NCBI GenBank assembly: GCA_015231175.1 | Contig: JADGBZ010000006.1 | Coordinates: 1-64,000 of the forward strand | DNA: 64,000 nucleotides | Direction of reading: 5' to 3' | From: Magnetococcales bacterium | GTDB lineage: Bacteria > Pseudomonadota > Magnetococcia > Magnetococcales > DC0425bin3 | Shown here: one piece after another, positions 1-64,000 of the stretch | How positions within the stretch are numbered: position 1 is the first letter of the stretch | Layout of the letters: every line of letters starts with the position of its first letter | The notes under the pieces: generated by a model | The model's input: the letters and a program-made list of their open reading frames with translations, nothing else | Told to the model about the DNA's origin: nothing | Database searches by the model: none | Made by a program: the position numbers and the translations under genes

Positions 1-30
1 AGTGCGGAATAGTCACGAAAAGTGAACACT

Positions 31-486
31 TCAAATCATGTCGGTTGAGCCACTATCCATCAATCGCTCAAATGGCCATGAACAAACCTCAGGGAAGGTG
101 TTTTCGGAATACCCTGTCTCGGCAGCAGCAACACGGCAGGCGCGACGATAAGCCGAACCCACAGCGTTGGCAAGATGTGATTTGAGACTCGGGTTGTCAG
201 CGAGATGGTCTGTGATGTCATCGCGCGTGTTGGCAATGGAGAGCCGCCATGACTGCCCACGGTGCGTCGGCTGAAACTGCCACTTGAGTAGGTGGAGCAG
301 CAAAATGGCAAGACGGTGGACGAGTTCCCGTTTTTCCTCCCGTCCCATGCTTTCGATCTCCCCAGCTATGTTGTCGATGTCCACCAACGCCAGCTTGCCG
401 GCCCGCAGCAAGGCCGCTTGTTCGTTGGCCCAAGCGTAGAAATCATGTTCGTAGAGCACAAGGCTCTTCTTTGCGTCGTCAATCAT
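31..486 (-). CDS. DUF29 family protein
   Basis: The product is about 151 residues and begins MIDDAKKSLVLYEHDFYAWA. The YEHDFYAWANEQAALLR opening and the following AGEIESMGREEKRELV stretch are typical of DUF29, a small helical family of unknown function common in cyanobacteria and proteobacteria. A longer reading frame runs upstream, but the family-typical start is the ATG at 486. That ATG overlaps the apaH stop codon by 8 bases, which suggests translational coupling to apaH. No catalytic residues are known for this family, so no function is proposed. Confidence 0.8.
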   Translation of the reverse strand: MIDDAKKSLVLYEHDFYAWANEQAALLRAGKLALVDIDNIAGEIESMGREEKRELVHRLAILLLHLLKWQFQPTHRGQSWRLSIANTRDDITDHLADNPSLKSHLANAVGSAYRRACRVAAAETGYSENTFPEVCSWPFERLMDSGSTDMI

Positions 487-1336
487 GGGGGGCATAGGCC
501 CTGCTCTCCACCTGATAGATCGGATGCTTGGGGTCATCCAGGCGAATGGCGGTGAGACCCTTTCCGTAGACACACCCGGAATCCAGGCCAAACGAGTGCG
601 GACGGATGGTCAACCCGGCGGAAGCCCAGTGCCCGTAGACGACCTTGTCGCCGGGTTCCCATGGACGTACATCGTACCAGGCTTGAAAGGGAGAGTTTGC
701 ATTCGGGGGTAAAAAAGGGTTGTCACCGCGCCCCATCTCCGTGCCCGGCCAAAGAAAACGGCCATCGGTGGTGCAGCGTCGCAGACGGGTGAAGACCGTC
801 AACTCCAACCAGTACCGATCCATGGCAAACATGGCTTCGGTTTCAAAGGTGGGAAATGAGCGGTTCTCATTGTGATGGAAAAATTCGACACGGGCCGGGG
901 TGTCGGTCAATACCGAACTCACCTCCTCGGCACGGCGAAGAGATGAGGCCAGACTCCACAGCGGCGAAAGTCCGGCATGCACCAGGGCACACCCCAGCTC
1001 CCGGTCCCAGTGAAACAAGGGAAGATGGAACAACCAATCCAGAATCTGGTCGGCTTCCGGCGCCTGCGTGAGGTAAGCCATGTGTTCACGAAAATAGGGA
1101 GAACCCCCGCGGCACATGCCCAGGATGGCCCGGAATTCGTGGTTGCCCATCACCACCGTGGCCCGCTTGCCCATTGACCGTACCATCCGCAGCACCCCCA
1201 GCGAGTCGGGACCGCGGTTGATCAGATCCCCCACAAACCACAACTGGTCCTGTTGCCAATCGAAGCGAATCCGCCTGAGGAGCGACTCCAACTCCGCGAT
1301 GCAACCGTGCACATCGCCGATTGCATAAACCGCCAT
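479..1336 (-). CDS. apaH: Symmetrical bis(5'-nucleosyl)-tetraphosphatase ApaH
   Basis: This 285-residue protein is a calcineurin-like metallophosphoesterase. In order it shows GDVHGC (residues 7-12), GDLINRGPDS (about 36-45) and GNHEF (about 64-68), the metal-binding motifs of ApaH. A further histidine cluster lies near VHAGLSPLW. ApaH cleaves Ap4A symmetrically to two ADP in the cytoplasm and removes Np4-type caps from RNA. Length matches the family (about 270-285). The gene sits 3 bases downstream of a CYTH phosphatase gene and overlaps the next gene (DUF29), so the three probably form one transcript. The identification is firm. Confidence 0.95.
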   Translation of the reverse strand: MAVYAIGDVHGCIAELESLLRRIRFDWQQDQLWFVGDLINRGPDSLGVLRMVRSMGKRATVVMGNHEFRAILGMCRGGSPYFREHMAYLTQAPEADQILDWLFHLPLFHWDRELGCALVHAGLSPLWSLASSLRRAEEVSSVLTDTPARVEFFHHNENRSFPTFETEAMFAMDRYWLELTVFTRLRRCTTDGRFLWPGTEMGRGDNPFLPPNANSPFQAWYDVRPWEPGDKVVYGHWASAGLTIRPHSFGLDSGCVYGKGLTAIRLDDPKHPIYQVESRAYAPHD

Positions 1337-1339
1337 GCC

Positions 1340-1831
1340 TCAGCCCCCCGTTGCAGAACACCCCTCTTGCCAACGGCAATAGGGATGTACGATCAGATTG
1401 GAATTGAAATAGCGTGGGTCACCCGACACCTCCTCCCCAATCCAGGCAGGAGGGACAACGATCTGATCCTCTGCCGTCAACTCGACCTCGGCCAGAATCA
1501 AGCCTCGATTTTCCCCGGCAAACTCATCCACCTCCCACAGCAAATCCCCCACCGCAATGCGATAACGAAGCTTCTCGATCAACGGGCGGACACATAAATG
1601 GTCCAACATGAAGCGGGCATCCTCCAGGGGAATGGCATAATCAAACTCGGCGCGGGTAAAATTCCGGGTCGGTCCCTTGACGGTCAGGGTCGCAGCTCCG
1701 CCGGCAATCCGGACCCGCACCACCCGTTCCCGGTCAGCCGACAAAAAACCCTGCCGATAGGAGACTCCCACCCCCAGGGAACGCCAAGCGTCTCCCCGCA
1801 CCAAAAATTTGCGCTCAATCTCCCGACCCAT
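1340..1831 (-). CDS. CYTH domain protein (triphosphate tunnel metalloenzyme)
   Basis: The 163-residue product starts MGREIERKFLV, the EXEXK signature of CYTH/TTM enzymes. Basic and acidic strands forming the tunnel follow: RVRIAGGAATLTVKGP, EFDYAIPLEDA, EVDEFAGENRGLILAEVEL. Family members hydrolyse inorganic triphosphate or organic triphosphates with Mg or Mn. Single-domain bacterial homologues of this size are often tripolyphosphatases (NE1496/YgiF N-terminal type). The substrate cannot be read from sequence. The tight link to apaH fits a role in nucleotide or polyphosphate clean-up, which is an inference. Confidence 0.9.
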   Translation of the reverse strand: MGREIERKFLVRGDAWRSLGVGVSYRQGFLSADRERVVRVRIAGGAATLTVKGPTRNFTRAEFDYAIPLEDARFMLDHLCVRPLIEKLRYRIAVGDLLWEVDEFAGENRGLILAEVELTAEDQIVVPPAWIGEEVSGDPRYFNSNLIVHPYCRWQEGCSATGG

Positions 1832-1840
1832 CGGTCACAC

Positions 1841-1913
1841 GCCCAGTAGAGAGGATCGGCATGGCGGTCAAATGCCCGGTAGAAAGGATCGGCATGGCGG
1901 TCAAATGCCCAGT
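1841..1913. repeat. 33-bp direct tandem repeat
   Basis: Two near-identical 33-base units (1841-1873 and 1874-1906) are followed by the start of a third. The core is GGATCGGCATGGCGGTCAAAT, here split across units differing at two positions. The last unit contains the stop codon of the CBS-domain gene, so the repeat looks like slippage or duplication of that gene's 3' end into the spacer before the CYTH gene. Confidence 0.85.
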
Positions 1914-2353
1914 TCACGCTTGAAAATGGCCTTGTGAATGTCACCCAGGCTGACAATACCAGCCAGTGTGCCATCACTCTCCACCACGGGCATGCGACGA
2001 AAATTGTGCAACGCCATCTGGGATGCCGCCTTCATCACGGGATCATCAGGCGAGACAAAAAAGAACCTCTTGGTCATAAGACTGGAGACATCTTTCTGTA
2101 GAACAGCGGAATAGCTCTGCTCCATGCCAACAAAATCCCTGGCGCCGATAGGATCCTCCAGAAAGTCATGATAGCTCGGCAGCAGGCTGTTCAAGATATC
2201 CTTTTCCGAAATCATGCCGATAAGCTTCATCTGGTCATCAACAACCGGCAATCCGCTGATCTTGTTTGTGCAGATGATGGCCGCAACGGAACGCACCGAA
2301 TCCGTGGCCTTGACCGTGCGCACGGCCTTCACAATGACTTCACGAACCAACAT
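1901..2353 (-). CDS. CBS domain pair protein
   Basis: This 150-residue cytoplasmic protein consists of two CBS motifs. The first (about residues 8-60) contains VRTVKATDSVRSVAAIICTN and SGLPVVDDQMKLIGMISEKD. The second (about 90-148) contains PDDPVMKAASQMALHNFRRM and PVVESDGTLAGIVSLGDI. CBS pairs bind adenine nucleotides or S-adenosylmethionine and usually act as regulatory sensors. No effector domain is attached. An internal segment (LLPSYHDFLEDP) separates the motifs as in many stand-alone bacterial CBS proteins. The ligand is unknown. Confidence 0.9.
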   Translation of the reverse strand: MLVREVIVKAVRTVKATDSVRSVAAIICTNKISGLPVVDDQMKLIGMISEKDILNSLLPSYHDFLEDPIGARDFVGMEQSYSAVLQKDVSSLMTKRFFFVSPDDPVMKAASQMALHNFRRMPVVESDGTLAGIVSLGDIHKAIFKRELGI

Positions 2354-2564
2354 GGCCTTACCTCCCTCCGCGTGATGGAATATCAGTCACTCTCGTGCGG
2401 ATACCGCTTTTTCCGGGTCCGGGATATCCAAAAATGGGTTTAGTGACTCAAAATTCAGTTTATAACAGAATCCCCGCCCCATTTCCAGGACAGAAAATCT
2501 CAAGGATGCATCATGACAGATTTCATCCGAAACCGGGAGGTAAATTGACACCCGGTCCGCCACA
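2354..2564. other. Intergenic region with no recognisable gene
   Basis: The spacer lies between the rimI stop and the CBS gene start. Short frames exist on both strands, but none has a ribosome site, a family match or a sensible composition. No hairpin with a U tract was seen. Confidence 0.4.
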
Positions 2565-3080
2565 TCAATCCCCATCCGGTCCCACGGCTGAGTGGATCGA
2601 GGCGAGGGAAAGTTCCATGACCAGGGCATCCTCGGTGGGGGCAGGGCAAGGAAGGCATCCGGATGCGGAGGCTGGCCGGCAGGATGAATAATAATGCCGC
2701 CGCCGGTGCAAGAGCCTGAAACCCAAAGAGTCATACAGCCGCCGGGCCGGCAGATTGGACGCCCGCACATCCAGAAGCAACACCCTGCCTTGCTGCCGAA
2801 CAGCATGCCGGATCCCCTCCAGCAGGAGATATCGACCCCACCCCTGGCGTTGGTGCGACCGCGTGACACCGATGGTCATCAGGTGCCACTCGTCCAGAAT
2901 GGGGCGCAGGAGCATGTACCCAATCCGCTCGTTCTCTTCGGAGAGCAAAACCCGACAGAACGAGCCATGGCGCAGCTCATCGGCCAGCATGGTCACGTTC
3001 CAGGGGAATGGCGACAGCTCGGCTTCACAAGCCGCCACGCTCTCCAGATCGGATGGGTCCATCGGACGGGAGCCGATCAT
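2565..3080 (-). CDS. rimI: Ribosomal protein alanine N-acetyltransferase RimI-like
   Basis: This GNAT-fold acetyltransferase has about 171 residues. It shows the RimI-like opening MDPSDLESVAACEAELSPFPW, the acetyl-CoA-binding VTRSHQRQGWGRYLL loop (motif A, Q/RxxGxG/A) and the closing DVRASNLPARRLYDSLGF motif B. RimI acetylates the N-terminus of ribosomal protein S18. The start is the ATG at 3080, which overlaps the tsaB stop as ATGA. A longer upstream frame is out of family. The tsaB-rimI pairing is a classical arrangement and strengthens the call. The C-terminal 30 residues (after HRRRHYYSS) extend slightly past the usual end. Confidence 0.92.
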   Translation of the reverse strand: MIGSRPMDPSDLESVAACEAELSPFPWNVTMLADELRHGSFCRVLLSEENERIGYMLLRPILDEWHLMTIGVTRSHQRQGWGRYLLLEGIRHAVRQQGRVLLLDVRASNLPARRLYDSLGFRLLHRRRHYYSSCRPASASGCLPCPAPTEDALVMELSLASIHSAVGPDGD

Positions 3081-3721
3081 GGAGTCTGTGGAGGCGACAT
3101 GACTGCTTTTTCCGCGTCGGACCGGCGCAGATAGAGAGGTTCCAGGGTCAGGGGGTCGTCGGAGCCCGTCCGGAGAAAGCGCTGCCAACCCAATTGACCC
3201 AGGACCACCGGTTCGCGTTGTCCGTCCTTCACCTCCTCCACCCCTTCCGGAATAGAGGCGATTTCGGCAGCCAGGGCAGCGGGCAACCAACGCCTGGGGG
3301 GCCATAGCGGTCGGCCATCCGGATGATAAAGTGCCGCGAAAATCTCCCCGCGCCGGGCATCCATAGTCACCAACAAGGGGCGGCTCGGAGAGAGAGGGGG
3401 AAATGTGGAAAGAGCAGTTGCCGCCAACCAATCCAGGGTGGATATGCCGAGCAGAGGTTTATGGCAGGCCATGGCCAAACCTTTGGCAAAACCAAGGGCA
3501 ATGCGCAAACCCGTAAACGCGCCGGGACCAACCGTCACCACGATCAGGTCAAGAGATGCCGGCCTCCAGGCGGCAGCGGCGAGCAGAGCCTCGACGGCCT
3601 GGGGCAGGAGGAGCATGTGCCCCTCCACTCCCTGAAAACGTCGCTGGCCCACCAGCCGCCCCTCGGCCAACAACGCGGCACACCCTTCCCGATCCGAGGT
3701 GTCCATGGCCAGAATATTCAT
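3077..3721 (-). CDS. tsaB: tRNA threonylcarbamoyladenosine biosynthesis protein TsaB
   Basis: The protein has 214 residues and an ASKHA-type fold. It opens with NILAMDTSDREGCAALL, has GHMLLLPQAVEALL, and carries the diagnostic VTVGPGAFTGLRIALGFAKG motif near residues 62-81. TsaB dimerises with TsaD and, with TsaE, makes the t6A37 modification of ANN-decoding tRNAs. It lacks the metal-binding histidines of TsaD, as expected for TsaB. Both ends overlap neighbours by ATGA: the helicase stop upstream and the rimI start downstream. This indicates a tightly coupled trio. Confidence 0.95.
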   Translation of the reverse strand: MNILAMDTSDREGCAALLAEGRLVGQRRFQGVEGHMLLLPQAVEALLAAAAWRPASLDLIVVTVGPGAFTGLRIALGFAKGLAMACHKPLLGISTLDWLAATALSTFPPLSPSRPLLVTMDARRGEIFAALYHPDGRPLWPPRRWLPAALAAEIASIPEGVEEVKDGQREPVVLGQLGWQRFLRTGSDDPLTLEPLYLRRSDAEKAVMSPPQTP

Positions 3722-5649
3722 GCAAAAAACTCCCGAACGTCGGCAAGTCGGCGAATGATCGGCATGGAGGGGAGGCTTTCCAGAAAGCGCCGACCGTAGC
3801 TGCGCCGGGTCAAACGCATATCCAGCACCACCATGACCCCCCGATCATCGGTGCGCCGCAACAGACGCCCCAACCCCTGCTTCAAGGTCAGGATCGCACG
3901 CGGCAGCGACAGATCGGCAAAAGGGTTGCCCCCCTGGCCGGAGAGATGCCGACCCCGCGCCACCTGCAAAGGGTCCGCCGGCGAAGCGAAAGGAAGCCGG
4001 TCGATGATGACCATGGAGAGGGCTTCGCCGGGAACATCGACCCCTTCCCAAAAACTCGCCATACCCAGGAGCACCGAAGAGGGTTCATCCTGAAAGGCCT
4101 TCAAAAGGGCCTGTTTGGAGGTCGACCCCTGCACGAGAAGGGTATAGGGTATACGCCCTTTCAAACCGGCATGCACCCTCTCCAGCATGCGGCGGCTGGT
4201 AAAAAGGCACAAGGCGCGTCCAGTCGATGCCTCCAGCAAGGCAAGGGTCTCCTGGACAGCCCGTTGGGGAAAATCCGGCGCATCCGGATCCGGCAGATCC
4301 TGGGGCAAATAAAGACGCGCCTGCCGCGCAAAATCAAAGGCAGGCGGCAACTGTTCGGTCAGGATCTGCTCCGGGGCCAGCCCCAACTGGTGACGCAGGT
4401 AGCGGAACGGATCCTGGCCAGAATCCGTAGCCAGGGTGGCGGAAGTAAAAACCGCCGATTTGAGCAGCGGATGGAGAATCTCGGACAGAAGCGGCCCAAC
4501 CTCCAGGGGCGAGGCCTGGATAAAAATGCCCCGGCCACGGGTTTCAAACCAATAGACCCGTGTCGGGTCGTCAAGGGTGCGGATGCGACCTGCCACGGTC
4601 AAAAGTTCCGTGACACGCCGCGCACATGCCGCCAACCCGGCGCTGCGCGGGCGATGTGGTTCGAGAATCTCCGCTAACTGGTGCAAACTCTTCTCCACGG
4701 AGAGCAAAGAACGCCCGGCGCCCTCCTCCATCGCCTCCTGCGTCAAGCCATCCCGGCAATCCTCAGCCGGGAAATAGCCCCGCAGAAGGTTGGCCACATC
4801 CTCAAGATTCTGCAAGGCGCGGGTCACTTCCGGGTCGTCCGCGCCCACCTCGGCAAACTCGGATGTGCCGTCCCGAGCCAGTTCCCGCAACTGATGGTTG
4901 CTGATCTCCCACCCAAAAAACCGGGTCACCACATCCGGCAACTGGTGGGCCTCATCGAACACCACCCGGTCATAATCGGGCAAAATTTCGCCAAAACCAC
5001 CCTCCCGCACCGCCAGATCCGCGCAGAACAGATGGTGATTGACTACCACCAGGTGGGCATGCCGCGCCCGCTCCCGGGCACGCATCAAAAAACAGACATC
5101 GTATTCGGCGCACTGTTGCCCCAGGCAGTTGTCCGTGGTGGAGGTGATGACGCTCCAGAAGGAGATATTCTCCGGCAAACCGGGCAGTTCATCCTTGTCG
5201 CCGGTGCGGGTATCCTGGATCCAGGCAGCGACACGCCCCCATTCAGGCCGTGCGCGGGAGGCGTGTTGGGCCGGATCCTGTTCCGCCTGGAGAAAACGAT
5301 ACCGGCAGACATAGTTGCCCCGCCCCTTGAGGACCGCAGCCCGGAACGGGCGCTCCACCACCCGACGCAGGAGGGGCAAATCCTTGGCGACGATCTGGTC
5401 CTGCAAAGCCTTGGTCGCCGTGGAGACCACCACCGGTTCACCCAGTGTCAACAGGGGCAGAAGGTAGGCCAGAGTCTTGCCGGTTCCCGTTCCCGCCTCC
5501 ACCAGGAGAAATTTGTTCTCCCGTACCGCATCCAACACCCGTCCGGCCATGCGCTGTTGCGTAGCCCGCACCTCGTAACCAGGGATCTCCCTGGCCAACC
5601 GGCTCGTCGGACCGAAAAGGTCAAGGATATACGCATCCCCCACTGCCAC
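3718..5649 (-). CDS. DinG/YoaA-family ATP-dependent DNA helicase (Fe-S, XPD-like)
   Basis: This superfamily 2 helicase has about 643 residues. Walker A is EAGTGTGKTLAYLLPL and the Walker B box is VFDEAHQLPDV. Four cysteines between them (NYVCRYRF, DNCLGQQC, DVCFLMRA) match the XPD/DinG iron-sulfur cluster. Later motifs include FTSATLATDSG, LLGMASFWEGVDVPGE and KQGLGRLLRRTDDRG (arginine finger, motif VI). The frame stays open far upstream, but a GTG at 5649 has an AAGGAG nine bases before it and gives the family-typical opening (ILDLFGPTSRLAREIPGYE). The enzyme unwinds D-loops and R-loops 5' to 3'. YoaA is the likelier subgroup, from its DEAH box and length. Confidence 0.92.
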   Translation of the reverse strand: MAVGDAYILDLFGPTSRLAREIPGYEVRATQQRMAGRVLDAVRENKFLLVEAGTGTGKTLAYLLPLLTLGEPVVVSTATKALQDQIVAKDLPLLRRVVERPFRAAVLKGRGNYVCRYRFLQAEQDPAQHASRARPEWGRVAAWIQDTRTGDKDELPGLPENISFWSVITSTTDNCLGQQCAEYDVCFLMRARERARHAHLVVVNHHLFCADLAVREGGFGEILPDYDRVVFDEAHQLPDVVTRFFGWEISNHQLRELARDGTSEFAEVGADDPEVTRALQNLEDVANLLRGYFPAEDCRDGLTQEAMEEGAGRSLLSVEKSLHQLAEILEPHRPRSAGLAACARRVTELLTVAGRIRTLDDPTRVYWFETRGRGIFIQASPLEVGPLLSEILHPLLKSAVFTSATLATDSGQDPFRYLRHQLGLAPEQILTEQLPPAFDFARQARLYLPQDLPDPDAPDFPQRAVQETLALLEASTGRALCLFTSRRMLERVHAGLKGRIPYTLLVQGSTSKQALLKAFQDEPSSVLLGMASFWEGVDVPGEALSMVIIDRLPFASPADPLQVARGRHLSGQGGNPFADLSLPRAILTLKQGLGRLLRRTDDRGVMVVLDMRLTRRSYGRRFLESLPSMPIIRRLADVREFFA

Positions 5650-5849
5650 GCCGGTGTTCTCCTTGCCGGTTCCCCATCCACCACTCCGGGATTCGCGATT
5701 CCATACGTTGTTCGCAACCCGTGCGGCAGGATACAGCACACCGATCCCGCCGGTCAAACCATGCGGCATGCCAAAAAAACCGACCGGGAGAGCCCCATGA
5801 ACCATGCACGGACATTGACGGCAAAGAGAAACCATGCCAGCATTTCCGT

Positions 5850-6272
5850 ATGAGGATTGCGCGTCGTTTCCAGTTCGATGCCGCCCACCGCCTTGGGCAC
5901 CACGATGGCAAGTGCCAACGCCTCCATGGTCACTCCTACGGCCTGGAGTTGGTGCTGGTCGGCACGCCCCGTTTGCCTGTGGCGGAAGATCCCCAATCGG
6001 GTTTCGTGACCGATTTTGGCCTGTTGCGCCAGATCGTGCAGCAAGAGTTGATCGACCCTTTCCTGGATCACCACTTCCTGAACGATGCCCTTCCGGCCAT
6101 CCCCTATACATCGACCGAATATCTGGCCGCCTGGATCATGGGGTGGTGTTTGCGTTTTCTGGAGGGACGACCGGAGTTGGGTGATGCCCACATGCTGGCG
6201 GTGCGGGTATGGGAGTCCTCGGAATCCTGGGCCGAGGCCACCCGGGAAGACGCCATCCCCGTCGACATGTAG
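5850..6272 (+). CDS. queD: 6-carboxy-5,6,7,8-tetrahydropterin synthase QueD
   Basis: The 140-residue product starts MRIARRFQFDAAHRLGHHDG. It has the zinc-binding histidines of the PTPS fold: the H in DAAHRL and the pair in CQRLHGHSYGLEL. The catalytic cysteine is in GKCQRLHGH. A conserved DHHFLNDAL and the glutamates of PTSTEYLA complete the pattern. QueD converts 7,8-dihydroneopterin triphosphate to 6-carboxytetrahydropterin, the second step to queuosine. The ATG at 5850 was chosen because all upstream codons are out of family. queE follows after 8 bases. Confidence 0.95.
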   Translation: MRIARRFQFDAAHRLGHHDGKCQRLHGHSYGLELVLVGTPRLPVAEDPQSGFVTDFGLLRQIVQQELIDPFLDHHFLNDALPAIPYTSTEYLAAWIMGWCLRFLEGRPELGDAHMLAVRVWESSESWAEATREDAIPVDM

Positions 6273-6280
6273 AGGGTGCA

Positions 6281-6904
6281 GTGAGCGTTGCCCGCCATGC
6301 CATCTGCGACCTGTTCGCTTCCGTGCAGGGGGAGGCCGGGTGGAGTGGCCGGGCCATGTTTTTCATCCGTTTCTCTGGCTGCCCCCTGCACTGTGTCTGG
6401 TGCGACGAGCCGTTGCATCGCGATCCGGAGGCAGCGCGGTTGCTGACCACGGCGGAGATCCTCGCCACCCGGGAACGTTTGGCCCCGGAGATCCCCCATG
6501 TATTGCTCACCGGTGGTGAACCCCTCGCCGCCCCCGGGTTGGACGCATTGATCACGGCATTGAAGCAAGCCGGACTCTGGGTGGCTATGGAGACCAGTGG
6601 CGTCGGAGGGGAGCCTCCCCGAGGGGTGGATTGGATCACCCTCTCCCCCAAAACGCCGCTCCCTCCCGAGTGGTATGAACGGGCCGATGAGATCAAATAT
6701 GTCGTCGATGCCCATCCCAGTCCAGCCTGGATCGAGGAGATTTTGCATCGGGCCACCCGGCACCCCCGGGTCTGGGTGCAACCATGTGCCCAAGGCGCTT
6801 TGCCAGACCCTGGCGCCGTAGCCCTCTGTTACAACCTGGTCATGCAGAAAGGCGCCCGGCTGCGGCTCTCCCTGCAAACTCACAAATGGATCGGCGTGCC
6901 ATGA
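6281..6904 (+). CDS. queE: 7-carboxy-7-deazaguanine synthase QueE
   Basis: This radical SAM enzyme has about 207 residues. It opens with ICDLFASVQGEAGWSGRAMF, then the cluster motif CPLHCVWCDE (CX3CX2C). Later elements are LTGGEPLAAPG (SAM-binding GGE) and WITLSPKTPLP. QueE contracts the pterin ring to 7-carboxy-7-deazaguanine. GTG at 6281 is the preferred start, with AGAGGG just upstream and immediately after the queD stop. Its TGA overlaps the ATG of the next gene. The queD-queE adjacency confirms the pathway. QueC is not in this window. Confidence 0.94.
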   Translation: MSVARHAICDLFASVQGEAGWSGRAMFFIRFSGCPLHCVWCDEPLHRDPEAARLLTTAEILATRERLAPEIPHVLLTGGEPLAAPGLDALITALKQAGLWVAMETSGVGGEPPRGVDWITLSPKTPLPPEWYERADEIKYVVDAHPSPAWIEEILHRATRHPRVWVQPCAQGALPDPGAVALCYNLVMQKGARLRLSLQTHKWIGVP

Positions 6905-7548
6905 AACGGCCCCTGCCCCGTTTGTTGTTGATCACCGAGCCGGTTGCCCCCGCTGAGAGGGATGCGTTGTTTCTGCGGATCCACGCCGCCTTGCAGGGTG
7001 GACCCTGCCACCTCCTGGTGCGGACACCCGGCTGGTGCGGTCGGGATTTTTTTGCGCTGACAGCTTTCCTGCGCACCTGCGTCGCACCACCCGGTTGTCT
7101 CCTGGTGCATGACCGCGTTGACATCGCCCTGGCAACGGGCGCGGATGGCGTCCATCTCCCCGCATCCGGCCTGCCCACCGCCGTGGCCCGACGCCTCCTG
7201 GGCGACGATCTTCTCGTCGGACGCTCCTGCCATGACCCGGATGCCGCCACCCAAGCCCTGGCCGAGGGGGCGGATTATGTCACCCTCTCGCCGCTCTTTG
7301 CCACGCCATCCCACCCCGATGCCGTACCACTGGGAACGACGCGCCTGGCCGACATGGTGCGCTCCATTCCCGGACCGGTCATCGCCCTGGGTGGCATCAA
7401 ACCGGAAAATGCGGCTGCGGCCCTGACCACGGGGGTGGCAGGCCTGGCTGTCATCCGTGGCATCCTGCGCGCCGCCAATCCCGCCCTGGCTACACGCAGC
7501 ATGCTGGAGGTCTTTCCTCCCCATGTCGATGGCAACGAAAAAAAATAA
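6901..7548 (+). CDS. Thiamine phosphate synthase family protein (ThiE/TenI)
   Basis: This TIM-barrel protein of 215 residues has the ThiE/TenI pattern: LLVHDRVDIALATGADGVHL, VGRSCHDPDAATQALAEGADYVTLSP, PVIALGGIKPENA and GVAGLAVIRGIL. ThiE joins HMP-pyrophosphate and the thiazole phosphate. TenI homologues aromatise the thiazole instead. The N-terminal ITEP start and the RVDIALA stretch do not settle which activity applies. The ATG overlaps the queE stop as ATGA, so it is co-translated with queE. No other thiamine gene is adjacent, and a moonlighting or TenI role is possible. Confidence 0.85.
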   Translation: MKRPLPRLLLITEPVAPAERDALFLRIHAALQGGPCHLLVRTPGWCGRDFFALTAFLRTCVAPPGCLLVHDRVDIALATGADGVHLPASGLPTAVARRLLGDDLLVGRSCHDPDAATQALAEGADYVTLSPLFATPSHPDAVPLGTTRLADMVRSIPGPVIALGGIKPENAAAALTTGVAGLAVIRGILRAANPALATRSMLEVFPPHVDGNEKK

Positions 7549-7549
7549 T

Positions 7550-7700
7550 CATTTTGCACGCCTGCAAGAAAAGCCTGGGCATGAAAGCCTTTGTCAGGGC
7601 TTCACCCCGAACCCCACCAAGACGCTGACCTGGACCTGCCAGGGAACCAGCACCCTGGACCCCGATTTGTTGCCGGGCGATGATATGGTTACGAAAAAAA
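7550..7700 (+). repeat. Dispersed GC-rich hairpin repeat, copy 1
   Basis: This copy carries the family core GAAAGCCTTTGTCAGGGCTT followed by CCCGAACCCCACCA, CCTGGACC and CCCTGGACCCCGATT blocks. It ends with the tail module GTTGCCGGGCGATGATATGG-TTACGAAAA. It occupies the spacer between thiE and the chemotaxis operon. Copies elsewhere in the window show the same order of blocks. Local inverted repeats would form several stem-loops in RNA. Confidence 0.85.
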
Positions 7701-7830
7701 CAGCATGACGGAAAAGACTGACTTTTTTGACTTGCATTCAAGGATGAAAAATGATCATTATCGCGGTCAGCTAGGGGGGGGGGAGAAAAAAAATGAAATC
7801 TGCATGTTCCTTCCAATTGGAGAACGGAAA

Positions 7831-8163
7831 ATGTATACGTTGGCCGTTGAGGATTCCGGGACCGGGACGTTGACTCTCGCCGGGGATCTGACGATTCAGC
7901 ACGCTCGAGAGTTGAAAGAGGCTTTGATCGATGCGGTCACCCAGTCCATGCATCTGAACCTCAATTTCAAGGATGTGGAGCGCGTTGACTTGGCCGGCCT
8001 TCAGATCCTCTGTGCCGCGCACCGCTCCCTCCTTGGCAGGAGCAAGACGTTGGCTATTGTCAGCCAGGTTCCGGATGCCTTCAAGGCTGCCGTCAAGGTG
8101 GCCGGGTATGATCGTTGTATCGAACAGGAAGATCCCAGTGGGTTGTGGAGGGGAGGGAACTAA
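7831..8163 (+). CDS. STAS domain protein
   Basis: This single-domain STAS protein of 110 residues has TLTLAGDLTIQHARELKEAL and the phosphoacceptor-type loop DVERVDLAGLQILCAAHRSL, in which DxxxVDxAGLQ replaces the DSSG of anti-sigma antagonists. Such lone STAS proteins often head chemotaxis operons in alpha- and gammaproteobacteria, but their role there is poorly defined. The ATG at 7831 has GGAGA eight bases upstream and was chosen over an in-frame start at 7705. Its TAA overlaps the cheY ATG (TAATG), implying coupled translation. Confidence 0.9.
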   Translation: MYTLAVEDSGTGTLTLAGDLTIQHARELKEALIDAVTQSMHLNLNFKDVERVDLAGLQILCAAHRSLLGRSKTLAIVSQVPDAFKAAVKVAGYDRCIEQEDPSGLWRGGN

Positions 8164-8528
8164 TGGCCAAAACCATCATGACCGTTGACGACTCGTCCAG
8201 CGTCCGGCAAATGGTCACTTTGACCCTGAAGGGCGAGGGTTACAACGTCGTCGAGGGGGTGGACGGAAAAGACGCCCTGAATAAACTGAAAGCCAACCCT
8301 GTCGATATGGTCATCACCGACCTGAACATGCCCAACATGGACGGCATCACCCTGATCAGAGAGTTGCGTGCCCTGCCTGCCTTCAAGTTTACCCCCATCG
8401 TCATGTTGACCACAGAATCCCAGGCCAACAAAAAGTCCGAAGGTAAGGATGCCGGCGCCACCGGCTGGATCGTCAAACCTTTCAAACCTGCACAGCTGAT
8501 CCAGGTCATCAAGAAGGTTCTGGGTTAA
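8163..8528 (+). CDS. cheY: Chemotaxis response regulator CheY
   Basis: This single receiver domain of 121 residues contains MTVDDSSSVRQMV (acidic pocket), the phosphoacceptor aspartate in MVITDLNMPNMDG, a threonine in VMLTTESQ and the invariant lysine in GWIVKPFKP. No output domain is present. CheY-P normally binds the flagellar switch. Its position between the STAS gene and cheA supports the chemotaxis assignment. Other stand-alone receivers in this window lie outside this operon. Confidence 0.94.
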   Translation: MAKTIMTVDDSSSVRQMVTLTLKGEGYNVVEGVDGKDALNKLKANPVDMVITDLNMPNMDGITLIRELRALPAFKFTPIVMLTTESQANKKSEGKDAGATGWIVKPFKPAQLIQVIKKVLG

Positions 8529-8550
8529 TCGCAAAGACGGGGGACCGCTC

Positions 8551-10683
8551 ATGGCTGTGGAAATCGATACCAGTGCGTTCACGGAAGAGGCGTACGAACT
8601 GTTGGCCGAACTGGAAGATTCCCTCCTTGAGTTGGAGGAGTCTCCGAAAGACCAGGAGCTGATCGGTCGCGTCTTCCGGGCCATGCATACCATCAAGGGC
8701 TCCGGGGCCATGTTCGGTTTCGACGCCGTCGCCGAATTCACCCATAACGTGGAGACGGTGTTTGACCTGGCCCGCAACGGCACCATCCCGATCACCAAGG
8801 GGTTGATCGACCTGACCCTCGCCGCCCGCGACCAGATCCGCGCCATGCTGGATGCTGCATCGGGCGGCGAAGAACCGGATAAAAACAACGCCGAGCGCAT
8901 CATCTCCGGGTTGAAAGGGTTGCTCCCGGGCGCCGCTCCGGCGCCGACCGGTGGCACCCAGACCGCCGACAAAGCCCCTCTCCCGGTCGATCAGGAAGGT
9001 TCGACCCATACCTTCCGTATCCGCTTCCGTCCCAAAGCCGAAATCTTCGAGAACGGCACCAACCCCCTCCTGCTCCTCGACGAAGTCCGACAACTCGGTG
9101 AGGCCAAGGTCATCACCTTCTCCGATACCATCCCCGAAGTCGACGATATCGACCCGGAGAAGTGTTATACCTCCTGGGAAATCTTTCTCACCACGGATCA
9201 GGGTGAAAACGCGATCCAGGATATTTTTATCTTCGTCGACGACCAGTGCGAGCTGAACATCCGCATGCTGGACAGGGCCGAAGCCGCCGAGGCCTCCCTG
9301 GAAGAAGTTCCCCCGGAAAAGCCCCTGGGCGAAATTCTGGTGGAACGAGGGGATATCAAGCGCGAAGACCTCCAGAAAGTCCTCCAGCCCCTGGGCGAAC
9401 GCCTGGTTGATGCCGGCTTGGTCAACAAGTCCAAGGTGCAGGCAGCGCTGGCGGAACAAGAGGTCGGCAAGCAGAAGCGAGAAACCAAAAAACAGCAGGT
9501 GGTGGCACAGAGTGTCCGGGTGCCGTCGGACAAGCTCGACCACCTTGTCGACCTGGTCGGCGAGCTGGTCACCGTCCAGGCCCGCCTGACCCAAACCTCC
9601 GCAAAACTGGGCGACCACGACCTTCAGCTTATTGCCGAAGAAGTGGAGCGCCTGACCGGTGAGCTTCGGGACAACACCATGTCCATCCGGATGTTGGCCA
9701 TCGGCACCACCTTCGACAAATTCAAACGCCTGGTCCGGGATCTCTCCGGCGAGTTGGGCAAGCAGATCGAGTTGACCACCGCCGGCGCCGAAACCGAACT
9801 GGACAAAACCGTGATCGACCAGCTCAACGATCCCCTGGTCCACATCATCCGCAACAGCATCGACCACGGCGTGGAGTCTCCCGATGGCCGCCTGGACGCC
9901 GGCAAGTCCCAGGTGGGCCGTATCCATCTCTCTGCCGAACACTCCGGCGCCAACGTGCTGATCAAGGTGACCGATGACGGCAAAGGCCTGGATCCGGGAA
10001 AACTGATCTCCAAGGCGATCGAAAAAGGGCTCGTCCCCCCTGATGCCGAGTTGACCGACAAAGAGGCGTTCCAACTGATCTTTGCCGCCGGTTTCTCCAC
10101 CGCCGAGAAGGTGACCAACGTCTCTGGACGTGGCGTTGGCATGGATGTCGTGCGTCGTTCCATCGAGGGGTTGCGGGGCTCCATCGATGTGCAAAGCGAA
10201 ATCGGCAAGGGGACGACCATCACCCTGAAACTTCCCCTCACCCTGGCCATCATCGAGGGACTCCTGGTCAAGATCAGCAACGAATATTTCGTTCTGCCCC
10301 TGGCCGCCGTTGAGGAGTGCGTCGAATTGACCCGCTCCGATGTCGCGGCTACACATGGGCGGCATGTCATCAACGTCCGGGGCACCATCGTCCCCTACAT
10401 CCGCATTCGAGACCACTTTGAAATTTCCGGCCAGCCACCCGAGGTGGAGCAGATCGTCATCTCCGAGGTGGAAGACAAGCGTGTCGGTTTTGTCGTCGAC
10501 GATGTGATCGGCCAGCACCAGACCGTCATCAAGGGACTGGGCAAGACCTTCAAAAATTCGGAAGAGTTTTCCGGGGCAACCATCCTTGGCGACGGAACCG
10601 TTGCCCTGATCCTCGATCTGCAAAAAATGGTTCGCTTCGTGGAAGATTTGGAGCTTGTCGAATCCGGAACGACCGTGTCCTGA
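8551..10683 (+). CDS. cheA: Chemotaxis sensor histidine kinase CheA
   Basis: The protein has 710 residues. An N-terminal Hpt domain carries the phosphorylated histidine at about 46 (FRAMHTIKGSGAMFGF). A linker of about residues 150-310 follows, including KPLGEILVERGDIKREDL. The dimerisation helices are near 325 (KLDHLVDLVGELVTVQARL). The ATPase core has RNSIDHGVE (N box), DDGKGLDPG (G1) and GRGVGMDVV (G2), and a CheW-like domain lies at about 570-700. CheA autophosphorylates from receptor signals and feeds CheY and CheB. All key residues are present. A ribosome site precedes the ATG at 8551. Confidence 0.97.
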   Translation: MAVEIDTSAFTEEAYELLAELEDSLLELEESPKDQELIGRVFRAMHTIKGSGAMFGFDAVAEFTHNVETVFDLARNGTIPITKGLIDLTLAARDQIRAMLDAASGGEEPDKNNAERIISGLKGLLPGAAPAPTGGTQTADKAPLPVDQEGSTHTFRIRFRPKAEIFENGTNPLLLLDEVRQLGEAKVITFSDTIPEVDDIDPEKCYTSWEIFLTTDQGENAIQDIFIFVDDQCELNIRMLDRAEAAEASLEEVPPEKPLGEILVERGDIKREDLQKVLQPLGERLVDAGLVNKSKVQAALAEQEVGKQKRETKKQQVVAQSVRVPSDKLDHLVDLVGELVTVQARLTQTSAKLGDHDLQLIAEEVERLTGELRDNTMSIRMLAIGTTFDKFKRLVRDLSGELGKQIELTTAGAETELDKTVIDQLNDPLVHIIRNSIDHGVESPDGRLDAGKSQVGRIHLSAEHSGANVLIKVTDDGKGLDPGKLISKAIEKGLVPPDAELTDKEAFQLIFAAGFSTAEKVTNVSGRGVGMDVVRRSIEGLRGSIDVQSEIGKGTTITLKLPLTLAIIEGLLVKISNEYFVLPLAAVEECVELTRSDVAATHGRHVINVRGTIVPYIRIRDHFEISGQPPEVEQIVISEVEDKRVGFVVDDVIGQHQTVIKGLGKTFKNSEEFSGATILGDGTVALILDLQKMVRFVEDLELVESGTTVS

Positions 10684-10737
10684 ACAGCGCGGTCAGCGTG
10701 TCAGGGTAGGGATGGACGGAATAAAAAGGGGGGCTTC

Positions 10738-11271
10738 ATGAGAGAAGAAACGCTGAAATCGTCTGCACCAACGGAGACCCCGGCTTCACAGGCCGCCGCC
10801 TCGTCGGCAACGACGCAATACCTGACTTTCATGCTCGACAATGAGGTTTTCGCCGTCGATATTGCCAAGGTGCGCGAGGTATTGGAGTATACCAACATCA
10901 CCAAGGTTCCTCGCACGCCGGAGTTCATGTGCGGCATCATCAATTTGCGGGGAAGCGTCGTGCCGGTGGTGGACATGCGCCTGAAGTTCGGCATGGACCA
11001 ATCCGAACGAACCGTCAATACGTGCATTATCATCGTTGAGATCGTCCAGGATGATGAGATCACGGAAATCGGCGCCCTGGCCGATTCCGTCAAGGAGGTC
11101 ATGGAGCTTGAGCATAACAAAATCGAGCCACCCCCTAAAATCGGTACCAAGCTGCGCAGTGACTTTCTCAAGGGCATGGGCAAACATAATGACCAGTTCA
11201 TCATGATTCTCGACATCAATCGTATCTTTTCCACCGAGGAGCTCTCCGCAGTCCAGCAGACCGTCCACTGA
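10738..11271 (+). CDS. cheW: Chemotaxis adaptor CheW
   Basis: This 177-residue protein has a low-complexity N-terminal 20 residues and one CheW fold: YLTFMLDNEVFAVDIAKVRE, GIINLRGSVVPVVDMRLKFG, IEPPPKIGTKLRSDFLKGMG. CheW bridges receptors and CheA. A run of G (AAAAGGGGGG) lies before the ATG as a strong ribosome site. It follows cheA by 54 bases. The C-terminus (ILDINRIFSTEELSAVQQ) is canonical. Confidence 0.96.
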   Translation: MREETLKSSAPTETPASQAAASSATTQYLTFMLDNEVFAVDIAKVREVLEYTNITKVPRTPEFMCGIINLRGSVVPVVDMRLKFGMDQSERTVNTCIIIVEIVQDDEITEIGALADSVKEVMELEHNKIEPPPKIGTKLRSDFLKGMGKHNDQFIMILDINRIFSTEELSAVQQTVH

Positions 11272-12653
<1,382 letters not shown>

Positions 12654-12704
12654 ATATCCTGGGGATCCTGGTCTCCCCTTTCTGTCGTTCCCCACCATCT
12701 GCCC

Positions 12705-13280
12705 ATGCGATCACCCTATCCCGGAGCCCGGCTTCGGTCCCATACTGGGGAATTCTCGCCACGCCCCTTCAATCTGGCGCCGGGGCATCTGTTGATCACC
12801 GCGTCGCCCGTCGTCGTGGATACGATCCTTGGTTCCTGTGTGGCCCTGACCCTCTATCACCCGGCCACACGAACAGGGGCGATCTGTCATGGGGTGCAGC
12901 CAGGCCACGACCATCCGGCGAGCAAAATCGTTACCCATGGCAGTCAAGATCCCTGCTTCCGGTTTGTGAATTGCGCCATCCGGCATATGCTGGAACATTT
13001 TGATCGGCGTGGCATACCTCGACGTGAACTGGCTACCAAACTTTTCGGCGGCGCCGACATGTATCCCACCCACGATCCGGCTCGTACCATCGGACGTCAA
13101 AACATTCATATGGCAGAAGACGAAGTCCGTACAGCCGGACTGTTCCTTTCGGCCACCCATGTCGGCGGTCACCAGGGACGACAGATCCTGTTTTTCACCC
13201 ACACCGGCCAGGTTCTCATGCGCCGCCTGGGCAACCCCCATTTTCATGCGTCGCGGCGGCCACTGAAACCGGTGGTTTGA
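12705..13280 (+). CDS. cheD: Chemoreceptor glutamine deamidase CheD
   Basis: The 191-residue protein has the CheD core: HLLITASPVVVDTILGSCVA with the catalytic cysteine, GAICHGVQPG with the catalytic histidine, and KLFGGADMY and IGRQNIHMAEDEV further on. CheD deamidates receptor glutamines and in many bacteria interacts with CheC. No strong ribosome site precedes the ATG at 12705, so a later start near residue 20 is possible. It follows cheB closely. A deamidase and methylesterase without a nearby methyltransferase is noted separately. Confidence 0.93.
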   Translation: MRSPYPGARLRSHTGEFSPRPFNLAPGHLLITASPVVVDTILGSCVALTLYHPATRTGAICHGVQPGHDHPASKIVTHGSQDPCFRFVNCAIRHMLEHFDRRGIPRRELATKLFGGADMYPTHDPARTIGRQNIHMAEDEVRTAGLFLSATHVGGHQGRQILFFTHTGQVLMRRLGNPHFHASRRPLKPVV

Positions 13281-13314
13281 ACCTCAACAACTATTCAGCC
13301 AAGGAGTCACTTCC

Positions 13315-13611
13315 ATGTCTGCCGTCACCTACGACACCCACAAGCTCGTCCTGCGCCTGCGGGAAGCCGGTTTTGAAGAGAAACAAGCCGAGGCATTCAG
13401 TGAGGTTTTCAAGGATGTCCAGGACTCCCAACTGAAGGAGTTGGCCACCAAGGGGGATATTGCGCCCCTTGTCTCCCTCATCAAGGATTTTCAGAGTGAC
13501 TTGCGCGCCATGGATGCCCGAGTCCTGGGTAAAATCAGGCTCAATCGGTGGATGTTGGCGCTGGTTATTGGCGTCACTGTTCTTCCTGCCGTCAGGCACC
13601 TGTTTGGCTGA
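13315..13611 (+). CDS. DUF1640/coiled-coil membrane-anchored protein
   Basis: This 98-residue protein resembles bacterial DUF1640 (CCDC90-like) proteins. The N-terminal YDTHKLVLRLREAGFEEKQA motif is followed by a coiled coil (EVFKDVQDSQLKELATKGD and on to about residue 75) and a single C-terminal transmembrane helix (WMLALVIGVTVLPAV). AAGGAG lies eight bases before the ATG. The function of the family in bacteria is unknown. It may be carried along with the chemotaxis operon, but a functional link is not shown. Confidence 0.85.
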   Translation: MSAVTYDTHKLVLRLREAGFEEKQAEAFSEVFKDVQDSQLKELATKGDIAPLVSLIKDFQSDLRAMDARVLGKIRLNRWMLALVIGVTVLPAVRHLFG

Positions 13612-13643
13612 TTTCCGCTTTCCATGCCATGCATCGCGGCGTT

Positions 13644-14054
13644 TCAAGGCTTGTCTTGAACCAAACGATACTCCCTGAGTTTATCCAACAAAGTCTGCCT
13701 GGTGATGGGCTTCAATAAATAATCCGTGCAATATCCTTTGAAATAGGCCTCCAAAGCCGCCAGAGGGGAGTCGTTGGCGGTCACCATGATGACTACGGAC
13801 TCCCTGCTTCCTTCCAGGCCACGCTCTTTCTCCATCTCCCGTATTTTTATCAGGGCGCTTTGCCCATCCAACCTGGGCATCATGATGTCCAGGAATATGA
13901 CATCGTAGGGCTCCCCGCTCTCCAGAGCCATCTCGACAAAACGGATGGCCTCCAGGCCATCGACGGCCAGATCGCATGAAAAGAGCGGCGACAGGATACC
14001 ATGCAGAAGTTTCCTGTTCTCAAGAACATCGTCAACGATCAGGCACTTCATCAT
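13644..14054 (-). CDS. Stand-alone response regulator receiver protein
   Basis: This single receiver domain of 136 residues has LIVDDVLENRKLLHGIL, the phosphoacceptor in VIFLDIMMPRLDGQSAL and the lysine in YLLKPITRQTLL. No output domain is present. Two ATG codons stand in tandem, and the second (14051) is better spaced from GAGGAG. The gene is divergent from a large hybrid kinase that starts about 200 bases away, so that kinase is a candidate phosphodonor. This pairing is inferred from position only. Confidence 0.88.
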   Translation of the reverse strand: MMKCLIVDDVLENRKLLHGILSPLFSCDLAVDGLEAIRFVEMALESGEPYDVIFLDIMMPRLDGQSALIKIREMEKERGLEGSRESVVIMVTANDSPLAALEAYFKGYCTDYLLKPITRQTLLDKLREYRLVQDKP

Positions 14055-14262
14055 CGACTCCTCATGTCGTGGCAGGAAAAGACCAGCACTCCCTTGTCAA
14101 TTTTCTGGATAATCTTCGATATTTTCAGAATCTTCACATATTATTCTAACTGATCCGACACAAGATAACAATTGACTTTTTTAAGAAACAGCGGTAGGCA
14201 ATACGAAGAAGGTAGAAGAATGATTATTCTCAAGTCAAATATTTTTCAACAAAGTGGGTGTC
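14055..14262. promoter_or_regulatory. Divergent promoter region between receiver gene and hybrid kinase
   Basis: This AT-rich 208-base spacer separates two divergent genes. TTGACT at 14172-14177 could be a -35 box for the plus-strand kinase, but the matching -10 (TAGGCA) is weak. A small palindrome AGAATGATTATTCT lies at about 14217-14230, close to the kinase start, and could be an operator. Both readings are tentative. Confidence 0.3.
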
Positions 14263-17200
14263 ATGTCTGCAACGCTGCCCCCCCGTCTTTTCTTCAGCCG
14301 CCTGTGGCCCCCGGCCCTGGGTTGGACGGCGATGTTTTCTCTGCTTTTGGCCTGGAACGTGGTGGAAGAGAGGCGTCACACCGAGGAGGTTGCCGTTTTT
14401 GTGGCCCGGGCCATGATCCAAAAAGATATAGCCTTTCGGAACTGGGCTGCCAGCCATGGCGGCGTCTACGTCCCGATTGATGAGCGCACCCCGCCCAACC
14501 CATTCCTGACGAAGGTTCCGGAACGTGACATCCAAACGCCGTCGGGAAGACAACTGACCCTGATGAACCCAGCCTACCTGCTGCGTCAACTGACAAAATA
14601 TTTTCCCGACCCTTATGGCAACCATGAACACATCACAAGTCTGAAACCCCTGAATCCAGCCAACAAGGCTGATCCCTGGGAAAGATCCGCCCTGGAATCG
14701 TTCGAGAAGGGCGCCAGGGAGGCCAAGGAGATCATCACTGTCGAAGATGGAGCAAGATTTTTGCGCCTGATGCTCCCCCTGATGATGGAGAAAGGTTGCC
14801 TTGATTGTCATGAACAACAAGGCAACAAACTTGGAGATGTCCGGGGCGGCATCAGTGTTCATATGTCAATGACTCCATACGAGCCATGGGAAAACCATAC
14901 AATATATCTGGCTTTTATTTCTCATACAATCTTTTGGTTGCTCGGCATTTTGCTTCTTGTCGATATGGTCAAACGTGATCTATATAGAAACATCGAACGT
15001 GAAAAACAAGAAAAACTTCTTAAAAAATCTGAATACAGGTACCATCAACTCATGAATTTTGCCGGTGATGCCATCATGGTGGCGGACGTTGAAACCGGCC
15101 TGATCGAGGAAGCCAACCAGATAGCCGGCGATCTTCTGGGGCTTCCCGTGGAAAAAATTGTCGGCATGCACCAGAGAGAGCTTCACCCGGATACTGAAAC
15201 GGGTGAAGCTTCACATAAATTTCAGCGTGCTGTCGCATCCGAAAACAAAATCACCGAATATTTTGTACTGAATCGCCAAAAGGGGATCATTCCCGTCGAA
15301 ATCAACTCCAGAGTGATTGACCTTGGCGACCGGAAAATCATTCAAGGTATCTTTCGGGATGTCAGTGAACAAAAAAAGCGCGAACAACTGCTCATGGATC
15401 GCAAGGCCCATTTAAGCGCCACCCTGAACAATGCCCTGGATGCCATCATCACCATCGACGCGCAAGGCCGGATCGTGGAGTTCAACCCTGCGGCGGAGGC
15501 CCTTTTTGGCTGGACCCGACAGGAGGCTGTCGGCAACCCGATGGCGCCCATGCTCATCCCTCCGGAATTCAGGCAACGCCACCTCGCCGCCTTGGCAGGC
15601 ATGGCCGGCAGGGATCTGGCAAAACACCCCCTGCAACGCCATATGGAGGTTGTCGGCCTTCGGAAGGATGGCCAGCAGGTTGACCTTGAATTCAACATCA
15701 TCTCGACGATTCGGGATGGGAAGCCCTGCTTTACCGCATTCGCGCACGACGTGACCGACCGGAAACAACTGCTGCGTTCCCTTCAAGATACCCTTACGGT
15801 GGCCGAGTCCGCCAATCAGGCCAAAAGCGCCTTCCTGGCCAACATGAGCCACGAAATCCGCACCCCCATGAATGCCATCATCGGCATGACCGACCTGGTG
15901 TTGACCATGCCCATGTCAGCCGAAGAGCAACGCCAGCATCTCGAAATCGTCCAACAATCCTCAACCACCCTGTTGACGCTGATCAACAGCATTCTCGACC
16001 TCTCCAAAATCGAGTCCGGCAAATTCACCCTGGAAAACATCCCCTTTGACATGTGTGAACAAGTTGAAGGGGTCTGCGAAAGGGTGGCCGGCCAGGCACA
16101 CCGCAAAGGGTTGGAGTTGTGTTGCCACGTGGCCGACGATGTGCCAACAGGATTGCGCGGCGACCCCCTGCGCCTGCAACAGATCATCACCAACCTGGTC
16201 AACAACTCCACAAAATTTACCGAAGAAGGCGAGATTGTGGTGCGGGTCGAAACCCTCTCCCGCAGCAGGGAAAGTGATGCCGTCCGCTTGCATGTCACGG
16301 TGGCCGATACGGGAATCGGTATCCCAAAAGATAAACTTTCTGCCGTATTTGAACACTTTACCCAGGTAGACAACTCCATCACACGAAGATATGGTGGCTC
16401 CGGCCTGGGGTTGACCATCAGCAAACACCTCGTTCAGATGATGGGAGGAGAGATTTGGATCGAGAGCGAACCGGGGAAAGGAACCCTCTTTCACTTCACA
16501 GCCCAATTCGGTATCGACCGAGACAAGGCGCCCGTACCACCTGATGCCTACCGTAAACTGGTCGGAACAAACGTGCTTATTGGCGAAGTCAGCAGGACGA
16601 AAGGCGTTGTTCAACAAAAGCTTGTCACCAGCTTCGGCGCAGTGGCGGAGGTGGTCACCGATGGACCGTCCCTGCTTGCATCCCTGCAACAAGCCCAGAC
16701 CGCCCAACGACCCTTCGATTTGCTGCTGCTGGATCATCGCCTGCTGGATGAGGCCCCACCCGACCCCGATCAGATGGCCACCTCCCCGGGATGGCTGGGA
16801 AAATGCGTGGTGCTGCTGCCGACTCAGGTCAGCATGAACACCCTGGCACACCTGCCCTGGTTGAAACATGCCATCCCCGTCAAAAAACCACCACCAAAAA
16901 CCAAACTCCTTCAGGCCATGTGCCTTGCCCTGGGCAAGGAGTGTGCCACCCAACCTGCCTCGCCCACCAGGTTGTCAAAAAATCCCAGACATCACACCCC
17001 GTCCCTGCACATTCTGTTGGTCGAGGATCAAGAAACCAACCGGATGTTGGCTGACACCATTCTCAAGCGGGCCGGACACCAGGTCACCCTCGCCAACGAT
17101 GGCCAGGAAGCCTTGACTCTGCTGCAACAAACCCCCTTCGATCTGGTCCTCATGGATCTGCACATGCCCCACCTGGACGGACTCGAAACGACGCGGCGCA

Positions 17201-17733
17201 TCCGCTCGGCATCCCCCGAGGCCATGCCCAACCCGCGCCTGCCCATTGTGGCCGTTACCGCCAGAACTTCGGAAAATGACGAAAAAATCTGCCTGGAGGC
17301 CGGTATGGACGGCTTTCTGCGCAAACCCTACCGGACCAAAGATCTTCTCCAGGCTATCGAACCCTTCCTCCAAAAACGCGCTGCCGCACCCCAGCCCAAA
17401 CCGGCAACCCGGCAAAGTGTCATCCTGAAACCTGTCGAGACAGACCCACAAACCCTGGCGGAGGCGATGGAGATGTTTCTCCAGGAAACACCGCAAAGAG
17501 TGGACAACCTGGAAAAATATCTGGAAAAGAGAGATCCAGTCCGGGCCGAAAAAGAGAACAAATGGCTGCGCACCGTGGCCGAAAACATCGGCGCCATACG
17601 GGTTCTCACCCACAGCATGCGTCTCCGAGGCAACGTGGAGACAGCGGACTGGGAAGAGGCCCGGCAAACGCTGCAAACGCTGAAAAAAGAGTGCCAAACC
17701 GCCTGTCAGGCCGTGCGTGAAAAGAACGATTGA
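14263..17733 (+). CDS. Membrane hybrid histidine kinase with Tll0287-like (DUF3365) haem-type sensor, PAS, PAS, kinase, receivers
   Basis: The protein has about 1156 residues. A first membrane helix (about 10-30) is followed by a periplasmic domain that resembles Tll0287/DUF3365. It ends with GCLDCHEQQGNKLGDVRGG, whose CXXCH (residues 179-183) is a c-type haem site. A second membrane helix is near residue 215-235. Two PAS domains follow (about 260-370 and 385-500). HisKA has H530 in FLANMSHEIRTPMN, and the ATPase has GTGIGIPKD-type and GGSGLGLTIS boxes. A degenerate receiver follows (no acidic pair at its start), then an intact receiver with D965 (LVLMDLHMPHLDG). The C-terminal helical tail keeps one His (LTHSMRLRGN) but not a normal Hpt motif. 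A redox or ligand sensor is likely. Confidence 0.9.
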   Translation: MSATLPPRLFFSRLWPPALGWTAMFSLLLAWNVVEERRHTEEVAVFVARAMIQKDIAFRNWAASHGGVYVPIDERTPPNPFLTKVPERDIQTPSGRQLTLMNPAYLLRQLTKYFPDPYGNHEHITSLKPLNPANKADPWERSALESFEKGAREAKEIITVEDGARFLRLMLPLMMEKGCLDCHEQQGNKLGDVRGGISVHMSMTPYEPWENHTIYLAFISHTIFWLLGILLLVDMVKRDLYRNIEREKQEKLLKKSEYRYHQLMNFAGDAIMVADVETGLIEEANQIAGDLLGLPVEKIVGMHQRELHPDTETGEASHKFQRAVASENKITEYFVLNRQKGIIPVEINSRVIDLGDRKIIQGIFRDVSEQKKREQLLMDRKAHLSATLNNALDAIITIDAQGRIVEFNPAAEALFGWTRQEAVGNPMAPMLIPPEFRQRHLAALAGMAGRDLAKHPLQRHMEVVGLRKDGQQVDLEFNIISTIRDGKPCFTAFAHDVTDRKQLLRSLQDTLTVAESANQAKSAFLANMSHEIRTPMNAIIGMTDLVLTMPMSAEEQRQHLEIVQQSSTTLLTLINSILDLSKIESGKFTLENIPFDMCEQVEGVCERVAGQAHRKGLELCCHVADDVPTGLRGDPLRLQQIITNLVNNSTKFTEEGEIVVRVETLSRSRESDAVRLHVTVADTGIGIPKDKLSAVFEHFTQVDNSITRRYGGSGLGLTISKHLVQMMGGEIWIESEPGKGTLFHFTAQFGIDRDKAPVPPDAYRKLVGTNVLIGEVSRTKGVVQQKLVTSFGAVAEVVTDGPSLLASLQQAQTAQRPFDLLLLDHRLLDEAPPDPDQMATSPGWLGKCVVLLPTQVSMNTLAHLPWLKHAIPVKKPPPKTKLLQAMCLALGKECATQPASPTRLSKNPRHHTPSLHILLVEDQETNRMLADTILKRAGHQVTLANDGQEALTLLQQTPFDLVLMDLHMPHLDGLETTRRIRSASPEAMPNPRLPIVAVTARTSENDEKICLEAGMDGFLRKPYRTKDLLQAIEPFLQKRAAAPQPKPATRQSVILKPVETDPQTLAEAMEMFLQETPQRVDNLEKYLEKRDPVRAEKENKWLRTVAENIGAIRVLTHSMRLRGNVETADWEEARQTLQTLKKECQTACQAVREKND

Positions 17734-17744
17734 AAGAGTGGGAT

Positions 17745-17836
17745 GGAGGTCCAGGAGAAAGGGCTGCACCCTTCCTCCTGGTGGGGTTCGGGACGAAGCC
17801 CTGACAAAGGCTTTCATGTCCCAGCCCTTCTTATGC
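17745..17836 (-). repeat. Dispersed GC-rich hairpin repeat, copy 2
   Basis: On the minus strand this copy reads GGGACATGAAAGCCTTTGTC then AGGGCTTCGTCCCGAACCCC and a CCAGGAGGAAGGGTGC segment that differs from the other copies. It lies between two convergent genes (hybrid kinase and transglycosylase) and may help terminate both. The tail module is missing. Confidence 0.8.
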
Positions 17837-17841
17837 ACGGA

Positions 17842-19881
17842 TCACGGCATCCGGTTTTGACTCATAAGTGCATGGGGCGGGGCAAGGTTTTGCATGCCAG
17901 GCTGACCCGGGGAGATCACCCCCATGACGCTGCCGTCGCCATACTGGATTTGCCGATAGACAGCCAAACCGTGGGTGACCTTTTTGACGTAGTCCCGGGT
18001 CTCCTGAATCGGGATATCTTCGATAAAGTTCAGGGTATCCTTGAGCCTTCTGTCGGTGCGCAAATTTTCCGCCCGCGTCGGGCCGGCGTTGTAGGCAATG
18101 AGCGCCATGACCACATCACCATCGAACCGTTTAAGCATGCGGTAAAGGTAGGATTGCCCCAGGGCCAGGTTGTAGCCGGGTTCGCGCAGACGGAGAGGTG
18201 TGGATGCCTCCATCTTGAGTTTGCCAGCCTCCTCGCGGGCCGTGGGTGGCATGAGTTGCAGCAGACCCAAAGCGCCGCTGCGTGAGACAACGGTGGGGGA
18301 GAACAGACTCTCCTGCCGGCCCGTTCCCCAGACCAGGGCTGGATCGAGAATCCAACCTGTGGCAGGCCGCCAGGGCGGAATGGGAAAGAGTCCGGTCCAA
18401 TTCCGAATCCCCTGTTTGTGGTAAAGAGGCGTTGCCACCCGGATGGCATGATTCGGATCGCCGTAGGTTGTGGCGAGACATATCTGCTCCTGGGGGGAGA
18501 GACCGAATGGATCCGCCAAGGCCTGAACTTCCAATCCGTTATGATAGCTGCGTCCGATGGATTTCAAGATGGCCATCCGGGCCAGACCGGGTTGCAGATC
18601 CTGTCGTTCCAACAAGGAAGGGCTGCACTCCGTCTTCGATTGTGTCAACTCCGCCAATGTGCCCGGGTGGCTCATCTCCGCACCCAGGAAACCATAAAAC
18701 GTCTCCGGGTAGCGCCCCGCCAACTCCAGCCACCTGGTGGCTTCGGGTTTGTCGATACCCAGAAAGACGGCAGCCCAGATGGCCCCCTGACTGCGCAAGC
18801 GAAGATCATCCCCCTCTTCACCGAGTCGTTGGAACACTTCCACGGCAGCGCTCTTGTCGCCCAGTTTGTAGGCGCACCAACCGGCCAACCAGAAAGTGTC
18901 CGACAGCTTGCCCTCCTTCAGCTTGAGACTGGGTTGCAGAACCAGCCAGGCATTTCTGTAATCTTTTTTTGGATAGACCAGATCCTTGGCCAACCGATAG
19001 CGAACCCGCGAACCATCCTCCGCATTCAGATAACCACCCCATGGCCCCTGTAGCATGCTGATGGCCTGGGAGTGATGGCCACGGCGTCGGAGGTTCTCCA
19101 GGCGTTCAAACCAGATTTCGGAACTTTGCGCCATCTGGGTGGGAAGTTGGGCGACCATGGCATCGAACTGTTTGTCACCATTTTTCGCCGCAGCCAGGGT
19201 GAGAAAGTAGTTTTGGAGCGCCGGATCGTGCAAGGCGTACAACACCTCCGGCAGGGCGTTTCCCTTGCCTTTTTCGATCAGCGCCCTGGCCCTGGTTTCG
19301 TGGTCATCCCTGGTCAGTTGGCGGGAGATGGTCTGGGTGACCTGTTCCAGGGCGGGGGGAATGTCGTAGCCATTGCGGTAGTAGTCGCGCCAGATTCGCC
19401 AGGCATCTTCGATTCGCCGGTTGGCCAGGAGCGCCTCCAGGTAATTTTTTTGTTGGTCGGCTGTACGCGGCGGGCGACGGTCGAACCAGGCCAGAATGTC
19501 AGCCGTCGTACCCTCAAGAACGATACGCTCATCGAGCATGTTCAGCACTTTGCCAACGTGAGGATGATTGGGCCACCGGCGGGTAAAATGGCGAAGATCC
19601 GAGGTCAAGGGGCGCATCATTCTGGGATGCTGGAGCAACTCCAACTCCAGGTACGAGGCCAAAAGATCGTTGCTGGGCCAGCGGGAGCGGTCAAGCACCT
19701 CGGAGGTGATGGGAACGTCCGCGTCCAGCACATCAAACAGTCGGCGATAGGCTTCCACGCCGTTGTTGTTGTCGTCGTTGTCGGCGCGGGTGGGATGCGC
19801 CGTGACCAGGTCAACCAGCACAAAGGCACAGACGACGAACAGAAGAAGGTACAGACGGGAGAACGATCGAGTTGGCAGCAT
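17842..19881 (-). CDS. Soluble lytic murein transglycosylase (Slt70-like)
   Basis: The protein has about 679 residues with an N-terminal signal or anchor (LYLLLFVVCAFVLVDLVTA). A long alpha-helical superhelical U-domain region (to about residue 480) follows. The C-terminal GH23 lysozyme-like domain has the catalytic glutamate in WGTGRQESLFSPTVVS, then SGALGLLQLMPPTA and LALGQSYLYRML, AYNAGPTR. It cleaves the glycan backbone of peptidoglycan to 1,6-anhydro ends in the periplasm. The ATG at 19881 is preferred; a GTG at 19893 is an alternative. It is encoded directly after ftsY, with 7-19 bases between them. Confidence 0.93.
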   Translation of the reverse strand: MLPTRSFSRLYLLLFVVCAFVLVDLVTAHPTRADNDDNNNGVEAYRRLFDVLDADVPITSEVLDRSRWPSNDLLASYLELELLQHPRMMRPLTSDLRHFTRRWPNHPHVGKVLNMLDERIVLEGTTADILAWFDRRPPRTADQQKNYLEALLANRRIEDAWRIWRDYYRNGYDIPPALEQVTQTISRQLTRDDHETRARALIEKGKGNALPEVLYALHDPALQNYFLTLAAAKNGDKQFDAMVAQLPTQMAQSSEIWFERLENLRRRGHHSQAISMLQGPWGGYLNAEDGSRVRYRLAKDLVYPKKDYRNAWLVLQPSLKLKEGKLSDTFWLAGWCAYKLGDKSAAVEVFQRLGEEGDDLRLRSQGAIWAAVFLGIDKPEATRWLELAGRYPETFYGFLGAEMSHPGTLAELTQSKTECSPSLLERQDLQPGLARMAILKSIGRSYHNGLEVQALADPFGLSPQEQICLATTYGDPNHAIRVATPLYHKQGIRNWTGLFPIPPWRPATGWILDPALVWGTGRQESLFSPTVVSRSGALGLLQLMPPTAREEAGKLKMEASTPLRLREPGYNLALGQSYLYRMLKRFDGDVVMALIAYNAGPTRAENLRTDRRLKDTLNFIEDIPIQETRDYVKKVTHGLAVYRQIQYGDGSVMGVISPGQPGMQNLAPPHALMSQNRMP

Positions 19882-19899
19882 GGCAAAATCCACTGTCTC

Positions 19900-20811
19900 T
19901 CAGGCGCCGAACAGGGCTTCGACGAAATCGTTGGCAGAGAAGGGTTTGAGATCGTCCAACCCCTCGCCGACACCGATAAAATGGATGGGAAGTTTAAACT
20001 TTTCGGCAATGCCGACCACCACCCCGCCTCGGGCCGTGCCGTCAAGTTTGGTGATCACAAGGCCGGTCAACCCCAAGGCGTCATGAAACTGGGCGACCTG
20101 GTTGATGGCGTTCTGACCGGTGGTGGCGTCCATGACCAGCCAGATGTCGTGGGGCGCATGGGGATCCTTGCGTCCCAGAATTCTTTTGACCTTTTTCAGC
20201 TCTTCCATAAGGTTGGATTTGGTGTGCAGGCGCCCGGCGGTGTCGGCCAGCAACAGGTCGGCCCCGCGAGCGATGGCAGCGGCATGGGCATCAAAAATGA
20301 CCGAAGCACTGTCGGCATTTTGCCCCTGGGCAATCACGGGAACTTTGGCCCGTTCGCCCCAAATGCGCAACTGATCGACCGCCGCTGCCCGGAAGGTGTC
20401 GCCCGCAGCCAAAATCACCTGTTGACCGGAACGGGTAAACTGGGCAGCCAGTTTTCCGATCGTGGTTGTCTTGCCAACACCATTGACACCGACCACCAAA
20501 ATGACGTGGGGCTTGGCGCGACCGAGAACCAGGGGAACCTGGATCCGTTCCAGTCGCTCGCGGATCACCGCCTGGACCACCAGCCGCAGGGATGTCCCAT
20601 CGGCCTGGCGTTTTTCTTTCAGGCGGAGGCGCGCCTCCTCCAGAACGCGCTCCGTGATCTCCACACCGAAATCAGCGGTGATGAGCAACGCTTCCAGGTC
20701 TTCCAAAAGCTCCGCGTTGACCTGGCCCTTGGCCAGCAACACGTCCAATTTTTTGACAAATCCCTCGCGCGTTCGGCTCAGCCCTGAACGCAAACGTTCC
20801 AACAACGCCAT
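19900..20811 (-). CDS. ftsY: Signal recognition particle receptor FtsY
   Basis: The 303-residue NG-domain GTPase has GVNGVGKTTTIGKLAA (G1), AAGDTFRAAAVDQL (G2/I-box), LLADTAGRLHTKSNLMEEL (G3), ITKLDGTARGG (G4) and IHFIGVGEGLDDLKPF near the end. There is no long acidic A domain; the protein opens directly with the N domain (LRSGLSRTREGFVKKLDVLL). It docks SRP-ribosome complexes at the inner membrane. Length and motifs match short alphaproteobacterial FtsY proteins. Confidence 0.97.
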   Translation of the reverse strand: MALLERLRSGLSRTREGFVKKLDVLLAKGQVNAELLEDLEALLITADFGVEITERVLEEARLRLKEKRQADGTSLRLVVQAVIRERLERIQVPLVLGRAKPHVILVVGVNGVGKTTTIGKLAAQFTRSGQQVILAAGDTFRAAAVDQLRIWGERAKVPVIAQGQNADSASVIFDAHAAAIARGADLLLADTAGRLHTKSNLMEELKKVKRILGRKDPHAPHDIWLVMDATTGQNAINQVAQFHDALGLTGLVITKLDGTARGGVVVGIAEKFKLPIHFIGVGEGLDDLKPFSANDFVEALFGA

Positions 20812-20857
20812 GTCAACTCCCGACCATCCTTGTCAAGGTTTGCGTTTTGCGACTGTT

Positions 20858-21271
20858 TCAGTGTTCATGTTTTGCCACAAACCCCAACTTGGCGGCCACG
20901 GCCTCCAGGTCAGCCCAAAAAAATTCGTTGCCCCGATAGCCCCGAAAACGGGCCCGTTCCACCCCCGAGGAGTCCAACACCAAAATGGTGGGGGTGAAAC
21001 ACATCTCCTTGGCCAGAACGGCATACTCCTTGGGAGGATCAAAGGTATCCACCCGCACCATGGGAAGATGCTGACCGATGTCGGTTTTAGGGTAAGCTTT
21101 GGCGATCTCCCGGTCGAAGGCCTGGCAATAATGGCAGCCTTCGTTGACAAAAACCACGACCCGGCCAAGAATTTCAGCCTCCTGGGTCGCGGTCATCCCC
21201 TGTCGGGTTGTCATCGTCATGGTCAACAGCATGAGGCAAAGAGTGCCTGTTATGGCGATCAGTTTTTTCAC
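20858..21271 (-). CDS. Secreted thioredoxin-like protein
   Basis: About 137 residues. A hydrophobic signal (LIAITGTLCLMLLTMTM) is followed by a thioredoxin fold. The active-site-like motif is CHYC in VVFVNEGCHYCQAFDREIA, and the cis-proline region is CFTPTILVLDSSG. Such SoxW/DsbE-type proteins act as periplasmic thiol reductases. The GTG near 21271 has AAGGGA about eight bases upstream and gives a positively charged signal start (KK). A longer frame with a TTG start at 21313 is less likely. It is divergent from the glycosyltransferase gene, with about 75 bases between them. Confidence 0.85.
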   Translation of the reverse strand: MKKLIAITGTLCLMLLTMTMTTRQGMTATQEAEILGRVVVFVNEGCHYCQAFDREIAKAYPKTDIGQHLPMVRVDTFDPPKEYAVLAKEMCFTPTILVLDSSGVERARFRGYRGNEFFWADLEAVAAKLGFVAKHEH

Positions 21272-21346
21272 CGGATGTCCCTTTGTCTGGTGGCCGAGGT
21301 GATCAGGTCGCAATTATCTTGCCACCATTTGCCCAGGCGTGCAAAC

Positions 21347-22399
21347 ATGCTTGAACCACGGCTGTCGGTGATCATTCCCACCCTGAACGAGGCGCATGCC
21401 CTGCCCGGATTGTTGACACAGTTGGCCGGGCAGCGACAGGTCGACATGGAGGTAATTGTCGCCGATGGGGGCTCGCAGGACGCGACCCGCACGGTGGCAG
21501 AGGCGGGTGGGGCGCGTTGCGTGGCGGCGCCGCAGGGTCGTGGGGCGCAGTTGCAGGCCGGAGCTGCCGTGGCGCAGGGAAAAGAACTCCTTTTTCTGCA
21601 TGCCGACTCCTCGTTGACGGATCCCGAACAGTTGGCAACAGCCCTGGAGGCCTTGGAACAGGCCAGGCAACGTCTGGGACATGACCGCGTGGCCGGACAT
21701 TTTGCCCTCCACTTCCATGATGCCAAAGGGGCCCTGGCACGACGATTGGGCTTTCATGCCGCCAAGAGCGCCCTGAATCGTGAAGGGTGTACCCATGGTG
21801 ATCAGGGTTGGATGATGTCGCAACGTTTTTATCAGAGGTTGGGTGGTTTCAATGCCAATCTGGCCTTCATGGAAGATCAGGAACTGGCCGGGCGCATCCG
21901 CCGCTCCGGAGTGTGGATCACCTTGCCCGGGGTGTTGGCCACTTCGGCGCGCCGTTTTCAACAGGAGGGATATTTCCGGCGCACGCTCCTGAATGCCCTC
22001 ATCATGACCTGTTACCACACCGGCTGGGACACGTTTTTTCAACGAGCGCCGGAACTGTACCGGCAGCAGGATCGTACCCGCCCTTTGCAACTGGCCCCCT
22101 TCTTCCGCCTGCTTGGGCAACTCAACCGCGAGGCCGGGCTGCGGGTGACGTGGCAACGCTGGCAAGCCGTGGGACGGTATGCCCGGCAAGCCATGTGGCA
22201 ACCGTTTTTTCTTTTGGATCTGATCCTGCCACCCCAGTGGCGGCGCACCCCGCACCCCTGCCTGGATTTTTATGACCGGGTGTGGGCACGCTGGACTCAA
22301 CGCTGGCCGTTCGATGGCGTGGCCATGGTGATCGTCTGGCTTGCCTGCCGTCTGTTTTGGGGATGGTATGCTGTCAAGGCATATGTTGAGAAAAAGTAA
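21347..22399 (+). CDS. Glycosyltransferase, TIGR04283 (rSAM/selenodomain-associated transferase 2) type
   Basis: This GT-A family 2 enzyme has about 350 residues. It shows LSVIIPTLNEAHALPGLL, IVADGGSQDATRTVAEAG (the DGGS nucleotide-sugar motif), GRGAQLQAGAAVAQGKELLF, FLHADSSL (the HAD metal site) and FMEDQELAGRIRRSG. This pattern and the LHADS box are characteristic of TIGR04283. The C-terminal 130 residues extend beyond the usual about 230-residue protein and contain basic and aromatic stretches and a final hydrophobic helix (VAMVIVWLACRLFWGW) that may anchor it. The ATG at 21347 was chosen because upstream codons are antisense to ftsY. A radical SAM gene follows. Confidence 0.88.
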   Translation: MLEPRLSVIIPTLNEAHALPGLLTQLAGQRQVDMEVIVADGGSQDATRTVAEAGGARCVAAPQGRGAQLQAGAAVAQGKELLFLHADSSLTDPEQLATALEALEQARQRLGHDRVAGHFALHFHDAKGALARRLGFHAAKSALNREGCTHGDQGWMMSQRFYQRLGGFNANLAFMEDQELAGRIRRSGVWITLPGVLATSARRFQQEGYFRRTLLNALIMTCYHTGWDTFFQRAPELYRQQDRTRPLQLAPFFRLLGQLNREAGLRVTWQRWQAVGRYARQAMWQPFFLLDLILPPQWRRTPHPCLDFYDRVWARWTQRWPFDGVAMVIVWLACRLFWGWYAVKAYVEKK

Positions 22400-22550
22400 C
22401 TATTCAACACCCCTGCAAGAAAAGCTTGGACATGAAAGCTTTTGTCAGGGCTTCGCCCCGAACCCCACCAGGGCGCTGCCCTGGACCCGCCAGGGAGCCA
22501 GCCCCCTGGACCCCGATTGTTACCAGACGCTGGACAGTTGCGAGGAAAAA
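22400..22550 (+). repeat. Dispersed GC-rich hairpin repeat, copy 3
   Basis: This well-preserved copy carries ACTATTCAACACCCCTGCAA at its head, then GGACATGAAAGCTTTTGTCA, CGCCCCGAACCCCACCAGGG, CGCTGCCCTGGACCCGCCAG and CCCCCTGGACCCCGATTGTT. Its tail (GAGGAAAAA) supplies the ribosome binding site of the downstream radical SAM gene. Its head touches the stop codon of the glycosyltransferase. Confidence 0.9.
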
Positions 22551-22555
22551 TTCTG

Positions 22556-24211
22556 ATGGAGTTTGATCCGGTCAACGCACTGCATGTCGATTACCTGGAG
22601 GGAAAACGCCACGCTTTCAAAGAAGCGATGGCCCGGGTGAATCGCTTGCCGGAGTACATTTGGCCGGCAGCCTGTTTTCCTGGCCCCACCCAGGGTATTG
22701 CCGGCGCCCTGTTTGCCCGTGGGTGGCTGTTGGAACATGTCCACCCGCGTTATCACGCCGACGTTCTGGCCGTCTCCCGCAATCGTCAACTCTCCTGGCT
22801 GGTTGACCTGCTCCAGCATGCGGAAAACTCGACCATCCCCCATTTTGTCGATCGGTTTTTGACCTGTTGGTGGCCAGAGGGGCTGCCTGACCGGGAGAGC
22901 CTGGTGCAACGCATTCTGGGACGTTGGGAGGCCATGGACCCGTTCCGGGAGACCCGCCAAACGACCTATCGACGTATCCAGGCAGAACAAAAACGTGAAT
23001 TTGGCGCTTTCGACGACGCCTTCGATCGTGAACGCCTGGATCTGCTTGACCGATTGCCCGATCCGGCTCCGGGTTCCACACGTTTGGCCAAAGCAGGCCT
23101 GGTACCCGGTCTGGCTTGCCGCCAAAGTTGCCGGCACTGCATGTTTGTCTGGCGGCCCCCGACGCGGCATGCTCCCGATCCCGGACCACTCTTCGATCTG
23201 GTCAATACCCTGTCCAACAAAATTCTTTTTACGGGTGGCGATCTGAGCGGCCATATGGACTCCCTGCTGCGTGCCTTGCGCACCATGGACCGGGTCAGCT
23301 ACTTTGCCGTGCTCCTGAATGGCGATTTTGCCGAGAGTCTGGCAGCCGCCACAGAATTTTTTGCGCAGTTGCGGCAGGCCCTGGCCTCCCGGCCCCGCCA
23401 CGCCTCTCCGGCAGAGGTGATGGTGCAGATCAGTTTTGACGAATTTCACCAGGAGATTCTGGCCGATCGGCATGGCAACCTGTCCGAGCGCATTCCGGTG
23501 GCGCGTATTGCCCACATCATGGTGGCATCCCTGGCGTTTCCCGACATCCAATTGACCCTGCTGCACAAGCAGAACCGCCTCAATTTTGCCAATGAACTGT
23601 TCCGGCGCGGTGTCTTCTCCCGATTGGCGCGTGAGCTGGGTCAGCTTGGCCATCGTCTTGAGGTGCGCGCCTGTTCCGCCTCCCCGCGCCTCAAGGCCGA
23701 TCCGGTCAATCCTGCCCATGCGGGGTCCGTCATTCGCGATGTCCTTCTGGTTCTCGCCGATCAGCCGCAGCGCATCATTCAAATGACGAGTTCCACCATT
23801 GATGCCCACGGGCGTGCGGAGCGCCTGGATCCCAGCGAATACATCAACGAACGCGCCTACATGCAGCGCATTCTTGCCCAGGGTCCGCCCGACACCGAAC
23901 GTTTCGATACCGATCTCATGTTTCACTACCACGGACCGGTGACCCTCTTCGCTGCCCTCCACTACACCCTGGGAGATTGGCGTCACGATGCGGCAGCCAC
24001 CATTCTGGCCCGACATCGCAAGGATCCCCTCTGTCGGGCATTGGAAAAATTTGCCGCACCCCTGCTCGACCTCTATGCCGAAGTTCAAGATGACCTGCCC
24101 ACCCTCCTGGAGCGCGCCACCGGCCCCCACCACCTCTTTCACCGCCTGACGCGAGAGGGGCGGGTTCGGTTGCATTTGACCAGGCGGTTGTTGTGTACGG
24201 ATCCCCTTTGA
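22556..24211 (+). CDS. Radical SAM-like protein of unknown function
   Basis: The 551-residue protein has no close named family that I recognise. The cluster motif CRQSCRHC (CX3CX2C) sits at C188, C192 and C195, unusually late, after a helical N-terminal region of about 185 residues. A glycine-rich KILFTGGDLSGHMDSLL follows about 40 residues later, as for the SAM-binding GGE-type motif, and VMVQISFDEFHQEIL resembles a later barrel strand. The C-terminal 150 residues are variable. The ATG has GAGGA about nine bases upstream. It follows a TIGR04283 glycosyltransferase, a family named for association with radical SAM proteins, so peptide or small-molecule modification is plausible but unproven. 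Confidence 0.7.
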   Translation: MEFDPVNALHVDYLEGKRHAFKEAMARVNRLPEYIWPAACFPGPTQGIAGALFARGWLLEHVHPRYHADVLAVSRNRQLSWLVDLLQHAENSTIPHFVDRFLTCWWPEGLPDRESLVQRILGRWEAMDPFRETRQTTYRRIQAEQKREFGAFDDAFDRERLDLLDRLPDPAPGSTRLAKAGLVPGLACRQSCRHCMFVWRPPTRHAPDPGPLFDLVNTLSNKILFTGGDLSGHMDSLLRALRTMDRVSYFAVLLNGDFAESLAAATEFFAQLRQALASRPRHASPAEVMVQISFDEFHQEILADRHGNLSERIPVARIAHIMVASLAFPDIQLTLLHKQNRLNFANELFRRGVFSRLARELGQLGHRLEVRACSASPRLKADPVNPAHAGSVIRDVLLVLADQPQRIIQMTSSTIDAHGRAERLDPSEYINERAYMQRILAQGPPDTERFDTDLMFHYHGPVTLFAALHYTLGDWRHDAAATILARHRKDPLCRALEKFAAPLLDLYAEVQDDLPTLLERATGPHHLFHRLTREGRVRLHLTRRLLCTDPL

Positions 24212-24360
24212 TATGGAGATTTGATGAAATTGCGTTGGTAAATGTGAAGAGCCAGAGTTTTCATCGTTGCAGTGAAGGTGACCCGTGGTTCTTCCCTGGT
24301 CCATACTTTTCCCAAGTTATGGGCACTTTTGCATTCCGAGTCGGTCGATTCGATCCCATT
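24212..24360. other. Left junction of AT-rich island
   Basis: These 149 bases lie between the radical SAM gene and the end of the restriction endonuclease gene. Base composition drops from GC-rich to AT-rich within them. No gene, terminator or flanking repeat is evident. Confidence 0.4.
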
Positions 24361-25449
24361 TCAGACACCTTCATCATAAAAAGCGGTCAGTGCAGTGGCA
24401 AACCAGAAAAGTTGATCATCATTAAAGTCAGTACTGATCCATTCTGGAAGGGTGCTCCTGGAAAACTGAAGATTCTGAAGCGCAACTGCAAGTTGTCTAA
24501 TCTTGGCGTTAATACGATCTTCTATAGCTGCATTTTCAACCCCAAGCGCAAGGGCACGCGCCAATCCAAGAAGAATCTCGAGAAATACAAATTTGGCTGA
24601 TGCTGGATCATCTGGTTGACCGATAAACGACCAAAAATCTCGACCAATTCGACGGTAGACCCTGATTTTTTTGGTCTTCTTGTCAATAAGAACACCTGGG
24701 TATTTGACGCGGTCTTCCTCGACAAAACCGTACTCAAGCAGTTTCACCAAAATTTGGTTTTCTTTATTGTTTGTGGTTCGATCTGTCCCATAAGTAAGCC
24801 CAAGCACAATATCAATATTATCAACTCCAGGATATGATGATTTTGTTTGAGACGCCCAAATTTCAATATTGTCGCGGATTGCGGCTGTCATGCCCTGTAC
24901 CTGGGTATCATTAATTGTGTTTGGACCACTCTTGATAGATGTCATGAAACGACGTTTGCCAACAACGCATGATCGATCAATCTCCCGCCATTGAGAAGTT
25001 GTTCTTTGACGGGCACGATTCTCACGCGACAATCCATTGAGAGCATCAAATTCAGTCTGTTTTTCCGGAGGGTCAGTCCACCTGACGTCGGCTCGAATTG
25101 GGTATTGTCCTACGAATGCCGCCTCGACAGATTTTCCGAATGAAGTTTCCAATGCCATATATAACTTACTGTTAAACAGGAATCTGCCAAATGCTGTTGG
25201 ATCATCGAGATTTGTGACACTGGCAGCAGTCATGAGCACATATGGGTTTGCACGATAATCCGAAAGTCCGTCGCGTCTTTCAAAAGCAGCAGGCACATTC
25301 TTACTGATGTATTCGGACAAAAGTCCGCAGAGGTTATTTATTCGCTTGCGGTTTACCTTTTTGAAAAGGGTATAAACCTCACCGGGATCGAACCGATGAC
25401 AATTGGCTTTCAATATGTCGAAAAACGGATTTTTTAATCTTTTAGCCAT
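24361..25449 (-). CDS. Type II restriction endonuclease
   Basis: The 362-residue protein lies 9 bases downstream of a cytosine-5 methyltransferase gene, which is the main reason for the call. A segment FMTSIKSGPNTINDTQVQGM and an adjacent DIVLGLTYGTDRTTNNKENQ are reminiscent of PD-(D/E)XK-type type II endonucleases in which the IKSGPxxxND block includes the catalytic lysine. I believe the PmeII-like group shows this, but cannot confirm. Recognition sequence is unknown. Codon use and AT content differ from neighbours, in keeping with horizontal transfer. The protein appears intact. Confidence 0.75.
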   Translation of the reverse strand: MAKRLKNPFFDILKANCHRFDPGEVYTLFKKVNRKRINNLCGLLSEYISKNVPAAFERRDGLSDYRANPYVLMTAASVTNLDDPTAFGRFLFNSKLYMALETSFGKSVEAAFVGQYPIRADVRWTDPPEKQTEFDALNGLSRENRARQRTTSQWREIDRSCVVGKRRFMTSIKSGPNTINDTQVQGMTAAIRDNIEIWASQTKSSYPGVDNIDIVLGLTYGTDRTTNNKENQILVKLLEYGFVEEDRVKYPGVLIDKKTKKIRVYRRIGRDFWSFIGQPDDPASAKFVFLEILLGLARALALGVENAAIEDRINAKIRQLAVALQNLQFSRSTLPEWISTDFNDDQLFWFATALTAFYDEGV

Positions 25450-25458
25450 TATCCATCC

Positions 25459-26835
25459 TTAACCAATAACACGTGTGCGCCGCAATGTTTGCGGTGATTC
25501 ATATGTATTTTTTGAATTGTCTTCGCCATCCTTCCAGACAAACGTCTTGCCAGATTTAAACCATTGCCTTGTCCTGATATGTGACTGGAGGTAAATGATC
25601 CTATGGTTTTTCGGTGCGTCAACTAAATGGTCATCATTTCCATCTATGCGGTCGAGAAATTCGGCAATCGCATTCCCAGAGACGATTCCGAGACGCACAG
25701 GGACGGCATTTCCTACTTGAGCGTACTGCTGGGCAGCCGTACCGCAAAACGCCCAGTCAATCGGGAATTCCTGGATCAACGCATATTCTTTCAAACTGAG
25801 TGCCCGTACTTCTGTGGGATGGCAAAGTGACGTGCCGGCATGATTTGGCATTGTTACCAGAGTTGGACATGGCAGGTCGAAGGTGAGCCTGCGCCACCAA
25901 CCTGACCGACCTCCTTTGGCAAACCAAGCACGCCCCATGGACTCTTTCTGAATTTCCAGCGGCAAACTGCGCCAGTTCGATCCTTCAGGAACCATAGCCA
26001 AATAGGATTTCTTGCGCGGACTGAAATCCATGATAACGTCGCCGGGGTTATCTAGATGGCCAATTGCGTCACGGAGTGTCCGCCACGGCTTGACTCTGCC
26101 ATCCTCTTTAACAAATTCGGATGATGATCGACCATTGTTTGGTGCGCACGGAGACCCGTGAGTTGGATTTGGAAAATCAAACTGGATGCCGAGGCGATTA
26201 CCGATAAATAAAGCGCGCTCGCGCAATTGAGGCGCACCATAATTAACGGCATTAACCTCGAAACAGTCCATATGATACCCGCACCCTTCAACACATGTCA
26301 GATCTTCGGCGAATAGGCGTACAACGGATCCTGGCTCCTCTTCAGTCTCCAGTGGAGAACCCCCTCGCTCAGGCCTGGTTGCGATAGGCCTGTGACGCAA
26401 TGCAGCCGACAAAAGCCCCCTCACGTTTTCCATCAAAAACATGCGAGGTTTCATGCATTCTATAAAACGGAGAAAATCCCATGGCAAAGTTCCCCGTGGA
26501 TCCTGGATGGTCCCACGTTTGCCAGCGGTACTGAATGCCTGACACGGTGGTCCGCCAACCAATAAGTCAAGCTCCCCAGGTTTCAGACCAGCTGCGGCAA
26601 GCACCTTTTTCGGATCAAGGTTGGTGATGTCTTCCTCAAAGATAGCCAAGTGTGTATGGAGTTTTCCTGCCTCCTTGTTGGCACGGATGGTATCACAAAA
26701 TGATCGTTCCTTATCAACGCAAGCCAAAATATTAAATCGACCTGTCTCATGCAGGCCAATATCTAAACCCATTGCGCCCGAAAAAAGCGAAATGGTACTA
26801 TACTGTTTAGGATCTGTCCTGCCGCACGAGGTCAT
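25459..26835 (-). CDS. DNA (cytosine-5) methyltransferase
   Basis: The 458-residue enzyme carries C5-methyltransferase motifs in canonical order: I (SLFSGAMGLDIGLHETG), IV with the catalytic Cys in GGPPCQAFSTAGKRG, VI (MFLMENVRGLLSAAL), VIII (APQLRERALFIGNRLG), IX (LTFDLPCPTLVTMPNHAG and RALSLKEYALIQEFP) and X (QYAQVGNAVPVRLG). The target-recognition region lies between VIII and IX. It protects host sites from the endonuclease encoded downstream. No Vsr repair gene or controller (C) protein was found beside it. The start ATG at 26835 directly abuts a divergent ATG on the other strand. Confidence 0.94.
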   Translation of the reverse strand: MTSCGRTDPKQYSTISLFSGAMGLDIGLHETGRFNILACVDKERSFCDTIRANKEAGKLHTHLAIFEEDITNLDPKKVLAAAGLKPGELDLLVGGPPCQAFSTAGKRGTIQDPRGTLPWDFLRFIECMKPRMFLMENVRGLLSAALRHRPIATRPERGGSPLETEEEPGSVVRLFAEDLTCVEGCGYHMDCFEVNAVNYGAPQLRERALFIGNRLGIQFDFPNPTHGSPCAPNNGRSSSEFVKEDGRVKPWRTLRDAIGHLDNPGDVIMDFSPRKKSYLAMVPEGSNWRSLPLEIQKESMGRAWFAKGGRSGWWRRLTFDLPCPTLVTMPNHAGTSLCHPTEVRALSLKEYALIQEFPIDWAFCGTAAQQYAQVGNAVPVRLGIVSGNAIAEFLDRIDGNDDHLVDAPKNHRIIYLQSHIRTRQWFKSGKTFVWKDGEDNSKNTYESPQTLRRTRVIG

Positions 26836-27171
26836 GCAAATCCTCTTGATTCTGTGGAAGCGTGAGTTCCAAAAAACGGTTTATGGGAATACCCTGCCTA
26901 ACACAACTCCTGCCGGACACAATCTCCCCTTAAACATGAAGTATATGAGTATATTTTTAGGCGCACTCACAATCAATAAGGAAAAAGCAACTTCCGACTC
27001 CGGAGGGGAACCAAGTTTCTTCTCGAACCGCTCATGCCAACCAAATTTTTCCCCAGAATCCAGATTTCATAGTGAACTTGTTGCCACATTTTGGCAAGGC
27101 GATTGGTCACCAATTGCAAGCTCTCTCACCGATCCAGAACGAAACACCCTCTTGGGGAATGAGAAGAAGCC
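26836..27171 (+). other. Spacer with possible gene remnant upstream of hybrid kinase
   Basis: This region of 336 bases separates the methyltransferase start from the next kinase gene. A plus-strand frame stays open from 26834 to 27175, and its stop overlaps the kinase ATG as ATGA. Its C-terminal end (VATFWQGDWSPIASSLTDPE) is less AT-rich than the rest and could be the stump of a former operon partner cut by island insertion. The 5' half has no family resemblance. It is not called as a gene. Confidence 0.3.
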
Positions 27172-30100
27172 ATGATCACTTCATCCAGTGAAAAACCATT
27201 GATTTTGCTGGTAGGCGACGATCCGGACACCAGCCGTCTGTTGTGGAACGTTCTGTCGCCGGAGGGGTATCAAATGCGTGAGGCCCACTCCGGCGAGCAG
27301 GCGGTGGAGCTGTTTCAGGAGTGTTCCCCGGATCTGGTACTGATGGATGCCAACATGGCCGGGATGAGCGCCTTCGATGCCTGCACCCGCATCAAACACT
27401 TGCAAGGGGAGTACGACGTTCCCGTGGTATTCATGGCCGATTATCCCTGCGAAGGAGAGACGTTGCGCAACGTGTACCAGGTGGGGGCGGAGGAGTTCGT
27501 TTACAAACCGGTCAATCCGGATATTTTGCGGCACCGCCTGGCGCGTCTGGTGAAGGGTCACCAGGAAAAACGGGTTCTCCAGGAAAAGGAGACCCGCCTG
27601 CGGCAAATCCTGGAATCGACAGTGGATGGAATCATCACCATCGACACCCGGGGGATCATTCAATCCTTCAATCCCGGGGCACAACGCATATTCGGTTACG
27701 AACCCGATGAAGTCCTTGGCAAGAATGTCCGCATGTTCATGCCTCAACCATACCAGGACGAACATGACGGTTACCTGCAACGTTATTTGCAGGTGGGTGA
27801 GACCCGATTTGTAGGACACGGGCGGGAGTTGCAGGGGCGCCGTAAAAATGGTGGCATCTTTCCGCTTTACGTGGCCATCAACAGCATGCGAGTTGGCGGA
27901 CGGGTTTATTTTACCGGCATTCTCCGCGATATGACCCACGCCAAGGCCGCTGAAGAGGAGATCCAAAAACTGGCCCGGGTGGTTGAAGAAAGCCCCAGCA
28001 TGATCATGATGACCGACCCGGATGGCATCATCGAATACGTCAATAAAAGATTTCTGACGGTGACCGGCTATGCCGTGCAGGATCTCCTCGGTCAACATGC
28101 CGATATGCTCCAAAGTGATGAACAGGCAGAGAACACCCTGACGCACATGTGGCATGCGCTGCGGAGCGGAGATGTCTGGCGTGGCGAAACATTGAATCGC
28201 CGCAAGGATGGAACACACTTTTGGGCCGGCGTCACCAAGGCCCCCATCTTTGGCCAGGCAGGGGAGATCACCCATTTTGTGGCCACCTCTTCGGACATCA
28301 CCGAACGCAAGATCGCCGAAGCGAAGGTGACGTGGAGTCAGGAGTCCCAAAAAGTCATCAATGCCTTGTTGAAGACGGCTGTGGAGGCGCTTCCCCTGAA
28401 ACGGCAATTGGATCAGGTGTTGGAGATCTTGTTGTCAGCTCCCACCCTCACCACCATGGTGCATGGGGCGATCATGTTGATGGATGATCGCACTTCCGAA
28501 CTGGTCATGGAGGTGCAACGCGGGTTTCCCTCCGCGCTGCCCCAACGTTGCACGCGAGTGACCGTGGGACATTGCCTGTGTGGCCAGGCAGCCCAACTGC
28601 GAGAGATCGTTTATGCAGACGGTTCACTGGAACACTATCCCGAGTTCCATGATCCGGTCCAGAAACCCCATGGCCACTACTGCGTCCCCATCATTGGGGA
28701 GATGAAGGTTTTGGGGGTGATTTGCATCTCCACCCAAAAGGGACATCGACGCACGCCGGAGGAAGAGTCCTTTTTGACCTCGGTTGGGCAGACCCTGGCC
28801 AACATGATCCAGCGCAAACGCTTTGAAATGGCCCTGCAACGCATCGCCGCCGAGCAGGATGTCATTCTGGCCAATACCGCCGTGGGGATCGCCTATGTGC
28901 AGGAGGGGCGTTTCATTCGCACAAACATGCGGCTGGTGGAGTTGATTGGCTGGACCGATCAGGAGTTGCGCGACAAAACAGCCGAGATACTCTTTGCCTC
29001 GCATACCGAGTTCCGCACGTTGGCCCGGACAGCGCTGCGTGTCTTGCGGAAAGGACGTACCTTTCGCGCCGAACACATGATGCAACGCAAGGATGGGGGA
29101 CGCTTTTGGTGCCGTTTGGTGGGCAACTCCGTCGAGGATGACAGCCTGCGCAACAAGGCCATCTGGATCTTGGACGACATCACCCAGGAAAAAGAGGTGG
29201 AGGCGGCCCTGCGCCGCGCCAAAGATGCCGCTGAACGGGCCAGTCGGACCAAATCCACTTTTCTGGCCAACATGAGCCACGAAATCCGCACTCCCATGAA
29301 CGGCGTCATCGGCATGCTCGAATTGCTGGGCAAATCCGCACTGGACCCCACGCAACGTCGTTACCTGGATGTCGCGGTCAGCTCTGCCGACATGCAGCTC
29401 AATATCATCAATGACCTGCTCGATTTTTCCAAAATCGAGGCCGGTAAGCTCGATTTGGAACGGGCCCCCTACTCGCTGGTCGATGCTGTGGATGCGGTGA
29501 CCCGGATCCTTTCCGCCCGGGCGCATGACAAAGGGTTGGAGTTCAATTGTTTTATCGCTCCCGACCTGCCCCATCGGGTGGTCGGTGATCCCATGCGCCT
29601 GCGCCAGGTATTGATCAACCTGATCGGCAACGCCATCAAATTTACCGCCAGAGGGGAGGTTTCCATTCGCGTCGAGACCGAGTGGCGAAGCCGGGAGTCG
29701 ATTCAGGTTCGCTTCCAGGTGCTGGATTCAGGCATCGGCATCGACCATGAAACCCAGAACCGTTTGTTCAACCCCTTTACCCAGGCGGACAGCTCCACCA
29801 CCCGTGAATATGGGGGCACCGGTCTGGGATTGGTCATTTCCAAACAGCTCGTCGAGGCGATGGGCGGACACATCGGCATGACCAGCCAGTTGGGACGTGG
29901 ATCGACGTTCTGGTTTTCGCTTCCTTTTGAAATTCGCGAGGGGATCGAGGCGGGAAATCTTGATGCCGTGCGCGAATTGCGGGCCCTGGTGGTGGATGGC
30001 AATGAAACCAACCGTATCCTCATCGGTGAGTATCTGGCCTCCTGGGGCACCCACTTTGAAAGCGCCTCGGGGGCGGATCGCGCCTTGGATCTGATCCAAA

Positions 30101-31254
30101 AGAACAGGCATTCCGGCGAGTTTTACAATCTGATCATCCTGGATATGCAGATGCCGGGTCTGGACGGCCTGGGATTGGCGCGGCGCATTCGCGGCATGTG
30201 CGGCACAGCTTCACCCCCCATGCTGATGCTGACCTCGGGTGAACAACCCGATGCATGGACGCTCCAGGAAGCAGGCATCCGCTTCTGTCTGGCCAAGCCG
30301 ATTGGACAATCCCGGTTGCTCGATGCCATATCCATGGTCGTGGCCGACCAGAGACGGGAGATGACCCCACCCCAACCGGGGAGTGATATACCACACTTCA
30401 AAGGCAGGGTGCTGCTGGTCGAAGATGTCTTTGTCAATCGAGAGGTAGCCCAGGGCATGCTCTCCCGCATGGGCCTGGAGACCAACATTGCCAACAACGG
30501 TCGCGAAGCCGTGGAACAAATCGCCGCCATTCACTTCGATCTGGTCCTGATGGATGTCCAGATGCCGGAAATGGATGGCATCGAGGCGACCCGCCATATT
30601 CGCCAAACCATGACCGATCGACGCATTCCCATCGTGGCCATGACCGCCCACACCCTGACGGGTGATCGGGAACGGTGCCTGGAGGCCGGCATGGACGACT
30701 ACCTCGCCAAGCCGGTACGCTGGAACGACTTGGCCGGTGTCCTGGGCAAATGGCTCCCCGGAACGATCCGGCCAAGCGTTTCTTCTCCGTCAAATGACCC
30801 GCACATTCCCCAACAACCCACTGCCGTTTTCACCACATCCGGCACCCCGGCGACCGTGACCTCACCAGCCCGGAAAAAGACCGGCGGCCTGGATATGGGC
30901 ACCCTCAAAACCTTGCGCGATATTCTGGCCGGGGCGCCGGGGCGCTTTGCTCTGGTCCTGGAAAAATATCTGGAAGGGGTTCCCAAATATCTCGACGACA
31001 TGAGCGCTGGGTTCGAAAATGACGATGCAGAAGCCGTTTACCGGGCTGCCCACACTTTGAAATCCCAGAGTCTCTCCGTTGGCGCGGTAGAACTCTCCCG
31101 CTATTGCCGGGAGTTGGAGAGCGTCCGGGAGAAAAAAAATCTCCAGGATCTCACCGGGTATTACCAAACCATATTGGCAGAATTTTCCCGTGTCCGCCCC
31201 GCCCTGGAAGAAGAGATCAAAAGCGTTGCCGACAGCCGGGGCATCCTTCCCTGA
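27172..31254 (+). CDS. Soluble multi-domain hybrid histidine kinase (REC-PAS-PAS-GAF-PAS-HisKA-HATPase-REC-REC-Hpt)
   Basis: The 1360-residue protein has no membrane segment. The N-terminal receiver (about 10-125; LLVGDDPDTSRLLW, LVLMDANMAGMSAF) precedes a PAS (LESTVDGIITIDTRGIIQSF), a second PAS (MIMMTDPDGIIEYVNKRFL), a GAF domain (about 400-550) and a third PAS (VGIAYVQEGRFIRTN). HisKA has H703 in FLANMSHEIRTPMNGVIG. The ATPase is followed by a divergent receiver (ALVVDGNETNRILIG) and an intact one (LLVEDVFVNREVAQ, LVLMDVQMPEMDG). The Hpt domain has H1294 in AAHTLKSQSLSVGA. It can run a complete phosphorelay in one chain. Output partner unknown; the window has several orphan receivers. Confidence 0.93.
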   Translation: MITSSSEKPLILLVGDDPDTSRLLWNVLSPEGYQMREAHSGEQAVELFQECSPDLVLMDANMAGMSAFDACTRIKHLQGEYDVPVVFMADYPCEGETLRNVYQVGAEEFVYKPVNPDILRHRLARLVKGHQEKRVLQEKETRLRQILESTVDGIITIDTRGIIQSFNPGAQRIFGYEPDEVLGKNVRMFMPQPYQDEHDGYLQRYLQVGETRFVGHGRELQGRRKNGGIFPLYVAINSMRVGGRVYFTGILRDMTHAKAAEEEIQKLARVVEESPSMIMMTDPDGIIEYVNKRFLTVTGYAVQDLLGQHADMLQSDEQAENTLTHMWHALRSGDVWRGETLNRRKDGTHFWAGVTKAPIFGQAGEITHFVATSSDITERKIAEAKVTWSQESQKVINALLKTAVEALPLKRQLDQVLEILLSAPTLTTMVHGAIMLMDDRTSELVMEVQRGFPSALPQRCTRVTVGHCLCGQAAQLREIVYADGSLEHYPEFHDPVQKPHGHYCVPIIGEMKVLGVICISTQKGHRRTPEEESFLTSVGQTLANMIQRKRFEMALQRIAAEQDVILANTAVGIAYVQEGRFIRTNMRLVELIGWTDQELRDKTAEILFASHTEFRTLARTALRVLRKGRTFRAEHMMQRKDGGRFWCRLVGNSVEDDSLRNKAIWILDDITQEKEVEAALRRAKDAAERASRTKSTFLANMSHEIRTPMNGVIGMLELLGKSALDPTQRRYLDVAVSSADMQLNIINDLLDFSKIEAGKLDLERAPYSLVDAVDAVTRILSARAHDKGLEFNCFIAPDLPHRVVGDPMRLRQVLINLIGNAIKFTARGEVSIRVETEWRSRESIQVRFQVLDSGIGIDHETQNRLFNPFTQADSSTTREYGGTGLGLVISKQLVEAMGGHIGMTSQLGRGSTFWFSLPFEIREGIEAGNLDAVRELRALVVDGNETNRILIGEYLASWGTHFESASGADRALDLIQKNRHSGEFYNLIILDMQMPGLDGLGLARRIRGMCGTASPPMLMLTSGEQPDAWTLQEAGIRFCLAKPIGQSRLLDAISMVVADQRREMTPPQPGSDIPHFKGRVLLVEDVFVNREVAQGMLSRMGLETNIANNGREAVEQIAAIHFDLVLMDVQMPEMDGIEATRHIRQTMTDRRIPIVAMTAHTLTGDRERCLEAGMDDYLAKPVRWNDLAGVLGKWLPGTIRPSVSSPSNDPHIPQQPTAVFTTSGTPATVTSPARKKTGGLDMGTLKTLRDILAGAPGRFALVLEKYLEGVPKYLDDMSAGFENDDAEAVYRAAHTLKSQSLSVGAVELSRYCRELESVREKKNLQDLTGYYQTILAEFSRVRPALEEEIKSVADSRGILP

Positions 31255-31269
31255 GACAGTTTACCCCCA

Positions 31270-31518
31270 TCAAGCCCGTTTTTGGGCCGGTTCCCGGGCC
31301 ATGGCACGGGGAACCAGCAAAAATTTATGGTCCTCGATGAGCTGTTTCATGCGGCGGCGATGCGACACGCTCAGAAGGCCTTTTTCCGCCATGTGGGCCA
31401 GCTGTTCGACCTCACCATCGCTCAGGCGGGAAAAAATCTTTTTGTAGGAGTTGTAATCCGTTGCTTCACCGAGGCGATCCAGATTGGAATTTCCCAGGAC
31501 AAATGTCTGTCTCAGCAT
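31270..31518 (-). CDS. Small conserved-looking protein, unknown
   Basis: This 82-residue basic protein is not recognised. It reads MLRQTFVLGNSNLDRLGEAT with a central KKIFSRLSDGEVEQLAHMAE helix and a SVSHRRRMKQLIEDHKFLL segment. The composition is that of a soluble helical protein, possibly nucleic-acid binding from its RRRMKQ cluster. A GAGAGTGAG-like ribosome site precedes the ATG. It is convergent with the hybrid kinase gene and downstream of pgm on the same strand. Confidence 0.6.
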   Translation of the reverse strand: MLRQTFVLGNSNLDRLGEATDYNSYKKIFSRLSDGEVEQLAHMAEKGLLSVSHRRRMKQLIEDHKFLLVPRAMAREPAQKRA

Positions 31519-31772
31519 GGCTCACTCTCCTCGTTGGCGTTGCCCGGTCCTTCTGGTTTTGCAGCTGGATGAGCGACCGGGACACCTACGGGAATATCAA
31601 CCTGTATGCCACGCGACCCTTGCAGGTTTCATATTAAATAACGACATGAAAATAAACGAGTTATTTTTTAAAATCGGAAAACACCCGATCCGTGAAAGCA
31701 GCGACCCGGCAAGAAGGTTTTGCCGGATCCGGCAAATTTTGCCGGATCCGGCAGGGATTGCCGGGCTGAAGG
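31519..31772. other. Spacer holding a palindromic repeat pair and AT-rich leader
   Basis: These 254 bases lie between pgm and the small gene. The AT-rich 31630-31680 stretch could contain the promoter of the small gene. The GC-rich end holds the paired palindromes listed separately. No further gene is supported. Confidence 0.4.
31718..31752. repeat. Paired perfect palindromes GCCGGATCCGGC
   Basis: The 12-base palindrome GCCGGATCCGGC occurs at 31722-31733 and again at 31741-31752, separated by AAATTTT and flanked by TTTT. Each copy is self-complementary, and the two can pair with each other as a 12-bp stem with a 7-base loop. It lies about 20 bases past the pgm stop on the minus strand, so it may act as a terminator or 3' stabiliser for pgm. 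Confidence 0.75.
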
Positions 31773-33470
<1,698 letters not shown>

Positions 33471-33518
33471 TCAGTATAATCCCGGAATGGCCGATTTCCC
33501 AACCCCTGGCGAAAGGCG

Positions 33519-34154
33519 TCAGAAAAGGCGGGGAACAAAAGCCATATCGTTGGCCAGACGCACGCTTTCACCAGCCTGGACAATGACGAACAGGCCCTGT
33601 TTCATGGCAAACTGCTCGACCCCCTGGTCGATGACGATGCCGGCGACCGCCCCCATGATCCGCCTGTCGGCATACTCCGGGTAAAACTCCTTGAATTCAC
33701 CCAATCTCTCCATATGCCGGCGCACATCGTCCACTTTCAACTCGCTTTTGACCTCCACGATCACGACGGCTGTCCCGTCGATCACCAACAGGTCGATCTC
33801 CATGTGCCGGTTGCCGGGCAGGGATGCCCTGGTACGCGGATGCACCTTGTGGACAGGTATACCCCGCTCCATGAACATGGTCTCGCAGGCTGGCGCCACC
33901 AGTCCCTCGACAAACTCCCCCCAGCGGCCACCCAGATTGCCAACCAACTTTGAAACCTCCTTGAGCTTGCGGTCGGTTTCCTGCATCTGCCTGTCGGTCT
34001 TGGCGCTGCTCTCCTGCATGGCCCGCCTGATTTCCTGGAATTCACGCTCCCGTTCTCTGGATCTGGCTTCCGCTCTGGCTTCCGACTCCTTGAACATGCG
34101 GTTGGTCTCTTCAAACATCTTCCAGATGTCATCGATCGTCACATGTTGGGACAT
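33519..34154 (-). CDS. DUF3782-like PD-(D/E)XK nuclease-fold protein, copy A
   Basis: About 211 residues. It begins MSQHVTIDDIWKMFEETNRM, continues as a short coiled coil (EARAEARSREREREFQEI, MQETDRKLKEVSKLVGNLGG) and ends in a nuclease-like domain with MEIDLLVIDGTAVVIVEVKS, where the D and the E-V-K match the PD-(D/E)XK active site. Such proteins are common, often multicopy, in cyanobacteria and magnetotactic bacteria; function unknown, with DNA processing suspected. The ATG at 34154 was chosen by alignment with the upstream paralogue at 34246-34977, of which it is a recent duplicate. The apparent upstream frame is antisense-shifted paralogue DNA. Confidence 0.88.
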   Translation of the reverse strand: MSQHVTIDDIWKMFEETNRMFKESEARAEARSREREREFQEIRRAMQESSAKTDRQMQETDRKLKEVSKLVGNLGGRWGEFVEGLVAPACETMFMERGIPVHKVHPRTRASLPGNRHMEIDLLVIDGTAVVIVEVKSELKVDDVRRHMERLGEFKEFYPEYADRRIMGAVAGIVIDQGVEQFAMKQGLFVIVQAGESVRLANDMAFVPRLF

Positions 34155-34245
34155 GGATCCACCCCTGATGGTATAATTGTTGAAAGGACTGTCAGACAAA
34201 CTCTTCCACACCAAACTTTTTTTGGAAGAGCGCTGAACGGTCACA

Positions 34246-34977
34246 TCAGAAGAGACGGGGAACAAAAGCCATATCGTTGGCCAGACGCACGCTTTCACCA
34301 GCCTGGACAATGACGAACAGGCCCTGTTTCATGGCAAACTGCTCGACCCCCTGGTCGATGACGATGCCGGCGACCGCCCCCATGATCCGCCTGTCGGCAT
34401 ACTCCGGGTAAAACTCCTTGAATTCACCCAATCTCTCCATATGCCGGCGCACATCGTCCACTTTCAACTCGCTTTTGACCTCCACGATCACGACGGCTGT
34501 CCCGTCGATCACCAACAGGTCGATCTCCATGTGCCGGTTGCCGGGCAGGGATGCCCTGGTACGCGGATGCACCTTGTGGACAGGTATACCCCGCTCCATG
34601 AACATGGTCTCGCAGGCTGGCGCCACCAGTCCCTCGACAAACTCCCCCCAGCGGCCACCCAGGTTGCCAACCAACTTTGAAACCTCCTTGAGCTTGCGGT
34701 CGGTTTCCTGCATCTGCCTGTCGGTTTTGGCGCTGCTCTCCTGCATGGCCCGCCTGGTCTCCTGCCAGTCACGTTCCATTGCCTTGGATCTGGCTTCTGC
34801 TTCTTTGAATCTGGCTTCTGCTTCTTTGGCTCTGGCTTCTGCTTCTTTGGCTCTGGCTTCAGCCCTGGCCTCTGCTTCTTTGGCTCTGGCTTCAGCCCTG
34901 GCCTCCGACTCTTTGAACATGCGGTTGGTTTCTTCAAACAGCTTCCAGATATCATCGATTGTCACATGTTGGGACAT
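34246..34977 (-). CDS. DUF3782-like PD-(D/E)XK nuclease-fold protein, copy B with expanded coiled coil
   Basis: About 243 residues, with the same start (MSQHVTIDDIWKLFEETNRM), nuclease motif (EIDLLVIDGTAVVIVEVK) and C-terminus as copy A. It differs by a run of KEAEARA repeats (about residues 24-60) that lengthens the coiled coil by about 32 residues relative to copy A. The 3' 400 bases of copies A and B, offset by 727 bases, differ at about one position, so the duplication is recent or is being homogenised by gene conversion. The active-site residues are intact in both. Confidence 0.88.
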   Translation of the reverse strand: MSQHVTIDDIWKLFEETNRMFKESEARAEARAKEAEARAEARAKEAEARAKEAEARFKEAEARSKAMERDWQETRRAMQESSAKTDRQMQETDRKLKEVSKLVGNLGGRWGEFVEGLVAPACETMFMERGIPVHKVHPRTRASLPGNRHMEIDLLVIDGTAVVIVEVKSELKVDDVRRHMERLGEFKEFYPEYADRRIMGAVAGIVIDQGVEQFAMKQGLFVIVQAGESVRLANDMAFVPRLF

Positions 34978-35056
34978 GGGTGTCTCCCGTGGTGGCACAT
35001 GTGTCGAAAAGAGAGTCAAAAAAACGGCGGAGTCAATAGTACATCTTAACCTGGTT

Positions 35057-35443
35057 TTAGAATCTCACAGTCTTTAATTGTGGTCCAATATAGCCAACCA
35101 GGATTTTACCCGGTCCCGGGGTTGGATCGTAGTAAATGCGCCATTTGTCGCCAATTTTGACGTGGTGATTGAAAACAAGGCTGCCACCTTCAGGTGTAAT
35201 GAAAGTTCTCTCTTTACCATATCTGTCCAAGGTTGCCTGAGATTCTGGGGACGAACGGCATCTCAAGGATTTTTGATCGAAGTGACCACCTGACCATTTT
35301 TGACAATATTCCTCCAGACAACGCAAGCCAACCAGAAACCACTTTACCGTCTCACGGGGCAGGTTTTGCATCTGTTTTTCAACCTCTGCGCAAAACGCCA
35401 GAGACGGAAAGAGAGAAGATCGTCTATTCCATACAAACTTCAA
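35057..35443 (-). CDS. Small hypothetical protein (downstream partner of AAA ATPase genes)
   Basis: About 128 residues starting with TTG at 35443. The body FCAEVEKQMQNLPRETVKWF, KSLRCRSSPESQATLDRYGK and VFNHHVKIGDKWRIYYDPTP is well formed and ends VGYIGPQLKTVRF. It resembles a small family I recall beside AAA ATPase and DUF262 genes, but cannot confirm. Its N-terminus merges with the broken AAA gene (overlap of 20 bases), so the native start may have been lost by a deletion. Confidence 0.55.
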   Translation of the reverse strand: MKFVWNRRSSLFPSLAFCAEVEKQMQNLPRETVKWFLVGLRCLEEYCQKWSGGHFDQKSLRCRSSPESQATLDRYGKERTFITPEGGSLVFNHHVKIGDKWRIYYDPTPGPGKILVGYIGPQLKTVRF

Positions 35444-35702
35444 ATGTATTTTTTTGTGCGTAATCGTACAATACAGATTTGAAATCTACAAAATTGACAA
35501 TATCTCCATTTAATGGTAATGCAATATTGCCAATCTGTTGGTTTATTGGGTTCAAATAGTATGTTTGCATCAAAAGCAAGAACCCCTGAATAACAGACGA
35601 CTTCCCCGTTCCGTTCAGTCCCGTCAAGAGCGTCAGATTGGCCAGAGAGATTGAAGCGGATGCAAAACACTTGAAATTCGTCAGATGGATGAATCGGATC
35701 AC
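35424..35702 (-). pseudogene. Truncated AAA-family ATPase (N-terminal fragment)
   Basis: Only 92 codons remain. The fragment opens with MIRFIHLTNFKCFASASISL and has Walker A LLTGLNGTGKSSVIQGFLLL, the pattern of RecF/SMC-like AAA ATPases (DUF3696-type, normally about 400 residues). The Walker B, signature and C-terminal regions are missing. It stops at 35424 and runs into the next gene. Its GTG overlaps the DUF262 stop, as in an intact operon. A deletion of most of the gene is the simplest reading. Confidence 0.75.
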
Positions 35703-36211
35703 GCTCCGGGCTCCTTCTCGACAACCCTCCTGGTTGGATTGATACGACCGTAAAGATTCAACCGGACAGCCTCAGGGGTACCCTTTTCAATCATGAAAAG
35801 CGTCATTTCGGTCTCCTCGATACGGCGTTGCACATGGCGTGGCAGGTCGGTGAAGCCCTTCCCCTCAAATTCCTTCAGGAACTCCAATTTTTGCGGCAGC
35901 AATCCGTTGTCGGGATCCTGGGGAAGAACAAAATCCCGCACTGCCTCGAACCGTTGCCAACCATCGACGACGATCCACTTCTCCTCGTCTTCGACATCGA
36001 CACAAAAGGCAGGCAACGGAATGCGAATCAGGACGGACTCGATCAAACGGCTTTGGTCAGCGTGACTCCACACCTCACGGGGCGGCTGACCCGGCGAAAG
36101 GTCCACTCTCCCCTCACGCATGCGCTTGATGAGGGAAGCCAGAACCATCTGTCTGATTTCAATCTTGACCTGTCGCGGATCAAGATGGGATGCGGGTCCG
36201 GGATTAGCCAT
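35699..36211 (-). CDS. DUF262 (ParB-like, GmrSD N-terminal) protein, possibly truncated
   Basis: About 170 residues. DUF262 hallmarks: SLIKRMREGRVDLSPGQPPR, SRLIESVLIRIPLPAFCVDV and the VVDGWQRFEAVRDF motif (DGxQR nucleotide-binding type). In complete family members a RINTGG segment follows near residue 155; here it reads GRINPTRRVVEKEPGA then stops, so the C-terminal part is missing or highly reduced. The ATG overlaps the aspS stop by 8 bases (ATGGCTAA), placing it in the aspS transcript. DUF262 proteins often belong to modification-dependent defence systems. Confidence 0.8.
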   Translation of the reverse strand: MANPGPASHLDPRQVKIEIRQMVLASLIKRMREGRVDLSPGQPPREVWSHADQSRLIESVLIRIPLPAFCVDVEDEEKWIVVDGWQRFEAVRDFVLPQDPDNGLLPQKLEFLKEFEGKGFTDLPRHVQRRIEETEMTLFMIEKGTPEAVRLNLYGRINPTRRVVEKEPGA

Positions 36212-38081
36212 GCGCCTCCGTCTTGGCCGCCGGGGAGTTGGGCTCACCTTCCTTGGGTCGGAAGGTGGAGCGCAGATTAAGCTCGCGCAACTGCTCCATG
36301 GCTACAACCGAGGGGGCCTGGGTGAGAGGACAGGCGGCTTTTTGTGTTTTCGGGAAGGCGATGACCTCGCGGATGGAGTCCAGGCCGAGCATGAGGGTGA
36401 TCAGGCGATCCAGACCCAAGGCCAGGCCACCATGCGGAGGGGCGCCATAATCCAGGGCCTTGAGGAGGAAGCCAAATTTTGCTTCGGCTTCTTCCTTGCC
36501 GATGTGCAAAAGTTCGAGCATGCGCAACTGCACATCAGGGTTGTGGATACGAATGGAGCCGCCACCCACCTCGGTGCCGTTGAGGACAAGATCATAGGCC
36601 TGGGCACGCATGTTCATCAGGGTGGGATCGGCGATCCCGCCGGTCAGTTGCACACCGGTGGCCTGGCGAAACGCGGGCAGATCGTCCGGGTGCGGTGCGG
36701 TGAAGGGGTGATGCACCGCCGTATACCGCTTGGCCTCCTTGTCCCAATCCAGAAGGGGAAAATCGGTGACCCACACCAGGGCAAAGCGGCGGTTGTCGAG
36801 CAGGTTCATGTCGTGCGCCACCTTGACCCGCAGGCGCCCCAGGGCTTCGTTGACAATACCCGCACGATCCGCCCCGAAAAAGATCAAATCACCCGGCTCG
36901 GCGCCCGAGGCGGCCTGGATGGCGGCCTTTTCGCCATCGGAGAAAAATTTGACGATGGGCGATTGCCAGCCATCCTCCTGCCAAGGGCCGTTGACCTTGA
37001 TCCAGGCAAGCCCCTTGGCCCCGTAAACGGCGACGAAAGCGCCATAATCGTCGATCTGCTTACGGGTGAGCTTCCCGCCACCGGGCACCCGCAAAATTTT
37101 GATGACGCCATTCAAGCCCCGGGCACCGGGAAGATTGGCCGTCTCGGCAAACACCTTGAAGCCGGTTTGGCGCATGGCCTCGGTTATATCGGCCAACTGC
37201 ATGGGGATGCGCAGGTCCGGGGCATCCAGGCCATATTTCTCCAAGGCTTCCGTATAGGTGATCCGGGGAATAGGCAGCGCAAGATCCAGGTCCATGGCCA
37301 CCTTGAAGACGCGGGCGACCATCCCTTCCACATGGGTGATGACATCGTTGACCGCGACGAAAGACATCTCCAGATCGACCTGGGTGAATTCAGGTTGCCG
37401 GTCGGCGCGCAGATCTTCATCGCGGAAACAGCGGACGATCTGGAAATAGCGGTCGTAGCCGGAAATCATCAGCAATTGCTTGAAAAGTTGCGGTGATTGC
37501 GGCAAGGCGTAAAACTGGCCAGGATTGACCCGGGAGGGAACCAGATAGTCCCGCGCCCCTTCGGGGGTGCTGCGGGTGAGCATGGGCGTTTCGATCTCCA
37601 GGAACCCGGCCTGGTCCAGATCCTGCCGGATGGTCTGCATCACCCGGTGACGAAACATCAGGTTGTGTTGGATCGCAGGCCGGCGCAAGTCGAGAAACCG
37701 CCAGGTGAGACGGGTGCTCTCGCCGATGTCAGGGTCATCCAACTGGAACGGCAAGGAAAGAGAGGTGTTGAGAATGTCCAGGCGATCGACGTTGACTTCG
37801 ATCATGCCGGTATCCAGGTTGGGATTTTCCGTCTCCTTGGGGCGACGGGCCACTTCTCCCTCCACCCGGATGACAAACTCGCTGCGCAAATCGTGCGCCT
37901 GGAGGTGGACCTGGCTCTCCCGTTCCGGGCTGAACACCACCTGGACGAGGCCGGTACGGTCCCGCAGATCGACAAAAATGACGCCGCCGTGGTCCCGGCG
38001 GCGATTGACCCATCCGCACAATTGCACACGCTGACCGAGCAGGTTTTCTCGAACTGTGTTGCAGTAGTGGCTGCGTTTCAT
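36204..38081 (-). CDS. aspS: Aspartyl-tRNA synthetase
   Basis: The 625-residue class IIb synthetase has an N-terminal OB fold (VQLCGWVNRRRDHGGVIFVD), motif 2 (YFQIVRCFRDEDLRADRQPE), FTQVDLEMSFV and motif 3 (GLALGLDRLITLMLG). The bacterial-type GAD insertion lies between about residues 290 and 420. ATG at 38081 has AAGGAG eight bases upstream. It is preceded by the SEC-C/TPR gene and followed by the DUF262 gene on the same strand. It is an essential translation enzyme; the bacterial type may be non-discriminating. Confidence 0.97.
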   Translation of the reverse strand: MKRSHYCNTVRENLLGQRVQLCGWVNRRRDHGGVIFVDLRDRTGLVQVVFSPERESQVHLQAHDLRSEFVIRVEGEVARRPKETENPNLDTGMIEVNVDRLDILNTSLSLPFQLDDPDIGESTRLTWRFLDLRRPAIQHNLMFRHRVMQTIRQDLDQAGFLEIETPMLTRSTPEGARDYLVPSRVNPGQFYALPQSPQLFKQLLMISGYDRYFQIVRCFRDEDLRADRQPEFTQVDLEMSFVAVNDVITHVEGMVARVFKVAMDLDLALPIPRITYTEALEKYGLDAPDLRIPMQLADITEAMRQTGFKVFAETANLPGARGLNGVIKILRVPGGGKLTRKQIDDYGAFVAVYGAKGLAWIKVNGPWQEDGWQSPIVKFFSDGEKAAIQAASGAEPGDLIFFGADRAGIVNEALGRLRVKVAHDMNLLDNRRFALVWVTDFPLLDWDKEAKRYTAVHHPFTAPHPDDLPAFRQATGVQLTGGIADPTLMNMRAQAYDLVLNGTEVGGGSIRIHNPDVQLRMLELLHIGKEEAEAKFGFLLKALDYGAPPHGGLALGLDRLITLMLGLDSIREVIAFPKTQKAACPLTQAPSVVAMEQLRELNLRSTFRPKEGEPNSPAAKTEAHG

Positions 38082-38115
38082 GCCATTCTCCTTGCGACCG
38101 GTTGCCTGGGCCGGC

Positions 38116-39153
38116 TCATGGTGCCGATTCGGATGCAGCAGGGGTAACGATGGGTGAGGCGATCTGGGTGACCACATCGTCTGGATCCGGCTCCTCGGAC
38201 GCAGAAATCTCCAGAGGAAGCTCCTCCACCGGGAGGTGATTCCGGGCGCGGGAGAGGGAGTCGTTGACCATCTGGGTCATGTAGGCCTTCTCCTGGGGCC
38301 GGAATTGATGACTGAGTTCCAGAGCCCTTTCGTAGGAGGCTATGGCCTGATCCCATTGGTCCAATCCGTGCCGCAGCAACCCTTTGAGGTAGTGGGTAAA
38401 GGGGTTATTGGGTTCACCCTCCAGGGAGGTTTCGACCCAGGTGTCGGCATTGTCCGGATCGCCCTGATCCAGGTAGAAGGCGGCCAATTTTTGGGCCACC
38501 TGCCAGGCGGAAACACCGCGACACTGGTCGTATTCGTCCAAAAGAAACTCTTCAGCCTCCTTGGGCCTCTCCAGCTCGACAAGCCACTCGGCATAGCGAG
38601 CGACCCAATAATCGTAGAGCATAAAAGCTTCATCGCGGGAGCCATCCAGGACTGTCTTGAGCAGTTGAACCGCCGTATCGAGCTGACCGGCCTGATAGTA
38701 CGCCGAAGCCATCTCACTGCGAGCGAGAACCGAGGCCTTCCCCCAGGGAACCCTGTCCAACGCCTCGGTTCCCATGGATTGAATCAGCGTGGCGATGGCC
38801 ATGTTGCGGATGGTGGGGGTCGGAGATCCCAGTTTCCAGGTGACGGGCTCTTCCTTATCAAGGTGGCATTGTTTATATTTTTTCCCGGAACCGCAGGGGC
38901 AGTGATCGTTGCGACCGACCTTGGGAACAGGTGTGGTGTGTTGAGGACGGGCAAGAAAACCCAGTTCCGGACGCGGGGCCATATCCTTCAGACGCTCGGC
39001 AAGATACAGATACCACTTGAAAAGGGGGGCCTGGACGATGTTGTCATCATCGGCCAGCCAAGCGGCCAGCCGGGGGGTATCGGGTTCCTGGACGGCCCGG
39101 ACCAACGCCTCGGCATAAATATGTGGTTCGTTGAGATTTTTTGGGGAACCCAC
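38116..39153 (-). CDS. SEC-C motif and TPR-like repeat protein
   Basis: The 345-residue protein has a zinc-binding SEC-C motif ([19 protein letters not shown], about residues 81-99) after an N-terminal helical segment. A long TPR-like array follows ([60 protein letters not shown]) with an acidic C-terminal tail. SEC-C motifs occur on SecA and on many uncharacterised proteins, and TPRs suggest protein binding. The start is a GTG at 39153 with AAGGAG eight bases before it. It shares a strand and close spacing with aspS. Function is unknown. Confidence 0.85.
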
Positions 39154-39192
39154 GGTGAAAACTCCTTTTTTTCCGGATATGCCAGTTCCAAC

Positions 39193-39250
39193 GGACCTGA
39201 ACGTCTGGTGTATCTGCCAGTGGACCTGAACGTCTGGTGTATCTGCCAGC
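39193..39250. repeat. 29-bp tandem repeat in gltX upstream region
   Basis: Two identical copies of a 29-base unit beginning GGACCTGAACGTCTGGTGTA start at 39193 and 39222 and end in TCTGCCAG. They lie in the divergent spacer between the SEC-C gene and gltX. A function is not apparent. Confidence 0.85.
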
Positions 39251-39380
39251 CAGGGGCGATATTAAACGACTTTCCCTGCTTCTGGCCAGAGCCAGTCGAT
39301 ATTTGCCTTTTGCCAGGAGATGTTATCATCTCCATTTATGCCACGAGAGACCGCTTTGATTTGCGGCAAAGGAGCCGTTC

Positions 39381-40796
39381 ATGACCACACGTACCCGTTT
39401 TGCCCCGTCACCAACCGGTTTTCTGCACATTGGGGGCGCCCGAACGGCGTTGTTTTGTTATCTCTTCGCCCGTCACACAGGGGGAACCTACATTTTGCGG
39501 GTGGAGGATACGGATCGGGAACGTTCCACGCCGGAAGCGGTGGAGGTGATCTTGCAGGGTTTGAACTGGCTGGGGCTTAGGCCGGACGAAGGGCCTTTTT
39601 TCCAGTCCGACAATACAGAGTTGCACCGACAGACAGCCCAGGAGTTGGTCCGTGCAGGCAAGGGGTATCGTTGCTACTGCACGCGAGAAGAGCTGGACGC
39701 CATGCGTGAGGAGCAGCGACTCCGGCAGGAGAAGCCCCGCTACGATGGCCGCTGCCGGGAACGCACCGGACCGGAGCCAACAGACCGGCCCTTTGTGATC
39801 CGTCTGAAAACACCGCGCACGGGGAATGTGGTCTGGGATGACGAGATCCAGGGACAAATTCGCGTCAGCAATACGGAGTTGGATGACTTGATTCTGCTGC
39901 GCTCCGACGGGTCTCCCACCTACAATCTGGCCGTTGTGGTGGATGATCACCACATGGGAATCACCCACGTCATCCGGGGAGAGGATCACGTCAGTAACAC
40001 GCCCCGGCAGATGCATATTTTTGAGGCCATGGGGTGGACCCCGCCCGTCTATGCCCACATGCCCCTGCTACACGGGACCGACGGGGCCAAGCTATCCAAA
40101 CGTCATGGCGCGGTCTCTGTTCTGCAATACCGGGACAATGGCTATCTGCCCGAGGCGGTCAATAACTACCTGGTACGCCTGGGATGGTCACACGGCGACC
40201 AGGAAATATTCACCATGGCCGACATGGAGCACCTGTTCGAGGTGCGAGATGTGGGGCGTTCGGCTGCCATTTTCAACCTCTCCAAGCTGGATTGGATCAA
40301 TGGGCACCATATCCGATCCACCACACCGGAAAAGTTGCTGCCTGAATTGATTCAGCACCTGGAACGATTGGGGATCGAACAACCAGACCCCGTTTTTGTA
40401 CAGGCCATTCTGCCCACCGTGCGCGAACGGGCCAAAACCATGGTGGAGATGGCTGAAAAAAGCCTGTTTTATTTCCAGACGCCCCGGGAATATGACGAAA
40501 AAGCGGTGCAGAAGCACCTGCAACCACCCATTTTGGAACCGTTTGCTGCCCTGGTGGTCGCCTTGACTGGCCTGCCGGAGTGGTCCGCAACCGCACTGGA
40601 AACGGCGTTCAAGCAAACCATCGCCGACCACGGGCTCAAAATGGGGCAGTTGGCCCAGCCAGTCCGGGTGGCCATCACCGGCTCGGATGTCTCCCCCAGC
40701 GTATTCGAGATTCTTGCCCTGCTGGGTCGGGAGACCGCCCTGGCCCGCCTGCAAACCTGCCTGGCCTTTTTCAGAGAGCGCCAAGGGCAGACATGA
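39381..40796 (+). CDS. gltX: Glutamyl-tRNA synthetase
   Basis: The 471-residue class I synthetase has the HIGH box FLHIGGARTALFCYLFARH, the KMSKS-type box TDGAKLSKRHGAVSV, and FVIRLKTPRTGNVVWDDEIQ. The C-terminal anticodon-binding helices follow. Length is family-typical. AAGGAG precedes the ATG at 39381 by eight bases. Alphaproteobacteria often have two GltX paralogues; only one is in this window, and there is no zinc-binding cysteine set to separate GltX1 from GltX2. Confidence 0.96.
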   Translation: MTTRTRFAPSPTGFLHIGGARTALFCYLFARHTGGTYILRVEDTDRERSTPEAVEVILQGLNWLGLRPDEGPFFQSDNTELHRQTAQELVRAGKGYRCYCTREELDAMREEQRLRQEKPRYDGRCRERTGPEPTDRPFVIRLKTPRTGNVVWDDEIQGQIRVSNTELDDLILLRSDGSPTYNLAVVVDDHHMGITHVIRGEDHVSNTPRQMHIFEAMGWTPPVYAHMPLLHGTDGAKLSKRHGAVSVLQYRDNGYLPEAVNNYLVRLGWSHGDQEIFTMADMEHLFEVRDVGRSAAIFNLSKLDWINGHHIRSTTPEKLLPELIQHLERLGIEQPDPVFVQAILPTVRERAKTMVEMAEKSLFYFQTPREYDEKAVQKHLQPPILEPFAALVVALTGLPEWSATALETAFKQTIADHGLKMGQLAQPVRVAITGSDVSPSVFEILALLGRETALARLQTCLAFFRERQGQT

Positions 40797-40805
40797 ACGG
40801 CTGGT

Positions 40806-41020
40806 GTAACTATTCGGCACCCTTGCAAAATAAAACCTGGACATGAAAGCCTTTGTCAGGGCTTCGCCCCGAACCCCACCAGGGCGCTGCCCTGGACCAA
40901 GCCAGGGAGCCAGCCCCCTGGACCCCGATTCATGGCTTGCCTGCACATCAAATCAACACGGTTGAGCCACCAGCCCCCTGGACCCCGATTCGTGGCCGGG
41001 TGGTGAATCGTTACAGGAAA
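40806..41020 (+). repeat. Dispersed GC-rich hairpin repeat, copy 4 (longest)
   Basis: This complete copy runs from ACTATTCGGCACCCTTGCAA through GAAAGCCTTTGTCAGGGCTT, CAGGGCGCTGCCCTGGACCA and CCAGCCCCCTGGACCCCGAT. That last block appears twice, separated by about 50 bases, and ends in GTGGCCGGGTGGTGAATCGT-TACAGGAAA. It lies between convergent gltX and the torD-like gene and probably supplies termination hairpins for both. Confidence 0.9.
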
Positions 41021-41031
41021 TCACGGCCATA

Positions 41032-41784
41032 TCAAGAAGGAGCGGCGTCGGGCATGCCATCTCTGGGACAGACGAAAGAGTCGCCGAGAATCGATTCGTC
41101 CGCTGGCACACGACCTGAAAAAGGTTGTGGAACCACCTGGCGTCGCATGCACTCCTGCTGGATGGCTTCCAACAATACTTCGGCCAGGGCGCCATAGGGG
41201 GTTGCAGGAGCGGCGTGCTCGCGCAAACCCTGGACCATGGGTTCGATCCAGCGCCCAAGGTGATGTTCGAGAAACTTGACCCCGGCATCGGCAGCAATCT
41301 GCTGCTGTTCGCTCCACCCCTCATTACAGGCATAGGCCTCTTTGACCAGGAGCAAACTGTAAAATTCCAGTTCGGTGCAGAGGTGATCGGGAAGATCGGG
41401 TTGGGTGGGAGAGGGCTCCACGCCAAATGCCCGATAAAAACCGCTGATGTCCGCCAACTCCACCGGCTGCCCGCCAATGCGACGCGCATCACCATAAGAT
41501 GTTTCGTGTAACGAACACACCCCTTTACCCAGGAACAAACGAACATGCTCCTCCTGGAAGGCCGCCTCATCGACCTGGTCCCAGATGGCACGCAAGGCGG
41601 TCGATGCGGGAGTGGGCGCTCTGGGGATGGTATCGAAATCCGCCAGAAGTTGGGCCAGATGACCTGGATGGGGATATGCGAAACCCCGAGCGAGAAAACG
41701 CAAGAAGGCGGCTACAGTCAACAACTCCTGTAGCCGCCCTTCCAGATCATCCGGGCCGGAAACAGTCTGTCCTTGCCCGTTCAT
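41032..41784 (-). CDS. TorD/DmsD-family molybdoenzyme maturation chaperone (delta subunit)
   Basis: About 250 residues, all helical, with the TorD-family pattern: FLRFLARGFAYPHPGHLAQL, EEHVRLFLGKGVCSLHETSY (the Y..LF-type motif and E-x-S-x-Y), ISGFYRAFGVEPSP and PDHLCTELEFYSLLLVKEAY (the ELEF-M/Y chaperone signature). Such proteins hold the apo catalytic subunit during cofactor insertion and Tat export. The ATG at 41784 was chosen because it follows the previous gene by 13 bases. Last gene of the four-gene molybdoenzyme operon. Confidence 0.88.
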   Translation of the reverse strand: MNGQGQTVSGPDDLEGRLQELLTVAAFLRFLARGFAYPHPGHLAQLLADFDTIPRAPTPASTALRAIWDQVDEAAFQEEHVRLFLGKGVCSLHETSYGDARRIGGQPVELADISGFYRAFGVEPSPTQPDLPDHLCTELEFYSLLLVKEAYACNEGWSEQQQIAADAGVKFLEHHLGRWIEPMVQGLREHAAPATPYGALAEVLLEAIQQECMRRQVVPQPFSGRVPADESILGDSFVCPRDGMPDAAPS

Positions 41785-41797
41785 ATGTACCCCTCTT

Positions 41798-42733
41798 TCA
41801 TTTGGCGAGAGCGACCGGCAACCAATCCGACCAGGATTTGCGCGCCCCCACCTCTTTGCCGCCCCCCTCCCAGACGGCGAAAGCGGCCACGGTTTGCCCA
41901 CCCGGTTCCAGACGCGGGGAGTTGGCGGAGTCGGGAGCCAGAGGGACGGCAATGACAACATGCCATGCGCCATCCTTCCAGACACCATTGCCATCAGCCT
42001 CCTGGTGCTGTTTGACGGTCAGGGTGCCAAACCCTTCGGCCACCTGATCGAGAACCGGACTGTCGCGATGCTTGGCAACCGGATTATCCACGCCACCAGC
42101 ACCCATGTAAGCGCGCATATCCAAGGTGTTGAGCACCTGATCTGGATAGAGATCCGACTGGGCATAGGGGTAAAGATCGCGGATCGTCATGTCGCGTTTG
42201 CGTGCCAGGTCAGCCTGAAAGGCCGCCCGCCACTGGATGATGTTGACCCGTTCACCAGGGGCACCCATCATCGGGTTGACGGCGGCATCAGCCCGATACC
42301 GCACGGGCAGCTCCACTGCGACCTGGTCACCAAACCGATCGACCACCACCCGATCACTCTGGGTGGGATCCTCCCATTCGAGAAGAAGGGAGAGCCATTG
42401 ACCGTTATGCACGGAACGCACGGTCATGGCAGTAACAGCCGGTTGATTGTTTTGTGGCTCGGTCACGTTCTGCGGCTGCAAAGTGACGGCAACCGATTGG
42501 GTCTGTGCCCAAACTTTGGCGCCGGGGTCGAGAACCGGCTCCTTGCTGACCACCCGGAGGGCATGAAGTGCCCCGGCAGGAGGCGTGGCAGGCTGGGTGG
42601 GCGCGGTGGCATAGTGGATAGCGGCTGTGGCTGGCGCCGCCGGTGTTTGGGCCTCGGTCCCGGCGGCGGTGGCGTTCCCCGCCATCCCGGCGACCAGGGC
42701 CGACAGCCAAAAGGCTCTGTTCCATCCGTTCAT
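41798..42733 (-). CDS. Haem-binding gamma subunit of type II DMSO-reductase-family enzyme
   Basis: About 311 residues, with a signal peptide (AFWLSALVAGMAGNATAAGT) and an Ala/Pro-rich spacer. The body is an EbdC/SerC/DdhC-like haem b domain: TVRSVHNGQWLSLLLEWEDP, QVAVELPVRYRADAAVNPMM, with M in NPMMGAPG and K in ARKSWSDWLPVALAK as candidate axial ligands (Met/Lys in EbdC and DdhC). It would carry electrons between the iron-sulfur beta subunit and a periplasmic carrier. Starts 13 bases after the beta gene with GGGGGAG upstream. Confidence 0.88.
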   Translation of the reverse strand: MNGWNRAFWLSALVAGMAGNATAAGTEAQTPAAPATAAIHYATAPTQPATPPAGALHALRVVSKEPVLDPGAKVWAQTQSVAVTLQPQNVTEPQNNQPAVTAMTVRSVHNGQWLSLLLEWEDPTQSDRVVVDRFGDQVAVELPVRYRADAAVNPMMGAPGERVNIIQWRAAFQADLARKRDMTIRDLYPYAQSDLYPDQVLNTLDMRAYMGAGGVDNPVAKHRDSPVLDQVAEGFGTLTVKQHQEADGNGVWKDGAWHVVIAVPLAPDSANSPRLEPGGQTVAAFAVWEGGGKEVGARKSWSDWLPVALAK

Positions 42734-42746
42734 GGCTTCTCCCCCG

Positions 42747-43874
42747 TCAGGTGATGTTGCTGCGATGAGTTTTATAGGTCTCGTCGTAGGCTACACGCAG
42801 GAATATGGGCTCGCGCATGGGCACCCGGACCAGTTCCTTCCCCTGCTCATCGAAACCAACGGCAGCATCCCCTTCCACCCGGAAGCGGTCGATGATCATG
42901 GGAGTGGCCCCGAAGAGCAACAACGCCGCGAGGAGCTTCTTGTCATCGACTGCCTTGCGGTACATCTCGACGGCCTGGGTCACGCCACCACCAAACATCT
43001 GTTGCGTATAGGCGGCGGGGACGTGAATCGGCGGGATATAGTAGACGTTGGGCTCCAAACCAAGCTGCGGGAAGAGCGGCTTGGCGATTTTCAACACATG
43101 GACCAGATAGTCCAACGGATTGTCGTCACGCGCCTTGTCGGGAGCGGAGATGAAACCCTGTAAACGGATCTTGCCGATGCAGGTGATGGTACACTGGGTC
43201 TGCCTCCCCCCCTCCACCGCCGGATAGCAGCCGACACACTTTTCCGACGTGCGGGTCATGCTGTTGAAGAACGGTTTTTTGTAGGGGCAACCCCGGACGC
43301 ACTCCCGATAGCCACGGCAACGCAACTGATCGACAAGCACAATGCCATCCTCGGGCCGCTTGTAGGCCGACTGCCGAGGGCAGGCGCCGACACAGGCCGG
43401 GTAGGTGCAGTGGTTGCAAATGCGGGGCAGATAGTGCATCCACTGCATGTGGGGAACAGTGATGTAAGCCCCCTGGGTCATGTTGCCGGTGCAATCGTCC
43501 TCGCTGATATTCGGATGGGCATAGTCCATGTCATCGGGGAGGTAGCCCAGCACCCGCTCGCCGGCGGGCGCAGCTTCGAACAGAGTCTTGCCTTGGTAAC
43601 TGGGACCGTCGATATCCTGCACGCCCAGCTTTTCCAGAATTTTCACATCCCATCCCAGCGGGTAGTATCCGTAGGGCTTGGTTTCAACGTTGTTCCAGAA
43701 CATGTATTCCTGGCCCCGACTGGAGGTCCAGGTGGTTTTACAGGCCACAGTGCAGGTCTGGCACGCAATGCACTTGTTCGTGTCCATGACCATGGCAAAC
43801 TGCTTCTTGGGCCGGGCTCCCTCGTAGGGGTACTCCATCTCCCGGCCTATCTGCCAGTTGTGTACTTTCGGCAT
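42747..43874 (-). CDS. Iron-sulfur beta subunit (NarH/SerB/NXR-beta type)
   Basis: The 375-residue protein has four cysteine clusters: CIACQTCTVACKTTW, CNHCTYPACVGACPRQS, CRGYRECVRGCPYKKP and KCVGCYPAVEGGRQTQC/TITC. They would bind three 4Fe-4S and one 3Fe-4S or 4Fe-4S cluster. In the third group the tyrosine in CRGYREC replaces a cysteine ligand found in some relatives. It connects the molybdenum subunit to the haem subunit. It lacks a signal peptide and is presumably exported with the Tat-targeted alpha subunit. AAGGAG precedes the ATG. Confidence 0.95.
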   Translation of the reverse strand: MPKVHNWQIGREMEYPYEGARPKKQFAMVMDTNKCIACQTCTVACKTTWTSSRGQEYMFWNNVETKPYGYYPLGWDVKILEKLGVQDIDGPSYQGKTLFEAAPAGERVLGYLPDDMDYAHPNISEDDCTGNMTQGAYITVPHMQWMHYLPRICNHCTYPACVGACPRQSAYKRPEDGIVLVDQLRCRGYRECVRGCPYKKPFFNSMTRTSEKCVGCYPAVEGGRQTQCTITCIGKIRLQGFISAPDKARDDNPLDYLVHVLKIAKPLFPQLGLEPNVYYIPPIHVPAAYTQQMFGGGVTQAVEMYRKAVDDKKLLAALLLFGATPMIIDRFRVEGDAAVGFDEQGKELVRVPMREPIFLRVAYDETYKTHRSNIT

Positions 43875-43906
43875 CGTCAGACTCCTTGCTGGCGTCGTCG
43901 CTTGGC

Positions 43907-47395
<3,489 letters not shown>

Positions 47396-47671
47396 TTCGT
47401 CTGCCTCCCGAAGCCTGTGTCCTTCTTTCGCCGCATGCAGTCGTTGCCTGCACACCGCCTCCACGTTTCACATGCTTGACCTTGCAAACACATCAACGCA
47501 CTCAACCATCAGCAAAATACCCGCACAGGGCCGCCCGAGCGTAACCATGCGACCAAATCCCCAAAGGGACGGAACGCACACCCCTCCGCCAGCACTGCCG
47601 CCACAGCCCAGCAGACCAAGTATGCTGCATGGCACATTCACACATGATCCATGATCGTTCGAATAGCCAAC

Positions 47672-47685
47672 TTGACCTGCATCAA
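47672..47685. promoter_or_regulatory. FNR/CRP-family box, one mismatch
   Basis: TTGACCTGCATCAA differs from the TTGATNNNNATCAA consensus by one base. It sits about 277 bases before the alpha-subunit ATG. It is the nearer of two such sites and would suit oxygen- or nitric-oxide-responsive control of the operon. Confidence 0.55.
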
Positions 47686-47821
47686 TTTTCGCGCACTTAT
47701 TTTTCGGGTTCTGTCGCAATTTCTCCCATCGACCCCAGCCAACTGCATTGCAGGCCGCAACAAAAGTTCACAGCAGTCTACCCAAAGAGGGGCAGAATAC
47801 AAAATGAAAAGATCTTTAAAA

Positions 47822-47835
47822 TTGATCTTGATCAA
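47822..47835. promoter_or_regulatory. Perfect FNR/CRP-family box
   Basis: TTGATCTTGATCAA matches the FNR/ANR/DNR consensus TTGATNNNNATCAA exactly. It lies inside a longer palindrome with 13-base arms (TTTAAAATTGATC at 47815-47827 and its complement at 47830-47842). Chance occurrence of such a long perfect palindrome is small. Confidence 0.7.
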
Positions 47836-47954
47836 TTTTAAAGCCACAAAAAATAATGGCCAGACCACAGAATGAATAAACAACTGACTGCAAATCAATC
47901 AATCATTTTGTTTTTCCACAAATATCACACTACCCGTCCCCCGTCCCCAGCGCA

Positions 47955-49058
<1,104 letters not shown>

Positions 49059-49114
49059 TCAGCGCCCTCTCAAAAAAAATAGCCGCCGTGTCAAAGTTTT
49101 TCTTGCCTCACTTT

Positions 49115-50182
49115 TCATGTTTGGCTCGTCGTCTCTGGAAAGAGCAGGCAAGCATCGCCATAAGAGTAAAAACGGTACCCCTGGGCGATGGCATGGGCAT
49201 AGATCCGCTCCAAGCGCGTTTTGCCCACAAAAGCCGCCACCAACATAAGCAGAGTGGAACGGGGCAGATGAAAGTTGGTGATCATGGCATCCACCACACG
49301 AAAACGAAACCCGGGCAGAATAAAAAGAGCCGTCTCGCCCGTAAAAGGTCGCAACTCCCCCCGCTCATCCACCGCGCTTTCCAGGGTGCGCACCGTGGTG
49401 GTTCCCACGGCGATGACCCGCCCCCCCCGAGCCCGGGTCGCCTGAATACGCTCGACCACGGCGGGTGGAAGTTGACACCACTCCCGATGCATGACGTGCT
49501 GACGCAGATCACGAACCCGCACCGGTTGAAAGGTACCCGGCCCGACATGCAGTGTCAGTCGCACGACGCCAATGCCGGATTTCTCCAGACGAGCGAGGAG
49601 CGCCATGGTAAAATGCAGACCGGCTGTGGGCGCCGCAACCGCCCCGGGCTGAGAAGCAAACATGGTCTGGTAACGCAACCGATCGATCTCCTGACCAGCC
49701 GAGGCAATGTAGGGAGGCAGAGGTATCTGACCATGCCGGGCCAGAGTCGTCATGATCTCCCCCGGCGTCTCCAGATGAACCCGAAAACATCCTGGCAGAC
49801 GCTCCAGGACTTCGACCTGGAATTCGGGGGCGATCTCGATCCGCCATCCCGGACGAATCGGCTTGTTGGCCCCCAGCAGGGCCTGCCACGTACCGGGGGA
49901 TGTTTCAGGCCGTAGCAGCAAAATCTCCACCCGACCACCGGAAACACGCCGCCCCACAAGACGTGCCGGCAAAACCTGCGTGTCGTTTTGGACCAACAGA
50001 TCACCTGGCTGCAAACAGGTGACAAGATCTTGAAAGATGCGATCCTCCATGCCGTGGGGATGGCTAACCAGCAAACGGGCTGCATCGCGCGGCTCGGCAG
50101 GGGTCTGGGCAATGCGCTCTCTGGGCAGGGTATAGTCAAAATCTTCCAGTCGCCAACATGGATCCCCTTTCGACACACCCAT
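49115..50182 (-). CDS. queA: S-adenosylmethionine:tRNA ribosyltransferase-isomerase QueA
   Basis: About 355 residues: DFDYTLPRERIAQTPAEPRD, DLLVQNDTQVLPARLVGRR, VEILLLRPETSPGTWQAL, AAPTAGLHFTMALLARLEKS and IVVGTTTVRTLES-like (VIAVGTTTVRTLESAVDERG), then FRVVDAMITNFHLPRSTLLM. QueA adds the ribosyl of SAM to preQ1-tRNA to form epoxyqueuosine. The family start MGVSKGDPCWRLEDFDYTLP is at the ATG at 50182, which overlaps the divergent ATG of the neighbouring gene. Confidence 0.96.
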   Translation of the reverse strand: MGVSKGDPCWRLEDFDYTLPRERIAQTPAEPRDAARLLVSHPHGMEDRIFQDLVTCLQPGDLLVQNDTQVLPARLVGRRVSGGRVEILLLRPETSPGTWQALLGANKPIRPGWRIEIAPEFQVEVLERLPGCFRVHLETPGEIMTTLARHGQIPLPPYIASAGQEIDRLRYQTMFASQPGAVAAPTAGLHFTMALLARLEKSGIGVVRLTLHVGPGTFQPVRVRDLRQHVMHREWCQLPPAVVERIQATRARGGRVIAVGTTTVRTLESAVDERGELRPFTGETALFILPGFRFRVVDAMITNFHLPRSTLLMLVAAFVGKTRLERIYAHAIAQGYRFYSYGDACLLFPETTSQT

Positions 50183-50774
50183 GAACTCTCCTTCCCCGCT
50201 CCTCCTCGTGATCACCCGGCGGCACATTCCGGACACCCTCTGGGATGAACTCCCCGCGCAACTCCCCCCTGCCCAAACCCCGCACCTGTTTTTTACCGGC
50301 GAGGGAACCATCCTGGCCACCGCACCCCTCCCCCTCTGGTCCCAGGCCCGGCGTGTGGTTTGCACCCATGCCTTCCTTCAACATTGGCGCCACCCCCCCC
50401 CACCCCTTCCCAACCTGACCGCCGGCAGCCTGGCCCATCTGGGGCGTTTATTGCGCGAGTGTACCCTGGCAACCACGCTCCCCTTACCCACCTGGCCGCT
50501 GCAACCAGGAACACCCGGCAATAAACAAGTGGCTGTGCCTTTAGGAACAGATCTTGCATCCACGGAAACCCTGGAGTCCCTGCGCCTGGCAGTCGGCTTG
50601 GCCGGTTGTCAACACCGGGTGACCATTTACCGCGAAACCGGGTGGAACAGCAACCCGCCCTCCGCCAAAGAGTTTCCTGCGGAGGCCCGGGCCTATCTGG
50701 ACCTCATGTCCGAATTGGGCATCACGTTTCACTCTGGACCTGAGGGAGGCGAGTCTGTCATCCTGCGGATATGA
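50181..50774 (+). CDS. Hypothetical protein, possible DsrE-like fold
   Basis: This 197-residue protein is not securely recognised. It begins SPSPLLLVITRRHIPDTLWD. Its second half (KQVAVPLGTDLASTETLESL followed by LAVGLAGCQHRVTIY) has the alternating strand-helix feel of DsrE/TusD-like domains, but the active-site cysteine is not certain. The ATG shares two bases with the divergent queA ATG (CATG), leaving no intergenic space. There is no signal peptide and no other partner nearby. Confidence 0.7.
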   Translation: MNSPSPLLLVITRRHIPDTLWDELPAQLPPAQTPHLFFTGEGTILATAPLPLWSQARRVVCTHAFLQHWRHPPPPLPNLTAGSLAHLGRLLRECTLATTLPLPTWPLQPGTPGNKQVAVPLGTDLASTETLESLRLAVGLAGCQHRVTIYRETGWNSNPPSAKEFPAEARAYLDLMSELGITFHSGPEGGESVILRI

Positions 50775-50784
50775 ATTTTTTGAA

Positions 50785-50922
50785 GAAAACGCAACCATCC
50801 GGCGCCCTTTCAAGAAAAGCCCGGATATGAAAGCCTTTGTCAGGGCTTCGCCCCGAACCCCACCAGGACTCCGTCCTGGACCTGCCAGGGAGCCAGCCCC
50901 CTGGACCCCGGTTCGTTTCCCT
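50785..50922 (+). repeat. Dispersed GC-rich hairpin repeat, copy 5
   Basis: The copy carries ATGAAAGCCTTTGTCAGGGC, then CGCCCCGAACCCCACCAGGA and CCAGCCCCCTGGACCCCGGT. The central hairpin is shortened (ACTCCGT in place of GCGCTGC). It lies between the unknown gene and the transporter gene, 20 bases before the latter. Confidence 0.88.
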
Positions 50923-50945
50923 TTTTTTCAACCTGAGAGCACTCC

Positions 50946-52307
50946 ATGACAACGAGGTGGAACCTGTGGGATCGGACCTGGGAGCTCTATGGTCATCCGC
51001 GGGTGGTGGCTATTTTTTTTCTGGGATTTTCCAGTGGCCTGCCCCTGGCCCTGACCTTTGGCACGCTCTCCCTGTGGTTGACGGAGGCCGGCATCGCCAA
51101 ATCCACGATCGGCCTGTTTGCCCTGGCAAGCGCCCCTTACACAGTCAAATTTCTTTGGTCCCCCCTGCTGGACCGCCTGCCTCTCCCCTTGTTCACCGAC
51201 CGATGGGGACAACGCCGGGGATGGGCGTTGTGCATTCAAATCTTCCTTGCCCTGGCCATCTTTGGCCTGGGATGCGCCGATCCCGCTCATGATCCCCGCC
51301 TGACGGGCCTGTTTGCCCTGTTGGTCGCCTTTCTCTCCGCCAGCCAGGATATCGTCATCGATGCCTATCGGGTGGAGAGCCTCGACAAGTCCCAATATGG
51401 GGCCGGGGCCGCCATGATCGTCATGGGCTACCGCGTGGGCATGCTGGTCTCCGGAGCAGGCGCACTCTATCTGGCAACTTTCTTTGGCTGGTTCGTCACT
51501 TATGCAGTCATGGCAGCCTGCATGGGGGTCGGTATCATCACGCTCCTGGTCAACCCCGAACCCGAACGCCCCCCAGAACCCCTGACCCGCCAACGAGAAC
51601 AAAAAATCGACTCCTTCCTCACCCACCACTTTGCCGGACAAAGCTGGCTGGCGACCGTCTTGCGCTGGCTTTCCGTGGCCGTGGTGGCCCCATTGGCTGA
51701 CTTTGTGGCCCGACAACGCTGGTTTGCCATCCTGATGTTCATCCTCCTCTACAAATTCGGCGAGGCCCTGGCCGGGGTGATGTCCGGGCCGTTTTATCTC
51801 GACCTGAATTTCTCCAAAATCGAGATCGCCAACGTAAGCAAAATTTTTGGCTTGATCGCAACCCTCGTTGGTTCCGTTCTCGGTGGGCTTGTCGTCCATC
51901 GGCGCGGCATCATGGCTTCCCTGCTCTTCTGTGGCCTCCTACAAATGGTCTCCACCCTGGCATTTGTCTGGTTGGCCTACGCGGGTCATGACATCACCAT
52001 CCTGGCAGCCTCCATTGCCATCGAAAATTTGAGCGGCGGCATGGGAACCGCCGCCCTGGTGGCCTACCTCTCCAGCCTGTGCAACGTGTCATACACAGCA
52101 ACCCAGTACGCTTTACTGTCGTCGTTCATGGCCTTTGGTCGCACAATCCTCGCCTCATGGGGAGGGTTCCTCGCGGAACGGATGAGCTGGAGCCAATTCT
52201 TTCTCTTGTCGACTGTAGCCGCCCTGCCAGGCCTGTTGCTCCTGCTGTGGCTGACAAAACAGCCCCCGTTGGCAACAAAAATGACGCAACACGAGGTAAC
52301 CCCATGA
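50946..52307 (+). CDS. AmpG-like major facilitator transporter
   Basis: The 453-residue protein has 12 or more predicted membrane helices. The AmpG-type opening IFFLGFSSGLPLALTFGTLS is followed by LFALASAPYTVKFLWSPLLD and FLSASQDIVIDAYRVESL, the signature DAYR segment of AmpG-family permeases. Late helices include GGMGTAALVAYLSSLCNVSY. AmpG imports anhydromuropeptides for peptidoglycan recycling, so it could complement the transglycosylase gene of this window. Related permeases import other substrates, so the substrate is inferred. Confidence 0.9.
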   Translation: MTTRWNLWDRTWELYGHPRVVAIFFLGFSSGLPLALTFGTLSLWLTEAGIAKSTIGLFALASAPYTVKFLWSPLLDRLPLPLFTDRWGQRRGWALCIQIFLALAIFGLGCADPAHDPRLTGLFALLVAFLSASQDIVIDAYRVESLDKSQYGAGAAMIVMGYRVGMLVSGAGALYLATFFGWFVTYAVMAACMGVGIITLLVNPEPERPPEPLTRQREQKIDSFLTHHFAGQSWLATVLRWLSVAVVAPLADFVARQRWFAILMFILLYKFGEALAGVMSGPFYLDLNFSKIEIANVSKIFGLIATLVGSVLGGLVVHRRGIMASLLFCGLLQMVSTLAFVWLAYAGHDITILAASIAIENLSGGMGTAALVAYLSSLCNVSYTATQYALLSSFMAFGRTILASWGGFLAERMSWSQFFLLSTVAALPGLLLLLWLTKQPPLATKMTQHEVTP

Positions 52308-52337
52308 ATTTTCAACTCTCGACCGAACAACCATCGC

Positions 52338-52385
52338 AACCATGATAAAAGCCTCCATGCCCAGCCCTTCCTGCAAGGGCGTTGG
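52338..52385 (-). repeat. Dispersed repeat, fragment (copy 6)
   Basis: On the minus strand this reads GCCCTTGCAGGAAGGGCTGG then GCATGGAGGCTTTTATC, matching only the head of the longer copies. The hairpin-rich middle and the tail are absent. Confidence 0.55.
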
Positions 52386-52460
52386 GTCATGACCAACCAT
52401 CAACCATGACCAGAAAAAATGGCAGACCAAAAACCACCATACGTCAACAAGGATACAATC

Positions 52461-53405
52461 ATGCCAAACAATTTCGAACATGGAAATAACAAAGAGGACA
52501 ACGAAGGAACCGATCAAGCGGAAAAAGAGGGGAAGAAGAAAAAAAAGGATAAAAAGTCAAACAAGAAAAAATATTTGAAATATCACAAAGAATCAGCAGA
52601 CAAGGGCAAGGATATTTCCACCGGTCTTTTTGAAAAAGAGATGGGCAAGCTGCAAGTGGAGTTGGTCAAACTCCAGGAGTGGATTCGACAAAAAGGTCTG
52701 CGGGTGGTGGTGATCTTCGAAGGCCGCGACGCAGCAGGCAAAGGGGGTGTCATCAAACGCATCATGGAACGGCTGAATCCGCGTATCGTCAAGGTGGTCG
52801 CCCTCGGAACACCCTCCACCCGTGAAAAAAATCAGTGGTATTTTCAACGCTACGTACCCCACCTCCCCACCAGTGGCGAGATGGTCATGTTTGACCGGAG
52901 TTGGTACAACCGCGCCGGCGTGGAACGGGTCATGGGATTTTGCACGGAAGATGAATATCGCGAGTTCCTGCGCTCCTGTCCCGAGTTCGAGCGCATGTTG
53001 ACCCGGTCTGGCATCATCTTGATCAAATATTGGTTTTCAGTGAGCGATGATGTCCAGGAAAAACGTTTTCAGGATCGGGTCAAAGATCCCCGCAAACGTT
53101 GGAAACTCAGTGATATGGACATGGAGTCCCGCAACCGCTGGGTTGAATACTCCCGCGCCAAGGATGAAATGTTCGCCCACACCGACATCAAACAAGCCCC
53201 CTGGTACGTGGTGGATGCCGACTGCAAAAAAAGGGCCCGTATCAACTGCATCACCCACCTGCTCAGCATGGTCCCCTACAAAGATCTGACGCCAAAGCCA
53301 CTCAAGCTGCCGCCCCGTAAACCTAATGAGGGGTATGTACGCCCACCCATCACCGACCAGACCTTCGTCAGGGATTTCAACGCCCCGGAAGGGGAAACGA
53401 AATAA
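52461..53405 (+). CDS. Polyphosphate kinase 2 (PPK2 class I)
   Basis: About 314 residues. The first 40 form a lysine-rich tail (KEGKKKKKDKKSNKKKYLKY). The kinase core has Walker A VVVIFEGRDAAGKGGVIKRI, then LNPRIVKVVALGTPSTREKN, FDRSWYNRAGVERVMGFC (lid and Walker B) and QAPWYVVDADCKKRARINCI. PPK2 enzymes use polyphosphate to make ATP or GTP from diphosphates. The basic tail might bind polyphosphate or nucleic acid. The ATG at 52461 has AAGG eight bases upstream and is favoured over 52419. Confidence 0.94.
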   Translation: MPNNFEHGNNKEDNEGTDQAEKEGKKKKKDKKSNKKKYLKYHKESADKGKDISTGLFEKEMGKLQVELVKLQEWIRQKGLRVVVIFEGRDAAGKGGVIKRIMERLNPRIVKVVALGTPSTREKNQWYFQRYVPHLPTSGEMVMFDRSWYNRAGVERVMGFCTEDEYREFLRSCPEFERMLTRSGIILIKYWFSVSDDVQEKRFQDRVKDPRKRWKLSDMDMESRNRWVEYSRAKDEMFAHTDIKQAPWYVVDADCKKRARINCITHLLSMVPYKDLTPKPLKLPPRKPNEGYVRPPITDQTFVRDFNAPEGETK

Positions 53406-53438
53406 AATCACACCCCGGCAGACACCCGCGCAAATACC

Positions 53439-53807
53439 TTACTTCGAGCCCTTGCCTGCCATCGCCTGCGCCAGTTTGTCCTTGTTGATGGGTTTCATGA
53501 TAAACCCGACCCCCATGGCATCGGCACGCTGGCGCATCTTTTCCTGAACATTGGCCGTGACCAGATAGATGCGCATCTCCTTGTTCAGTTCCTGGAGTTT
53601 GGCTGCCAGATCGATCCCATTCATACCCGGCATATTGTAATCGATCAGCGCCAGATCAACGACATGCAGGGCAGCCTGTGCAAACCCGTCGTTGCCATCC
53701 TTGGCCTCGACAATCTTCCAATCAGGAAAAGCCTGGCCAAAAACGTTTTTCATCATCATGCGGGCCAGACTGCTGTCGTCCACCACCAAAACCGTCTTGC
53801 TGCTCAT
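53439..53807 (-). CDS. Stand-alone receiver (CheY-like) protein
   Basis: This single receiver domain of 122 residues has VLVVDDSSLARMMMKNVF, the phosphoacceptor in LALIDYNMPGMNGIDLAA and the lysine in GFIMKPINKDKL. No output domain. The ATG overlaps the stop of an upstream Hpt gene as ATGA. A matched Hpt-receiver pair suggests a dedicated phosphotransfer module; the kinase would be elsewhere, for example one of the hybrid kinases in this window. Confidence 0.9.
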   Translation of the reverse strand: MSSKTVLVVDDSSLARMMMKNVFGQAFPDWKIVEAKDGNDGFAQAALHVVDLALIDYNMPGMNGIDLAAKLQELNKEMRIYLVTANVQEKMRQRADAMGVGFIMKPINKDKLAQAMAGKGSK

Positions 53808-54235
53808 GGATCCCTCACACTTTCTGCCTCTGGCATGGCAAACTCCCCTGGCAAGGAGGCCACGAAATCGAGAATCTCCCTGTTGGCCAGTGCAACCTCA
53901 TCGACCAAAACACCCCCCCACTCCCGAAGATCGGGAGGAGGGACCGTGGCCGCAAGCTTTTCCAACTGCTCGGCAACCCTGCCCACACGCATGGCCCCCA
54001 ACTGCCGACTGTTGGATTTGATCTGATGAGCTGCGGTACGAACAAAAGCGACCTGTTGCCGGGCAATGGCATCCCGGGCAGCAAGCGCTCGTTCTGTCAT
54101 GGCCTGTAGAGAAACCTCAAGGACGTTGGCAAACTCCTCTTCCAGATCGCCCCGCAAACCCACAAGGACATTCCGGTCCAGAATGACAAAAGAGTCCAAG
54201 GCAATCACACCCACACTCTCCCCCCAAAAATCCAC
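53804..54235 (-). CDS. Hpt domain phosphotransfer protein
   Basis: About 143 residues. The helical body has LEEEFANVLEVSLQAMTERA and the phosphorylation motif RTAAHQIKSNSRQLGAMRVG, with H at about residue 69. This matches the Hpt consensus HxLKGSSxxLGA. A GTG at 54235 with GAAGGA six bases before it is taken as the start; a later GTG at 54208 is possible. The stop overlaps the receiver gene start. It would shuttle phosphate between a kinase and the downstream receiver. Confidence 0.85.
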   Translation of the reverse strand: MDFWGESVGVIALDSFVILDRNVLVGLRGDLEEEFANVLEVSLQAMTERALAARDAIARQQVAFVRTAAHQIKSNSRQLGAMRVGRVAEQLEKLAATVPPPDLREWGGVLVDEVALANREILDFVASLPGEFAMPEAESVRDP

Positions 54236-54450
54236 TCGCCATCCTTCCCAGACAAGTTGTATAACACTTCATCGGGCGCGCATTCAATGCCAGGAATCAT
54301 TGTGGCATGCAATCAAAGGCTTTTCCTCAGGCCTCCGCGACCCTGGCATGGGGCGCGAGCAGAGGGTTCGCACCCTTGGGAGACTTCCGTGGATGCGTCG
54401 CTGCGCGGGTCAGGGTCCATCACCATCCTTTCCGGGGGAAAGATGTCACC
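54236..54450. other. Spacer before acyl-CoA synthetase
   Basis: This 215-base divergent spacer holds no gene. Its plus strand contains AAAGGCTTTTCCTCAGGCCT and later CCCTGGCATGG and CAGGGTCCAT blocks that weakly recall the dispersed repeat, inverted, but too diverged to claim as a copy. Confidence 0.3.
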
Positions 54451-55962
54451 ATGTGGCAAGATTTTGTAGGTTTATTCGCAAAGAAAAAACCGCAGCACCC
54501 AGCCATCATCGATAAAATCAGCAACACCACCTATACCTATCAAACCCTGGAGACCACCATCCAACGGTGGGGAAGCTACCTGCATGCCCAAAAAATCGGT
54601 CCGGGAGACCGCATCGTCTTCCTGGCCCCGGCCTGTGTGGAACATATCCTGCTGTTTTTTGCCTGTGCCAAGGTGGGCGCCATTCTGGTGCCGTTGAATC
54701 ATCGGCTCCCCCCTGTGGAACTGGCCGACATTCTCGATCTGGTCGAGCCACAACTGTTTCTGGGCGCCATCGACCCTCCAACCGGGCAAAATTTCCCCTA
54801 TATCCACCTGGCTTCGATCGACATCTATGTCCCGGAATCTCCACCTCCGACGCATGTCGTGAACGATGACGACCCCATGCTGATGCTCTTCACCTCCGGT
54901 TCGACGGGAAACCCCAAGGGCGTTTTGTTCCACGCCGCCATGATCATGGCCAATATTCGCGCCACCGTTGATTCAGGAGTTTTGGAACCTGACGATGTCA
55001 GTATCGTCAACACCCCATTTTTTCATACCGGAGCCTACCACGTCTTTTTGTTGCCATTGCTCTCAATCGGCGGAACAATGCTGCTGTTTGACCGTTTCGA
55101 CCCGGGTGGCGTCCTGCAAGCCGTCCGGGAAGAGGGAATCACCATTTTTTGGGCGGTCCCGACCATGTTCCAAGCCATTCACGATCACCCGGATTTTCCC
55201 ACAACCCCATTTTCCCATATCCGATGCCTGTTGTCGGGGGGGGCCCCTTTGAGCGTATCCCTGATCCAGGCCTACCATGCCCGGGGAGTCCCCTTCAAGC
55301 AGGGGTTCGGCCTGACCGAAGTGGGTCCAAACTGCTTTCTGCTGGATACGGATGCCTGTTGGCAACGACCGGATTCCATCGGCAAGCCCATGCGCCACTC
55401 CCGGGTCAAGGTGGTGGATGAGAACGACAACCCGGTCGGTCCCGATCAGACCGGCGAACTGCTCCTGGGTGGACCCCACCTCTGCAAAGGCTACTGGCGC
55501 AACGAAGCGCTCTTCCAGGCATCCCTCCTGGAAGGCTATTTTCGCACCGGAGATCTGGTCCGGTTCGATCAGGAAGGTTTCTTCTTTGTCGTGGGCCGAA
55601 AAAAAGAGATGTATATCTCCGGTGGCGAAAACGTCTACCCGGGAGAGGTGGAAAAACACATTCTGACCCACCCGGATATCACCCAGGCGGTCGTCGTGGC
55701 TGTTCCCGACCCCAAATGGACCGAAGTCGGTTTTCTTTACTATGTTGGCAAACGGGATGTCACCCTGAGGGAACTGCGCCAACATCTCGACAAACGTCTG
55801 GTCCGTTTCAAACACCCCCACCACCTGCAACGTCTGGATGCCCTTCCCCTGCTGGCCAACGGCAAAATCAACCGAATGGGGCTGCGCGACATGGCCAATC
55901 GCACCATGGCCGGCGACGCATCAGGGCAATCTCATGGGGCGCAGATGGCTCCATCCGCTTGA
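54451..55962 (+). CDS. AMP-forming acyl-CoA synthetase
   Basis: About 503 residues, ANL superfamily. The P-loop-like MLMLFTSGSTGNPKG is followed by NTPFFHTGAYHVFLLPLLS, FKQGFGLTEVGPN (A5 motif), YFRTGDLVRFDQEGFFFVVG (A7) and the hinge RKKEMYISGGENVYPGEVEK. The catalytic lysine is in LANGKINRMGLRD (A10). It activates a carboxylic acid as acyl-adenylate and then the CoA thioester; substrate chain length cannot be read. The ATG at 54451 is favoured. An upstream open frame is without family support. Confidence 0.93.
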   Translation: MWQDFVGLFAKKKPQHPAIIDKISNTTYTYQTLETTIQRWGSYLHAQKIGPGDRIVFLAPACVEHILLFFACAKVGAILVPLNHRLPPVELADILDLVEPQLFLGAIDPPTGQNFPYIHLASIDIYVPESPPPTHVVNDDDPMLMLFTSGSTGNPKGVLFHAAMIMANIRATVDSGVLEPDDVSIVNTPFFHTGAYHVFLLPLLSIGGTMLLFDRFDPGGVLQAVREEGITIFWAVPTMFQAIHDHPDFPTTPFSHIRCLLSGGAPLSVSLIQAYHARGVPFKQGFGLTEVGPNCFLLDTDACWQRPDSIGKPMRHSRVKVVDENDNPVGPDQTGELLLGGPHLCKGYWRNEALFQASLLEGYFRTGDLVRFDQEGFFFVVGRKKEMYISGGENVYPGEVEKHILTHPDITQAVVVAVPDPKWTEVGFLYYVGKRDVTLRELRQHLDKRLVRFKHPHHLQRLDALPLLANGKINRMGLRDMANRTMAGDASGQSHGAQMAPSA

Positions 55963-56025
55963 TCGGACGAGGCAGGAAGGGGAGTCGGAGTCCAGAAGGC
56001 AATATACGTCACGACAGCAGACGGA

Positions 56026-56289
56026 ATGAAGATCACCTACGACCCCGTCAAACGGGACAAGACCCTTGAAGAACGTGGTCTGGACTTTGATGACGCGCCT
56101 TTGGTGTTTGCAGGCCAAGTCCATCAACTCGCGGACATTCGACATGATTATGGGGAACAGAGAATGATATGCTATGGCTTCCTGGAGGGTCGTCTAGTCG
56201 TGGTTGGGTATGTTCAACGTGGAGAGACCCGTCACATTTTCTCGATGAGTAAGGCCAATGAACGAGAACAAGCGCGCTATCGGAAGTGA
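56026..56289 (+). CDS. brnT: BrnT-family toxin
   Basis: The 87-residue protein matches BrnT ribonuclease toxins: KITYDPVKRDKTLEERGLDF, DDAPLVFAGQVHQLADIRHD, YGEQRMICYGFLEGRLVVVG, RGETRHIFSMSKANEREQ, ending in RYRK. The K-RDKTLxERGLDF opening and RxISMRKAN-type end are family signatures. BrnT cleaves RNA and is neutralised by BrnA. The gene overlaps brnA by 32 bases. All recognisable toxin motifs look intact. Confidence 0.92.
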   Translation: MKITYDPVKRDKTLEERGLDFDDAPLVFAGQVHQLADIRHDYGEQRMICYGFLEGRLVVVGYVQRGETRHIFSMSKANEREQARYRK

Positions 56290-56530
56290 CTTGGTGAAGG
56301 TTGATGCGCATATCGTGACCTCAGAGGAATATGAAGACATTCCCGAGATGACCGATGGCGATTTTCAAAGAGGAGTTTGGCTGATCGGTGACCGTCAGGT
56401 CTCTCCAGAGGAAGGCAAGTCAGCCTTTCGTCAAACCTTGGGCCGTGGCCGTCCTGCTGGTAGCGACACGAAGGTCTCCACCATCGTAAGTTTCGATGCG
56501 GAGGTGATTTCGGCCTCATGTGATTATTGA
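56258..56530 (+). CDS. brnA: BrnA-family antitoxin, C-terminally truncated
   Basis: 90 residues. The N-terminal part (MNENKRAIGSDLVKVDAHIV, YEDIPEMTDGDFQRGVW) and LGRGRPAGSDTK match BrnA antitoxins. The C-terminal ribbon-helix-helix begins STIVSFDAEVI and then ends SASCDY, whereas normal BrnA continues with FRATGxGWQTRMNxAL. The two helices that bind DNA are missing; no frame restores them downstream. The toxin-binding half may survive but operator binding should not. Confidence 0.7.
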   Translation: MNENKRAIGSDLVKVDAHIVTSEEYEDIPEMTDGDFQRGVWLIGDRQVSPEEGKSAFRQTLGRGRPAGSDTKVSTIVSFDAEVISASCDY

Positions 56531-56804
56531 GTCACAGTCGGTAGCACACATTGACAAACAGCCCGTTCATGGTCATTGTGCCATGACCCGGATCCATTGT
56601 TTTCGGGGATCTCGACACCTTCTGTTTCGCGGATTCATACCCTGATTGCAGGTCTCGCGCCCCACAGCCTGTCCGGTGCGGGCGTCAACGCTGCGACACG
56701 GCATGGACAGAACCCACGAACCCGGAATTTATTGAGGTTTCCTGTCCATGTGGAGTTGGGAACATCCGGGTTCCCTCTCCTGCCTTTACCGTGAAAGAGA
56801 TCGT
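56531..56804. other. Spacer between brnA and rhlE-like helicase
   Basis: These 274 bases carry no supported gene. A 72-codon frame exists but has no ribosome site and no family resemblance. No terminator-like hairpin with a T run was seen. Confidence 0.4.
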
Positions 56805-58373
56805 GTGACTGACTTTACTTCGCTTAATCTATTACCGCCCATCCAACGCGCCTTGCAGCAAGCCGGCTACCAAACCCCCACCCCCATCCAGGAACAGGCG
56901 ATTCCCATCCTCATGGATGGACAGGATTTATTGGGTATCGCCCAGACAGGCACCGGCAAGACGGCTGCATTTGCCCTGCCTATCCTGGATCGCCTGGCAC
57001 GAGAAAAACGGCAAGCCGGGCCGCGCGCTGCCCGGGTTCTGGTCCTGACACCCACCCGGGAGTTGGCGGCGCAAATCCATGCCAGCTTCATCGCCTATGG
57101 CCGTCACCTGGGGTTGACCAGTACGGTGATTTTTGGCGGCGTCGGACAACATGCCCAGGTCCAGGCCATGGCCAGGGGCGTGGCCATCCTGGTGGCCACA
57201 CCCGGACGCCTGCTGGACCTGTATGCCCAGAAACACCTCCGGCTGGATCGTCTGGAAGTTTTTGTCCTGGATGAAGCAGACCGCATGCTGGATATGGGGT
57301 TCATCCACGACGTGCGCAAGGTGATCGCCGCCTTGCCCCCCAAACGTCAAACCCTTCTGTTCTCGGCAACCATGCCAGAAACCATCACCGAACTGGCCAA
57401 CGGCATTCTGCACCACCCGGCACGGGTCGAGGTGACCCCTCAGGCCACCACCGTCGAACGGGTCGAACAAAAAGTGTTTTTTGTGGAAAAAGCCAATAAA
57501 ATCCACCTGCTGAAAAAAATTCTCGCACAAAAAACCGCCGACCGGGTCTTGATTTTTTCCCGTACCAAACACGGCGCCAACCGATTGGTCGAACAACTGG
57601 AGCGCGCCAATATCGGCACTTCAGCCATCCACAGCAACAAGTCACAAGGAGCCCGCGAACGCGCCCTGGCACAGTTCCGGTCAGGAGAGATCCGGGTTCT
57701 CGTGGCCACCGACATCGCCGCCCGGGGCATCGACGTGGCTGGCGTGAGTCACGTCATCAATTTTGATCTGCCCAATGAACCAGAAAGTTATGTTCATCGG
57801 ATCGGACGTACCGCCCGGGCTGGCCGTGAAGGGGCTGCCATCTCCTTTTGTGACGCCACCGAACGCGGATACCTCCGCGATATCGAACGCACTATTCGCC
57901 AGACCCTTCCTGTCGAGGAGGAGCACCCTTACCACGCGGATGCCGTCGCCAAAGCCTCCCTGGGCGTGTCCGTCCCAGCCCGTCTCTCCCGTGGTGGCCG
58001 CCCATCCACACAAAACAAGGGACATCGGCAGGACGCTTCCCGCCGCAACATCGCCGACTCCCCCGGAGACCGCACCAACTCCCCTCAACGCACAGCACAC
58101 ACCGGAAAAAAAGATGGCTCGATCGCCAGCAAAATTTTGACCCGGGCCACCGCTGAGGCACAATCCGAACGCCATCGGGAGGAGGAGATATCACCCCGGA
58201 ATGGGCAAAGACCAAAAAAACGTTTGGTCGAAAGCAACCCGCAAGAAAACCGCCAACGTCCCTCCTGGACAAAAACCGGCAACAACGGAACCGCAAATCC
58301 CAGACAAAAAGAACGTTCCGCTCCGGTGACCGGCAAAAGGGAACGCCAGGTTGTCTCAAGAACAGTCCCTTGA
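56805..58373 (+). CDS. DEAD-box ATP-dependent RNA helicase (RhlE-like)
   Basis: About 522 residues. Q motif ([20 protein letters not shown]), Walker A ([18 protein letters not shown]), [36 protein letters not shown] (DEAD), LFSATMPE (SAT), [29 protein letters not shown] and [12 protein letters not shown] follow in order. The last 140 residues are a low-complexity basic tail ([20 protein letters not shown] and similar) suited to RNA binding. GTG at 56805 starts the family-typical sequence [16 protein letters not shown]. Functions in ribosome biogenesis or RNA decay. Confidence 0.94.
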
Positions 58374-58800
58374 ATGTTTGTCAGCAATTGTGTAGTAACC
58401 TCCATTCGGCAAGGGCGGGCGCCCTTGCCAAAAAAAAGAGGCTTGTGCATGAAAGCCTCTGTCAGGTAGTCATCCCCCTGGCTCCCGATGCGTAGTCGGG
58501 GGGTGAGTCGTTGCGATCCCGATCCGTTGCCGGGTGCTGGATTGTTACAAGAAACATAGATAAAAAAACGTGGAAGCTGTACCGGGAGGGGTAACTTCTT
58601 GCTGTCGTTTGACCTGTAGAAACGTTGGATGGGGGGGGCGGGACACGAATCAACGGTTTTGATGCGTTCGTTCCGGTCCATGTTTCGTCTACACAAATCC
58701 CGTGGATTGATCCGGATTCTTTCTCGGCTCCCGAGCCGGAAAATGTTTGGAAAAATCCCTGGATACCTGTCGGAACAACATCAATCCAGCGGAGGAAAAG
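58374..58800. other. Spacer between rhlE-like gene and DUF485 gene
   Basis: These 427 bases hold a diverged copy of the dispersed repeat (58383-58560) and then an AT-mixed stretch with a run of eight G at about 58630. No gene is supported. The promoter of the DUF485-actP operon should lie in the second half, but no clear box was found. Confidence 0.45.
58383..58560 (+). repeat. Dispersed GC-rich hairpin repeat, diverged copy 7
   Basis: Segments GCATGAAAGCCTCTGTCAGG and GATCCGTTGCCGGGTGCTGG followed by ATTGTTACAAGAAA match the body and the tail module of copies 1 and 4. The central hairpins are changed: GGCAAGGGCGGGCGCCCTTG forms a different stem at the start. It is a drifted family member. 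Confidence 0.7.
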
Positions 58801-59124
58801 ATGACGGAAGAACGTGGTCTTGAAACAGCGCAATTTGATCGGATCCTTGCAAATCCGAAGTATCACGAGCTGGTCACCAAACGCAGGCGTTTTGCCTGGC
58901 TCCTCTCCATCGTCATGTTGATTCTCTACTATACCTTTATCCTGCTGATTGCCTTCCGACCCGAAATTCTTGCAGCCCCCTTTGGTGTGGGGATCATTAC
59001 CGTCGGAATTCCCGTCGGGGCGGGGATCATCGTTGCGGCGTTCATCCTGACCTGGATCTACATCGTGCGCGCCAATGGCTTGTTTGACAAGTTAACGAGC
59101 GAGATCAAGGAGATGGCGAAATGA
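58801..59124 (+). CDS. DUF485 membrane protein (YjcH-like)
   Basis: The 107-residue protein has two membrane helices ([19 protein letters not shown] and [20 protein letters not shown]) flanked by the DUF485 motif [18 protein letters not shown] and a final [15 protein letters not shown]485 genes are nearly always followed by actP, as here. The stop overlaps the actP ATG. It is thought to assist solute transport; mechanism unknown. GGAGGAAAAG precedes the ATG. Confidence 0.94.
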
Positions 59125-60821
59125 TTCCGCGCACTCTCATGCTCCTGGCAGGCACCCTCTCTTTCATACCTTGGGCCGCGTGGGCTGCAAACGTCCCACC
59201 AACCCCTCCCCAGCAAAAAATGAACGTGACGGCCATCGTCATGTTCTTTATTTTTGTCGCCACCACCCTGGGCATCACCTACTGGGCAGCCAACCGCACC
59301 AAAACCACGAAGGACTTTTACGCCGCCGGCGGCGGTATCACCGGATTCCAGAACGGCTTGGCCATTGCCGGCGATTACATGTCCGCTGCCTCTTTTCTGG
59401 GCATATCGAGCATGGTGTTCGCCAAAGGTTACGACGGTCTCATCTATTCGATCGGCTTTCTGGTTGGATGGCCCATCATTCTGTTTCTGATGGCCGAACA
59501 GTTGCGTAACCTGGGACGTTACACCTTCGCCGATATCGTCTCTTTTCGTTTGCAGCGCGTACCCATGCGCACGCTGTCGGCCTTTGGCACCTTGAGCACG
59601 ATCACACTCTACCTGATCGCCCAGATGGTGGGCGCAGGTCAGTTGATTCAGACCCTTTTTGGCCTGCCCTATGCCTACGCCGTGGTCTGTGTAGGTACCC
59701 TGATGATCCTCTATGTGGCTTTTGGCGGCATGCTGGCCACCACCTGGGTGCAAATCATCAAGGCGGTGTTGCTGCTTTCCGGCGCTTCCTTCATCGCTTT
59801 CGCCGCACTTTCCTACGTTCAGTTCGATCTGGAGCGTTTTTTCAGGGAAGCTGTGGAGGCCATCCGGCACAGCCCTCTGGCCGATCACAAAAAAATGGTG
59901 GCACAAGACAAAAATTTCCTCGCACCCGGCGGGCTGGTATCGGATCCCATCTCCGCCATATCCCTGGGTTTGGCCCTCATGTTCGGCACCGCAGGCCTGC
60001 CGCATATCCTCATGCGCTTTTTTACCGTCGGGAATGCCAGGGAAGCCAGAAAATCGGTATTCTACGCAACTGGGTTTATCGGTTACTTCTACATTCTGAC
60101 CTTCATCATCGGCTTTGGGGCCGTGCTGCTGGTTGCGCCGAACTCGCACTACATGGATAGCGTCAAGGGCATTCTGGTAGGTGGCAACAATATGGCCGCC
60201 ATTCACCTGGCCCACGCCACGGGAGGCGACCTCTTCCTTGGATTCATCTCCGCCGTGGCCTTCGCCACCATCCTGGCGGTGGTGTCCGGTCTGACCTTGT
60301 CCGGAGCCTCCGCCGTTTCCCACGACATTTATGCCAATGCCATCTGTAAGGGTCAGGCCGATGAAAAAAAGGAGATACTGATCTCGAAAATTGCCGCCCT
60401 GGTCATCGGTTGTGTCGCCATTTATCTCGGCATACAGTTCGAGAAACAAAACGTGGCCTTCATGGTGGGTCTGGCGTTTGCCATCGCCGCCAGCGCCAAC
60501 TTCCCGATCCTTTTCCTCTCCATCCATTGGCGGGGGTTGACCACCCGGGGAGCAGTGATCGGAGGCACCCTGGGTTTGGTCTCCACGGTCGTCATGGTGC
60601 TGCTCTCCAAAACCGTATGGGTGGACGTGTTCAAATATCCGGCGCCGCTTTTCCCATACAAGGATCCGGCCATATTTTCCATGTCCCTGGCCTTCCTGGC
60701 CACCTGGTTTTTCTCCATCACAGATCGCAGCGAGCGCGCCAAGAACGAAAAGTTGGCCTACGAGGCACAACTCGTCCGGTGTGAAACGGGTATTGGCTCG
60801 GTCGGTGCCTCCAAGCACTGA
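59121..60821 (+). CDS. actP: Cation/acetate symporter ActP
   Basis: The 566-residue sodium:solute symporter opens with a cleavable-looking signal ([20 protein letters not shown]) and then about 13 helices. Signature segments are [79 protein letters not shown]. These match ActP rather than proline symporters. It takes up acetate and related monocarboxylates with sodium or protons. The upstream DUF485 partner is typical. Confidence 0.95.
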
Positions 60822-61246
60822 GCAGAGTGGCCTGCAATCGGGTTGGTGAAAAAATAAGAATTCTCGGTTTTTTTGCACCGCCCTGCAATAATTTCTTGCA
60901 GGGCGCAAAGTGAAGGAGTAAACTCCAGAGAATTCCGAATTGTGTATGCTGTAAGTCGCCTTTTGTTCCAGGGGTGTTTTTCCCCCTCTTGGATGTCCCT
61001 GTTCTTGCAAACCCGCCCGGAGCGTTCCGTGGCGGGTTTTTTTGTGCCCACTTTGTCATCAACCCGCACCGAAACAAAAAAATTCAGATCACTGTTCAGC
61101 ACCCTTTCAAGTGCATTTTGTCTCCACGGCGGGTTGTTGCATACCGGAAAGGAGGTGCGCACTGGCATGGCGCCGGTCGCAAAAATGAGAGTTGAGAAGC
61201 GTTTAAAAACATATGTTTAAACCGAAAACAAAGGAGTCAGGTCAAG
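60822..61246. other. Spacer with two hairpins between actP and phage-like genes
   Basis: This 425-base spacer contains a perfect 9-bp-stem hairpin (GCCCTGCAA at 60880-60888 and TTGCAGGGC at 60896-60904) without a T tract, a strong terminator (61010-61043) and an inverted repeat GTTTAAA/TTTAAAC just before the next gene. A 20-base match to the dispersed repeat head (CTGTTCAGCACCCTTTCAAG, about 61092) is also present. A small RNA ending at the terminator is possible but unproven. Confidence 0.4.
61010..61043 (+). terminator. Rho-independent terminator
   Basis: ACCCGCC (61011-61017) pairs with GGCGGGT (61031-61037), with an inner CGGA/TCCG stem and GCGT loop. Seven T follow. It is the strongest terminator in the window, and closes actP or a small transcript between actP and the phage-like genes. 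Confidence 0.85.
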
Positions 61247-62209
61247 ATGAGCAACAAAAAACGTGCACTTGTGTCCGTACAACATTCACAAACACAAAAC
61301 CAGACGCAAACGCATCGAGGGTCTGGACAAGGACAGAAGCAAAGTCATAGGCCGGATCCGCAGCTGCAAGGAGAGGAACAGGAACAGGATTTTGGAAAAA
61401 TGGTTGGTGAGTTCCGCGCCAAAAAAAGAAACAAATCCCGGGGAAACAACGTCCCTGATCAAGCCCATGCGTACCACAACCCGAACGATGGGGCAAACAA
61501 CACCCAAGCCGGCACGGCACGTCTTGGAGATGAAACACTCCATAATTGGGACGAGGCATTGGATCATCTGCGGCAGGAATACGTCGACCTGATGCACAAA
61601 TACAACTCCCATATCGGTCGATTGCGCAAACAAAACGACCAACTACTCGCACAAAGCCAAAACCTTCACCCGACCAACCTGTCAGCGCAACCATCCGGCA
61701 ACCATCGTTACCCCTGGGCAGACGCATGGAAACAAATGCAAAAACAAGGGCACTACCGGGATCTGCTGGGTCCGCTGGAATCGCGGCTGCACTATCTGGA
61801 AGAGTGGCTGCAAGCTGTGACCCAGTTTGCCAAATCCCAGCATGAGTGCAACAAACTGGAACGGGAGCACCCTGACTATGGCGATATTGCCAACGATCAG
61901 GATTTTCATGCCTGGTTGGAACGGCAACCTTCTCCCATTCGCGAGGTGGTGGAACGCAATGCCCACTGGATCAACAACAGCGGTGATGTGATCTGGCTGT
62001 TGAAGGAGTACAAGGCCTTCCGGGATGAGGGCAAAACCGCTCAGGACCAAAAAGACAAGCAGTTGCAGGAACGCAGGGCACTTCAGGTCCAGTCCGGGGC
62101 AGCCGTTCCCAGTCGCGGCCCGGGCACCGGCGAGAATCTGCCGGATACCTTTGGCAAACAAGTCGCCTATTTTCGCCAACAACTGCGCACGAAAGGACGT
62201 GCCAAATGA
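61247..62209 (+). CDS. Phage-like protein, possible scaffold or internal virion component
   Basis: The 320-residue protein is not recognised as a named family. It is highly hydrophilic, with a Gln/Asn-rich N-terminal 120 residues and a helical central region (WDEALDHLRQEYVDLMHKYN, RLHYLEEWLQAVTQFAKSQH). The C-terminus is basic (AYFRQQLRTKGRAK). The composition and its coupling (ATGA) to a virion-like gene point to a structural phage role. Scaffold, portal-associated or packaging protein are all possible. Confidence 0.6.
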   Translation: MSNKKRALVSVQHSQTQNQTQTHRGSGQGQKQSHRPDPQLQGEEQEQDFGKMVGEFRAKKRNKSRGNNVPDQAHAYHNPNDGANNTQAGTARLGDETLHNWDEALDHLRQEYVDLMHKYNSHIGRLRKQNDQLLAQSQNLHPTNLSAQPSGNHRYPWADAWKQMQKQGHYRDLLGPLESRLHYLEEWLQAVTQFAKSQHECNKLEREHPDYGDIANDQDFHAWLERQPSPIREVVERNAHWINNSGDVIWLLKEYKAFRDEGKTAQDQKDKQLQERRALQVQSGAAVPSRGPGTGENLPDTFGKQVAYFRQQLRTKGRAK

Positions 62210-63261
62210 CTGAAGCCTATTGGAATCTGCAACCAAACGGGCTGTTCGCAACCCCTGCAACCAACCCGGACGGAGGCCGGGCCACAACCGTCGGAGAACA
62301 TGTGGCTCCCTACCTCTCGCCTGCCAATCCTTGGCTCCAACAGGCGCAAACCAAGGCCAAACAGGCGGCCAACCAACGTGGACTCCTGAACAGCAGTATG
62401 GCCGTTCAGGCAGGAACGGAAGGTTCGCTGCAAACCGCCGCCCAAATGGCCAGCCAAGATGCCCAGGCCACAGCAACCCGGGGTCTGGCAGCACAACAAA
62501 ATCAATACACCCTGGGGCAGAATCGGGAAAAATTTGGGCAACAACTGCAACTGGATTCTGCCCAGACCCAAAATCAGGCCCACCTGGCCAGTCAGCAATT
62601 TCAATTCAACAAAGACCTGTCGCAACAACAGTATGGTCAACAACTGGGGCTGGCGGGTAAACAGCACGAATTCAACAAAGACCTGTCGCAACAACAGTAT
62701 GGCCAACAACTGGGTCTGGCCGGCAAACAACACGAATATGCCCTGGACTTGGGCGAACAACAGTATACCCAGCAATTGGGACTGGCCAGCCAGCAACACG
62801 GCTATGCCCTGGATCTCGGCAACCAGCAGTTCAGCAGCCAGCGGGTGTTGAACGCCGACCAGGCAGCGGCAGCCTTGCAACTGGATAACCAGGGATACAC
62901 ACATCAACTGGGATTGGCCGATGTCAACAACAAGTATGCCCTGCAACAGGGAGAGGAACGGTTTCATCAGCAACAGGCGCTCGATACCCAACAGCAGAAC
63001 ATCACCAGAGAGATCGAACAAACCAAACTCAACTCGGCCTGGCAATCGGATCAAGACAAATTGGCAGCAGATCGTCAGAACAACATGGCCGTTGCCCTGC
63101 GCAACTTTGCCACCGACTGGAACCAGGCCTATGCCCAGATCAACAGCAATACAAACCTGTCCGAAGAGTCACGGAATGCCATGTATACCACCATCAACGA
63201 CATCATGAAACGAAACGTGAATGCCATCAAAGGGATGTATGGCGTCAACCTTTCCTGGTAG
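62206..63261 (+). CDS. Phage virion-like protein with 22-residue Gln-rich repeats
   Basis: The 351-residue protein contains a segment AKQAANQRGLLNSSMAVQAG followed by ASQDAQATATR that resembles podovirus internal or tail proteins. Residues about 134-221 form four 22-residue repeats (FNKDLSQQQYGQQLGLAGKQ and relatives), encoded by 66-bp repeats starting at 62605, 62671, 62737 and 62803. Twenty-two residues equals two hendecads, expected of an extended amphipathic helix or coiled coil. The C-terminus (YTTINDIMKRNVNAIKGMYG) is compact. The ATG overlaps the upstream stop. Confidence 0.7.
   Translation: MTEAYWNLQPNGLFATPATNPDGGRATTVGEHVAPYLSPANPWLQQAQTKAKQAANQRGLLNSSMAVQAGTEGSLQTAAQMASQDAQATATRGLAAQQNQYTLGQNREKFGQQLQLDSAQTQNQAHLASQQFQFNKDLSQQQYGQQLGLAGKQHEFNKDLSQQQYGQQLGLAGKQHEYALDLGEQQYTQQLGLASQQHGYALDLGNQQFSSQRVLNADQAAAALQLDNQGYTHQLGLADVNNKYALQQGEERFHQQQALDTQQQNITREIEQTKLNSAWQSDQDKLAADRQNNMAVALRNFATDWNQAYAQINSNTNLSEESRNAMYTTINDIMKRNVNAIKGMYGVNLSW
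62605..62868 (+). repeat. 66-bp tandem coding repeats
   Basis: Four in-frame units start at 62605, 62671, 62737 and 62803. The first two are nearly identical at nucleotide level and the others are diverged. Further degenerate units may lie before and after. The repeat encodes the 22-residue Gln-rich motif of the phage-like protein. Confidence 0.85.
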
Positions 63262-63274
63262 GAGTGGAGATCAT

Positions 63275-64000
63275 ATGAGCGGTGTATGCAGAGCCATTGG
63301 AAGAGCATTCAAAAGTGTGACAAAAGCCATCACGGGCAGCTCCATTCTCAAATCCGCCCTGGTGGTGGGAGCCGCCTATTTTACTGCCGGAGCAGCTGGC
63401 CTGGCTCTGCCCGGCGCAACCATCGGAGGAAGTGGCGTCTTGTCCGGCATCGCCTCGGCAGGCGCGGGCCTGACCGGGGCAACCGCAACAACAGGGATGT
63501 TTTCCACAGCTGCGGCAGCAGCCAGCAGCGCCATGGGGCCCACAGTTGGATCCATGGTTTCAGGGGCCATATCCGGGGCTGCAACCGGCGCCATGTTTGG
63601 CGGAGGCGTATCGGCCCTGACCCATGGCGACATTGGCCGTGGGATGCTGACAGGCGGCCTGATGGGCGCTGCGGCGGGTGGCGTCCAAGGTTACTTCAAT
63701 GCCGCACCCCCCCCGGGCTCAGTCAACCCCACCGAAGGATCATATGCGTGGTCCCCGGCCTCGAATACATCTCCATCCCAAAACATGGCCACATCCCAGA
63801 ACAGTACAACCTTTGGCTCGTCGGGCACGTCGAATGCGCTGTCCGATGCTTCACAGCCATCTCTCTACGGATCAAGAGTCGCGGACAGCTCTTTGGTCAC
63901 TCCATTGCCGCAGCCCCAATTGCCGCCTGCCTACCAGGATTGGTTCCCACCTAATGGGCTCAAGACAATAGGCATCGGAACATTGGCCAATACGGCTCTC
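63275..64000 (+). CDS. Phage-like glycine/alanine-rich protein, partial (runs off window)
   Basis: The frame is open from the ATG at 63275 to the window end (242 codons). AGGAG lies nine to ten bases upstream. The N-terminus (AIGRAFKSVTKAITGSSILK) is basic and amphipathic. A long Gly/Ala-rich hydrophobic region follows (VVGAAYFTAGAAGLALPGAT, MVSGAISGAATGAMFGGGVS, GRGMLTGGLMGAAAGG) and then a Ser/Pro/Gln-rich part. Such proteins occur in phage tail and internal-virion clusters and may be membrane-active at DNA ejection. The 3' end is outside the window. Confidence 0.65.
   Translation, partial: MSGVCRAIGRAFKSVTKAITGSSILKSALVVGAAYFTAGAAGLALPGATIGGSGVLSGIASAGAGLTGATATTGMFSTAAAAASSAMGPTVGSMVSGAISGAATGAMFGGGVSALTHGDIGRGMLTGGLMGAAAGGVQGYFNAAPPPGSVNPTEGSYAWSPASNTSPSQNMATSQNSTTFGSSGTSNALSDASQPSLYGSRVADSSLVTPLPQPQLPPAYQDWFPPNGLKTIGIGTLANTAL

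What the first reader, a model, noticed from the sequence alone, without database searches (positions are those of the whole stretch)
61247..64000. Phage virion-like cluster directly after actP, without integrase
Three coupled genes encode a hydrophilic protein, a Gln-rich 22-residue-repeat protein with a podovirus-like RGLLNSSM segment, and a Gly/Ala-rich partial protein. No integrase, capsid or att site is visible at the left edge, so this is either the late end of a prophage or a domesticated ejection or tail module.
Basis: partly seen in the sequence, partly recalled or inferred. Interest (0 to 1): 0.55.

Follow-up and report, generated by a model that had tools for sequence, protein, structure and literature searches.

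The report
Scattered phage particle genes plus toxins
A bacterium appears to keep the parts of a short-tailed virus scattered over several places in its chromosome, switched on together by one shared control signal that also precedes a set of antibacterial toxin genes, which suggests a virus-derived particle the bacterium has taken over for its own use.

Summary
The cluster is real, but neither a prophage end nor only a tail module. Four genes (61247 to 65180 on the contig) lie between actP and an ABC transporter: g1, a scaffolding protein, and g2-g4, virion genes of a short-tailed phage. Portal and capsid, and terminase, tail and lysis genes, lie elsewhere in the same genome. A sister species has the same genes next to the same host genes, under purifying selection; relatives elsewhere keep them in one block. 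Each locus starts with the same promoter box (TTGC-GGGG-GCGCAAA), mostly followed by an intrinsic terminator, as in phage-Q or GafZ antitermination. Genome-wide, the box led to polymorphic toxins (GH108, Ntox44; related ones Tlde1) whose N-terminal domain was found only in the two scattered-locus genomes of 61, and carries a motif resembling both ends of the scaffold. Best reading: a domesticated, dispersed, co-regulated particle of the gene-transfer-agent kind, perhaps loaded with toxins. Shown: gene content, synteny, selection, box, terminators. Inferred: particle production, DNA packaging, antitermination, toxin loading. The taxon (Magnetococcales) is inferred.

The parts
60896..60924 (+). 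Shared promoter-like box: TTGCAG (60896-60901), spacer with GGCGCAAA, TAAACT (60919-60924)
   Evidence: Exact genome-wide pattern hit; same box before the 3 virion loci in both species and before several toxin loci; the relaxed pattern has one hit in the 64-kb window. Promoter activity not tested
61010..61043 (+). Leader intrinsic terminator between box and g1
   Evidence: Hairpin followed by 7 T; RNA fold of 61006-61045 gives -22.3 kcal/mol, z -3.75; missed by the terminator script. It could instead be the terminator of actP
61247..62209 (+). g1, scaffolding-protein homologue (320 aa) with the FGxxVxxxR motif near both ends
   Evidence: phrog_13678 E 1.9e-11; matched genes lie between portal and capsid genes in two phages and between portal and a 'structural protein' in a third; aligns with 7 proteins in that position in other loci; low-confidence all-helical model, mean pLDDT 65, isolated helices 45-64 and 301-318
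62206..63261 (+). g2, virion protein with 66-bp/22-residue repeats and RGLLNSSM
   Evidence: Homologues downstream of the tail genes in contiguous phage loci; repeats; no hit in PHROGs or the phage records
63275..64000 (+). g3, Gly/Ala-rich protein (continues to 64105 on the contig); followed outside the window by g4 at 64119-65180
   Evidence: g3 and g4 homologues follow g2 in the G004 phage contig; translations

Best explanation
The four genes are one locus of a domesticated short-tailed-phage particle whose genes are scattered over at least three chromosomal sites (A: scaffold, g2, g3, g4; B: portal, major capsid protein, acetyltransferase, a toxin-type N-terminal domain; C: lysozyme, holin-like genes, terminase, tail proteins, fibres). 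A common box embedded in each promoter, mostly followed by an intrinsic terminator before the first gene, makes expression of all loci depend on one antitermination-type factor (inferred). When it acts, the cell makes capsids and lysis proteins together and releases particles (inferred). A terminase small subunit without its N-terminal part favours non-specific packaging of host DNA, i.e. a gene-transfer-agent-like particle (inferred). Polymorphic toxins with the same box belong to the same programme. The first and third rivals below are sub-readings of this one, so the odds do not add to one.
For: Virion genes at separate sites in the own genome: capsid C45, terminase C21 and tail C7, portal by ORF and profile. 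Counterparts beside the same host genes in sister genome G002: actP before A, a lipoprotein/response regulator before B, a nagZ-like gene after C (host-gene names by eye). In 8 of 11 loci from a capsid scan, portal, capsid, tail and g2 homologues sit within one stretch of about 20 kb, as in G004 and G032. dN/dS 0.05-0.35 in 18 of 19 virion-gene comparisons, the other with saturated dS; dS 0.7-2.3 against 1.1 and 1.9 for two host genes (third saturated). Exact box: 10 sites in G000 and 14 in G002, reversed-pattern controls 1 and 4. Relaxed box in 12 of 17 upstream windows, 0.23 expected. Terminator in 11 of 15 leaders against 14 of 600 random segments and 0 of 40 other upstream regions, plus the window one by folding. 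TerS lacks the N-terminal part present in four relatives.
Against: No particle, expression or packaged DNA was seen. Both genomes are fragmented: locus C of G000 spans two contigs, linked only by analogy with G002; the right end of locus B is unknown; g3 was not searched for genome-wide in G002 and has no match in the stretches fetched. No antiterminator gene was looked for. 6 of 10 exact box sites in G000 and 5 of 14 in G002 have no recognised member of the set, and one more faces a contig end. Exact-box counts in other genomes are not zero: 5 in G004, 6 in G032, 7 in G013 (controls 0, 0, 2). 4 of 17 upstream windows lack the box under either pattern. Only three host genes were compared; dS above 1 is unreliable; frames were taken stop to stop; the g4 comparison uses a copy of uncertain locus. 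The third genome of the genus (76% complete) had no hit for g1, g2, g4, capsid, toxins, terminase or tail and its contig ends at actP.
Confidence: 0.68

Rival explanations
1. Toxin-carrying particle: the capsid is used mainly to take polymorphic toxins to neighbours. Their N-terminal domain docks in the procapsid through a copy of the scaffold's terminal helix motif, and they are ejected into the periplasm with g2-g4-like proteins; kin are protected by secreted or membrane immunity proteins.
For: Toxin N-terminal domain 2 found only in the two scattered-locus genomes of 61; same box upstream of several; C-termini Ntox44 and GH108, and Tlde1 with the related domain 1; a domain-1 Tlde1 gene directly follows a g4 copy in G002; domain 2 stands in locus B of G000; an FGxxVxxxR-type motif occurs twice in g1 of both species and in 4 domain-2 proteins, with only 2 other hits in 1.16 M residues, redundant over loci.
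Against: No loading shown. The regex was chosen after seeing the sequences, and one of 7 domain-2 proteins (C101) departs from it. Pairwise shuffles give modest, mixed support: 0 to 186 of 1000 reach the score with g1 of G000, and about half do for 4 of 7 pairs with g1 of G002; C101 and C7 score higher with another scaffold. Six of ten toxin proteins scanned have no recognised toxin domain (one of them a weak SLT_2 match). The domains have no clear phage homologue (domain 1 has one PHROG match at E 0.016), so another export route is open.
Confidence: 0.35
2. Ancient prophage broken up by genome rearrangement and decaying, kept by chance.
For: Scattering; no replication or integration genes recognised by eye; no match to the G004 giant gene in G000 or G002.
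Against: Intact reading frames and low dN/dS in both species, same scattering and flanks in both, box kept before A, B and C in both species.
Confidence: 0.1
3. Pure gene-transfer agent; the toxins are a separate competition system (for example type VI secretion) that shares only the stress switch.
For: Dispersed genes with host-like GC (0.552-0.558 against 0.561-0.573), terminase kept, TerS truncated; known agents can be scattered and antitermination-controlled (PMC9662315, PMC11150451, passages).
Against: A toxin gene next to a g4 copy and a toxin-type domain inside locus B; co-occurrence in just the two genomes.
Confidence: 0.35
4. Phage satellite or anti-phage device that interferes with a helper phage by supplying its own scaffold and capsid parts.
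For: A scaffold gene standing apart from the capsid gene is reminiscent of capsid-remodelling satellites (recalled).
Against: The genome also encodes portal, capsid, terminase, tail and lysis genes, and one related capsid gene only was found.
Confidence: 0.05

Closest known systems
Gene transfer agents: RcGTA of Rhodobacter capsulatus, CcGTA of Caulobacter (PMC9662315, PMC7947584 and PMC11150451, passages read)
   Same: Phage-derived genes scattered over the chromosome (RcGTA: five loci) and kept in the lineage; CcGTA is controlled by an antiterminator whose putative site lies between -35 and -10; RcGTA TerS is described as lacking a specific DNA-binding domain
   Different: Different virion lineage (short-tailed); portal/capsid, scaffold and terminase/tail genes at separate loci, each with its own box; terminator in the leader, whereas in CcGTA it is downstream of the first gene; toxins with the same box; transfer of DNA not shown
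MuF polymorphic toxins of temperate phages (PMC5576092, abstract) and the Bacteroides prophage toxin Bxa family (PMC11699363, abstract)
   Same: Polymorphic toxins tied to phage genes; immunity genes for Bxa
   Different: No MuF domain reported for the toxins scanned; toxins stand at many separate sites, not in a recognised prophage
Phage Q antitermination (PMC6606751, abstract)
   Same: Site embedded in a late promoter; resistance to downstream termination signals
   Different: Many dispersed promoters share the box; no Q-like protein identified here
Short-tailed phages HMO-2011, HTVC103P, vB_Pun_Y3 and prophage-like loci of Halomonas, Kushneria, Aeromonas
   Same: Homologous portal, capsid, tail or scaffold genes
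   Different: There the genes form one contiguous block
Engineered P22 capsids loaded by fusing cargo to the scaffold (PMC9962691, passages)
   Same: Cargo enters through a scaffold-derived docking part
   Different: Man-made; here the resemblance is a short motif and docking is untested

Membership tests
Gene transfer agent | Phage-derived structural genes fixed in a host lineage and inherited vertically | tested here: met
   Same loci and flanks in G000 and G002, low dN/dS, dS overlapping host genes; two genomes only, the third of the genus untestable at locus A
Gene transfer agent | No genes for own replication and integration with the virion genes | tested here: inconclusive
   None recognised by eye around loci A, B, C; contig ends limit this and the genome was not searched for them
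Gene transfer agent | Packages random host DNA and transfers it | not testable with these tools
   Needs particles; TerS truncation is only suggestive
Gene transfer agent | Head, tail, packaging and lysis genes present | tested here: met
   Scaffold, portal, capsid, TerS, TerL, tail, fibre and lysozyme genes found; whether the set suffices for assembly is not known
MuF polymorphic toxins | MuF domain at the N-terminus | tested here: not met
   No MuF family among Pfam hits of the ten toxin proteins scanned
Polymorphic toxins (general) | Constant N-terminus, exchanged C-terminal toxin domains, adjacent immunity genes | tested here: met
   NTD2 with Ntox44 or GH108, NTD1 with Tlde1; immunity role of the neighbours is inferred from position only
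Q/GafZ-type antitermination | Conserved site inside the promoter plus downstream intrinsic terminator | tested here: met
   By sequence only; 4 of 15 leaders gave no terminator by script, one of them (window) does by folding
Q/GafZ-type antitermination | Antiterminator protein | not tested
Tailocin | Tail without capsid | tested here: not met
   Capsid gene present and 93-94% identical between the species

The most novel reading that the evidence does not exclude
A domesticated short-tailed-phage capsid, encoded at scattered chromosomal loci and switched on as one by processive antitermination, that carries interchangeable toxins loaded through a copy of the scaffold's own docking motif, so that one particle can deliver cell-wall toxins and perhaps host DNA to other cells.
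Probability: 0.3. Interest if true: 0.95.

Novelty: new variant of a known kind. Interest (0 to 1): 0.82.

Why it matters
If true, it is a domestication of a virion from a lineage other than the three independently exapted gene-transfer-agent groups that the passages of PMC9662315 name, with the virion genes reshuffled between loci. It offers a computable signature (promoter box plus leader terminator) for finding whole regulons of dispersed phage genes, and it would join gene-transfer agents, antitermination and polymorphic toxins. The shared motif makes a naturally scaffold-loaded capsid directly testable.

Tried and rejected
Split large terminase as a mark of domestication: TerL is two overlapping genes (ATGA) in G000 and G002, but in Halomonas-type loci L121, L122, L124, L129 it is split too, so dropped. 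Close relatives of g1 in viral contigs: none. g2 in phage records: none. Toxin N-terminal domains in phage records: none for NTD2, one hit at E 0.7 for NTD1. Profile of the scaffold alignment against solved structures: 4 chains with engineered-looking names, E 0.003 to 0.96, over about 40 residues; not followed. Box in 15 phage or phage-like loci: four hits (L124, L125, L130, L008), not examined further. G001 as an empty site: its contig ends at actP; G003 gave no actP match. The second structure prediction (g2) was unfinished at seven collecting calls and is not used. Literature: ten searches of an open-licence library, some listings cut (79 shows 15 of 23, 112 shows 8 of 15, 122 shows 6 of 31, 78 shows 10 of 16). 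I saw no dispersed short-tailed agent with toxins in the listings, which is not proof of absence.

Count details. Box: of the 24 exact sites in G000 and G002, 8 had shaped the pattern. Of the other 16, two (G002 C31, C49) lie before NTD2 genes not known at that time, one before a Sel1-repeat gene, one is a near-duplicate at locus C, one faces a contig end, and 11 have no recognised member. The relaxed pattern was widened after seeing variants at C7, C69 and C79. It missed locus C of G000, which the exact pattern hits (13 of 17 with both). The Sel1, contig-edge and duplicate sites were not among those 17 windows. Terminators: one of the 15 leaders is the near-duplicate; leaders were 200 to 830 bases, controls 330; the G000 locus C stretch ran on into the gene. 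Controls include the other box sites.
Full report
What is at the place. The window ends inside a four-gene cluster. g1 (61247-62209) and g2 (62206-63261) overlap by ATGA, g3 is 63275-64105 and g4 64119-65180 on the 92,630-base contig C6. After g4 come convergent ABC-transporter genes and other ordinary-looking genes to the contig end; among ORFs of 120 aa or more I saw no portal, capsid, terminase or integrase there. The 22-residue repeat of g2 is a 66-bp tandem repeat.

What the genes are. g1 matches phrog_13678 (E 1.9e-11) and phrog_479 (1.6e-4), both of unknown function. tblastn at E up to 1 finds weak matches in 15 phage records, best E 6e-4, mostly phages of Roseobacter, Pelagibacter and Puniceispirillum, which I recall as HMO-2011-like short-tailed phages. 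In two that I opened the matched gene lies between portal and capsid genes, in a third between portal and a 'structural protein': the place of a scaffolding protein. g1 aligns with seven proteins in that position in other loci at 17-26% identity. The structure model is all-helical with isolated helices near both ends, at low confidence (mean pLDDT 65). g2, g3 and g4 have homologues in the same order behind the tail genes in contig C42 of genome G004. In PHROGs g2 and g4 have no match and g3 only one at E 0.03.

The rest of the virion is elsewhere in the same genome. Of 61 genomes, 4 match the G004 capsid protein, among them the own genome (one place, C45) and the sister G002 (C65). C45 holds portal, capsid, an acetyltransferase and the start of another gene. 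Terminase is at C21 and the tail protein at C7 in the own genome, and both are on one contig, C23, in G002; 3 of 7 and 5 of 7 genomes searched matched. Around them lie a lysozyme, holin-like genes, TerS, further tail genes and fibres. The G004 giant gene has no match in G000 or G002. Host flanks agree between the species (names by eye): actP before locus A, a lipoprotein and response regulator before B, a nagZ-like gene after C; the other side of C differs. A scan of named genomes with a capsid alignment gave 11 loci. Nine, on contigs longer than 14 kb, carry capsid, tail and g2 homologues together; 8 of these 9 also portal and 4 of 9 also terminase; the other two are contigs under 5 kb. G004 and G032 are contiguous too. 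The scattering is therefore best read as derived. Gene order is reshuffled: scaffold in A, its usual neighbours portal and capsid in B, the small gene between them in C.

Selection. Between G000 and G002 the capsid is 93% identical, TerL-N 91%, portal 82%, g2 64%, g4 52%, g1 48% (actP 89%, helicase 75%, lipoprotein 60%). dN/dS is 0.047-0.346 in 18 of 19 virion comparisons, dS 0.72-2.32; two host genes have dS 1.1 and 1.9. One holin-like gene and the third host gene are saturated. Several virion genes have lower dS than the host genes, and values above 1 are rough. Frames were taken stop to stop, g2 over 237 codons because the G002 contig ends, and g4 against the copy on G002 contig C14, whose locus is not proven.

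A shared switch. Upstream of A, B and C in both species I saw the same box: T-run, TTG(C/A), G-run, GC(G/A/T)CAAA, placed like a -35 element and the spacer of a promoter. The exact pattern occurs 10 times in G000 and 14 times in G002, with 1 and 4 for the reversed control; six other genomes gave 0 to 7, up to 7 in G013, so the number alone is not special. What is special is the place. I read the surroundings of the sites not yet known: 4 of 10 in G000 and 8 of 14 in G002 precede virion loci or toxin-set genes, one in G002 faces a contig end, the others have no recognised member. The relaxed box stands in 12 of 17 upstream windows, 0.23 expected from the rate in the other fetched DNA; it was widened after seeing variants, and windows before C17, C7:10370 and C101 (G000) and C90 (G002) lack it. 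Between box and gene an intrinsic terminator is found in 11 of 15 leaders against 14 of 600 random segments and 0 of 40 regions upstream of window ORFs. The window leader was missed by that script, but its hairpin folds at -22.3 kcal/mol, z -3.75. A box in the promoter plus a terminator behind it is the layout of phage Q antitermination (PMC6606751, abstract) and resembles GafZ control of the Caulobacter gene transfer agent, where the putative site lies between -10 and -35 and a terminator follows the first gene (PMC11150451, passages). The antiterminator itself is not identified, so this step is inferred.

Toxins in the same set. Two sites found by the box in G002 precede proteins with a common N-terminal domain (NTD2) and different ends, GH108 in one and Ntox44 in the other, followed by genes for secreted or membrane-like proteins. 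A profile of NTD2 hits 2 of 61 genomes, the two with the scattered loci: 5 places in G000 and 6 in G002, one of these weak. In the own genome it stands at the end of locus B, three times in a tandem array on C79, and on C101. A related domain (NTD1) heads other proteins, with Tlde1 ends on G002 C14 directly after a g4 copy, and Sel1-repeat genes follow some of them. Of ten such proteins scanned with Pfam, four have a recognised end (Tlde1 twice, one just under Pfam's cut-off for that family but above it for YkuD; GH108; Ntox44), one a weak SLT_2 match, five none. Three of the four recognised ends belong to peptidoglycan-acting families, which would fit delivery to the periplasm (inference). 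No MuF domain was reported.

A possible docking motif. Several scaffolds of this family carry a similar short motif near both ends. By best 11-mer against shuffles of the C-terminus, g1 of G000, G004, L121, L124, L129, L126 and phage 8P are reached by 0 to 7 of 500 shuffles, L122 and L125 by 25 and 29, L128 by 100, HTVC103P and HMO-2011 by over 350. The N-terminal motif of G002 g1 lay outside the window used there (148 of 500) and scores 34 when included (no shuffles). The form in g1, FGK-x-V-xx-(F/Y/W)R, recurs in NTD2, and the regex is otherwise hit twice in 1.16 million residues, redundant over loci. The regex was chosen after seeing the sequences, and direct pairwise shuffles give only modest and mixed support: 0 to 186 of 1000 with g1 of G000, 0 to 555 with g1 of G002, and C101 and C7 match another scaffold better. 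I treat docking as a lead. Engineered P22 capsids are loaded by fusing cargo to the scaffold (PMC9962691, passages), so the idea is mechanically sound.

Packaging. TerS of G000 (106 aa) and G002 (136 aa) lacks the N-terminal part that four relatives (193 to 200 aa) have. That part looks like a helix-turn-helix by eye, but Pfam did not name it. RcGTA TerS is described as lacking a specific DNA-binding domain (PMC7947584, passages). The two-gene TerL is not special to these genomes.

Verdict. A dispersed, co-regulated, vertically kept set of short-tailed-phage virion genes is well supported for two species. That it makes particles, that an antiterminator runs it, that it moves host DNA, and that it carries toxins are inferences of falling strength. 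Taxon: the order is inferred as Magnetococcales only from the look of one 4.7-Mb single-contig relative (recalled), and no call names it.

Noticed in passing
G000 C21 (L067:1226-2598), G002 C23; also L121, L122, L124, L129: Large terminase encoded as two genes, ATPase and nuclease halves, with ATGA overlap in the two sister genomes; also split in Halomonas-type loci, in some with an extra ORF between the halves.
   Followed up: partly
G002 C14 (L025): Tandem copies of g4 (second one shorter), Tlde1-type toxin and small membrane-like genes, followed by decayed toxin tails with stops.
   Followed up: partly
G000 C79 (L143): Tandem array of three NTD2 toxin genes (the third cut by the contig end), the first two followed by a 302-residue protein; box variant GCGCATTTT upstream.
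   Followed up: partly
L002, L067 upstream of locus C, other G000 loci: An intergenic interspersed repeat family with a recurring GGTCCAGG...GGCGAAGCCCTGAC-like segment, seen by eye.
   Followed up: no
G002 C38:164: A full promoter box facing the contig end, so an unseen further member of the set is likely.
   Followed up: no
G000 C101 (L144:9079): A lone NTD2 domain in frame with a zinc-binding-protein-like (ZnuA, by eye) gene; whether fused or separate is unclear.
   Followed up: no
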